This document shows positions 1 through 64,000 of a DNA stretch of 64,000 nt, piece by piece; position 1 is the first letter of the stretch, and each line of letters starts with the position of its first letter. Made by a program: the position numbers and the translations under genes. Under the pieces are notes generated by a model. It ran no database searches and was not told where the DNA came from. It was given only the letters and a program-made list of their open reading frames with translations. Source of the DNA: Mermis nigrescens (Eukaryota; Nematoda; Enoplea; Mermithida; Mermithidae); the NCBI GenBank assembly GCA_036768485.1, contig JAVLUZ010000145.1, forward strand, positions 3,340,756 through 3,404,755. The letters are read 5' to 3'.

Positions 1-123
1 AACAGTTCCGACAGTTATACATTTAAATAATTGTCCACTGAAATCAAACTAGATTAAACGATGGTAAGTTTTACATAGAAATTGAATTTTGAAGAGTTAA
101 GTTGCTTCTATCTGAGTTTGCAA

Positions 124-346
124 TATAGGTAGGCGGCACAAACGTTCTGAGGGGGTGCAAGATTTCTTCAAAGGTCAAATATAGCCTTAAAAATGGCGGT
201 ATAACGAAAAAACACTATTTTTTAACGTTTATCATCGAGCTCTATCCATAAGTGCGAGAAAAACAAAAAGATTTATAAATTGAATTTTAGGGGGTATTTC
301 GGTTTCTTGGGGCAGGGGTGCATATCCCCCTCTACGCCCAGGTATG
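124..346 (+). mobile_element. MITE family A (hAT-type), copy 1
   Basis: Short non-coding element of the window's most common repeat. Ends approximate the family inverted repeat CAYACGTGGGC...GCCCACGTRTG. The exact 8-bp direct repeat GTTTGCAA flanks it (116-123 and 347-354), as expected for hAT transposition. Internal landmarks shared with other copies are the TTTCTCATCGAGCACTATCC-like centre and the G-rich 3' third. This is one of the more diverged copies. Confidence 0.85.
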
Positions 347-354
347 GTTTGCAA

Positions 355-910
355 GGTTCTGGAGATCCACACACACACATATCATATTTTTAGGACTTTT
401 AATCACTTTGTTCTTCACTAGAATAGCCATTCACCCTCAAAAATTTATTTTCCTAAAAGCCAAGGGTTTTTTGGATTTAATTTAGCATTTTAATTTTTGT
501 TTTTACACTTACATTTCAGTCCCTTTTGAGCTCAGTAAGGCGCTTGAACACATTTTTCCGCAGAATTTACTTGGTGCATAAAAATGCTCGGTCTGATCCA
601 TGGATGCAGAGAATGGCCGATCAGGGAATCAACCAGTCTGGGGCTCAGTTTATAATTTATTTCAGCCTAAAATGCTAATAGTGTAAATGCTAAAAATGGC
701 GTTAAGACCACGATATTCCACAATTTCCTCTCGATTTTAGGTATTTTTAGCGAAAAAAATATTTTTTTATCCATTTTGAACCTTTATTCTGCCTGATTTT
801 TCACAGAAAATTTTCCATAGACACAAAACCCACGTGTGAATGTCTACAGACTCCTAAACGCAACACGCATGTATAGTCCGGCGAATATACAACAGCTTGG
901 CTGGTCAACG
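355..910. other. Unannotated AT-rich spacer
   Basis: No coding potential or repeat was recognised between the first two MITE copies. The only long frames are short chance frames. Confidence 0.5.
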
Positions 911-918
911 GTGACAGT

Positions 919-1170
919 CATACGTGGGCTGCACCAAAATTCTGGGGGATAAAAACTTTCGAAGGTCAAAAAAGGGTCATAAGAAGGGTCGTGTGGTGAA
1001 AAAAACACCATTTTTCGTTGTTTCTCATCAGGCACTATCCAATAGCATCAAAAACCGCTGAAAAAGCAAAAAAATTCAACACTTGAATACTGGGGGGTAT
1101 TTTGATTTCTGGGGAGTGTTCCAACTTCTAGGCGGTGCATACCCCCAATCCCCCTCCACGCCCACGTGTG
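919..1170 (+). mobile_element. MITE family A, copy 2
   Basis: It begins CATACGTGGGC and ends GCCCACGTGTG, so both inverted repeats are intact. Flanks GTGACAGT (911-918) and ATGACAGT (1171-1178) match at 7 of 8 positions, a hAT-like 8-bp target duplication. Confidence 0.88.
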
Positions 1171-1178
1171 ATGACAGT

Positions 1179-1795
1179 AGGAACGTTATGTATGCATTAT
1201 GTGATTTTGATAAACCAGGTGTGCAGTCTAGGATTCTTGGGAAAACATTGATGAAATGATATGCTAACATTGGCTTTTCAGCAAAAACACTAAAATTTTC
1301 ATAAATACTATTTAGTGGGTGAAGGCGACGGCTTAATTCAGGTAGATATCATTATTTATTTATTCCGTCATTTCTAATTGTCCATTATTTCTTTTATTTT
1401 TATTTATCTTTATTTCTTAATTTATCTAGAATATGCTTTATGTGCTTTATGGTTTAGAATATAATTTATGTAGTTTCGATGATTTAATATAATGATTTAT
1501 GGTTTAGGATCACATGCTTCAAAGGGTTTGATTCAAAATAGTTGGTATGGGTTCCAGAAAAGATCTCACGTGATTGATGCGTCGGCAATCTTTTAGTGAC
1601 CATCTCGTAACCGCTGCGTGCCTAAAACCAAGAAGGTAAAGCTGTAGCGGATTAATGTTCTCAATCTGCGTGTTTACGCATCCAAGCCTGCCGCCTAGGT
1701 CTTCCGATGCGTCTGTTATTTCGAAATTTCATTGTTCATATTTTAAATCTCATTTTTAAGACGTGCTTAACCTTGAAAATACGCATGCATTATAG
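1179..1795. other. Unannotated AT-rich spacer
   Basis: Nothing recognisable before the E repeat. It contains runs of TTTATTT-type sequence and no supported gene. Confidence 0.45.
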
Positions 1796-4700
1796 GTAGC
1801 GCGATAGCGCTACCTATTATATACTTGGCCACTTTTTTCTTATATGTTTATCACAGCGAGTGCGAAATTTGTGTCCCATCCCCTCACAGCAAATACGCAC
1901 ACACCTGGGAGGTCCGGTTTTTTTAAACGATAGAGAATTAAAAAACGATGTTGGTTTTTTGTTTACACTTAATACCGATTAAGCATTGAGTGTGTAAAGT
2001 GTAAACCGAAAAATCACATAATCTGCGGGAGGTCAATTTTTTAAATGTTGCACCTGAGCTGTAGATTATGAATCTGACCTTAAAATTTTTTTAACACTCA
2101 AAGGTTGTTGCAAAAAAGTGTAAAGTGTACGAGTTTTTTACTCTTTGCGTGTCCTTCAGCTTATCTAAGTCATTTTTTGTTTATGTACAGTCCAGTTGAT
2201 TTTATGTTGCAGAGAATCTCAATATCTCAAAACCCTTTTTTCTTTTCTTTTTACGCAACATTTCTTGATCTGTGATCGTTTTAGTGTAAAGAATTCGAGA
2301 CGAAAAGAGAAATTTCTTCAGCTACTCCGCTAAGTAGGCGGAATATGCTAATTATGCTTAAAATGTGCCCTGACCTCAGCGTTACAGATCCTAGTTTATT
2401 TTATTGCTATACAGCCAATATTACGGTGTTAGCGTAAGTGTAAAGTTTACACCAATAAGCATTTTCCGCCCAGAGCATTATTGGGTATAAAAGAATTAGC
2501 GGAAGACCAATTTTTTCAAAAAATGTTGTACCTCAGTTGTAAATCACGAATCTGGCCTTAAAATTTCTTTACACTCAATGGTTGTTGCACAAAAATGTAA
2601 AGTATAGTGTGACTAAGCATTAAATTCCGCCGATATGTTGAGTTCGTGCAAATGGCTGACGTATCCGTTCTCGCATGTAGATTTAAAAAAAAGAATAATG
2701 GGTTTAAATCTTTCGAATACTGATTTTTTCATTTTTTTAATTCTTTGGACCAAACTATTCACTTTATTTGACTTATTCATCTATTTAGGTTAAGTAATCC
2801 ACTGGCTTCTTCATTGATCGTTTTGTAAAACTCCATATTTATGTTTACTATTTTATTTTAGGGTCAGTATTTTAACATAGGTAGCGTGTTAGCGCGTACC
2901 TATAATATGCTTGGGTACCCCCAACACCTGTGCACCTCCTACAGCTACAAGGGGGCTGCCTTTTTTGTTTTTCGTTACACATAGAACTGACTGTGTAAAG
3001 CAGGTGAAAAGTTTTGGCGTAACGTTATAATATATAGCGAATTTTGGCGTATTTTTTTACCGGGCTTGTGGACAACTCAGTATTGACGTTAGAAACAATT
3101 TTATATCGTAGACTTCAAGAGGATAAATTTTGCAGATGCTTCTATTTGTTTTTTGAATTCGGCCTTAGTTCTCGAATGGGAGTGTAAAGAATGCGAAAAT
3201 CTGAGGGCCAATAGACACATTTCGGTCGAGCTTTTGACTTGTTTATGTCTGCCAACATCTCATGTTATGAGTTTTAAGAATTTTTTTGTGACAGAAATGC
3301 ACTGCGGATCAAGGGTTATCTTTTGCTTACCAGCAAACTTTTCTACAATCAATACGCAGCTAGTACTAGGGGTTTAAACTTTACACTCTAGTATACGATT
3401 AAAAAACAGATTTTGTCCAAGATTTCTCTGCCAACTTTTTCGGTAATGAGTTAGGATGAATTGAATAAAATAAAAATAAAATAACTTCTAAGGGCTACAC
3501 ATCGAAGCGAGCTGCGTTCGAAAAAACGTAATATTGAGTTGTTTATGGGGTGTAAAGTTTGAAATCTGATGTATAAAATGAGCGAAAAACAATTTTTTTC
3601 GTATTTTGATAGGTAAATGATATCAAATATTTTGCGGTACATAAGTTTGGCATATACAAATGTACTACAATCGAAGGGCTACAAACTGGAGCGAACCGAA
3701 TTTATTTACACTCAATAGGGCGTTAGGTTTAGATTTTTAAAGTTTACAATGTGGTGGACACTTAAAATTACGTGTTGTCCATTTTTTGTTCGTTACTTTC
3801 TCTATTCAGAAGTCGAACGAGGTCGAATAGAATGCAAATAAACTACTTTTTAAGGGGTACGCGTCCCAGCGGGTTGCGTCTGTTTATGTCAATATTTAGC
3901 TTTTTCGGGACGCATAAAGTCATAAAAATGGGGGAGTTAAATGTGTTTCTGTCTTGTGTTTTTCTGTCATGTACTGGCTTATGAGTCTGGACATAATCTC
4001 AAGTCTAAAAATGAACCAAAAAGTAAATGTGATACGCCGATTTGTTCGCACTCAACAGTGGTGTAAAGTGATTTACATTTGATATTTATTTGTCCTCAGG
4101 CCATTGTGGAGACTTAATTTTTTCATAAATCCTGATCGTAATATCAGAGTAATATCAGAATTACGAATCCGACTGAAATTTTCTTTGCACTCTGTGGTTA
4201 TGTAAAGTTTACACTGCATATTAATTTTCGTTCCAGAGCCTTGCGGAAGCATGATTTTTTCTAAAGTCTAAAAATGTACCAGGAATCAAATGTGAGACGC
4301 CAGTTGAGCGCGTTTGCTTATAATTAACAGTGGTGTAAAGTAGTTTATTACTGATGTTTATTTGTTCTCAGGTTATTGTGGAGACCCAATTTTCTCATAA
4401 ACTTTAATCGTAAGATTAGAGCAATAATAGAATTACGAATCCGACTGAAATCTTTCTAACACACTGTGGTTGTAAAAGTTCACACTGCATATTAGATTTA
4501 GTTCTAGAGCCTTGAGGAAGCTTAATTTTTTTCAGAATGTTCTACGTAGTTGTGTAGAGTTTGCACTATTTATTTGTTGTTAATATGTAGTTATACTACA
4601 AATTTATTTTACTTCCAAATCTGAGCGTTGGTGTTCCTTACACTTCATATTTGCGTAAAGTTTATGCTGAAAAACATTGATCTTTTCAAATAATGTAAGG

Positions 4701-5319
4701 TTGTCTTGTTTAAAAAGGATAATGCTGATCTCAAAAATAATATTGTTTCCCGCGTTCTTGAATTGCTGTCATTATTGTGGCATGTAACTGAATGTGTTTA
4801 CTGACTGATGTACTCAAATCATGCGGATTAAAAGTAGGGTACTAGCAAATAAAAATGCTCCGATGGAACAAAACAGATGAATATACTTAGAATTGTGGTT
4901 TATTAAGGATGTAAAAGGAGAGGAGACTAGGAAAAAAGTTACCTAAAGTTGCAAAATCTGCTAAAAATCACACTTTCTCTAAGCAACGCAAAAAAATCGA
5001 AGTATATCCTGTGGCCTCTGATAAAGAGTCTTTTTTAAATAATTTTTAAAGTTGCAGATAAGAGTGTATAAAGGAAATCTGGAATGTTTACTTTTTTTAA
5101 ATTGCTGGCAAGTAGCAACGCTGACTAGCTTCGTATCCTGATTTATAGAAAACTGAGAGGTATTGTATTTAAACTTGTTTTATTTTGTTATGAGCATTAT
5201 AGGCAGGGGCCGATTGATTAGTGCACACAATCACTACGGGCATGCTAGTGTATTTACATTTAGTCTGTTTCAAGTCAACTTACGCGTTTCCTACTGTTTT
5301 AAACCAAGAATTTCTTCAA
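1796..5319 (+). repeat. Repeat family E, copy 1
   Basis: Non-coding repeat of unknown class, colinear with the copies at 35.7, 42 and 45-49.5 kb. It opens with a perfect hairpin (stem TAGGTAGCGC, loop GATA, 1796-1819) followed by TATTATATACTTGGCCA. The body is dense in GTGTAAAG and its complement. The 3' part (from about 4840) carries the left arm of the inverted-repeat unit seen whole at 42.5-43.26 kb, but the right arm is missing. About 340 bp near 2794-3135 are absent from the 45 kb copy and include a second, diverged E hairpin at about 2879, suggesting an E head nested inside this copy. Confidence 0.8.
2794..3135 (+). repeat. Nested E-like head inside E copy 1
   Basis: Extra segment relative to the 45-49 kb copy. 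It holds a degenerate hairpin TAGGTAGCGTGTTAGCGCGT followed by ACCTATAATATGCTTGG, which resembles the E start. Boundaries are approximate because they come from comparing E copies by eye. Confidence 0.5.
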
Positions 5320-5683
5320 TTGTCTTATATGCATCTGTAACAAAGCCGATACATTCACCAGCTAACAGTCTTATTTTACGTTCGTATATTTATGCTAAAG
5401 CTAGGTACTTATTAGGTATACCGCCCATTTTCTATATTCGTAATTCCGCCTACTATTTGAAGCTCAAATTCTACCCGCTCTCTGGTAAATAGCTCAGTCC
5501 AAGAGATCTCCACTAGTAGTTTAGGATCGATGCTGGCCAGCTAGCTGGCCAGCTACATAGTATAAGCTTACGATGTGGCATATGTGTGACGCTGGTGCAA
5601 ATGCTATGGAGCATTTGTGTCAGCAGTTTGATGCATTGCGCATCACTGTTAGGCAACAGCAAGATCAGTGCTGACTTCAAGCG
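5320..5683. other. Junction between E copy 1 and the LTR element
   Basis: No LTR or primer binding site could be identified here, although gag of the downstream retroelement starts at the right edge. A 22-bp perfect palindrome (two GCTGGCCAGC arms around TA) lies at 5532-5553. Confidence 0.4.
5532..5553. repeat. 22-bp perfect palindrome
   Basis: Two copies of GCTGGCCAGC in inverted orientation separated by TA, at the boundary between the E repeat and retroelement A. Function unknown. Confidence 0.8.
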
Positions 5684-6611
5684 GTGACATCAACCTCCGC
5701 CACCAGTACCAGCCGGGATGTCGAATATTTTTGTGGACGAACAGACGAAAATTTCGACCTATGGACTGATCGTTTTATGCGATTGGCTTTGGCCAATGGC
5801 TGGGACGACAGAAAGAAACGTCTATTGCTGTCTACATTTTTATGCGGTTTTGCCAAAGTCGCTTATGATACCATTCCCGAACCGACTTGCACTCCATTGA
5901 CTTACGATCAGTTAGTCGAAGAATTACACGAACAGTTTGTACCTGCTGACACTACCGAATTGACGGCATTACAACTTCACAACCGGCGTCAAGGACCGTG
6001 AGTGCCAATGGCCAAATACGCGTTGGACTTGCAGCAATTGGCGCTGAAAGCCTATCCGGACGTCAATGCTGACTCACTGAATGCTTAAGCCGTTGTTTTG
6101 GCCTTTCGTTTCAGATAAAAAGCCGTCCACATTCCACGGAGCCAAAGCTTTAGCCCGGCAAGCCAAAACCCAGCAGCGTTTGCAAGCAGAACGGCAACCT
6201 GCTGGCCATTTGTATGCTGCAGCCGAAGGAAAACAGGAAGAAGGAACAAAAATGCGAATTGATTTTGGGGTAAGATCACCAGCCGGGCAGCGCCCTTCCA
6301 AGATGCAGCGCCGGGTTGAATTTTCGCGAGCCAGCATCTGCTGTTTATAGTGTGGCCGTCAGGGCCACATGGCGCGAAATTGTTTCCAACGTCAGCGGAT
6401 CTCATGTCAGCGACCATATCAGCAGCAACCGGCCAGACACCTTTTTTTGATGGACCGGACGACGCCATACCAACGTCGATTTCCGAACAGTGACCCGAGT
6501 GTGAAACGCCCAAGCCTAGCCCCAGTTTGTTCAGTCCGACCACCCCCAAGGCAGATTAATGCTGTCAACAACAAAACATCTCAATATCGGCGCTATGAAG
6601 CCTTGTGGTAG
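5684..6611 (+). pseudogene. gag: gag of retroelement A (broken)
   Basis: Capsid/nucleocapsid precursor remnant. The first frame (5684-6001) reads like a Gypsy gag (FCGRTDENFDLWTDRF, later QLHNRRQGP). It stops at a TGA that looks like a mutated arginine codon, continues in the same frame to about 6088, then shifts frame. The second frame holds LARQAKTQQRLQAERQPAG. A nucleocapsid CCHC knuckle (C-x2-C-x4-H-x4-C) spans 6342-6383, and its first cysteine pair is split by an in-frame TAG at 6348. Upstream sequence before 5684 is also gag-like but interrupted. It precedes the spacer with splice-donor motifs and the envelope gene. Clearly a pseudogene; family assignment is by motif and context only. 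Confidence 0.85.
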
Positions 6612-7173
6612 CAAAAACAATATTTTAGAGACAAAAACGAACCGATTTTAGATGACGTAAGTAACTTACCATGTGAAAATAACCATGATGTAATTTGTGC
6701 GATCAAAATATTTCGACACCTTTACTGAAAATACTTATCAATTCACGGCCAATCAGCCAATCTGCCGTGTTGAATGTTGATGAACGCCAAATTGTGTCGG
6801 TCTGGGACGGGCCCCAAGAACGTTTGATGATTGATGATTACCGTTCAAAATGAACACGTCAACAGGATAGATCATGGACAAGTAAGGGTGGCTCCCAATC
6901 AGGTAAGTCGAAAAGTAAGTATGGAGCCTGGAGATCCTGTTAAAATAAATTTATATCGATGTTTACGTACAAATTTAATGCAATTTTGCGCGAATTTTAG
7001 AATTCGCCAGGTAAACATACCAAATTGGGACCCAGTGAGTCCCCAGGTAAGTGAGATTCCGACGGAAGTGGGTTTTTATCAAACGATGCAGTCAAATTTA
7101 ATGACTTTGTACGCCAATTTTAGCGGTAAAAAGGTAAGTGCGCCAAATTTACACAAAACGAAGAATTTCTTGA
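6612..7173 (+). promoter_or_regulatory. gag-env spacer with clustered splice-donor consensus sites
   Basis: GTAAGT occurs at 6657, 6903, 6915, 7047 and 7134, with GTGAGT at 7035. Around 6915-7145 the sequence looks like two diverged copies of a roughly 110-130 bp unit. Each has a donor motif, a CAAATTTAATG stretch and an AATTTTAG that could serve as a splice acceptor. Inference: this may have been the splicing control region for subgenomic env or pol RNA. No transcript evidence is available. Confidence 0.5.
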
Positions 7174-9348
7174 ATGTATTGTCAATATTATGCACAAATA
7201 TGTATAATTTTATGCTTAATTATGTTTTGCATAGTGAGCATCGTTCTTTTTAGTTTTCCAGGCGCAAAAGCTTTTCAGTTATGTGAACAACAACCTGCTG
7301 GCGCCTATTATGTGCTACAGACAAATATTTTGTGTAAATCGTCCATTGAAGGACACATTCGCGCATTTCATGCCAAAATTTGGATGCCGAATCTCGAAGC
7401 AACTACCGCGCGAGCCTATCGATATGTGGTCACAACGCACACGATTTGAACCAACACCGGCTTTTTCGGCTCCCGTGGAATTGTCCGAGACTCGCATGAA
7501 CCACGAACAATCTCGCTGCATCGCTGCCTCCAAATGATCGCTAGCGAATATTGTCGAGGACAACTTTACAACATACACCAAGGTTTGTGGCGCACTAATT
7601 CGACCTTAACGGTAAGATATCAGTATTGTTGTGAGGATGTTTGTGAATCAGTTGACAATGCAATGATTCAGCATGGTCTGGTAGCTACTTATGATGGTAT
7701 GCATGTGCTATCTAATTTAGGCGATGTATCAGCGTGTCAACTCGAAACAGACCAGTTTATAATTTATGATTCGATTATTATATGGCAATCAGCCGATTTA
7801 AAAACTCCTTGTCCTATTGTACCAGACGGACAAAATTTATTAATTCGAAGATCTAGGCCATTATGTATCATTGAGCAATTGCAAGAAGCATTTACACTTT
7901 TTGACAATAAAAATTTGCCTAAAAATCATTGTTTACCGACATACTTATTGTACATGGATCAAGGTACTATCTTGCAATTGTATGATTCTAAAACTTTTTG
8001 TACGGCCCAACCTGATTTTGAGCCAATGAAAATTTCAACACAACACATATGTGGGGGAACCCCAGCCACCCCTCAACCCCACGATCCACTTATGATTCAA
8101 TTTACAGAATTTAATTCGCGCATATAATATTTAGAAGCAACACTCACAACATGGGAATCCACCCGATTTAATCAAATTTGGATGCAAATCTGCCGATTGG
8201 CAGATTCGCAGCTTCAGATTGTTTCTGAGTTATTACGTTTAGATCCGACGGTAGCAGCCCAATCATGGCTGTGACGCCGCAATGTCGCAGCCTGAATGGC
8301 AGGCGAAGCTTTGCTAGTAAGGCCGTATATGCAACTTAAGGCTGATTCAATATTTTGGACTCATCAAGTCGCTGATACTTACTATGCTATGCTAACTATA
8401 ATTGTAAACGAAACTGTTTATTTTGTTTTACCAGGGTCAGAAGATGTGGTGGCTCACGCCCCAAAAGTACCGTGTTTGTATCTTCCAGTGGGAGTTCATT
8501 TTGACTCTAAAACTCAAAGGTGGGTCAGGTCCACACCTCGGCGTTAGGGGAGGGTGGGGGGTTTGGGGGTATGCACCCCCAGAAACCAAAATACCCCCCC
8601 AGAAATCAAAATACCCCCCATAATTCAATTTTTGAAATTTTTTTGTTTCTTTCACAATTTTTTGATGCCAATGGATAGTGCATGATGAGAAACATCGAAA
8701 AAAGATGTTTTCATCGCCATACCACCATTTTTAAGGCCATTTCTCGACCTTCAAAAAAGCTTGCACCCCCCCCCAGAATTTTCTTGCTGCCCACGTATGG
8801 TCAGCTCCCGTGGAAGCATGGATGTCAAACCTCTTTTACAACGTTTAAATTTTTCCTTAGCATCCCAAAGCCTCATTGTTTTTGTTGCCCTATTACTATT
8901 AAAAGAGGTCGGACAACACCCTCCTTTTCAAACATCCCTGGAACTCGCTACACTTGAAACATGGAGATTGTAGAAACAAATGCAACAATTAGTTGATTTT
9001 ACATCAACTTTACACGTTGATCCCACCCAATTCTGTCAACTACTTGGAGATATAGGCGATGGCGTAAAAGATGTAAATGGTTTAAGTGTGTCACATCTGC
9101 AAAGTGCTTTAAGTGGTTCATTTTCATATACTAGTCATGCATTATCTTCTTTTAGTAGAGGATTTATTCATACAATCACAAATGCATTATTTTGGGCAAT
9201 TTTTGCAGTTTTCTTTATTTATATCGGCTATTTAGCTTTGTGTTATGGTTGGTGTTGCATGTGGTGTCAGTGGGGATGTGGTTCTGTTACTTTGTTGTGT
9301 CAGTGGTTTGAATCTTTGTGTCGCTTACCACGTCAGCGAACTACGTAA
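7174..9348 (+). pseudogene. env: envelope-like glycoprotein of retroelement A (broken)
   Basis: Remnant of a membrane glycoprotein, encoded in one frame from 7174 to a terminal TAA at 9346. It begins with a hydrophobic signal peptide (residues about 9-28). A cysteine-bearing ectodomain follows, with FFGS and WRTNS-type segments and paired cysteines (YQYCCEDVC). Near 9170-9260 there is a long hydrophobic, aromatic segment followed by a Cys/Trp-rich tail, consistent with a transmembrane anchor. In-frame stops lie at 7447, 8125, 8272, 8293 and 8971, and a MITE interrupts it at 8532-8799. Without the MITE it would be near 630 codons, a normal size for such a protein. Origin is not certain: it looks like the class I-type or chuvirus-like glycoproteins captured by invertebrate LTR elements, but that is inference. 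Upstream is gag; downstream is protease. Confidence 0.75.
8532..8799 (-). mobile_element. MITE family A, copy 3, inside the envelope pseudogene
   Basis: Reverse-oriented copy (CACACCTCGGC ... GCCCACGTATG). Flanks GTCAGGTC (8524-8531) and GTCAGCTC (8800-8807) differ at one position, an 8-bp target duplication. The env frame resumes in the same phase on the far side, which shows the insertion came after the element was in place. Confidence 0.9.
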
Positions 9349-10222
9349 TATGTTCGCATCGCTCGACCACCTTTCCGGCAGTGCCACGAGCCATCAGTCG
9401 CTTATCATCGAACTCGCAGTCGCACGCCAATTTATGCGATTCATGACTCGCCAAAAATTCAGGTTAGCCAACCACACGTATTTGTCCATTTTCCTAATGG
9501 TCAACGCGCGGAAGTGCTTGTCGAGTCCGGCTCTACTGTCACAGTTATCGATTACTCGACATATAAACGTGTCGCACCAGAAGTACCCCTGAATCCCTGT
9601 TTGCGACCATCCGCCGTTTCTATCAGCGGTCATTCCATAAAATTGCTCGGATACATTGTTTTGCATGCTCGGAATGGACAGCAAACGCTCCAATAACATT
9701 TATACTTATGTTGAACAGCCCATATTCTATTCTTTTAGGGTATGACACCATAGGTGGGCAGCATTGAAATTCTGGGAGGAGGGGTGTAAAAAAATTTTCA
9801 AAGGTAAAAAAATGGTTTTAAAAGTGGTTGTATGGCGAAAAATACACCATTTTTCGACGTTTCTCATCGAGCACTATCCAATGGCATCAAAAAATCGCTA
9901 AAAAAGCAAAAAAATTTCAAAATTTGAATTCTGGAGGGTATTTTGATTTCTGGGGGGGTATTTCAACTTCTGGGGTGCATACCCCCAACTTCTCCCACGC
10001 CCACGTGTGTATGACACTATAATTGAACTTTGTGGCAACAAACTCCGTGTTTTTACAGATCATGTGCAACACTTTATTCGTTTTGGCAATAATTTGCCAG
10101 TTTCTTTGTGTAAAGTAACCAATAGTGTAAATTCGCATGCAAATTTAAGCGTAAATTCGTGTGTACCAACAGTTTTAGCGATACTCAAAGACACAGTAAT
10201 TTTACCACCTATGACCATTTAG
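9349..10222 (+). pseudogene. pro: retroviral-type aspartic protease and pre-RT linker of retroelement A
   Basis: The frame continues directly after the env stop. A beta-strand-like stretch VFVHFPNGQRAEVLV leads into ESGSTVTVID, the position of the D-T/S-G active site of retropepsins. The catalytic aspartate is replaced by glutamate (codon at 9523-9525), so the enzyme would not be expected to work. A second glycine-containing region (LGYDTI-like) is split by a MITE at 9749-10009. The frame then runs on to a stop near 10220. Position between env and reverse transcriptase supports the protease call. Confidence 0.75.
9749..10009 (+). mobile_element. MITE family A, copy 4, inside the protease pseudogene
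   Basis: Starts CATAGGTGGGC and ends GCCCACGTGTG. The exact 8-bp duplication TATGACAC flanks it (9741-9748 and 10010-10017). It falls within the conserved LGYDT segment of the protease, again postdating the retroelement. Confidence 0.92.
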
Positions 10223-11480
10223 GTATTACCAGTTACTGCCGATCTAACGTCATTAGCTAATCAGTGGCTTCGGATCACAAGTGTAAACTCAAATGTTGGA
10301 TGAAGTGCATGCTTTATATGTACCTAATATGCATTTATATACTGATTTCATCAATATTGATGCATTACCGATTGCAAATTATTCAATACGACCTATTTGT
10401 TTATATATAAACACACATATTGCAGCCATCTCTTCCGTTCCTCAAACTCCTTTACACTTAAAAAGGGAGGAGGAGGATAGCGAGGAAATAAAAAATTTCC
10501 AGAAAATGGTCAAAGAAAAGTAATCTCATATCAAAAATCCTGAAATTCGTCAACAATTTGTGGCAGTTTTGAACATTAACGCCAAAGTTTTTGGCATAGG
10601 TCATCAACTAGGTAGAAAACAAACCTTGTTAGACATGGAATTGATTCCACTGATCATAGACCTATTTCACAACCCCCTTATCGCATACCGTTTGCTAAAA
10701 GACAGATAATTGAGGAGCTTGTTAATCAAATGTTAGATTCCGGGATTATCCGTCCTTCCCAAAGTCCCTGGGCAGCTCCCATTGTTATGGTTGATAAAAA
10801 AGACGAAACTAAACGATTTAGCATAGATTATCATAAATTAAACGATTGTACGGTTAAGGATGTGTACCCCCTTCCTCTTATTGATGATATTTTTAGTCAG
10901 TTACGAGGTTCAACTATTTTCTCGACATAAAACTGTGTTCAATTCGTTTTAGGCCTCTTTTAATTTAATGTTATGCCGTTTGGGCTGACGAACGGGCCAG
11001 CCACTTTTCAGCAAACTATGGAACAAGTTCTATGCGACCTAAAATACGTCATTGTTTCGTCTACTTGGACGATATTTTGATTTGCGGAACAGACCCAAAA
11101 CCGCATATCAGTCAATTGCAACAAGTTTTTGACCAATTGATACGTGCAGAATTGCCGTTGAAACTCAAGAAGTGCGAGTTTGCGTTAGACGAGGTTAACT
11201 ATTTGGGCTACATCATCGATTGCTGTGGTCTCAGAGTTAATCCAGCCAAAATTGAGGCGCTGGCTAAAATGCCAGTGCCCCAGTCAAATCCAAATTACGT
11301 AGTTTTATAGGTTCAGCTAATTATTATAGGAGATTCATCAATAGTTTGCAGATAAAACCTGTCCTTTAAATAAAGTTTTGTGTAAAAATGTCTCTTTTCA
11401 GTGGAACACTTTTTGTCAGCAAAGTTTCCAGGAAATTAAAAATGATTTAACTCGTGCTATTACTTTAGCTTTTCCAGATT
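10223..11480 (+). pseudogene. pol: reverse transcriptase of retroelement A (broken)
   Basis: Ty3/Gypsy-type reverse transcriptase, which copies element RNA into DNA. Landmarks in order: LDSGIIRPSQSPWAAPIVMV and RFSIDYHKLNDCT (10730-10930), VMPFGLTNGPATFQQTM near 10970-11020, and the catalytic YLDDIL with its two aspartates at 11062-11073. After that come LPLKLKKCEFA and YLGYIIDCCGLRVNPAKI. The domain is split over at least three frames by small indels and stops (for example near 10930 and 11310). The region 10223-10500 has no clear domain and probably corresponds to the poorly conserved linker before RT. Confidence 0.9.
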
Positions 11481-12440
11481 TTAACAGCCAATCTTTGATC
11501 CAAATCTGATGCCAGTGGATATGGCGGAGGAGGTGTTTTATCACAGAAAATCACTGGAGAAGAGCATCCAATTGCTTTTGTGTCGCGAACGCTGACTAAA
11601 GCCGAACAAAACTATTCTACCATCGAAAAGGAGGCGCTGGCCACTGTTTGGTCGATTAAACAGTTTTGACCGTATCTCTATGGTCACTGATTCACGCTGG
11701 TCACTGATCATGCCCCGATTCGATTTTTGAAAATCCATGACGCTTCGCCCTCGCACTTGGTGCGATGGGTTTTGTTGCTCTTTTGTTGCTTGCGACGCTA
11801 TTTACCAAAAAGGACGCGAAAACGCGGACGCAGATGCATAATTGCGTTTGCCGATTGAAAACTCGGACTTACTTAATTGTGTCAATCTAATAATGCGGAA
11901 AATTGTGCTAAAATCGATTCTGACGTAAATTGTGTAAAACCTACAGCATTGATGTAGGTACGAGTGTTAATGCGGAAAATTGTGATCTTAAAAATGTATG
12001 TCGTAGTGGAAATGATAAACTTACAAATATATGTAGTAGTGATGATCATAGATGCTACGTTAACAGTGATAAATACAGTGATAATAGTGATAATAAAATC
12101 ACTTGGGGACTGAAAGAGTGCAGTAACGATTGTGTTGTTGATCTTAATGATGTTAATATTAATTTTTGTACTGAAAATGTATATGCTATTGATTTAAATT
12201 GTAATTTGTTTCATGATTTGCCTGACATGCAACATCGTGATGTATTTTTGGGTAACATTTATAGACTGTTGCAGACGCGTAAACGACCTGAGCGGTTGAC
12301 CCCAGATCAGTGGAACCTCACTGATCATTTTGTGTTGACAATGGGAACCTAAAGTATCAGCAGGATCCGGAACAAGAGCCGTACAGGTTGGTCCACATTT
12401 TGTTATGATCGTTGCACGACAATCCGATTTCAGGTTTTTC
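11481..12440 (+). pseudogene. pol: RNase H and integrase start of retroelement A (broken)
   Basis: RNase H sequence follows the RT: EEHPIAFVSRTLTKAEQN, then STIEKEALATVW, then TLVTDHAPIRFL, with stops and frameshifts. A serine/asparagine-rich connection (11930-12352) leads to LPDMQHRDVFLGNIYRLL and finally LHDNPISG at about 12404-12430. That last string matches the start of the histidine-cysteine (H2C2) zinc-binding part of retroelement integrases. The sequence then runs straight into a GGGA microsatellite, so the catalytic core of integrase, any 3' region and the 3' LTR are missing. Confidence 0.8.
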
Positions 12441-12678
12441 AGGAGGGAGGGAGGGAGGGAGGGAGGGAGGGAGGGAGGGAGGGAGGGAGGGAGGGAGGGA
12501 GGGAGGGAGGGAGGGAGGGAGGGAGGGAGGGAGGGAGGGAGGGAGGGAGGGAGGGAGGGAGGGAGGGAGGGAGGGAGGGAGGGAGGGAGGGAGGGAGGGA
12601 GGGAGGGAGGGAGGGAGGGAGGGAGGGAGGGAGGGAGGGAAGGAGGGAGGGAGGGAGGGAAGGAGGGAGGGAGGGAGA
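12441..12678 (+). repeat. (GGGA)n microsatellite
   Basis: About 240 bp of nearly pure GGGA repeats with a few AAGG interruptions at the 3' end. It marks the broken end of retroelement A. Confidence 0.99.
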
Positions 12679-12771
12679 GAGCATTGTGCCGTGTTGGCTA
12701 TCTTATAACATGGGTAATCTTATAACGTTTCCGCTAGGATAACAGGGCTAACTATTCTTTTAATCCTATTG

Positions 12772-13020
12772 TAAAAAAATTGCTTCGCTAGTCAGCAGAA
12801 TGCGCCGATCATAAAAAATGCTTCGCAAATGCGCTTATTATAAATTCTAAACAGGCTGACAATGCGCAATATTACGGACATCAAGAAAAATTGCTTCGCC
12901 AATGCGCTTATTATTAGTCAGGCTGCCAATGCGCGATATTACCAGCTGCAAAAAAATTGCTTCGCCAAAGCGCAATATGCAAATGCGCGATATTACGATT
13001 GCGTCACTTAGCCAATGTGC
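12772..13020 (+). repeat. Degenerate tandem repeats with TTGCTTCGCCAATGCGC
   Basis: Three to four imperfect units, each with A-run, TTGCTTCGC and AATGCGC(T/A)TATTA blocks. It lies between the microsatellite and the foldback element. Unit length varies by tens of bases. Confidence 0.6.
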
Positions 13021-13055
13021 GACCTAATTGTGTGTGTCTGCTTATTATAATTATT

Positions 13056-14033
13056 GGCTGAATCCGATCCTGGGGGGCACGCCGCCAGTTCTGACCGGAG
13101 CGACTCGAGCAAACAAATTAGTGACCCGAGCGCTCACTTAAGTAAACAAAAGTAAGCAATAAATTATGCTGGGCTGACCTCGTCGGTCGACCAATTATGC
13201 GTCTGGTACTTACAGTAATGCGCCCGACTAGGGGAGTATTTTTTTGAACACAATTTTTTTACAGAGCGAAAATCAAATTTTAAAGTTTAGTTTTTTGAGC
13301 TCATCGTGAAAAATGGAGCAAGAAAATATATAATATTACATTATTTCATTCACTCAGGAAAAAGTTGACTTATTTTGAATTTTGAGAGCACTTGACATTT
13401 ATTTTGTCCATAAAAGTTGAATATTCCAAAATAATACTAAGCCAACAGCGTCAACATGAAAAACTACCATGATTTGTCAACGAACATTATACATAGAAGC
13501 ACACGCATCGCAAAAATCGTTGAACAATCGCTCCATCGATTCAGACTTACTGTGCCAGATCCATTCGATCAGACAGAAACCTCGCCGTACTTTTCTGGAA
13601 TATTAATAAAACAACATACAAAAAAATTCAAAATAAAATTCAAAATATGTGACCATGCCAAGAAATAGAACGCTACTTATAAAACTGCATTTTATTAGTG
13701 CTCTCACATTGAAAATCAGTCAACTTTTTCTAGAGTGAATGAAATGTTGTCAAATTATATATTTTCTTGCTCCATTTTTCACGATGAGTTCGAAAAACTA
13801 AAGTTTAAAATTTGATTTTCGCTCTGTAAAAAAATTGTGTTCAAAAAATACTCCCCTAGTCGGGCGCATTACTGTAAGTACCAGACGCATAATTGGTCGA
13901 CCGACGAGGTCAGCCCAGCATAATTAATTGCGCACTTTTGTTTACTTAAGTGAGCGCTCGGGTCGCTAATTTGTTTGCTCGAGTCGCTCCGGTCAGAACT
14001 GGCGGCGTGCCCCCCCCAGGATCGGATTCAGCC
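13056..14033. mobile_element. 978-bp foldback element with 337-bp inverted arms
   Basis: Arms 13056-13392 and 13697-14033 are reverse complements of each other with few differences, beginning GGCTGAATCCGATCCTGGGG. AT-rich flanks share TAATTAT (13048-13054 and 14034-14040), a possible 7-bp target duplication. The 304-bp centre holds one open frame. The superfamily is unknown. Confidence 0.88.
13456..13668 (+). CDS. Unknown 70-aa frame in the foldback centre
   Basis: This small open frame begins at an ATG and fills most of the unique centre between the two 337-bp arms. The product would be basic at its C-terminus (KKFKIKFKICDHAKK) and contains RSTRIAKIVEQSLHRF. No domain is recognised and no start context decides the case. 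It may be chance or the remnant of a transposase exon. Its only argument is position: it is the sole open frame of any size between the arms. Confidence 0.25.
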   Translation: MKNYHDLSTNIIHRSTRIAKIVEQSLHRFRLTVPDPFDQTETSPYFSGILIKQHTKKFKIKFKICDHAKK

Positions 14034-14252
14034 TAATTATAATGCATTAAACGGCCCAATAAGCAGGTGGTACCTTGTGTACACAAGATAGGCGGCCTGT
14101 CCCCACGTTATAACATAGCGGTACACTTGAAATACGCGCGCGACTCCCCCTCCATACTACTGTTACGTATTTGGCTATTGAGAAGTTTTAGTCAACAAGT
14201 GGTTTGTCACTTATGCATACACACACTTATTCGTAACATTTTTGTATTAAGC

Positions 14253-14427
14253 CCAGGTACGTATCTCTGGGGGAATGGGGGATTTCAGACTTCCCCAGAA
14301 CTAAAAAAATCGGAAAAATGGGACTTTTTAAACGTTATTTCGTGTTATTTTTGGCCTTTTTGGGCTTAAACCTCCCAAAATTGGTATTGGTCAACCCTTC
14401 AAAATAGGACAGCCAGCTACGTGCCTG
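14253..14427 (+). mobile_element. MITE-like element (CAGGTACGTA ends)
   Basis: It begins CAGGTACGTATC and ends GCTACGTGCCTG, giving a roughly 10-bp inverted repeat, with the CCCCAGAA and CCTCCC blocks seen in family B. No convincing target duplication was found. Confidence 0.5.
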
Positions 14428-14881
14428 ATTGTCTCAAAAGTCCGATCCCGGTCACGTTCCGAGCACTCGCCCTTGTATTATATTGACATCGGTCAGGATA
14501 TTGAGAAAGTAGTCAGCTATTTGTAGATAGCGCGAACATTTTCTAATTTTTTCTTTTCTTTATCTTTTATATTTACATTTTTTCTAAATAAGAATTTGAA
14601 ATAAATTTAAACATTTTACCACAATTTTTTCTATAATAGAGCCCGTCGAGAAACACTCAGAAATGCAATAATTTTTCACTTCTTTGGATCAAAGCAAAAC
14701 TACAGGAACCGAAATTCGCAGGAAATATAGCACCTAAGCTAGGATGCGTTTTGTACGAGTGATTGCTTTCTTCGCAGCAAGTTCGCTTTTCATGCACAGC
14801 TCGAAGATAATTTTCCATACATAAACAGAAAACGGCATTGTAGTAAACATCGGACATTCTCAATTGTGGAAATGATTAGAT
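14428..14881. other. Unannotated spacer
   Basis: AT-rich sequence without a supported gene or repeat. Confidence 0.4.
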
Positions 14882-15020
14882 ACACTCGTGGGCTTGGAGA
14901 TTCAAAAATCCTCTGAGAATCCGATTGATCCGTCTAAATCGACAAACCCCAGAATTGAGTTTTTGGCAAGTTTTTTATGATTTTTGCCAATCTTACACCA
15001 CCCAGAGTTTGGTCGCTAGT
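14882..15020. mobile_element. Family B MITE-like repeat, copy 1
   Basis: Matches the 51.2 kb copy in outline: a TGGGC-containing start, an ATTGAGTTTTTGGCA centre, an ACCACCCAGA block, and a CGCTA end. Ends are approximate. Confidence 0.5.
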
Positions 15021-15089
15021 AAGTAAAGCACGATTAAAGGGACTATGAAAATTGTGTTGTATAATATTGCATATCTGAAAATTTGCGAC

Positions 15090-15327
15090 CACACCTGAGC
15101 GTGGGAGGTTTGGGGGTTGCATCCCCCTGAGAAACCAAAATACCCCCCAGAATTCAATATTTGAAAGTTTTCTGTTTTATTCGCAATTTTTTGATGCTAA
15201 TGGATAGTGCTCAATGAGAAACGTTGAAAAATGGTGTTTCTCCGCCATACCACTAGTTTTAAGGCCAGTTTTTTACCTTTGAAAAATCTTGCACACTCCC
15301 CCAGAATTTTGGTGCTGCCCACGTATG
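15090..15327 (-). mobile_element. MITE family A, copy 5
   Basis: Reverse orientation, CACACCTGAGC ... GCCCACGTATG. Flanks TTTGCGAC (15082-15089) and CTTGCGAC (15328-15335) are an 8-bp duplication with one mismatch. Confidence 0.9.
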
Positions 15328-15439
15328 CTTGCGACCGCATTAAAATTTATCTTCTAGTTGGAAGAACAGATTCGCACAGCTCCTTGATGAAATTCAAATA
15401 AGCTGGTCGACAAATATTAATTGAAAAGGCAGCTTGTAA

Positions 15440-15802
15440 AAATACATGTATATAACCAATCCGATCTCATCAAAAATGTTTTCTCTAGACAAAAATGGTA
15501 ATTTTCGTGGAAATCTATTGAAGAAACCAATGAGGCATCTGTTTAAGATTTGGTTTGCAGGTGGAGAATTGATGCTGGATTTTTTCTTCCAGATGCCGAA
15601 GTCCGATATGCGTCGCTGTGAGACCACGATTCAAGCCAAGCCGCTCGTTAGTCATCAAAAAGCCCCAGCTCGGGAAATTTAACTTCTGACAAGCATAAAA
15701 ATTCTAATGGTGCTGTTGCCGAAATGTTTCAGAAGCTGCAACCATTGATCACGGCTGATTTAATTGAGAACGTTAAAGCTTTGTACAAATTTCAGTTAAC
15801 AG
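15440..15802 (+). pseudogene. HSDL2: HSDL2-like gene: linker and first SCP2 exon (contains disruptions)
   Basis: The 3' half (about 15653-15802) encodes the start of a sterol carrier protein 2 (SCP2) domain, with AVAEMFQKLQPLITADLIE and VKALYKFQLTG. It ends at a GT donor (GTTGGT at 15803) in phase 1, which joins the exon at 17097 exactly in frame. Upstream, NGNF..NLLKK and AGGELMLDFF followed one frame away by LPDAEV resemble the end of the dehydrogenase part and the linker of HSDL2. A frameshift and two in-frame stops (TGA, TAG) lie in the linker. Either this copy is decaying, or a short intron there hides the breaks (GTTAG just before 15653 could be an acceptor). Exons for the rest of the dehydrogenase were not found. 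Confidence 0.6.
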
Positions 15803-16026
15803 GTTGGTTTAAGATTATCAATCAGGCGGACAAAATTTTTGCATCCGGTTTATGAATGTACTTTTGTTAATTATTCTGAAATGTATATACCTATACATCA
15901 AATTTGTTATACACTTAAAATGAGATAGCTTGCGTACAAACATGGGGCTTTGGGACTTTCTAAACCCCAGAATGGAAAAAATGTCAGGTGATTCTGGCTA
16001 GCTTGGCTTTGACGACGCTGTGGCAT

Positions 16027-16283
16027 CATACGTGGGCAGCAAGAAAATTCTTAGGGGTGCAAGATTTTTTAAAGGTTAAAAAATGGCCTTAAAAATGGTG
16101 GTATGGCGAAAAAACACCTTTTTTCGACGTTTCTAATCGAGCACTATCCATTGGCATAAAAAATTGCGAAAAGGAAAAAAAGCGAAAAAATTGAATAAAA
16201 ACGAAAAATTGAGTTCTGGGGGTATTTTGATTTCTGGGAAGGGTGCATACCCCCATATCCCCCAAGCCCCAACGCCCAGGTGT
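16027..16283 (+). mobile_element. MITE family A, copy 6, in the HSDL2-like intron
   Basis: CATACGTGGGC ... CGCCCAGGTGT. Flanks TGTGGCAT and CTTGGCAT match at 6 of 8 positions. Confidence 0.8.
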
Positions 16284-16663
16284 CTTGGCATACGTGCCCC
16301 AGACATTCAGGATTGTTTTGAAAAAAGGGCAAAGTTACTTCCTTGAAACAAAATTTTGTTGCAATGATGCCTGAAATTGACTAGAAATTACGTAAGTTTT
16401 ACATTATTTTCGCATTTATATCCGTTTTCAGGACCATTTCAAAGATTTTGAAGACATTTCGAAGATTTTAATATCAAAGAAAATGTTAATTAAAATAATA
16501 ACATTTTAAAAGCCATTTTGACAAAAAAATCACGATTTTTTCTATTCATAACAATCTGTTTGCCCGATTTGCTGAAGATGATTTATTTAATTGTCCATTA
16601 TTTGTCTGTATTTACTCATTTATTCGTATAATTCTTTATTGTTATTAAAAGGTACCACTGAAT

Positions 16664-17033
16664 AAATACATGATCTGGGGGTTTCAGCCCCCTCCCTTCC
16701 TAGAAAAATTTTCACTAGTATAGAAATCACGATTTTCTAAAAGTTTCCGAAATTTTCTGAAAATTCGCAGAAAAGTGCTTTTTCAAGAGTTTTTGGCTAC
16801 TATCTATTCGCTCAAAAGTGTCAAATTTTCGGCGCTTCGCGCCCTATACTCATATCTTAACTATATTTTGTTCAATTTATTTGACTTTTTTGATTTTTTT
16901 TTCAAAATGTTCTATATGTTCTCGCAGAAAAACGGTGTTTTTGACGCGTACCCACTATTTCTAGGCCCAAAAAAGGCACTTTGAAATTTCAACCCTCTCC
17001 CAGAATTTCCACGCTGTGCATATCTGATACCAG
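16664..17033 (+). repeat. Repeat family C, copy 1
   Basis: About 370 bp, matching 29.71-30.09 kb throughout: TACATGATCT start, a GGGGTTTCA block, TTTTTGGCTACT...AAAGTGTCAAATTT, a GGCGCTTCGCGCC hairpin (16831-16843), and an end near CTGTGCATATCTG. It probably is a non-autonomous DNA element. Confidence 0.7.
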
Positions 17034-17096
17034 CCAGATTATTTTCAACGTTGTCGTTTCTGCTTAGCGCTAAATAAACATTTTTACAAGGTATAG

Positions 17097-17347
17097 GTGC
17101 TGAGCCAGGAACTTGGTATATTGACTTGAAATATAATCAAAAACCAGCCTGTGGCCCTGGCGATTCTCCTAATTCTGTCAATCCCGATGTAGTGTTTAAT
17201 TGCGATAGCGAGAAATTGCTGGCCATGTTTGCTGGTTCCCCAGAACCAACCATGGCCTTTATGTCTGGACACTTGAAAATTCAGGGCAATTTAGCCTCAG
17301 CCATGAAACTGGAACGGCTAATGGGTCAAATCAAATTGAAAATGTAG
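17097..17347 (+). CDS. HSDL2: HSDL2-like gene: terminal SCP2-domain exon
   Basis: Last exon of a hydroxysteroid dehydrogenase-like protein 2 gene. HSDL2 pairs a short-chain dehydrogenase with a C-terminal SCP2 lipid-binding domain and is known as a peroxisomal/mitochondrial protein. The exon starts after a TATAG acceptor, and its first two bases complete a glycine codon with the exon ending at 15802. It encodes AEPGTWYIDLKYNQKP, then PDVVFNCDSEKLLAMF, then PTMAFMSGHLKIQGNLASAM and the typical ending KLERLMGQIKLKM before a TAG stop. No disruption is seen in this exon. The intron of 1,294 bp contains a family A MITE and a family C repeat. The ending KM is not a strong peroxisomal tripeptide. 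Upstream exons lie outside the recognised sequence. Confidence 0.85.
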
Positions 17348-17438
17348 ATAGTCATGTGTTGCTGTACTTGTGAATTTCGCACGCTTTTTATATTCTTATT
17401 GCAAAATCTTAGTGCGAGTCAGTTAAACGCATAGGTAC
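17348..17438. other. 3' flank of the HSDL2-like gene
   Basis: Short AT-rich stretch after the TAG stop, before the MITE cluster. No clear polyadenylation signal is seen. Confidence 0.4.
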
Positions 17439-17468
17439 CATACATGGGCAGCAGCCAAATTCCGGGAG
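17439..17468 (+). mobile_element. Truncated MITE family A start
   Basis: The first 30 bp of a family A copy (CATACATGGGCAGCAG...) are cut off by the tandem pair that follows, so a copy was hit by a later insertion. Confidence 0.7.
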
Positions 17469-17476
17469 GTCAAAAC

Positions 17477-17730
17477 CGTAGGTGGGCAGCACTGAAATTC
17501 TGGGGGGTGAATTTCAGGGGAGAGGGTGAAAAAATTTTTGAAGGTCAAAAATGGTCTTTAAAGTGGTCGTATGGTGAAAAAACACCATTTTTCGACGTTT
17601 CTCATCGAGCACTACCCAATGGCATCAAAAATTCGTTAAAGAAGCAAAAAAAATTTCTAAAAATTGAATTCTGGGGGTTTTCCAACTTTTGGGGGGGTGC
17701 ATACCCCCAAACCCCCCACGCCCACGTGTG
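17477..17730 (+). mobile_element. MITE family A, first of a tandem pair
   Basis: CGTAGGTGGGC ... GCCCACGTGTG. The exact 8-mer GTCAAAAC stands on both sides (17469-17476 and 17731-17738). Confidence 0.9.
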
Positions 17731-17738
17731 GTCAAAAC

Positions 17739-17989
17739 CATAGGTGAGCAGCACCAAAATTCTGGGGTTGCAAGATATTTAAAGGTCAAAAATTGGTCTT
17801 TAAAGTGGTCGTATGGTGAAAAAACACCATTTTTCGACGTTTCTCATCGAGTACTATCCATTGGCATCAAAGAATTGCGACAAAAACAAAAAAATTCAAA
17901 AATTGAATTCTGTGGGGCATTTTGATTTCTAAGGGGTTGTATTCGGCCTTCTGGGGGTGCATACCCCCAGACCCCCACGCTCACGTCTG
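17739..17989 (+). mobile_element. MITE family A, second of a tandem pair
   Basis: CATAGGTGAGC ... GCTCACGTCTG. It shares its left GTCAAAAC with the first copy and has a third GTCAAAAC at 17990-17997. Confidence 0.9.
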
Positions 17990-17997
17990 GTCAAAAC

Positions 17998-18651
17998 CGG
18001 CGAAAATCCAAAAAAATGTGCGAAAAATTCAATTCTAGGGTTTAAACCCCCTCCCTAAACAAGAAACTGTCAATGGGCGCCTTTAAAGAGCAGAAAAAAT
18101 GACCATTCAGAGTAAAACGCTGAAACATTTAATGCATGAAATGTTCCACTGATTGCATCAGACGTTTGATTGAAGATAAACATTAGATTTTAAAGAGCAC
18201 TCAGCTCATAGCAAACATTTTATTTGCAGCTTAGTTTTGAGATTTTTCTCGAAAGTCACGACACCTTAGCAAAGCGAGGTCACACGTACATATGGTAGGT
18301 AGATACCATAAGCACACATTGACATGGGAATCTTTGGACCCGTCCCCCCCGAAAAATCGATGGATCCCAGGAACTAAATTTCTGGTATTATCTTTTGGCA
18401 ACTCGGCCCTATCGGACACCTCCAGAATTTTTCTGTTGCTCTTGTACAACCACCACCACCAAGACGCGTGTATTGTATACCTACACGTTAAATGTGTATT
18501 ATTCATATGGTATTGATGCTTGGAATAGATACAGCACTCTGAACTTCGTACATATTTACATACTTTGATTTGTGCTTAGTCGCTAAATGCTTCATGAGTA
18601 AAAATGATAGATATGCGGCATTCAGAGTCAGTAGGTAGCTCTGGTTTGGAC
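17998..18651. other. Unannotated spacer
   Basis: It starts with a fragment resembling the G/C-rich end of the MITEs (TTCAATTCTAGGG...CCCCCTCCC), then AT-rich sequence. No gene is supported. Confidence 0.4.
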
Positions 18652-18777
18652 CACACGTGAGCATGAAGAGAAGACTCCCCAGAAACCGAAACCCCCAGGC
18701 CCGCGAATTTAATTTTTGGCACCTTCTTGCGATTTTGTCCCCTTAGGCCACCATAATTTTATTGCTACCAATGCACG
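18652..18777. mobile_element. Family B MITE-like repeat, copy 2
   Basis: Starts CACACGTGAGC and ends near GCTACCAATGCACG, with AATTTAATTTTTGGCA in the middle. Possible 8-bp flanks GTTTGGAC and ATTTGGCT match at 6 of 8. Confidence 0.55.
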
Positions 18778-18785
18778 ATTTGGCT

Positions 18786-19944
18786 GGACCTCTAGAATTT
18801 TATCTGTTGTAAATTGGTGGTTTTCGGTAAAATTACATACATGAAACATACTACACGTAAATAGGCCGTTCTTTCTGCACTTCCCAGTTTTAGAAAAAGA
18901 CGGTCTTCAATTTCGATTTGTATGCATTGCAGATCCGGAGCTTCAATAGTGGATCTCACTTGCAGTCAAAACTAAGATCGAAAACGGGCATTCACGTGCG
19001 AAATAACGTGCTTTTCTCGTTTAATATCGTCTGCCTCAATTTCTAGCGGATTTTTTCAAAAACTCAAAATTCGTCAGTTTCGCGCGAAAAATTGTTTAAA
19101 TTCCTCTTATGTACGTTTTATTGGAGCTTGTAGGTATGTTTTTAGCGAGACGCTGAAAGATTTTAAAATTTGTGATAAAAAATTTTAAAACAATATGCTA
19201 AAATAGTTGTTTATGCTCCATAAATCGTTTCAAGAAATGTGAAAACGTCACGAAACCTATTCTTAGCGTGCTTCAAGGTGGACAAAAATTGATAATTGTA
19301 CGAAAAAATTTGAGGAATTACGATAAAAGATGGCCATCACGAAACCCCATTCTTAATCTCGCCAACTATGCTGGAGTAGTGGGGAGCGGCCACCCTCACC
19401 CCTACGCCCTGCACGTAATAAATCATTCGTTTCAACATCATTTAAACCAACTAATTTAAATTTAATTTAATCATTAGATAAAAACGGATAAAAGTCCAAA
19501 AGTTGTAACAATAAAACGCATTGCACTTAAGCACTGATATTTCGACAGATATATGTATAACAAGGTATGTATTCGCAGTCGACATTCTACACTATATCCA
19601 CTAACATTAATCCGAAATTTGACGAGAATAGTACAAAAGTGTTCGATCTAAGCGCGCCGTGTTTTTGCACCACCCACATAATGAACTGACCCAGCTTTGT
19701 ACCTTTTTCAAGCGAGCTAAGAATTTTTTAAAAGGTACAAGATTCAATTGTAAGAGCTGTTAATCTAGACCTTATTGCGCCATTTTTTCATTTTTCAAAG
19801 AAGTTATTCTTTTTAAATAAGCCATACAGCATTTGACTATGTTGGCACGAATAATCTAATGAAAGACAGGCACTGCGGTATATGTACAAAATATGTAATG
19901 CAGCAGCCATCAATTGGCTGAATTGATTCAGCACAAGATAGCTG
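18786..19944. other. Unannotated AT-rich spacer
   Basis: No gene supported. A segment near 19280-19430 (GCCAACTAT...GGGG...CGGCCACCCTC) recurs near 60750-60825 and is probably a further short repeat. Confidence 0.4.
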
Positions 19945-20140
19945 CTGACTTTTTCAATTTTTTCTTATTTTTTACTTTTAAATTTGTATAATTGATTTTT
20001 TAGAATATTTGAAAAAATATAAAGAATATTAAAATACGAAATCCCTGCTGACTTTTTAATTATTTAATTTTTTCTATTTTTCTAAATTTCATAATTGATT
20101 TTTTAGAATATTTATTCATACAAAACATAAAAATTATCTA
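19945..20140 (+). repeat. Tandem duplication of about 95 bp
   Basis: Two imperfect units, each CTGCTGACTTTTT ... ATAATTGATTTTTTAGAATATTT ... AATCCC. Confidence 0.7.
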
Positions 20141-20540
20141 ATCCCCACTGAATTCTTCAAAAAACTTTTTGCAGTCATGCTAATTTTTGATTCAACGACA
20201 GTAAAACTAATTTTCGACATATATCTGATATAATACATACGATGGTCTGCAGTATTTCTTGAGTTTTGAGTGTCAATAGGAGAGCTTCTGCACAGACTAA
20301 CCCTACCAAGAACAAGCATTAACAAATGGCTTATGTCACTGAATGAGCTATGTATTTAATGAACGAAAAACTCAAAAATTTTGAATGAAAATCAAGCAGG
20401 AGCATGACAATGAATAGGTAGGCAAAACATTTTATGATATTAAAACCAAAGACTATTCATTTTAATTTTCATGCTACAGCTCAACGTTTAAAGCCATTTT
20501 TAAGATCGCGAATGCTGACATAGAATGCGAGAAATTTTGT

Positions 20541-34302
<13,762 letters not shown>

Positions 34303-34309
34303 CTAAAAA

Positions 34310-35678
34310 GAGTTTGAAATCAAAGGCATTCAGTCAGCGGTCGGACATGCGTGTGTGTGCGTACGTCTGTGTGTTTTTTTTTGATGAGGAGAAATCGTTC
34401 GCGCCATGAAGAGTAGGGGCGCTTAACAATAAAGTATACAGGGGTCAATTTAAAAATTGATAAACATTACGCATTATTGACGAAATATACAGTAATACAT
34501 AGAAACACTGTAAGGGTTAGTAAACAGATATAATAGTCACTAAATTGCATTTTTTTTAATTTCGTGGAGTAACAAATCTCTTATTTTAGCTGTAATATCA
34601 CAACAATGCATACGTTTCCACCAATGAAAATAATTCTTTATTATTGTAATAAAATATCTCCAAATATCTACTAATTTATCAGTTTTTTTCTAAATCATTT
34701 CTTGTCATCCAAACACAAGTATGCGCTTATTGTACAAGGATATTTAAACATTTATTTGCTACGATGTACTCAATAATCTTTTTCCCGCACTAAATTGCAA
34801 ATTATTTCGCATCAAAGCACTAGAAAATTGCTGCCAAACAAATGTGAAGTCGTTCGCAATCTAATAAAGCATGAACATTTGCTGAAGTATCGTGCCTCCC
34901 TATAAATAAACAATGTTAACAAGGAGATATAAGATTTCTCCATCGTCTTAATCGGTCCGAGTATGTAAAGCATTATTTATAAAACAATAGTGTATATCTT
35001 TAACATATCCTTTGATTACTTTTGAAAAATTTAGCCTAGAATAAAAAGCAAAATTGATTTCACTGCCGAAAAAATTATTTCATTTGATTAAAAACTTTTT
35101 AATTGGTAAATCAAAAGATTTTATAATAATATTCGAATGGAGAAATTTTTTCGAAATTTTTCTCTTATTATAAACCGCTCCTTTCAAATTGAAATGAGTC
35201 TGATTACATGCAAAATGATATTTTCTTCCACACATAAAAGTTCCTTTAAGTTGGGCGGAAAATTTTTAAATTCGAAACATGCCGAGTCCATCAATTTTGA
35301 TTGCGTATATTTTAATTTTCAAGCTTTTGTAACTTTAATAATAACATGAGTCTTATTAAATTCACCTTTTTTTCTATATTTTCTATACCAATTCCCCCTG
35401 ATTTTGCAGAATTTCGAATTATTTGACGTTTGATTTTCAGCTTACGTGCAGGATACCACAAAAACGTTTGAACCGCTTTATTTGCTAATTTAATTATCTA
35501 ATTCAGTGGCCCAATGAATGTTGCAATGCACGACATTTTCGAAAAATTATATGTATCAATAAAATTTGCTTTAGAGTAAAGAAATTTCGCAATGCAATGT
35601 TGAATTCGTTAATTTATGCTAATTCAACACTTTAATAATTAGAAATTTATGCAAACCTATTCTTATTAGAAATCTATC
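34310..35678. other. Region 5' of the photolyase-like exons
   Basis: The missing N-terminal exon should lie here or beyond. A - strand frame at about 34899-34821 after a TTTATAG acceptor has a loosely similar look, but its phase does not fit, so it is not called. Confidence 0.4.
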
Positions 35679-37590
35679 ATAGGTAGCGCGATAGCGCTAC
35701 CTATAATATACTTGGCCATCCTTTTTTCATATATGTTTTTCACAGCGAGTGCGAAATTTGTGTCCCCCCTCACAGCTATAACGGCACACATCTGAGAGGT
35801 GCGGTTTTTTTTAAAAGGTAGATAATAAAAAAACTTAGTGCCCCCATTTTTTTTCTTGTTTACACTCAATACCGAGCGCGTCGTGAGTGTGTAAAGTTTA
35901 CATAAAAAATTCAAATAATTTGCGGAGGGCCAATTTTTTTTAAATGTTTTTCCTAATTAGTAGGTTACGAATCTGGTCTTAAAATTTCTTTACACTCATT
36001 GGTTGTTGCACAGGAGTGTAAATTAGACGGTTTTTTTACAGTTTTCATGTGGCCAAGCATATCTAACTCAGTTTTACATTCTATGCAGTCCGATTGGTTT
36101 CAAAATGTAGACGGTTAAAAAATCTAGGGGTGACTTTTTTTAATTTTTTTTAAAAAGTAATATTCTCGAATTTAGAGGCGGTTTATTGTAAAGAGTCTGG
36201 GACAAAAAAATTTTTTCCCTGCCATATTCTCCACTTGGTAGACAAAACGTGGTAACTACCCTTAAAATGTGCTTCGTCTTAAGCGCTACTCGTCGAAATT
36301 TATTTTGTTTCTTTACAATCAATATTGCGTTATTAGTGCAAGTGTAAACTTTACACTGAAAAAATTTTTTCCGCCCATAGCGTCGTGTATGATGAATTTT
36401 TTTAAAAAATGTTTTCCCTAATTAGTAGGTTACGAATCTGGTCTTAAAATTTCTTTACACTCATTGGTTGTTGCACAGGAGTGTAAATTAGACGGTTTTT
36501 TACTGTTTTCATGTGCAAGAGCATATCTAACTCAGTTTTACATTCTATGCAGTCTGATTGGTTTCAAAAGGCAGACGGTTATAAATCTAAGAGAAACTTT
36601 TTTTATTTTTTCTTAAAAAGTAATATTTTCGAATTTAGAGGCGGCTTATTGTAAAGAGTCGGAGACAAAAAATATTTTTTCCCTGCCATATTCTCCACTT
36701 AGTAGAAAGAACGTGGTAACTACCTTTTAAATCTGCCTCGTCTTAGGCGCTACACGTCAAAATTTATTTTGTTTCTTTACAATCAATATTGCGTTATTAG
36801 TGCAGGTGTAAACTTTACACTGAAAAAATTTTTTCCGCTTAGAGCGTCGTGGATGATGAATTTTTTTAAATATGTTCTCTGTGAGGTCAGAATAACGAAT
36901 CTGACCTTCAAACTTTTCTACAATCAATACACAGTACCAGGGGTTTAAACTTTACACTCTAGTGGATGAGTAAAAAAACAGCTTTTGTCTAAGATTTCTC
37001 TGCCAACTTTTTCGGTATGAGTTAAGATAATTTTAATAAATAAAAATAAAGTAACTCTTAAGAGCTACACGTCGAAGCAAACCGCGTTCAAAAAAACGCA
37101 ATATTGAGTTGTTTATGGGGTGTAGAGTTCGAAATCTGAGATGAAAAAGAAGCGAAAAAGACAGGTTTTTTCGTATTTAATCGGTAAATCATATCAAATA
37201 TTTTGCGGAACATAAGTTTGGCTTACACAAACGTACTACAATCGAAGGACTACAAACTGGCCCAAACCGAATTTATTTACACTCAATAGGGCGTTCGGTT
37301 CAGATTTTTAAAGTTTACAATGTGGTGGACAGTGAAAAATACGTGTTTATCCATATTTTTGTTCGCCACCCCTTGAAAAGTACTTTATTTTTATCCTATT
37401 CGACCTCTCCCGACTTCTTCACTTCATATTTTTGTTCGCCACCCCTAAGAAAGTACTTTATTTTTATCCTATTCAACCTCTCCCGACTTCTGAACAGAGA
37501 AAGTGGAGTGTAAATAAATTCGGGTTGGGCCAGTTTGTAGTCCTTTGATTGTAGTACGTTTGTATGTGCCAAACTTATGTTTCTAAACTT
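35679..37590 (+). repeat. Repeat family E, copy 2
   Basis: Begins with the E hairpin (stem TAGGTAGCGC, loop GATA). A segment of about 470 bp is duplicated in tandem (from about 35935 and again from about 36405). The 3' end folds back: about 37210-37275 recurs inverted at about 37520-37585. A roughly 70-bp TTCGCCACCCC...TCTCCCGACTTCT unit is repeated at 37370-37500. Confidence 0.8.
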
Positions 37591-38604
37591 TACACTGAAA
37601 AAATCTTTTGGGAAAAAAAATCGCTTTGGGTTTTTTATGAAACAGATGAAAAAAACCAATTGATTGCCCCAGATGTACATTCTTGTGCTCAATTTCCATA
37701 CGCACGTACACGACCATTAAGCACAATGCTTAAGCGAGTCGCCCGGGACTACCTTCCCCTAAAAATTATCATATTTTCCATTCCTTTCCCTCACGTATTT
37801 TCAATCAAAATCCGGGATAGGAAAATGTGCACTCGCGCTAAATGCGACTTAGAGTACGAATTGGTATGTGTGTTATCATTTCTTACGAGTGTTAAAAGAT
37901 CATATGTGTGTGTCTCATATTTGTGCCTGTCTCGTTTGTACATACCTTTACCGTGAGCTTTTGCCCATAGGCCTAAAGTCGTATTCATAGATCCTTTTCA
38001 TATCTCTTGGTTCGTGTTGTTACGCCTCTTTTTCTGCGTCAGTTGAAACTGCGTGCGAGCGCAGTTTTGACGGCACTTTAAGATTTTACATTTTACAATT
38101 AGTTTTTCGAGCGCAGTTTTGACGGCACTTTAAGATTTTACATTTTACAATTAGTTTTTGAGCCTGAGAGCCTCTCCGCCAGCTTCCGCGCTGAGCGTAT
38201 CTTTTTCTTTTCGTCGCCGTACGTGAGCAGAGTCCGTACTTGCCTTTTTATCTGCTTGGCTGCAGAATTCGTCTGTTAGGTTTCCTGCGTACTGTGCACG
38301 CTTCTTTTCGCCGTTCGCCGTACGCTTTGTTTTTAATCATTCGTGTTTGTGCCAATTGGCATCAGTTGTTGTATGCCTTTGGCAGGGCTTTGTGCCCCTG
38401 TTTAATTACATTGTTTGATTTTACCCGATTAGCGTAACACGACGGTCAGCAGCATGTATCCTCCATGTTGTCGCTTTTTAATTGCTTCAAAATTTTTTTG
38501 TCCAAAAAATATTGTAAAAATGAATTATTTAATTAACGATGCTGGGCTCGGTTGAATTTCCGTGCTGTTGAATTCTGTCCTTGTGCTACACTAGACTTAG
38601 GAAA
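37591..38604. other. Unannotated, less AT-rich region with a 52-bp duplication
   Basis: No gene recognised. A 52-bp unit (CGAGCGCAGTTTTGACGGCA...) stands twice in tandem at 38056-38158. Composition resembles a 5' leader or LTR, but no paired LTR was found. Confidence 0.4.
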
Positions 38605-39422
38605 GAGTCAATTTCTGTAACGTTCACCCCGGCGGCGGACAGTCAAAAAATAACCTATCCTCATTTTAACGTATGTTGTACAGTTTTTAATTCTAAGCAA
38701 CATGGTGCAAAGCGTTTTGTACAAAAACCATTTTCCGCTTGGAACATTAACCTCAAAGTTTGAAAAATCGACATTTTTTGTCAAAAAAGAGTAGATTTAC
38801 TTTTATGACTATAATTTCTTAATAACGCAAGATATCAGAGGCAATTTTTTTTAAATGAAAGAGCGAGATTTTTTCTATGAGTCATTGCTTTGATTAGTCC
38901 GCAAACTTGACGGGTTCAAGAATTATGTAAGACTAAATATGAAAAAGTTTGACTTTGTGCACTGAAAAATTTCACATTTTGTACTATAACTCCTATACTA
39001 GATGCGGGTGATTCTCAAAATTTCGATATAATGTGGCATTTAGATGCGACATGTATTTGGCAAAAAATAAAAAAATTAAAGAACCACTTTTTGAGCAATG
39101 AGTCTTCACGCAAGTCCATTTATTGCGAGTTACACAATTGTTCTTGCCCAAAACTTATCTTTTAGACGTTATATCTCGCAAGTAAGGTAAGACCACCTCT
39201 CAAAATTTTAGTTAAATAATTTACTTAGTCTTATGATGTTATTGTCAAAAGAATATGAAAGTTGTCAAATTTCTGATTGAACAGTGGCCCTTAGCGTAAG
39301 TGCAAGTCAGGTAGGAATGGCTGATTATCAGCACACAAAATTCTTCTTTTTCCAATTATAACTCCTGCATTAGACATGGGACATTATTTAAATTTTAACA
39401 CATTGTTACTGTACGTCCTTTT

Positions 39423-39872
39423 GTGCAACGGCACTTGACACCTAGGCTAGCTAGCTTAAATGAAGTTCTGCAAAATCAATGTCAAACATATTCCACCGAC
39501 AATAATATTGATCATTTAGAAGCGGGGTGGGCCTTACGGCAGCGCAGAATATGCAAAGCTTTTTCTGAAAAGCAGCGCCAATTCCTTATCCAGAAATTTG
39601 ACTAAGGTGTGCAGAATCACCAGAAATATGAATCGGGAGATGTGGCGAAAGAAATGCGAAGCTTGCCACAGTTTAGCTCATCAGAATATCTTACATGGCA
39701 ACAAATAGCAAATTTTTGGTTGCGTGAAGCCAGAAAACGAGAATCAGAGGGAGCAGCGCAAGATGTGACTGGTGAATGCCCAGAGGATGAATTTATGGCT
39801 GACCCAAACCTTGAATTAGAGTCTGAAGAAATTGAAGATGTTCTGCTGCACAGTGACTGTTTTGACGTTTGA
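39423..39872 (+). pseudogene. Broken gene in element G with an FSEKQ...LTWQQI module
   Basis: One frame of 150 codons with a single in-frame TAA at 39603-39605; the start codon would be non-ATG, so upstream coding is probably missing. Visible are GWALRQRRICKAFSEKQRQF, LIQKFDxGVQNHQKYESGDV (x = stop), AKEMRSLPQFSSSEYLTWQQ and IANFWLREARKRE. An acidic tail (DPNLELESEEIEDVLL) ends at a TGA. A module of this kind, two helices around FSEKQ..yL..KF and LT..QI..F, occurs at the C-terminus of uncharacterised, transposon-associated proteins in several invertebrate groups; this is from memory of the family's look, not a search. It could be a DNA-binding accessory protein of element G. Function unknown. 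Confidence 0.55.
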
Positions 39873-40519
39873 ATTTGTTGTAACAATTTGTCGCATGATA
39901 TTAAGTCCTCATAGTCCATTCCTGATCCTAACTCAACTTTTTATGGAATAGCTTTGAATGATAGCATCTATGTCCCAGTAATCCAATGTAAGATTATATA
40001 TGTACATTTGTCACTGTTTGAGTAATCTTTCATATGAGTCCATAAGCTGAGTTCTCTACAGCCAAGCTTGCGTCTTTTGCACTTCTCAATACAAAGTAGA
40101 TATTGCTTCAAAAATGTTTACTTACAGTATGGCCCTTCTAAAAGCTTGAACTTTATCAACTTGCTATCTTCCTTTGCTTCAAAAATTTTATTTCAATTCT
40201 TCTTATGCAAAGAAACTGACATTAGCACATGCTTACATTCACAACAAATCAATCCATACCTACATGGTGAGTAGGTAACTACAGATGTAATTGGGGCAAA
40301 GTGAAATCCCATCAGAATTAATTATCTTCAGATATACAACTGAGCAAGCTAAAAAATAAGACAACTCTTGATAGTCATGCTTCGAGAAATTGGGTGTTCT
40401 CTTATTATGCGCTGAATATGGTGAGGTGCAGAAAAATTGTGTTAATTTGCTATAATGAATGATCCCCTAGAACATAGAAAGGTTTTTGAGTGTATCCAGT
40501 CATGTGTCATAGTAGTATT

Positions 40520-40779
40520 CATACGTGGGCAGCAAGAAAATTCTGAGGGGGTGCAAGATCTTTTTGAATGTCAAAAAATGGCCTTAAAAATGGTGGTATG
40601 GCGATAAAAACACAATTTTTCGACGTTTCTCATCAAGCACTATCCATTGGCATCAAAAAATTGCGAAAAAAACGAATAAAAGTCTCAAAAATTGAATTCT
40701 GGGGGGGGTATTTTGATTTCTGGGGGTATTTTGGTTTCTGGGGGCTGCATACCCCCCAAACCCCCCAAGCCCAGGTGTG
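40520..40779 (+). mobile_element. MITE family A, copy 8, inside element G
   Basis: CATACGTGGGC ... GCCCAGGTGTG. Exact 8-bp duplication GTAGTATT (40512-40519 and 40780-40787). Confidence 0.93.
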
Positions 40780-41667
40780 GTAGTATTTACTTAATGATCC
40801 GTTGCTCAACAAGTGGTTTAGCAATATTTTTTATTTTTTACCAATGCCACAAAAGGGCTTACAGTAACAATGTGTTGTCCCATGTCTAATGCAGGAGTTA
40901 TAATTGGAAAAAGAAGAATTTTGTGTGCTGATAATCAGCCATTCCTACCTGACTTGCACTTACGCTAAGGGCCACTGTTCAATCAGAAATTTGACAACTT
41001 TCATATTCTTTTGCTGATAACATCATAAAACCAAGTAAATTATTTAACCAAAATTTTGAGAGTTGGTCTTACCTTACTTGCGAGATATAACGTCTAAAAG
41101 AAAAGTTTTGGGCAAGAACAATTGTGTAACTCTTAATAAATGGTCTTGCGTGAAGACTCATTGCTCAAATAGTGGTCCTTTAATTTTTTTATTTTTTGCC
41201 AAATATATGTCACATCTAAGTGCCACATCATACTAAAATTTTGGGAATCACTTGCATCTAGTATAGGACTTATAGGACAAAATGTGAAATTTTTTAGTGC
41301 ACATAGTCAAACTTTTTCATATACAGTCTTACATAATTTCTCAACCCGTCAAACTTGTGGACTTATCAGACTGATAATTCAAAGTTAAAATCTTGCTCTT
41401 TCATTTAGAAAAAATATTGACTCTAATATCTTGCGTTCTCAAGAAGTTATAGTCATAAAAGTTAATCTACTCTTTTTCGACAAAAAGTGTCAATTTTTCA
41501 AACTTTGAGGTTGATGTTCCAAGCGAAAAATGGTTTTTGTACAAAACTCTTTACACCATGTTGCTCAGAATAAAAAACTGTACAACATACGTCAAAATGA
41601 GGATAGGTTATTTTTTAACTGTCCGCCCTTACTTCATCGCTGGGTTGATTCTTACAGAAATTGACTC

Positions 41668-41964
41668 TTAATATTTTCAAGCACCGGAATTCGGTCCAAA
41701 AAAGTTAAATAATAATCTTTTTGAGCCTTCAATTAGGTTTCCGGGGAACTTACTTTAATTAGGTACTTAATCTCAAAGGGGTTAAGTAAGTAAGTTTCAC
41801 TAGGTGCGTGCGTAGAGGGACGGGCTACCTTGAATAGGCCGGGCAGCTCACCCCCGAATCGCCAGCTGGTGATCGACCTCCTAAAAAGGGCGAGAACCCC
41901 CGTGTGAGCGCATAAGCTTGAGATTCGGGTTAATTAAGCGAAGTGAACGTAGATTGAGTCTACG
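41668..41964. other. GC-rich island between elements G and E
   Basis: About 41800-41965 is strikingly GC-rich for this window (GGGACGGGCTACC, GGCCGGGCAGCTCACCCCCG, GGGCGAGAACCCCCGTG). It ends in a CGTAGA...TCTACG hairpin. It matches nothing recognised. Confidence 0.5.
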
Positions 41965-43263
41965 TTAACACATCTGATATTTATTTGTCCTTGGGCCATT
42001 GTGGAGACTTAATTTTTTCATAAATGTTTATCGTAACATCAGAATTACGAATCCGACTGAAATTTTCTTTAAACTCTGTGGTTGTGTAAAGTTTACACTG
42101 CCTATTAACTGAACTCTTGTTCTAGAGCCTTGCGGAAGCTTAATTTTTTCAAAATGTTCTACGTAAAATCAGAATTGAGAATCTGACTATTAGTTTTCTC
42201 TACACCTAGTAGTTGTGTGAAGTTTGCACTAATCATATGTTGTTAAAATGTGGTTTATACTACAAATTTATTTTACTTCCTAATCTGAGCGTTAGTGTTC
42301 CTTACACTTGATATTTGCGTAAAGTTAATGCTGAAAAACTTTGATCTGTCAAAATAATGTAAGGTTGTCTTGTATGAAAAGGATAATGCTGATGTTAAGA
42401 ACAGTATTGTTTTCCGTGTTCTTGGACTGCTGTCATAATGGCATGTTACTGTATGTGTTTACTAACTGATGCACTCAAATCATACTAATTAAAAGTGGGG
42501 TACTAGCAAAGAAAAATGCTCCGATGGAACAAAAAAGATGAATATACTTGGAATTGTGGATTATTAAGGATGTAAAAGGAGGGGACTAGGAAAAATCTAC
42601 CTAAAGTCGCAAAATCTGCTAAAAATCAGACTTTCTCTAAGCAACGCAAAAAATCGATGTATATTCTGCGGCCAACGGATTAAAATAAATATTTAAGCAT
42701 AAAAATGATTGAAAAAGCAGCACATTAGCTATGCAGTAGCTATGGGAAATGATATTGAGTAAACTAACAGTCTTCTAAGCCAATTGAATGAAATAGCAAA
42801 CATTGAAGACAATTGGAGACATGGTTGGTTTTAAACAGTAGGAAACGCGTAAGTTGACTTGAAACAGACTAAATGTAGATACACCAGCATGTCCGAAACG
42901 ATTGTGTGCACTAATCAATCGGCCCCTGCTTTGCTTGCTATAATGCTCATAACAAAATAAAACAACTTTAAATACAATACCTCTTAGTTTTCTATCAATC
43001 AGGTGCCAGCAATTTAAAAAAGTAACCTTGATAGATTTCGTACACTCTTATCTGAAACTTCGAACATTATTTAAGAAAGACACTTTTTTAGAGGCCGCAG
43101 AATATACATCGAATTTTTGCGTTGCTTAGAGAAAGTCTGATTTTTAGCAGATTTAGCGACTTTAGGTAGATTTTCTAGTCCCCTCCTTTTACATCCTTAA
43201 TAATCCACAATTCCAAGTATATTCATCTTTTTTGTTCCATCGGAGCATTTTTCTTTGCTAGTA
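41965..43263 (+). repeat. Repeat family E, copy 3 (3' part only)
   Basis: Colinear with E from the CATCTGATATTTATTTGTCC block to the end. It preserves the uninterrupted sequence at the site where the Harbinger sits in the 45-49.5 kb copy. Confidence 0.8.
42503..43261. mobile_element. Inverted-repeat unit at the E 3' end (TA-flanked)
   Basis: CTAGCAAAGAAAAATGCTCC ... GGAGCATTTTTCTTTGCTAG, arms about 170 bp, flanked by TA on both sides, as Tc1/mariner-type elements are. It occupies the same place in the E copies at 4.84 and 48.9 kb, so it belongs to the E unit or inserted before E spread. Confidence 0.75.
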
Positions 43264-43689
43264 ACTATATATATTTGTGAAAGTTTGTTTGTATGTATGT
43301 TTGTCCGGGGTTGGCTCCAGCCCCATAGCAGATGGGGGTTGAAATCTTGGCCCGAGGTCGGCCTACCTATGGGGGGTAAAGTACCGATTTCAAAATTTTG
43401 ACAAACGCACCCATTGGCCCTGGGCATGGAAGGCACGGGGTTTGGCCCCTGTGCTATAAGCCTCCACGATTGCGGGAGATGGCTGATTTTTTGCTATTTT
43501 TTTCAAAACTTAGTTTATACTGTTTGTATAGGGATACCCCGGCCAAGGGGAGCATGCCTGGCGACACTATGTACATTGTTATATGTTAAAGCATTGGTCG
43601 GCACTGTAAAACATCAAAATACGGGTTTATCCAAATAATGCTATAACATAGGTAATTTTATAAGATAGACATGGTATGAGATACTCTGT

Positions 43690-43985
43690 GCAACAAGATA
43701 GGCAATGCTATAAGATAGGACGTGATATAAGATACCCTGTGCTACAGGATAGGCAATACTATAAGATAGGACGTGATATAAGATACCCCGAGCTACAAGA
43801 TAGGCAATGCTATAAGATAGAACGTTATAAAAGATACCCCATACTACAAGATAGGCAATGCTCTAAGATAGGAAGTGATATAAGATACCCCGAGCTGCAA
43901 GATAGGCAATGTTATAATATAGTATGGGATATAAGATACCTTGTGCTACAAGATAGGCAATGCAATAAGATAGGTGTGATATAGA
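43690..43985 (+). repeat. 51-bp tandem array in the Helitron
   Basis: GGCAAT recurs at 43701, 43752, 43803, 43854, 43905 and 43956, an exact 51-bp spacing. Because 51 is divisible by three, one frame stays open (17-residue units such as YPVLQDRQCYKIGRDIR), but this is not evidence of a gene. Confidence 0.92.
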
Positions 43986-44099
43986 TACCCTGTCTGTGCC
44001 ATAACATGCAGTGATATAAGATAGGAGATACCATCAGCTATAACATATGACTGATATGAGATATCACGTGATATATGACACCCTTTGCTACAACAAACA

Positions 44100-44340
44100 A
44101 AAAATTTTTAAAACGTAAAAAATATGGTTTGACCAAAAAAATTTTCCAAAACATGCTAAAACATTTCCAAAACATCAAAAATATGGGTTTGATTAAAAAA
44201 AATTTCCAAAACATCCTAAAACATCAAAAATATGGTTTGACGAAAAAATTTTCCAAAACATTCCAAAACATCAAAAATATGGTTTTTATTAAAAAAAAAT
44301 TCCAGAACATCCCAGAGCATCAAAAATATGATTATGGCTA
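44100..44340 (+). repeat. Tandem array of CATCAAAAATATGG units
   Basis: Four to five units of about 50-58 bp with CCAAAACATC, AAAAATATGG and TTTGA(C/T)AAAAA blocks. Confidence 0.75.
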
Positions 44341-44560
44341 AACTATTTTCAAAACCATTCTGTAACGTCAAAAATATGGATTTGATCAAAAAAATGGATG
44401 ACAAAAGACATTTTAAAAAAATCCAAAAAATAAAATGTGGTTTATACCACCAAATTTTTTTAGAAATATCCCAAAAACATCAAAAGTCTTTAAAAATAAA
44501 AAATTCCATATAGCTATCAGGCCTAAGTTCAGCCCGGGCAATGCCGGGCAGCTCAGCTAG

Positions 44561-44842
44561 TTATTCTATAAATTTCGATTCCATCAACCAGATTTTTTTA
44601 TAATCTTCAGAAACGTAATAATCTTCCCGAATTATTAAAATTTGTGTCTTTTCTAAATTTAAACAGGCTCCACCAGCTTTGCTAAATTTAGCATACTCTT
44701 CGAGGATTTTTCCAATAGACATAATACCTTTTCGCATAAAATTAGTATCATCAGCATAATTACTCAATTTAATTTCATTTTTTCTTAATGAAATGTCGCA
44801 TACATCCGGATTATTTCTAATTTTATCACAAAAATTTATGCA
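44561..44842 (-). pseudogene. LINE reverse transcriptase fragment
   Basis: A - strand frame encodes NNPDVCDISLRKNEIKLSNY, then YADDTNF, then FSKAGGACLNLEKTQIL. YADD (44747-44758) with the following sGa.lN.eKTqi segment is the palm of a non-LTR (LINE) reverse transcriptase. Only about 90 codons remain. The frame runs into a GT-rich simple repeat at its 5' side and stops at the Helitron end. It lacks endonuclease and the rest of RT, so it is a dead fragment. The LINE clade cannot be decided from this length. Confidence 0.75.
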
Positions 44843-44894
44843 GTTGCGTGTGTGTGTGTGTGTGCGTGTGTTTGTGTGTGCGCGCGTGTGTAGG
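44843..44894 (+). repeat. GT-rich simple repeat
   Basis: GTGTGTGTGTGCGTGTGTTTGTG with variants. Short and impure. Confidence 0.85.
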
Positions 44895-47439
44895 CACATG
44901 AAAATATAGCAACAAAATACAATTCTAAGAAAAAATATCAGAATAGCATCTGCTACATCGGTTTTCTCATTCATCATAGGTAGCGCGATAGCGCTACCTA
45001 TTATAAACGTGGCCATCCTTCTTTCTTATATGTTTGTCACAGCGAGTGCGAAATTTGTTTCTCCCCCTCACAGCTATAACGGCACACATCTGGGAGGTGC
45101 GGGTTTTTAAAAGGTAGATAATAAAAAAAACTTAGATACCCTTTTTATTGTTTACACTCAATACCGAGCTAGTCGTGAAAGTGTAAAGTGTAAACCGAAA
45201 CATCAAATACTTTGCGGAGGGCCAATTTTTAAAATAAATGTTTTCCCTGATTAGTAGCTTACGAATCTGGTCTTAAAATTTCTTTACACTCATTAGTTGT
45301 TGCACAGGAGTGTAAATTAGACGGTTTTTTACTGGTTTAATGTGCACAAGCATATCTAACTCAGTTTTACATTCTATGAAGTCTGATTGGTTTCAAAAGG
45401 TAGACGGTTATAAAATCTAGGGGAGCCTTTTTTATTTTTTTAAAGTAACATTTTCAAATTTAGAGACGGTTTATTATAAAAAGTCTGAGACAAAAAATAT
45501 TTTTTCCAGCCATATTCTCCATTTAGTAGACAGAACGTGGTAATTATCTTCAAAATGTTCCTCGTCCTAAGCGCTACACGTCAAAATGTATTTTGTTACT
45601 TTACAATCAATAATTCCGTTATTAGTGCAGGTGTAAACTTTACACTGAACAATTTTTTCTGCCCAGAGCGTCATGGATGATGAATTTTTAGAAAAAATCT
45701 TCTCCGTAAGGTAAGAATAACGAATCTGACCTTTAAACTTTTCTACAGCCAGTGCTTGTTGAGGCATGAAGAGGTGAACTTTGAATTATACATCTATTTT
45801 CTAATGTCGATAGATAACTCCGTATTCCATATTGTTTGATCAATTTTTCTTATTTCAGAGGTACTCGTCTTTATTACATAATTATTTTTATTGTCATAAA
45901 TGCACTATTCTTAAACTTCAGTAGAATAATGATTATTTTTCAATATAGTATTATCAAGCTGAAATCTTGGCTGCGACTTGAGTTGGTGCAATGGCTGACG
46001 TATCCGTTCTCGCTTGTGGATTTAAAAAATAATGGGTTCAAGTCTTCTGAATACTAACTTTTTTTATTTTTTTTAATTCTTTCAGCAAAATCATGCATTT
46101 CATTTGACTTATTCATCTATTTAGGTTCTGCAGATCACATAGTTTTTTGTTTCTTGAATTTCGCCTCAGTTCTTGAATGGGAGTGTAAAGAGTGTGAAAA
46201 TCTGGGGGTGAAAAGACACACTTTGGTCGAGTTTTCGACTTGTTTATGTCTGCCAACAACTCCAGTTATGAGTTTCAAGAAATTTTTCTGACAGAAATAT
46301 ACTACGGATCATGGGCTATCTTCCGCTTACCAGCAAACTTTTCTACAATCAATACGCAGTTAGTACCAGGGTTTAAACTTTACACTCTATTGGATGAGTA
46401 AAAAGACAGATTTTGTCCAAGATTCCTCTGCTGACTTTTTCCACTATGAGTTGAGTTGAATTGAATAAAATAAAAATAAAGTAACTTGTAAGAGCTACAC
46501 GTCGAAGCAAGCCGCGTTCAAAAATACGTAATATTAAGTTGTTTATGGGGGTGTAAACTTCGAAATCTAAAGTGTAAAATGGGCCAAAAAACAGGTTTTT
46601 TTCGTATTTTAATTAGTAAATCATATCAAATATTTTGCGGAACATAAGTTTGGCACGTACAAACGTTAAACAATCAAAGGGCTGCAAACTAGCTTGAACC
46701 GAATTTATTAACACTCAATGGGGCGTTAGGTTCAGATTTTAAAAGTTTACAATGTGCTGGACAGTACAAAATACATGTTTGTCCATTTTTTGTTCGCTAC
46801 TCTCTCTGTTCAGAAGTCGAGCGAGGTCGAATAGAATAAAAATTAAGTACTTTCTAAGGGGTACGCGTCATAGCGAATTGCGTTTGTTTTCATCAATATT
46901 TAGCTCTTTCTGGAGGTGTAAAGTCAAAAAACTGGGGAGTAAAACGTGTTCCTAGCTCGTTATTTTTCTGCCGGGTTCTGGGTTATGAGTCTGGTCATAA
47001 TTTCAAGTCTAAAAATTAACCAGAAACAACCAAATGTGATACGCCAGTTTGTTTACACTCAACAGTGGTGTGAAGTGGTTTACATCTGGGGCCGTATTCA
47101 CAATCGAGGCTAAAGTCTATAGACCGGTCTAAATTTTTAGACCGGACTGAATTGGTATTCACAATGGTGCTAAAGTCTATAGACCGGTCTAAATCAGGCA
47201 ACATTTAGCCTGAAAATTTAGCCTGCTATCGACTGGGCTAAATGCCATTTAGACTGAAAATTTCATTCTTCTCGACAGGTCTGATTGTATGATTATTAGT
47301 GTGAATATGGCAGCTTTTTTAAATATACATACATCACGAATATCAAAGAGCTTTTAGAAGAGAACGCATTTTTCGGGAAATTCGTGATTCACTTTCACAA
47401 TCTGATTCCCACTCGAACGTTTTCGATTTGATAGGGAAG

Positions 47440-47822
47440 GAATTTTATACTTAACGGATTTGATCAGAGAGAACATTGAACACCCTACTGGTCGCAGTCG
47501 TGCTATACCACTTATTTAGCAAGTTTGCATCGCCTAACGTTATTACTCTTGTGGAACCTTTCAGATAACAATAGGCGATACTGAGCGAATCAGCCAGCCT
47601 ACTATCAATCGGATAATTCATAGTTTCTAAAGAACTGTCTACACGAATCGGTCAGTACATTAAATTCCCTTCCTTGGAGCAATCAGAGCGTATAGAGGAT
47701 AAATTTTACATAATAGCTGCATTTCGTGGTAAGTTGAAGTTCAACCATCTAAAAAATCATATCCACCGCATTCCTTTCATTTTACAAAATATGTCAAAAC
47801 AATTGAATGTCTCGTTTGAAAT
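47440..47822 (+). pseudogene. Harbinger transposase remnant (DDE_4 family)
   Basis: Pieces in two frames resemble the start of a Harbinger transposase: an IRENIEHPTGRSRAIPL-like stretch, ITIGDTERISQPTINRIIHS and then SLEQSERIEDKFYIIAAFRG, where family members read like a GFPGVIGAIDGTHI start of the catalytic domain. The DG motif with the first catalytic aspartate is not preserved (FRGKLKFNHL), and the frame ends at a MITE insertion at 47823. About a third of a normal 350-400 aa transposase remains, with stops. Assignment rests on these motifs plus the Harbinger-type ends and 3-bp duplication. Confidence 0.65.
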
Positions 47823-47960
47823 CATACATGAGCAGCAAGGAAATTATGGGGGTCCGTATGGGGTAAAATCATCACAAAATCTATGAAGAATTGCCGATGT
47901 TTTTTGAAGGGGTCCGCCAGATTCTCGAGGGTCCAGTCAGATCCCCTACGCCCACGTGCG
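47823..47960 (+). mobile_element. Short MITE (family A/B type) inside the Harbinger
   Basis: CATACATGAGCAGCAAGG ... CGCCCACGTGCG, 138 bp, an internally deleted relative of family A. Flanks TTTGAAAT and CTTGAAAT (one mismatch in 8). Confidence 0.8.
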
Positions 47961-49505
47961 CTTGAAATTAACATTCAAAGCTAACATTAAATAATCTCCA
48001 CTTGTTCTTGTCTCTGTTTCTTTTTCATCAAGAAAAGATTTTGGGGTAAAACAAATATGCATGTGATTAAAAACATTATTTAAAGTTTTATATCATTTTT
48101 TTGATCAAACATCGAATTTTCTTGTTTTTCACTTTATGCACCTATACATATATGTATGCTTGTTGCATTTTATTCGGTTCTAAGCATCGGGTTGTCTATA
48201 GACCGGTCTAAAGGCTTTTAGACTGGTCTACATTTAGACCGTTATAAAAAACGCTTTGTGAATACAGACTTTAGACCGGGCTAAATGTATACCGGTCTAA
48301 AGTCTATAGACCGGTCTATAGCCCTTTTTGGTCTATAGACTTTAGCCCCCTTTGTGAATACGGCCCCTGAATTTTATTTGTCCCCGGGCCATTCTGGAGA
48401 CTTAATTTTTTAATAAATGTTGATCGTAATATCAGAGTAATATCAGAATTACGAATCCGATTGAAATTTTCTTTACACTCTGTGGTTGTGTAAGTTAACA
48501 TTGCTTATTAACTTTAGTTCTAAATCCTTGCGGAAGCTTAATTCTTCTCAAAATGTTCTATGTAAAATCAGAATTGGGAATCTGACTGTCAGTTTTCTCT
48601 ACACCTAGTAGTTGTGTTAAGTTTGCACTATTAATATGCTGTTAATATGTAGTTTATACTACAAATTTATTTTACTTCCAAATCTGAGCGTTAGTGTTCC
48701 TTACACTTGATATTTGCGTAAAGTTTATGCTAAAAAACTTTGATCTGTTTAAATAATGTATGTTTGTTTTGTTGAAAAAGGATAATGCTGATGTTAAGAA
48801 CAATATTGTTTTCCGCGTTCTTGGACTGCTGTCATTATTGTGGCATGTTACTGTATGTGTTTAGTGACTGATGTACACAAATCATGCTAATTAAAAGAAT
48901 GTACTAGCAAAGAAAAATGCTCCGATGAAACAAAAAAGATGAATATACTTGGAATTGTGGATTGATTGGGTTGATGAGGATGTAAAAGGGGGACTAGGAA
49001 AAAGCAGTCTAAAGTCGCAAATTCTGATAAAAATCACACTTCCTCTAAGCAGCGCAAAAAATCGAAGTATATCCTGCGGCCAACACATCAAAATAAATAT
49101 TTAACTATAAAAATGATTGAAAAAGCAGCACGTTAGCTATGCAATAGCAATGGGAAATGATATTGAGTAACAGTCTTTCTAAGCCAATTGAATGAAATAG
49201 CAAAGATCGATGCATCCAAAACAATTGAAGAAATTATTGGTTTAAAACAGTAGGAAACGCGTGGGTTGACTTGAAACAGACTAAATGTAGGTACACTAGC
49301 ATGCCCGTGTAACGATTTAAAAAAGACACTTTTTAGAGTACGCAGAATATATTTCGATTTTTGCGTTGCTTAGAGGAAGTTTGATTTTTATCAGATGTTG
49401 CGATTTTAGGTAGCTTTTTCCTAGTCCCCTCCTTTTACATCCTTAACAATCCACAATTCCAAGTATATTCTCTTCTTTTTTCCATCGGAGCATTTTCCTT
49501 ATCGC

Positions 49506-49925
49506 CAAAAATTACAATTTACTAACCACCTGACATCAGAATGAACAAGATGTAAAATTCTGCTTACGACCAGGGACTTGGTAGAACGATTCCCGTACAC
49601 ACTACCAACGGCAGACGATGCCAGTTAGATCTGCTTATAGCGTATTCAAGTGCCTTGAAATCGAAACCAAGATTAGTAAGACAACAAGACGAAAAACCAT
49701 GCAAATTATTTTACATACGTACATGATTGTCAACACTTCTAATCGAACTCTGGCACCAATATAAGACGAACGTACCGCTTAAATTGCTCTGAAAAGAGAG
49801 AAACAAAAATATTCTTTGACGATTGCTTCTAGTCAATTTATCATTAACTGAAACTGTTTCCTCCTGATAATAAACATTTTTTCAGAAAATATTAAATAAT
49901 TCAGGAAGATAAATATCATGTTTTT
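49506..49925. other. Unannotated spacer
   Basis: No gene or repeat recognised between E copy 4 and the TAA microsatellite. Confidence 0.4.
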
Positions 49926-50125
<200 letters not shown>

Positions 50126-51182
50126 AAGTCAAGCAAATTATTTAACATACGTACGTGATTGTGAATGACAAAAAATGAAAGAAAAAACTGGAAAGATAGT
50201 TGAGAATCAATTTAAAAAATAACATTAAATAAAATGGGCAAGCAAAATGAAGCGACTGTTAGTAAAGGGAAAACAAAAAGCGCAGGAAATGTATTACATT
50301 GTGACGCATACAGTGCTTACAAGGCGCAAGACTTTAAATGAATTATGTAGTATTATTTTGAAGTACCAAAAATAAATTTTGGTGTGATTCTGGTAAGTAT
50401 TTGCCAGATTATCCATTTCGGATTATAATTCTGAGAATTTTTTATATCTTATCTTAATCATAATAAAAATCCGCAAATTGTTGAAATATTATTTTTTATT
50501 ACTTTTGTATAATTTTTGAAAATGCTCTATTAATTTCCCTCTGTTTCGTAATCACTTCAGGTTGTAGGTTTCGTGTTGACTTAGATACCGATTTGTCAAA
50601 TTTCTGGAAGGAAGTAATTAACAGATTGAGACAAATGCATACCGTGCAGATAAACCGGCTGTATATAGGTACACGCCCTGAACAGCGGTTAAGATTAATT
50701 ACTTTATTAATATTACTAATCAATTTATTAACATCAAATAAAGCCACCGACAGTCCGCTTCAAAAATTTTCTAATTGTTTTGATTGATAGATGAAAATTG
50801 TTATAACATTTAACATTGTGAATCCTTATTGTTGGTTTATGGCGTTGTTTATTGCGTTGCCCCGTCGTCAAAAAATATTTAGGCGCAATGAAGGGATGTG
50901 TATTTTTTGATGAGTCTTTAGAATGTTGGAGACCATATAGAATATCTAATCTTCCGTATGGCATATTTACAGAACAGAAACAGTTAAGTATCAAATATCA
51001 AAAAAATATTTTAAATAAAAAGAGCAAAATCATGTTTTTATTATATTAAAATTGAGTGAACTAAACAAATATAAGAATTGATTCGGGAGGACTAATTAAA
51101 ACAAGACAACAGGAGATGATGGGAAAACGCCATTGCTAGCTTGACTAACTAACAGATTTTTCAGTATTTTTATGTAAAACGG
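50126..51182. other. Unannotated, with a fragment of element H
   Basis: A segment at 50856-50925 (CGTCGTCAAAAAATATTTAG...) repeats part of the H copy at 51.8 kb. The rest is AT-rich with no supported gene. Confidence 0.45.
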
Positions 51183-51190
51183 GTACTGAC

Positions 51191-51330
51191 CACACATGGG
51201 CGTGGAAGTATACCCCCAGAATCCGGTAGATCCCCAAAAGACCCCGAAAATTGAATTTTTGGCATTTTTTGGGGATTTTTACCAGGTTTAAACCACCCAG
51301 ACCCCGGAATTTAGTCACTACCCATGTACT
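51191..51330. mobile_element. Family B MITE, copy 3
   Basis: CACACATGGGCGTGG ... CTACCCATGTACT, 140 bp. Flanks GTACTGAC and GTACCGAC form an 8-bp duplication with one mismatch, so family B is hAT-type too. Confidence 0.78.
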
Positions 51331-51338
51331 GTACCGAC

Positions 51339-51797
51339 CATCTGGAAATTCTGAATCTGTCACTGCTAACGAATACTGTATCAATCATGTCAATAAAAAG
51401 TCTATTATTCACCGCTTTTTCATTCAAAAGTCTCAATCTCGCTTTGATGGGATTGATATGTTGCATTGATGGAAAATTAGAAGTAAGGAAATATAATCGA
51501 AAGTCCAGTGATCAAGCACTTATTTTTGTGACATCGATGTAATAAATCATCTCAAGAGATCGTTAATCTTAAGTAAAAAAGCAAAATAAAACGCATTATT
51601 CTATAACGGATATAATTTATACATATAATATGTGGGAAAAATTTGACCTAAATCTATTTCTTGGATCGAACTTAGTATCTAAACGTAAACGCATTATTAC
51701 GTCAACATATTGCGATTCAATTCGTACAAAACAACTTAAATTATTTTTTAGCATAATCTACGCATCTGTACGCAACCAACACCGAAAGTAGGTACTA
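51339..51797. other. Unannotated spacer
   Basis: AT-rich, nothing recognised. Confidence 0.4.
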
Positions 51798-52126
51798 ACT
51801 GGCGGATTTAGAGGGGGCGGGGAAATGCGGCGCCCCCGTCGTCAAAAAATATTTAGGCGCGATGAAGGGATGTGTATTTTTTGATGAGTTTAGCCATTTT
51901 TATCACAAATTCTAAAATTTTTTTGGCGCTTCGTGCCGACAGAACAGAGATTTCGTAGCTCTTACAATGACTTCTTGAGTGTTTTTTGGCGATCCTGTCG
52001 ATTTCTGCAATTATTTCGCGAGTATTTCGTTAAAAACTGAAAATTTCAGACTTTTTGCCTCAGAAATAATTGTGCCTATCAAACGACAGCAAAAAAACCC
52101 TGTCAGAAAATCCTGGATCCGCCACC
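51798..52126 (-). mobile_element. Element H, copy 2
   Basis: Starts ACTGGCGGATTTAGAGGGGG and ends TGTCAGAAAATCCTGGATCC followed by GCCACCG. Contains the hairpin GGCGCTTCGTGCC (51925-51937). Confidence 0.7.
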
Positions 52127-53680
52127 GTAGTTACTCGTATTTCTCTTAGGAAGTAGATGATTTGGTCATATATTTCACATTAAGTAACTACATCTACCCT
52201 TTGATAATCATCTTAGAACCACAGACTTAGGCAAACATGCATTTTCATTATTTCTATAGATCAGAAATTGCGCAGTGGATTGATTAAAATGTTTCAAGCT
52301 TATGATAACACAATAATTAGCAATTGCATGCAAATGAATCAGACGCTCTAATTACGGAGAAGTTTGACTATTTTAATATAAGTGTCAAACAAATGCGGAG
52401 TAAAAGATAGGAAATCATCTTTAGTTGGCAGTTTCAGTCGATTGAACAGCTGACGTCGAGAAAAAATCTGCGATATTGGAGGATTATTCTCCGGTTCTCT
52501 ATCATTTTTTACTTGTTTATCACTACGAAAGGCTAATGAACGATCACATCCTTCCCTCTTATTTGCACTGTATCAAAATACATTAAAGGAAATCCATTTT
52601 TAAAACGCGAAGCAAAACAGTAGGGATACTAACACAACAGGTAACGCTTACATGCCATGAGTTATTGACGCTTTATTTTTCACGTTTATTGTGAGCGGAT
52701 GAATTTATATTGGTCTGCACAAATTGAATTAAATAAGAAGGCTATTTTAATAAACTAATGATCAAGTCACTAGTCAGCAAGAGACAACCGTGCCAATTTG
52801 CATAACTAACGGAGCTGAAAAGTCTCTGAATGGAGGAGTTGCTTAAATTCAAAATCGCAGTCGTGCGTCAAAAGAATAATATCTATTATGGTGATAATCA
52901 ACAACGACGCTTTCTTCCATAGAGTAACTGGCACGTAAAATCCGCATACACATATCGTATTATGTAAATTTCAAACGTAATAAATTGCATAAAATGCACG
53001 CATTTTCGCTTATCTCTTGAAAATTGATGTAATATTAAACAAAATTAATTAGCAGGAACATAGGTAATCGTAATCAAGATGTACATGTGCGCGTATCTAT
53101 AATGGTACAAATCTGTTGTACGTTTGCTTGCTATTGGAGGTCATAGCAGTTTTTCTAATAAATGTACAGCCAGAAGAATATGAATTAAATCATATAGATA
53201 AAATATTCACTTCCATGAAAATTATTTTCATAGCATTAGTTTCCCCATATCATACGTATAGGAGTGCTCCAAATGCCGTAAGCATGGTCGGCATAAATAC
53301 ATAGTACATCAGCAAATTTGAAAAGAAGAAATCAAAACGAGATAGAGAATCCAGATATTCACCAAGGTTGTACAAATATGATTTTTTGTAATGACGATAA
53401 TGGTTGGTTCTGGTGAGATGACTCTCAAATAAACCAGACTAACCTACAAGCCTCTAGCAACAGAATCGACTAAAAAGTGGATGAAAATCATTTAGAAGTA
53501 AATCGTTGTGGAAATCTGACTATTGCTCAATAACCAGCAAATAAATGAACTTTCTGATTTTTCACAAAGTTCTGTCATGTCCTGACCGTAGTAGTACGTG
53601 TTGCCCCTTCAGCGGCACCATGATGAAGAATAGGACATGCTTAAGCATATCCCCACTTCATCGTTGTGAAGGCTCATTCA
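52127..53680. other. Unannotated AT-rich region
   Basis: About 1.5 kb with no repeat or gene that can be supported. Confidence 0.4.
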
Positions 53681-53860
53681 TAGTTCGCGCAGGATCGCGT
53701 CGCAGTATTATATGGCGTGACTTTTTCTGAAAATAGTGCAACTTGCGAAAATCGTGCGAATTGACGTATCGCATGATCCATTCTTACTTCTTGCGTAACA
53801 TCGCGCGAAAATCCGCAAAAATCGACGCATCGCGTGTTCCATTCATACTTGCTGCGAATT
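53681..53860. repeat. CG-containing repeat I, copy 1
   Basis: Blocks such as CGCATGATCCATTC, TTACTTCTTGCG, ATCGCGCGAAAATC and CGACGCATCGCG recur in opposite orientation at 58610-58960. Confidence 0.55.
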
Positions 53861-55076
53861 TTCACAAATTACCTTCTGTGATAAATCAGTTTGTAATAGA
53901 AATTTATATAATACATTTAATTGAATATAAAAACTAAATAATATCATAACACGTATCTCGAGTGAAAGCTTAAGACACAGTTATTATTCAAATCGTAGAT
54001 CAGATGTCTCAAAATAAGTGACACCCTCACGCCTATCAGTAAGCTGTGTAAATGTAATAGGACGTTAAACAAAATCATCGCAGCCCTCTTAGTTTTTGTG
54101 CCTCTCAAGCGATCCAGCTTACAGGAAAAAAGGGTAATAAAGCACACGTACAACGCCAACTCAATCTCAATGTCGCTTAAGCGATGGGCTTAAGGCTGAA
54201 GAAATACATCACGTTTAGATGTGGACTTAAGGCTCTTTTACACTAGACTGCAACCAATACCATCGTCCGATCCCATCGCCCCAGCCCACTCGTTATTTGT
54301 TTTGTCCATTTCGTTTTGTGCTTGATGAGATGTCAACTTTTTCTAGTATTTAAGTTTGTATTTTTACAATAAAACGGCATAGCGTCTCACTTTTGCTCGA
54401 CTTGCTATATTTTAACTTAGTGTTAACATTCGTCATGCACGTTCCAGCCGATCGTCACACAAGTTTAAAGAAACACAAAAATATGGATTTAATATAAAAT
54501 AGCCAAGTAGATACGAAAAATGCTGTTCTGTGGTTCTACAGTAATTTGTGCAGGTTTTCAAATTCTGATGAAAAAATCATATAAAAATTGTAAAGAAAAT
54601 TTGTGAGGTCTATAATTTTGGGGTTTTACAAGCGTGTGAGACATTTTGGTCTAATGCGGCTGCTAATAAATTGCTAAAAAACCGTGAATTAAAGTCATTG
54701 TTAGGCTGCTTACATAGACGTTTCACGATGTACGGTATTCAGGAGGCTGGCCGATTTTCCGGAATGAAAGGAGTATTTTCCATTAAAAAATGAATTCAAA
54801 ATTTTCGTAGTCCGACAAAATGCTAAGAAAAAGTAATACGCGCACTTAACAATTTCGAAATTTGTCGCCCAATTTAATATTTTTTTAATAATATTTCATT
54901 TTAAAAAGTCTGGGTATGAATATTTTAAGCATGTCAAAATTATCTGACTCTTCTCGTAGACTAACTTTTAAATGGCAATTAAGCGCAAACTTTCCAAATT
55001 TAGTGCAAATGATAGTACTTGAATTTTTCTGGGATAAATTCGGATTAAGCTGAAAATTACGTTCTTGAAATTTTGC
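53861..55076. other. Unannotated spacer
   Basis: No gene supported. GGCTTAAGGCT-type short inverted motifs occur near 54190-54235. Confidence 0.4.
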
Positions 55077-55379
55077 CTTCGTACTAGTGATGTAAAAGAT
55101 CATCTGGATCCGATCTTTTTATCCAGATTCAGATCCAGATCCAGATCATCTGGATCTGGATCTGGTTATTTTCTGATCTGGTTATCTGATCTGGATCTGG
55201 ATCTGCCAGAAAATCAGAACCTAATCTTTATCTGGATCTGGATCTGTTTAGTCAAGTTATATCTGGTTAAACAGATCAGAAAGTTATTCTTGCTTGCACG
55301 ATGGTACTCTTTCTGTTTTACGATTTACTGTAGGCAGGTCATCTAACTAGTTGTAGTCTTACATGCACGGATTGTATCT

Positions 55380-55716
55380 CAACAGCCCCACCAGTCTCCA
55401 ACAGCTCCACCGTCCCAACAGCCCCACCATCCCAACAGCCCCACTAATAATCCCGACAGTTCCAACAGCCCCATCATCCCAACAGCCCAACCAATAATCC
55501 CAACAGCCACAACAATCCCAACAGCCCCACCAATCCCAACAACCCTACCAATCCCAACAGTCCCATCGTCCCAACAACCCCATTGTTCCAACAGCCCCAC
55601 CGTCTTAACAGCCCCACCAATAATCCCAACAGCCCCACTAGTCCCATGAGCCCCATCAATTCCTTGCAGTTTCACCGTTCCAGCAGTCCTACCGTTCCAA
55701 CAGTTGCACTGTCCTA
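55380..55716 (-). repeat. CCCCACCGTCCCAACAG minisatellite, reverse orientation
   Basis: About 18 units of 12-24 bp, CCCAACAGCCCCACCAAT and variants. Confidence 0.9.
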
Positions 55717-55718
55717 AG

Positions 55719-55890
55719 CACACATACATAAGCGTGGGGGAAGGGATGTTTAGAGTTTAAACCCCAACCCGAAATTCTGGGAATCCCCCAAATTATGTTA
55801 GACCCCCAGAATTCTATTTTTAGCACATTTTTTATTTTTTGGTCACTTTAACCCACCAGACTCACAGAATTTGTTCGCTGCCAATGTTGT
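55719..55890. mobile_element. Family B MITE-like repeat, copy 4
   Basis: Starts CACACATACATAAGCGTGGG, contains CCCCCAGAATTCTATTTTTA and ends near TTCGCTGCCAATGTTG. Boundaries approximate. Confidence 0.5.
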
Positions 55891-56393
55891 TTCCAACTGC
55901 CTCACTGTTATAATCCTAGATGCATAGCACGACCGGTCTGGAGAATGAGTTTTGAGCCAAAAATTGACCTCAAAACTGATATGAATGTAAAATGGCGTCA
56001 AAACTACGCTAATGCACATTTTCTGGCTAGTTTGAAGCAGATTAGCATGAAAGTTTTGATTTTCATTTAATTTTAACACTTATCTTTCCTTTTTTCACTA
56101 GAAGCTTTTTCATTTTTTTCTGGCAGTGTAGAGTAGACCATAATGAGCAGGAATCCAATCTTGCGAGTTGACTTGAATGAGGCAAAATCCTGGATTGCGC
56201 ACAAATGCGGAGGCTTCAATTCTGGCAGGTCTACCAGTTTCTCAGGTAGACTTATTCTGAAAATGTAAACCTGCACACTCGTTTATGGTCTTGATGGAAT
56301 ATACGAATTCGGAAAATAGTCAAAAAAAATCTTTCATAAAAAATTAATATTGCCTGATTATATTATATTGTATAATAGCAATTGCAGTAATAG

Positions 56394-56633
56394 TGAGGCT
56401 GCTGGGATTACTGGTGGGGCTGCTGGGACGGTGGAGCTGTTGGGATTGGTGGGGCTAATGGGATTGGTGGGGCTGTTGGGATTGGTAGGGCTGTTGGGAT
56501 TATTGGTGGGGCTGTTGGAATGGTAGGGCTGTTGGGACTGGGGGGCTGTTGGGACGGGTGGGACTGTTGGGATTTTTGGTGGGGCTGTTGAAACGGTGGG
56601 GCTGTTGGGACTGGTGGGGCTGTTGAGACATCA
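56394..56633 (+). repeat. GGGGCTGTTGGGACGGT minisatellite, forward orientation
   Basis: About 13 units, the exact complement type of the array at 55380-55716. It ends in a family A MITE. Confidence 0.9.
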
Positions 56634-56634
56634 C

Positions 56635-56903
56635 CATACTACATGGGCAGCAAGAAAATTCTGGGGGGGATGCAAGATTTTTCAAAGGTCAAAAAATTGC
56701 CTTAAAAATGGTGGTATGGCGAAAAACACCATTTTTCGACGTTTCTCATCGAGCACTATCCATTGGTATCGAAAAATTGCGAAAAAAACGTAAAAATTTT
56801 AAAAATTGAATTCTGGGGGGGTATTTTTTATTTCTGGGGGAGGGGGGATTTTGGTTTCTTGAAGGGGGTGCATACCCCCCAATTCCCCTCAGGCCCAGGT
56901 GTG
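56635..56903 (+). mobile_element. MITE family A, copy 9
   Basis: CATACTACATGGGC (3-bp insertion in the end) ... GCCCAGGTGTG. Flanks GACATCAC and GAGATCAC differ at one position. Confidence 0.88.
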
Positions 56904-56911
56904 GAGATCAC

Positions 56912-57340
56912 CCATGCACGCGGGGGTGGGGAAAGGGGTCTGCTGGGGATTTTGACCTCCCCTAGATCCGTGCTGACCCCCCTTAGAATGGCCAAAAAGT
57001 GCCGCTGACCCCCCATAATGTTTTTGGTTTTAGCCAAATTTTTAAAGCTCCGAGGTCTGCAGAAAAGTAATTTAAGTGATAAAAATGTATTGAAGGTTGT
57101 TTTTTCACATAAATTATCATCAGAATCTACCTTTGAGAGACTTTTTTGCCTAAAAATGGGAAAATTTTGACATTTTTCGAAAAATTTTGTTATAAAAGTT
57201 GTTTCAGTGGATGCGCGACATCGAGAAACGTCTAAAAACAATGTTTTCAGTGCCCATGGGTCAATTTTATCGCTTCTTCTGGTGTTTGAAAAAAATTTGA
57301 CCTTGATTCCCCAAAATTTCTATGCTGTACATGTATAGTT
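56912..57340. repeat. C-like repeat in the hAT element
   Basis: CATGCACGCGGGGGTGGGG start, GCTGACCCCCC blocks, and a CCCCAAAATTTCTATGCTGT end resembling the C family end. Confidence 0.45.
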
Positions 57341-57884
57341 TTAGTAGGTGCATCTGTCATTTTTCATGAATTTTAACAGGGTTTTTCTTTGTTGAATTGA
57401 AATTAAGCAGGTTTCTTCATAGTATTGCATTTTGTGTTGATAGGTAATGTATCGTTTGTTATTTGACAGTGATATCCCTCTGAAATAATACATCCTTTCT
57501 TTCTTACAAGCAATCGAAAGAAGCACTTGTTTTTCCTGTTTAACCACAATGTTGCCAAATTCCAGACATCTCACGTTCTGTGAAAATTTAATACCGTTTT
57601 GTTTATAAAGTTGTCAATTAAAGCTGTTGTAATAATTTTTACATTTTTCATGCCTCAATTTCATGCTCATTGGTAAAAGTCTCAACTTGTGAGTTTTACT
57701 TTTTAAGCTATTTTTACTGATATCATTTTTAGGTAAATGCTCTAAAATGCAAATTTTCCTCGGCTCTGCCCCAGACCCCTCTGGGGGCTGTTATATTAGT
57801 CCTGCCACCCGAGACCCCCCAATCCATGTGGGCTTGGGCGCTTTATGCCTTGCTTTTTAGCAATACAAATTGCTGCACAAAACA
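57341..57884. other. Unique part of the hAT element
   Basis: No transposase motif found. Contains CCCCAGACCCCTCTGGGGG, a short inverted repeat, near 57770. Confidence 0.4.
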
Positions 57885-58074
57885 TATTTTTATCTGGATC
57901 TGTATCTGGATCTTTTTAAATTTTGATCTGGCAAAACAATCTGGATCTGGATCTGGTTATTTTCTGATCTGCTTATCTGATCTTTATCTGGATCTGCCAG
58001 AAAATCTGAACCCGATCTTTATCTGGATCTGGATCTGGGTAAAAATCTGGATCTTTTACATCACTACTTCGTAC

Positions 58075-58609
58075 TCACTTGCTCAGTCTAGGAACGAAAC
58101 CTGTTCTTACACAGTAATACGCCTCCGACTTTATTCATTATAAGGAATTTATCTTGAAGAATTTTATTATCATTTTTTAATAATGTAAAAAACATAAACT
58201 TATATTACCCACCGACAATGTTCGATATCTTGCCCCAAGCGAGGTATTTCTGCTTAGAGCATGTACAAAACGATTAGCTCGAATGAGTGAAAAATTAAGT
58301 TGTATCAAATGGTTTCACTGATAACAAGGATCATACATGTAACAGCTCGAAATTTAGGGAGAAGAGTTTCCGTCCATTTTTAGAAGGAGGGAGGGTTAAA
58401 TAACCTTCAATTTTTGGCCAAACACGGATCGAATCAATTTTATAAGGTATGCAGACGTGACGATGAACCAAGCCTGCTACACAATTAGCCATGTGTGCTA
58501 CACTTTTTGAAGATTTGCAATTTTGATTCGCAGTTCGAACATGCATTCGACGTTTGTGCCATTTATACAATGGCCGACTCGTGCCGTAAATCGTCAAAAT
58601 TGACATTTC
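58075..58609. other. Unannotated spacer
   Basis: Sequence between the hAT element and repeat I; nothing recognised. Confidence 0.4.
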
Positions 58610-58960
58610 CATTGGAACTGCGTATATAAAAAAAACGCGAATTCGCGTCAATCCCGAATTTTGCGAATTCGCGTCCGTGGTCAATTTGTTGCTAAAAATA
58701 GTCATTTTTGACATTTTCGCGCAAAAAGCACGCGTTGAAATATGAATTGCAACGCGAATTATCGCATGATGGTATTTCTGGATTGCGCGATGTATTCTGC
58801 GATGCGATTTTCGCAGAAAGTATGAATTCAAAAATCCTGTCACAAAAAAATGCTGTGATTCGCGCGAACAATTATTCGCAAGAAGTATGAATTGAATTCG
58901 CGTGCAAATTTGATCATGCGAGCTGCGATTTTCGTATGTTTGGCGCGATGCGTGTAGTGT
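58610..58960. repeat. CG-containing repeat I, copy 2
   Basis: Many CGCGAATT, GCGATTTTCGC and AGTATGAATT blocks, partly inverted relative to 53681-53860. Ends GTGTGACTGAGGCTTAA. Confidence 0.55.
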
Positions 58961-59313
58961 GACTGAGGCTTAAAACTTCACATTAGGCGCGAAGCGCCGT
59001 AATCAGACCGTTATACACCTTAAAGCACACTACATCTGAAAGCACAGGCGCGAAGCGCCCAACTGTTCAACTTTTATGTACGTATCTTTTGTTCGAAGTG
59101 ATAAAAGCAATAAGCGCCGAAGTATTACTGCACGGACTGGGAGAACGGATTAATTTTACATTTTTAGCGTGAAACGCGTCAACCTAATTTGCATAAGTAG
59201 CAAGCAGCGCCATGTTGGAGTGAATTAATCTACCTACCAAATTTACTCCGTTTTGCGATAACTAATTAAAATCCGTGTGGCGTGTGTATTAAATTAAATT
59301 TAAGATTTAAGAT
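58961..59313. other. Region with two GGCGCGAAGCGCC hairpins
   Basis: Perfect hairpins at 58986-58998 and 59047-59059 (stem GGCGC/GCGCC, loop GAA). Otherwise unannotated. Confidence 0.6.
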
Positions 59314-60039
59314 AGTGGCGAATTCAGGATTTTCTGACAGGGGGCGGAACCACAGGTGGGCAGCACCGAAATTCTGGGAGGGTAAAAAAATCCAGGAGGG
59401 GTTCAAAAAATTTTCAAAGGTTCAACGTTCCTCATCGAGCACTATCCAATGGCATCCAAAAATCGCTAAAAAGGCAAACAAATTTCAAAAATTTAATTCT
59501 GAGGGTTATTTCGATTTCTGGGGGTATTCCAACTTCTGGGGGGTGCATACCCTTGACTCCCTTCCCCACGCCCACGTGTGGGTGGAACCCAAAATATTCC
59601 GAAAGCAAATAAAATTATCCAAAAAAGCCGTACATTATGCTCAAAGTTTCGGTTTTCCGTTTTTTTTAAACAGAATCATTTGGGATACGAAAGAAAAGTC
59701 AGAAAACTTCGAAAGTTTGAAACAAAACACGCTCAAAATTAGTGCAAAAACGGCACAAAGCACCTTAAAAATACTCGAGAAATCATTGTAAGGACAAAAA
59801 AATCCTTGTTCTGTACATAAACTACTCTGCTGCCGTCAAAATAGAGTTTTTAGAACGCCAAGAAAGTCAGCAAATGCCATTAATAAGTACTACCCGGCGC
59901 AAAGCGCCGGAAAAAACTCAAAAGATTGTGAAAAAATGCCTAGAATCTTCAAAAAAGGCACATTATTCTCTATTGCGCCTAACTACTTTTTGATGACCGG
60001 AAGCGACCGCTGCCCTGCCTTCTTAAACCACGCCTCAAC
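59314..60039 (+). mobile_element. Element H, copy 3
   Basis: AGTGGCGAATTCAGGATTTT start with TTCTGACAGGG. Shares CCTTGTTCTGTACA, TTAATAAGTAC and the GGCGCAAAGCGCC hairpin (59896-59908) with H copy 1. A family A MITE is inserted near its start. Confidence 0.7.
59351..59580 (+). mobile_element. MITE family A, copy 10, inside element H
   Basis: CACAGGTGGGC ... GCCCACGTGTG. Flanks GGCGGAAC and GGTGGAAC (7 of 8). The centre is shorter than usual. Confidence 0.88.
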
Positions 60040-60135
60040 TTAAATCAAAATGCAGTGTACGTGCATTTCCGTCAAATTATAATTACTTAAAATTCGACTC
60101 ATTTATTCAGAGAAAAGAAATATCGATAAGCCCTA

Positions 60136-60293
60136 TAGTCTGTTTCGCATGCATAAATTCTATAGAATTTTTAAGGACAGTAGGCCGTGGGTTACGATAA
60201 TTATATATCAGATCGATGCTATAATCGCAATCTGTCAGCTTATTGTCGGAGATGGTTTTAAAATTTATGACCAAAGTTGTGTGAAACAGACTA
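60136..60293 (+). mobile_element. TA-flanked MITE, copy 1
   Basis: TAGTCTGTTTC ... GAAACAGACTA, 158 bp, with TA on each side, as Tc1/mariner-type insertions leave. Confidence 0.8.
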
Positions 60294-60299
60294 TAAATG

Positions 60300-61195
60300 T
60301 GGTAGGCTCATTTGTTTTTATTTATGGTGCTATGCAACAGTGAAGTTAGAAAGATAATTTTTATTGTCTGCCAGCGACCAATCAAGAGAATAATAAGTTT
60401 TTCTTATAATTATCGTCTTTTCTCACCTCAAAAAAGTATCTATAAAGCTCTAAATTGTAGGCTAATAGATGGCCGAAGAGAACAAAATTGTTTTTTTTTA
60501 ATTTTTGCATTGAAGCACATAGACATCATCAGACGTCAACATTTTCAGGAATTCTTGCTTTGAAAATGCTTAAATGAATGTTTTTCTCCAGATATCCTTG
60601 AAAAAGTCACAAGATTTCCATTGTATATAAGAAAGTAAGTCTGACTGACGCAGAAATATGGCTTATATGTAGATGACAATTTTTTGGCATTTGATTAAAA
60701 AATTACGATCAAATGGCAAAAAATTATCATAAATTTCATTATCCATTCTTTATCTCGCCAACTATCGTATGTTGGGCCAATGGGGGAACGGCCACCCTCT
60801 TTCGCCCCTCAAATCCACCCGTATACAACAGTAAGAATAAAACTGTATTAAATCAGAAGCCACTGTAGTAGCCTAAAATAAAGTGAATGAGATATCGAAC
60901 AAATGAATTAGACTAGAACCAAACTACTGGCTGCTGTAGTATTTTTACTTTATTAGAATTTATTCAGTAAACCTTTGCAAAAGCGACACTCGAGAGTAAC
61001 TTAAAACGCAAACCTACCCACTCCCATTGCATTTTTCCAAAAAGAGAAATCACTTGTCTCTATTTTAGTTAATTTCATTATTCGTATTCCATTTCCTGAA
61101 GCTAATCGTACTTTAAACTTTCTTTCATAGTGTCAATCTACTTTTTTCGAAAATCATAGTTTGTGTGTACACGTGAGTAGGACAAACATACCTAC
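60300..61195. other. Unannotated AT-rich region
   Basis: No gene supported. 60750-60825 resembles 19.35-19.42 kb (CTCGCCAACTAT...CGGCCACCCTC). Confidence 0.4.
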
Positions 61196-61200
61196 ATATG

Positions 61201-61365
61201 TAGCCTCTTTCACGCCAGTTTGGGTATAAATTTTAAAAACTATGTCCGACAATAAGCCGACAGATTGCGATTATAGCATTGATTTAATATATAATTATCG
61301 TAATCCGTTGGCTTACTTTCGAAAAATTCTTAAAATTTATGCCAAACCTTATGTGAAGCAGACTA
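61201..61365 (-). mobile_element. TA-flanked MITE, copy 2
   Basis: Reverse copy of the 60.1 kb element (shares GCAATCTGTCGGCTTATTG). Ends more diverged. It abuts the putative LTR. Confidence 0.7.
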
Positions 61366-61370
61366 AGTAT

Positions 61371-61918
61371 TGTAACGAAGTTGACTTCTACGTACTTACA
61401 GTATGACAGCTAATAATCTAGTTACCGTAAGCCATCTTGCGATCGTAGGAAATTCTAATTTCTGTTTTTATAACTTTTTAGAATTAAGATAAGAGACCTA
61501 CGCATTCAAATGACTTTCTTTTTATTCATTAGCTATATGATCATGAGACTAGAAGAAGCGAGCTTTCTCGAGAATATTCTTTCTTATTCGTCTTATCTAA
61601 CCTTTTTTCTTAATTACCTAAAACCTCGTGCTTGCATCTTTCTGTTGAGTTACAGTATGCTTTTTGCTGAGCTACTGTATTTTTGACCAATGAGAAATCG
61701 TTCCGCCCTTTGAATGGAATTTAGTTTCATAAAGTTTGTGTTCGTCACTTGAAACGTCCGCTCTTCACCAGACTTTCTCGAAATTATTCTTCATGTGCTA
61801 ATACTGAATATTATCTGCGCTCGTTTATTTGACATATTAAATCGAATTGATTGATAAGCTGTCTAACTAGCTGTCAGTCATACTATCTAGTTGCCCAAAC
61901 TAAACCTGCCCAGTCACA
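61371..61918 (+). repeat. Putative 5' LTR of retroelement B
   Basis: Begins TGTAACGAAG and ends CAGTCACA two bases before a TGG-starting primer binding site. Only one LTR lies in the window, so the left boundary is inferred from the TG start typical of LTRs. Confidence 0.5.
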
Positions 61919-61920
61919 TT

Positions 61921-61938
61921 TGGCGCCACTTCGAGGAC
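61921..61938 (+). other. Primer binding site of retroelement B
   Basis: TGGCGCCACTTCGAGGAC. TGG complements the CCA end of a tRNA, and the site sits just downstream of the LTR and 8 bp before the gag frame. The tRNA was not identified. Confidence 0.65.
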
Positions 61939-61945
61939 TCGATCG

Positions 61946-63219
61946 TTGCAATCATCAGATAAGTTCAGCACGACGGAAGACAAACGCAATATAGTGAGTC
62001 CAACGCTTTCAGAATTATATGATAATATAGTTGAAACTGCTAGACGGGATTACAACAATCGAATAACACGTAGTAATAAACGATATTCTAGAAATCTAGG
62101 CGATTTTATTGCAGAAATGAATGAGGGAAATGCCTTAGCAGATGTGCAAGCTCTTTTGCAGCAAATTATGCAGCAGGTGCGCGATTTTATGAAAGTCGAC
62201 CGATTTCTCAACCATTTTGTGATTTAAAGCCGTTTACGGAGATTCGAATGATGTGAACTGGTCTGAGTGAGAATGTCGTTTTTCTAGAATTTCTGTCTTG
62301 GCGGGTGCGAATTAATTTGAACCAAAAGTAGCTCTTTTGCCCGCGTACCTTAAAGGGACTGCCATGTCATTTTACAATGAATTAGGAAAAAGATACCCTG
62401 CTTTTGATACGTGGGATGAGTGGAAAAAATCATTTTTGGAGAAATTCCCGGATAATAGGCAAATGGACGTGAAATATGAGCAATTAGTGGCTAGAAATCA
62501 ACGAAGGAATGAAAGTATTACAACGTAAGCGAGTGATTTAAGGCGCCTTGCTAAGCGCGCATTCCAATCGTGGAATAGGGAAGGAGAAACTGATAGTATA
62601 ATTAAAAATCATTTCATAAATCGTCTTTCGCCAAATCTAAGGTGTTGGGTTCAAAATGCAGAACCAAAAACGTTCGAGGTGGCAGTGATTGAAGCGGAAA
62701 AACTGGAACTGCGCGATAAACAATGTAATAGCGATTGGGCTAATAGCTTAAGTAATACTGCAGGTCAGCTAGAAACATTAGTGCGACAATTAAACGCAGT
62801 AATAATTATAGATACGACACCATCGGAAGAAAATCTTCGTTTTAACGTCAGTTCGACTAATCCTAACGTTGTTTTGTCAAATTTTCTCGAAAATCGATTA
62901 AATAATGGTAGGCTTTCGAATCAGAATGTCGATTTCAGGGATGGTAGAAATGCTGGTAGAGGTCAGTGGTATCGGCGTTATTACAATAGCTTTCGGGAAA
63001 ATTCTAGCGGAACCCAACGGGGCCCCACAATAACAATGGGGGACGCTCCTATGGAAGGACCCCCGATGGAGTAGTTATTTGCAATAACTGTGGTCGCATA
63101 GGACACTATCGCACGGCTTGTCCGCGTTGGCATAGCGCTGAAATAAGTCACTTTTCAAGAACCTCACGTAACGTACGGCACGCAGGTCCATCGCGAAATT
63201 GAGTGTCCGACTTTTGTGG
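61946..63219 (+). pseudogene. gag: gag of retroelement B (broken)
   Basis: Gypsy-type gag remnant. The N-terminal frame (61946-62227) lacks an ATG at its start. Capsid sequence follows in another frame: YLKGTAMSFYNELGKRYPAF, WDEWKKSFLEKFPDNRQMD, then, after a stop, SDLRRLAKRAF, a matrix/capsid helix pattern shared with retroelement A. A nucleocapsid CCHC knuckle (C-x2-C-x4-H-x4-C) spans 63080-63121 in a third frame. The gag of this copy is clearly different in sequence from retroelement A's, so the two are separate lineages or old relatives. Confidence 0.85.
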
Positions 63220-63759
63220 TGCTTTGAATGCGCGGGTATCATGGGGAGCCCAGCCAAGAACTCGTGTAATTTCCACGTAGATTTGAAAAGAAATGAAAAG
63301 CGCCAACAATATGCAGAAAAATAAGCGTCAATTGATAATCGCATGCTTGAGTTAAGCATAGATGATACGAATTTCATTAAAGCTGAGCAACCCAGTTTGG
63401 ATATTTAGCGCAAAGAATTTGATGATTTCGCTGATGATGAAATGAATAATGAGAAGCATGCTTTTGTGAGAAATTGTGATAAAGTCAGGACTACGGCTGA
63501 AAGAAACGTAAGGAAAGATAAGACGCATCGATTAAAGAATAAGAAGGTACCTAAGCGAATAATGAGTGATGAAGCTTAAAAACTTAGGGTTGCGCAAATT
63601 AGAGAAAATTCGATTAGAAATACAAATGCGGAAAAATACAAACGTATGATTGTTACGGTAGATGAATTAGGTCATAGAAAAGTCCGCATAAGCGGGAAAA
63701 AGGGAAAATGTTTAACGAAAAAGCCTTTTCATGCATTAAATTCGACTTACGTGACAATC
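63220..63759 (+). pseudogene. Second zinc-knuckle-like motif and basic linker of retroelement B
   Basis: CFEC...GSPAKNSC (63220-63267) looks like a second nucleocapsid knuckle with one extra residue and no histidine. The same frame then runs through about 160 codons of charged, Lys/Arg/Asp/Glu-rich sequence (stops at 63322, 63406 and 63577) straight into the envelope start. No protease motif (D-T/S-G) is visible here, although in ordinary Gypsy elements protease follows gag. Role of the linker is unknown. Confidence 0.6.
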
Positions 63760-64000
63760 ATGCTATCCGTTACCATCATAATGGGAATACTTCCGTTCGG
63801 GACAGTTGATGCAGAATCATTTTACCAATGTGGGATGTCTCGCGCTGGTCGAGCAATAGTCGTTCCATTAGAAGTTCCATGCAATCCACCAGGCTTGATA
63901 ACATCTGAAAAAGGGATAAGCATTAGTATTTGGAGTCAAAAAGTCGTCTTGATCAAACACAAGCTGTCAGATGTGTTATCAGAAATCGGACTATATGCAC
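63760..64000 (+). pseudogene. env: Start of the envelope-like gene of retroelement B (runs off the window)
   Basis: ATG at 63760, followed by a hydrophobic signal peptide, then F-x2-C-x4-AG-x10-C. The envelope of retroelement A has the same spacing right after its signal peptide (F codon at 7273). The part seen is open to the window end. It is in frame with the preceding linker, so it may have been made as part of a longer precursor or from a spliced RNA. The rest of the element lies outside the window, so its state is unknown; upstream breaks make an intact element unlikely. Confidence 0.7.

What the first reader, a model, noticed from the sequence alone, without database searches (positions are those of the whole stretch)
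5684..12440. LTR retroelement with envelope-like gene between gag and protease
Seen: gag with CCHC, then a signal-peptide/transmembrane glycoprotein frame, then protease, RT, RNase H and integrase start, all on one strand. Established: in Gypsy/errantivirus, BEL and retroviruses, env is 3' of pol. Env and protease share a frame and lie about 100 bp apart, which argues against a random join. The order gag-env-pro-pol would be a distinct retroelement architecture.
Basis: partly seen in the sequence, partly recalled or inferred. Interest (0 to 1): 0.88.

Follow-up and report, generated by a model that had tools for sequence, protein, structure and literature searches.

The report
Retroelement carrying envelope inside Gag-Pol

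Summary
The window copy is a decayed provirus (part of a 5' LTR, gag, linker, env, protease, RT, RNase H; cut off at the start of integrase by a GGAG array). In its own genome (524 Mb) the env anchor piece has 150 listed matches, itself included: 118 have an RT match 1.3-5.7 kb downstream on the same strand, none upstream, 32 none listed; 34 share one open frame with RT. The order gag-env-RT occurs at 79 loci, with no reversal among the listed rows; 8 have all three in one frame. One copy has a 2,302-codon ORF from gag to integrase between identical LTRs with a 4-bp target duplication. The order was checked in 14 families, whose Env identity falls to about 29%. Env matches class III fusion proteins (Pfam PF24664; herpes gB by profile). 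A signal-like hydrophobic segment and a C-terminal anchor flank it, which predicts a membrane-threaded Gag-Env-Pro-Pol polyprotein; that step is inferred. Literature listings showed no such order, but the most relevant paper (Chary and Hayashi 2025) could not be read.

The parts
5336..5589 (+). part of the 5' LTR
   Evidence: 93% identical over about 260 bp to both LTRs of copy A (L061, L062); begins TGTAAC as the relatives' LTRs do
5675..6001 (+). Gag capsid region, open piece
   Evidence: PF03732 E=0.011, below cut-off; matched by a gag protein of family B with stops (C51:3346361-3346843)
6342..6383 (+). Gag CCHC zinc knuckle, with a stop inside it in this copy
   Evidence: three-frame translation; intact in L034, L035, L058
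6384..7173 (+). Gag-to-Env linker
   Evidence: open in one frame with gag and env in L034, L035, L058
7174..7272 (+). hydrophobic segment TM1, predicted internal signal peptide ending A-K-A
   Evidence: segment conserved in position in the 9 families checked
7273..9183 (+). Env ectodomain, class III fusion-protein-like, with stops and a repeat insertion
   Evidence: relatives: PF24664 in 8 of 8; 16 ectodomain cysteines in 7 of 8 families, 17 in one
9184..9240 (+). Env membrane anchor TM2
9241..9348 (+). cysteine-rich tail of Env, predicted cytoplasmic
9349..9696 (+). aspartic protease region, decayed here
   Evidence: same frame as env; intact relatives carry D-S/T-G; L004 matches Asp_protease_2 at 7.5e-5, 23.8 bits against 24.3
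10616..10930 (+). reverse transcriptase, N-terminal piece
   Evidence: Ty3 Gag-Pol in PDB, E=1e-16; top chain 4ol8 (named RT/RNase H) 3.6e-17
10969..11310 (+). reverse transcriptase, YLDD piece
   Evidence: PF00078 E=9.8e-11; 150 matches in the genome, itself included
11378..12346 (+). RT-RNase H and connection region, broken into pieces
   Evidence: 67-83% identical to the pol ORF of L062
12328..12435 (+). last piece of pol; reaches only the first residues of the integrase H2C2 region
   Evidence: residues 308-348 of the L062 piece; its HH motif starts at about 342
8557..8799 (+). interspersed repeat interrupting env
   Evidence: also at 15123-15327 and in L035
9742..10015 (+). interspersed repeat between protease and RT
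12442..12681 (+). GGAG array of 60 copies at which the element ends

Best explanation
This is a decayed copy of a large family of Ty3/Gypsy-type LTR retroelements with the gene order gag-env-protease-pol, and in intact members Gag, Env, protease and polymerase are likely made as one polyprotein that is predicted to be threaded through the ER membrane. Shown: the order, the open frames, the two hydrophobic segments on either side of the Env ectodomain, and the Env match to class III viral fusion proteins. Inferred: Gag is translated in the cytosol; TM1 acts as an internal signal peptide; the Env ectodomain enters the lumen, folds with its conserved cysteines and is glycosylated; TM2 stops transfer; protease, RT, RNase H and integrase stay in the cytosol. 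Signal peptidase would free the Env N-terminus and leave Gag-linker tethered by TM1, and the element's own cytosolic protease would cut Gag and Pol loose. Capsid precursor, enzymes and Env would so be delivered together to one membrane for budding, much as a flavivirus polyprotein delivers capsid and glycoproteins (recalled comparison). Family H splits Pol into a second frame, which would lower Pol relative to Gag-Env-Pro.
For: Order: of 150 listed env-TM rows 118 with RT downstream, 0 upstream; 79 gag-env-RT triples, 0 reversed, among 143 gag rows. One frame (judged by equal open-frame length and phase): 34 env+RT, 23 gag+env and 8 gag+env+RT; ORF arithmetic 2,302 and 2,287 codons. Domains: gag, RNase H, H2C2, rve, and a CCHC below cut-off; protease and RT right after Env; four more families with protease and RT after Env. 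Env: PF24664 8 of 8, best E 1.4e-15; herpes gB chains top a PDB profile search, E about 1e-5. Topology: residues -3/-1 of the presumed cleavage site are AA, IA, IA, VG, MA, AA, IA, IG, VA in the 9 families, 1-3 basic and no acidic residues in the 15-residue N-flank of TM1 in 9 of 9, Cys-rich C-flank of TM2 with 1-2 basic and 0-1 acidic residues in 8 families. Constraint: synonymous differences near or at saturation, nonsynonymous 0.26-0.40, between families in Env. Recent activity: copy G has identical 163-bp LTRs and TATG on both sides.
Against: No RNA, protein or topology data. In 5 of the 7 fetched B copies that keep gag, gag is not in the env frame, and the one I copy read has gag in another frame, so a single ORF is not universal; of 118 env-RT pairs 55 are out of phase, many of them decayed copies. 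12 of 30 env loci show no gag within 1.5 kb, 7 of these 12 being looked at and gag-less; env-deleted copies exist (L082). Charge around TM2 is neutral in F and H, and sequons do not exceed the shuffle mean in C. The structure prediction failed (mean pLDDT 31). Unprocessed Gag-Pol at 1:1 is unusual for LTR elements (recalled), so extra regulation is needed.
Confidence: 0.62

Rival explanations
1. Splicing separates the products: the full-length RNA gives Gag-Env (or the polyprotein), and an RNA from which the env segment is removed gives Gag-Pro-Pol; env would sit inside a retained intron.
For: Three AGGTAAGT donor-like motifs in the 64-kb window all fall in the linker before env. Many retroelements splice (recalled). 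It would solve the Gag:Env:Pol ratio.
Against: 3 matches are within chance for the whole window (18 of 100 shuffles reach 3). Env and pol are open in one frame at 34 loci, which splicing alone would not require. No RNA was available, so this is not excluded.
Confidence: 0.22
2. Gag and Env-Pro-Pol are separate products joined only by frameshifting or readthrough, and the single ORFs are a derived state in some families.
For: B and I copies with gag in another frame; H has pol in another frame.
Against: Gag, env and RT in one frame at 8 loci from several families, gag+env in one frame at 23; gag start to env in one ORF in the C, D, E, F, G and H copies read.
Confidence: 0.14
3. A chimera, nested insertion or assembly join at this locus.
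For: The window copy is decayed and interrupted by repeats.
Against: Same order at 79 loci and in 14 families; Env and RT identity to the window copy fall in parallel over 16 hand-picked loci, Spearman 0.86.
Confidence: 0.01
4. The env domain is kept for an intracellular role (particle trafficking or membrane anchoring), not for cell entry.
For: Gag-less and env-less copies amplify or persist; no particle data.
Against: Constraint over the ectodomain with conserved cysteines and match to the class III fusion core.
Confidence: 0.2

Closest known systems
Errantivirus / gypsy and other env-bearing Ty3/Gypsy elements of animals
   Same: Ty3-type RT, RNase H, integrase with GPY/F motif, LTRs, a viral fusion glycoprotein; type III glycoproteins in gypsy elements are mentioned in PMC13172572 (passages seen)
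   Different: Chary and Hayashi 2025 (eLife 108449), the key survey, is not held and nothing of it was seen
Atlas virus of hookworm (Belpaoviridae), PMC9094657 (passages seen)
   Same: one ORF for a whole retroelement with env, 2,828 residues, identical LTRs
   Different: order Gag-Pol-Env; class II phlebovirus-like Env; BEL/Pao RT
Anakin and other chuvirus-glycoprotein captures, PMC10084718 (passages seen)
   Same: a Jingchuvirales-type glycoprotein captured by an LTR element
   Different: BEL/Pao element in mosquitoes; the passages report Gypsy fragments beside such glycoproteins but no clear Gypsy capture
Troyka, PMC12440569 (abstract, first of five parts of the text and section 12 seen)
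   Same: mostly a single Gag-Pol protein in invertebrates
   Different: no envelope, CG..CG ends, 3-bp TSD, other zinc finger, no GPF/Y
Flavivirus polyprotein and foamy virus Env leader (both recalled)
   Same: capsid followed by an internal signal peptide and membrane proteins, viral protease on the cytosolic side; in foamy viruses an Env leader that touches Gag
   Different: works-like comparison only; no sequence relation claimed

Membership tests
Ty3/Gypsy (Metaviridae) | domain order protease-RT-RNase H-integrase | tested here: met
   L004 PR (just below cut-off) then RT; L066 RH, H2C2, rve; L085, L087, L089, L091 PR then RT
Ty3/Gypsy (Metaviridae) | GPY/F motif in integrase | tested here: met
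   3 of 3 C-termini (L062, L064, L066)
Ty3/Gypsy (Metaviridae) | RT nearest to Ty3/Gypsy in a tree | not tested
   no tree built; Ty3 Gag-Pol is second of 19 PDB sequence matches, the first being named RT/RNase H only
Ty3/Gypsy (Metaviridae) | TG..CA LTR ends, 4-6 bp target duplication | tested here: met
   copy G: TGTAGC..GCTACA, TATG both sides; copy A: TG..CA, no clear duplication; 2 copies looked at
Errantivirus and retroviral plan | env 3' of pol | tested here: not met
   of 150 listed env rows 0 with RT upstream, 118 downstream
Errantivirus (baculovirus F-type env) | class I F-type envelope | tested here: not met
   PF24664 in 8 of 8; no F-type family in the Pfam tables
Class III viral fusion proteins | sequence match to the family above its cut-off | tested here: met
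   PF24664 46.7 and 45.9 bits against 27; 67.2 for family K; gB in PDB. That PF24664 is class III is recalled
Class III viral fusion proteins | fold | tested here: inconclusive
   AlphaFold2 model of P0001 with 3 rows has pLDDT 31
Troyka | no env, CG..CG ends, no GPF/Y | tested here: not met
   env present; TG..CA; GPY/F present
Belpaoviridae (Atlas type) | Env at the C-terminus and altered RT site YVDN | tested here: not met
   Env precedes PR; YLDD
Retroviridae | second RNase H with tether | not tested
   not examined

The most novel reading that the evidence does not exclude
A whole lineage of reverse-transcribing elements replaces the gag-pol-env plan by a flavivirus-style, twice membrane-threaded Gag-Env-Pro-Pol polyprotein, in which capsid, class III fusion protein and enzymes are born covalently linked at one membrane; the arrangement is old enough for Env to have diverged to about 30% identity inside one genome while the order stayed fixed.
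Probability: 0.5. Interest if true: 0.93.

Novelty: new variant of a known kind. Interest (0 to 1): 0.86.

Why it matters
Every retrovirus and env-bearing LTR element that I know of (recalled) makes Env from the 3' end, by splicing or as the tail of the polyprotein. An env locked between nucleocapsid and protease, in frame, in many families, means that infectious-type elements can be built on another plan. It also makes testable how Env, Gag and Pol are delivered to one membrane without a separate env mRNA. Annotation tools that look for env only 3' of pol would call these elements plain Gag-Pol retrotransposons and miss them.

Tried and rejected
Rejected: local chimera. Env 3' of pol in the families examined. 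Splice-donor cluster as proof of an env intron: within chance. Led nowhere: Pfam and PDB with window env pieces alone; protein search with the window env piece, none of 68 candidates; IMG/VR scans with RT, env and the env alignment; Rfam; AlphaFold2 of P0001, pLDDT 31, so no fold search. RT rows without env upstream: 33 of 150; I looked at 3 of these 33: one env-deleted D copy, two rearranged B copies. Env rows without an RT row: 32 of 150, not examined. Gag rows followed by RT with no env row: 7 of 143, two of them that D deletion pair (C162, read as L082, and C332 with the same open-frame lengths, not read), the rest not examined. An RT search meant to settle this did not complete.

Papers: ten searches, of which I saw the listings, with six direct phrasings such as gag-env-pol, found 0 papers. 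One search lists 12 papers that hold the words 'between gag and pol' with envelope and retroelement, one search lists 3; none was opened for that phrase. Chary and Hayashi 2025 is not held. So absence from print is not established.
Full report
What is in the window. It carries stops and frame changes in gag, env and pol and two repeat-derived interruptions. It starts with part of a 5' LTR at 5336-5589 and ends at a GGAG array at 12442, where only the first residues of the integrase zinc-binding region remain.

Other copies. The window lies in G000, 524 Mb in 860 contigs, unnamed. The env anchor piece gives 151 matches, 150 listed, the RT piece 150, the env ectodomain piece 155 and a gag piece of family B 143; each list includes the window copy or its own source. 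Pairing them by coordinates: of 150 env-anchor rows, 118 have an RT row downstream on the same strand within 8 kb (median gap 1,513 bp, range 1,285-5,698), 0 upstream, 0 on the other strand, 32 none listed; 34 share one open frame, judged by equal open-frame length and phase. Of 143 gag rows, 96 have the env anchor downstream and 0 upstream; 79 show gag-env-RT; gag and env share a frame at 23 and all three at 8. In the 30 loci fetched around the env ectodomain, gag is upstream within 1.5 kb in 18, downstream in none, and not seen in 12. The lists are capped: the tool scores only the best candidates.

Families. I named the groups A to K for convenience. B, C, D, E, F, H and I are 47-58% identical to A in Env (G was not in that alignment). 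Gag start, CCHC and the Env N-terminus lie in one ORF in the copies of C, D, E, F, G and H that were read; CCHC to Env in A at L034 and L035, and gag to Env in B at L058 (L057 has one stop). In 5 of the 7 fetched B copies that keep gag, and in the I copy read, gag is in another frame. In H, gag and env form one ORF of 1,386 codons that runs 320 codons past the anchor match and so probably holds protease, and RT follows in another frame. Family K has an Env 27-31.5% identical to the A1 Envs by tblastn; env and protease are in one ORF, and the gag row of that copy has the same open-frame length, 2,493 codons. A search with the K Env gives 108 matches, many 32-43% identical, in open frames of up to 3,104 codons. 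For four of these families the pieces flanking Env were read: both flanks are open end to end in 4 of 4. Downstream, 4 of 4 match protease (one of them, L085, below the cut-off) and RT; upstream, 2 of 4 match Gag in Pfam, one more has only a CCHC motif and one has nothing recognised. So 14 families were examined; in all 14 Env precedes protease or RT on the same strand, and gag is recognised upstream in 13 (one of these by CCHC alone). For K the RT itself was not read.

Complete copies. Copy G has one ORF of 2,302 codons from gag to integrase (6,906 nt by arithmetic on two end pieces, agreeing with the open-frame length that the tool gives for the gag, env-anchor, env-ectodomain and RT matches), LTRs of 163 bp that are identical, TG..CA ends, a purine-rich stretch before the 3' LTR and TATG on both sides. 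Copy C has one ORF of 2,287 codons; no LTR pair was seen in its pieces. Copy A has 416-bp LTRs, 99.5% identical, no clear target duplication, and lacks gag. Identical LTRs mean a recent insertion.

Env. Intact Envs match Pfam PF24664, viral fusion glycoprotein (Monjiviricetes_fusion), in 8 of 8 families (best 1.4e-15), BDV_G in 8 of 8 (below the cut-off in the three seen in detail), and herpes Glycoprotein_B in 1 of 8, below the cut-off. A profile of the 8 hits herpes gB chains in PDB at E about 1e-5 over a stretch of some 150 residues. The fold was not confirmed: the one model made has pLDDT 31. Between families synonymous differences are 0.66-0.85, near or at saturation, while nonsynonymous ones are 0.26-0.40; pairs of B copies give ratios of 0.15-0.54 where defined; among A copies, which hardly differ, ratios run from 0 to 3, 6 pairs with L039 lying above 1, and carry no weight. 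Among 5.8 billion proteins only two of 6,727 candidates scored E <= 0.01, both on 6-kb metagenome contigs.

How it most likely works. Two hydrophobic segments bracket the ectodomain (in F the first is weak and was found only with a shorter window). The first has 1-3 basic and no acidic residues in its N-flank and ends in A or G at -1, with A, I, V or M at -3, right before (F/Y)Q-x-C-E, in the 9 families; that fits a signal-peptidase site by the usual rule (recalled). The ectodomain has 16 cysteines in 7 of 8 families (17 in F) and 5-8 sequons, above the shuffle mean in 7 of 8. The anchor is followed by a Cys-rich tail with 1-2 basic and 0-1 acidic residues. From this I infer that Gag and Pro-Pol stay in the cytosol and Env in the lumen, with host signal peptidase and the element's own protease cutting on the two sides. 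No experiment or RNA supports this yet. Splicing or frameshifting remain rivals.

Derived forms. Copies without gag (a shared join in four A copies; three B copies), and D copies without env (L082, 97% identical to D over gag, env replaced by a repeat) show that parts can be lost, presumably with help in trans.

Generic Pfam check. PF24664 gives 68 rows; set by hand against the 150 RVT_1 rows, 6 of 68 have an RT row within 8 kb, all downstream on the same strand, three of them in the same 2,508-codon frame. This is a weak test, because both lists are cut.

What is known. By features tested this is a Ty3/Gypsy-type element (domain order, GPY/F, LTR ends; no tree), not Troyka, not BEL/Pao of the Atlas kind, and it departs from the errantivirus plan in env position and env class. 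A single-ORF retroelement with Env is known in Atlas virus, with Env last. Class III glycoproteins in LTR elements are known. The order found here showed in none of the listings of ten literature searches, one of which used direct phrasings and returned nothing; papers listed for looser phrases were not opened. The survey most likely to contain it could not be read, so I call it a new variant of a known kind and keep the bolder reading as the novel case.

Mended against the calls: counts now name the capped lists and that the window copy is included; CCHC coordinates; the PDB name of the top RT chain; protease matches below cut-off; the charge of the TM2 flank; how papers were seen.

Noticed in passing
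L032, L033, L036, L037 and L051-L053, upstream of env: Gag-less copies with a shared unrelated 5' part: four A copies share one join before env, three B copies another at TM1.
   Followed up: partly
L082 (C162) and C332:530414-533282: Env-deleted copies of family D: gag and pol kept, env replaced by a repeat; C332 has the same open-frame lengths but was not read.
   Followed up: partly
window 6901-7139: All three AGGTAAGT motifs of the 64-kb window lie in the gag-env linker (within chance as a count for the window).
   Followed up: partly
window 13072-14015: Nested inverted repeats, arms of 188 and 141 nt, 92-94% complementary: a foldback-type element next to the provirus end.
   Followed up: no
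window 154-282, 947-1075, 9786-9914, 16056-16184, 17524-17652, 17766-17894: A family of short interspersed repeats, one copy inside the provirus.
   Followed up: no
L080 (C64:6598100-6601900): A pol fragment of family B joined to about 2.2 kb open in all three forward frames, probably a repeat array; it would account for the 2,856-codon frame.
   Followed up: partly
window 44561-45025, minus strand: Fragment with weak RVT_1 match (E=2.3e-4, below cut-off), by eye a non-LTR type RT.
   Followed up: no
window 29081-29533, minus strand: Possible host exon, weak DNA photolyase match (E=0.0011, below cut-off).
   Followed up: no
window 62529-63074: Gag-like open frame by eye; only a weak SCAN match (E=0.011, below cut-off).
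   Followed up: no
L079 (C61:36162539-36163888): COX1 copy inside a 48.8-Mb contig, readable with code 5 (AGR Ser, ATA Met, TGA Trp): likely a nuclear mitochondrial insertion.
   Followed up: partly
G000, rows: Many more env families, 32-43% identical to K, in open frames of about 600 to 3,100 codons; the flanks of only four were read.
   Followed up: partly
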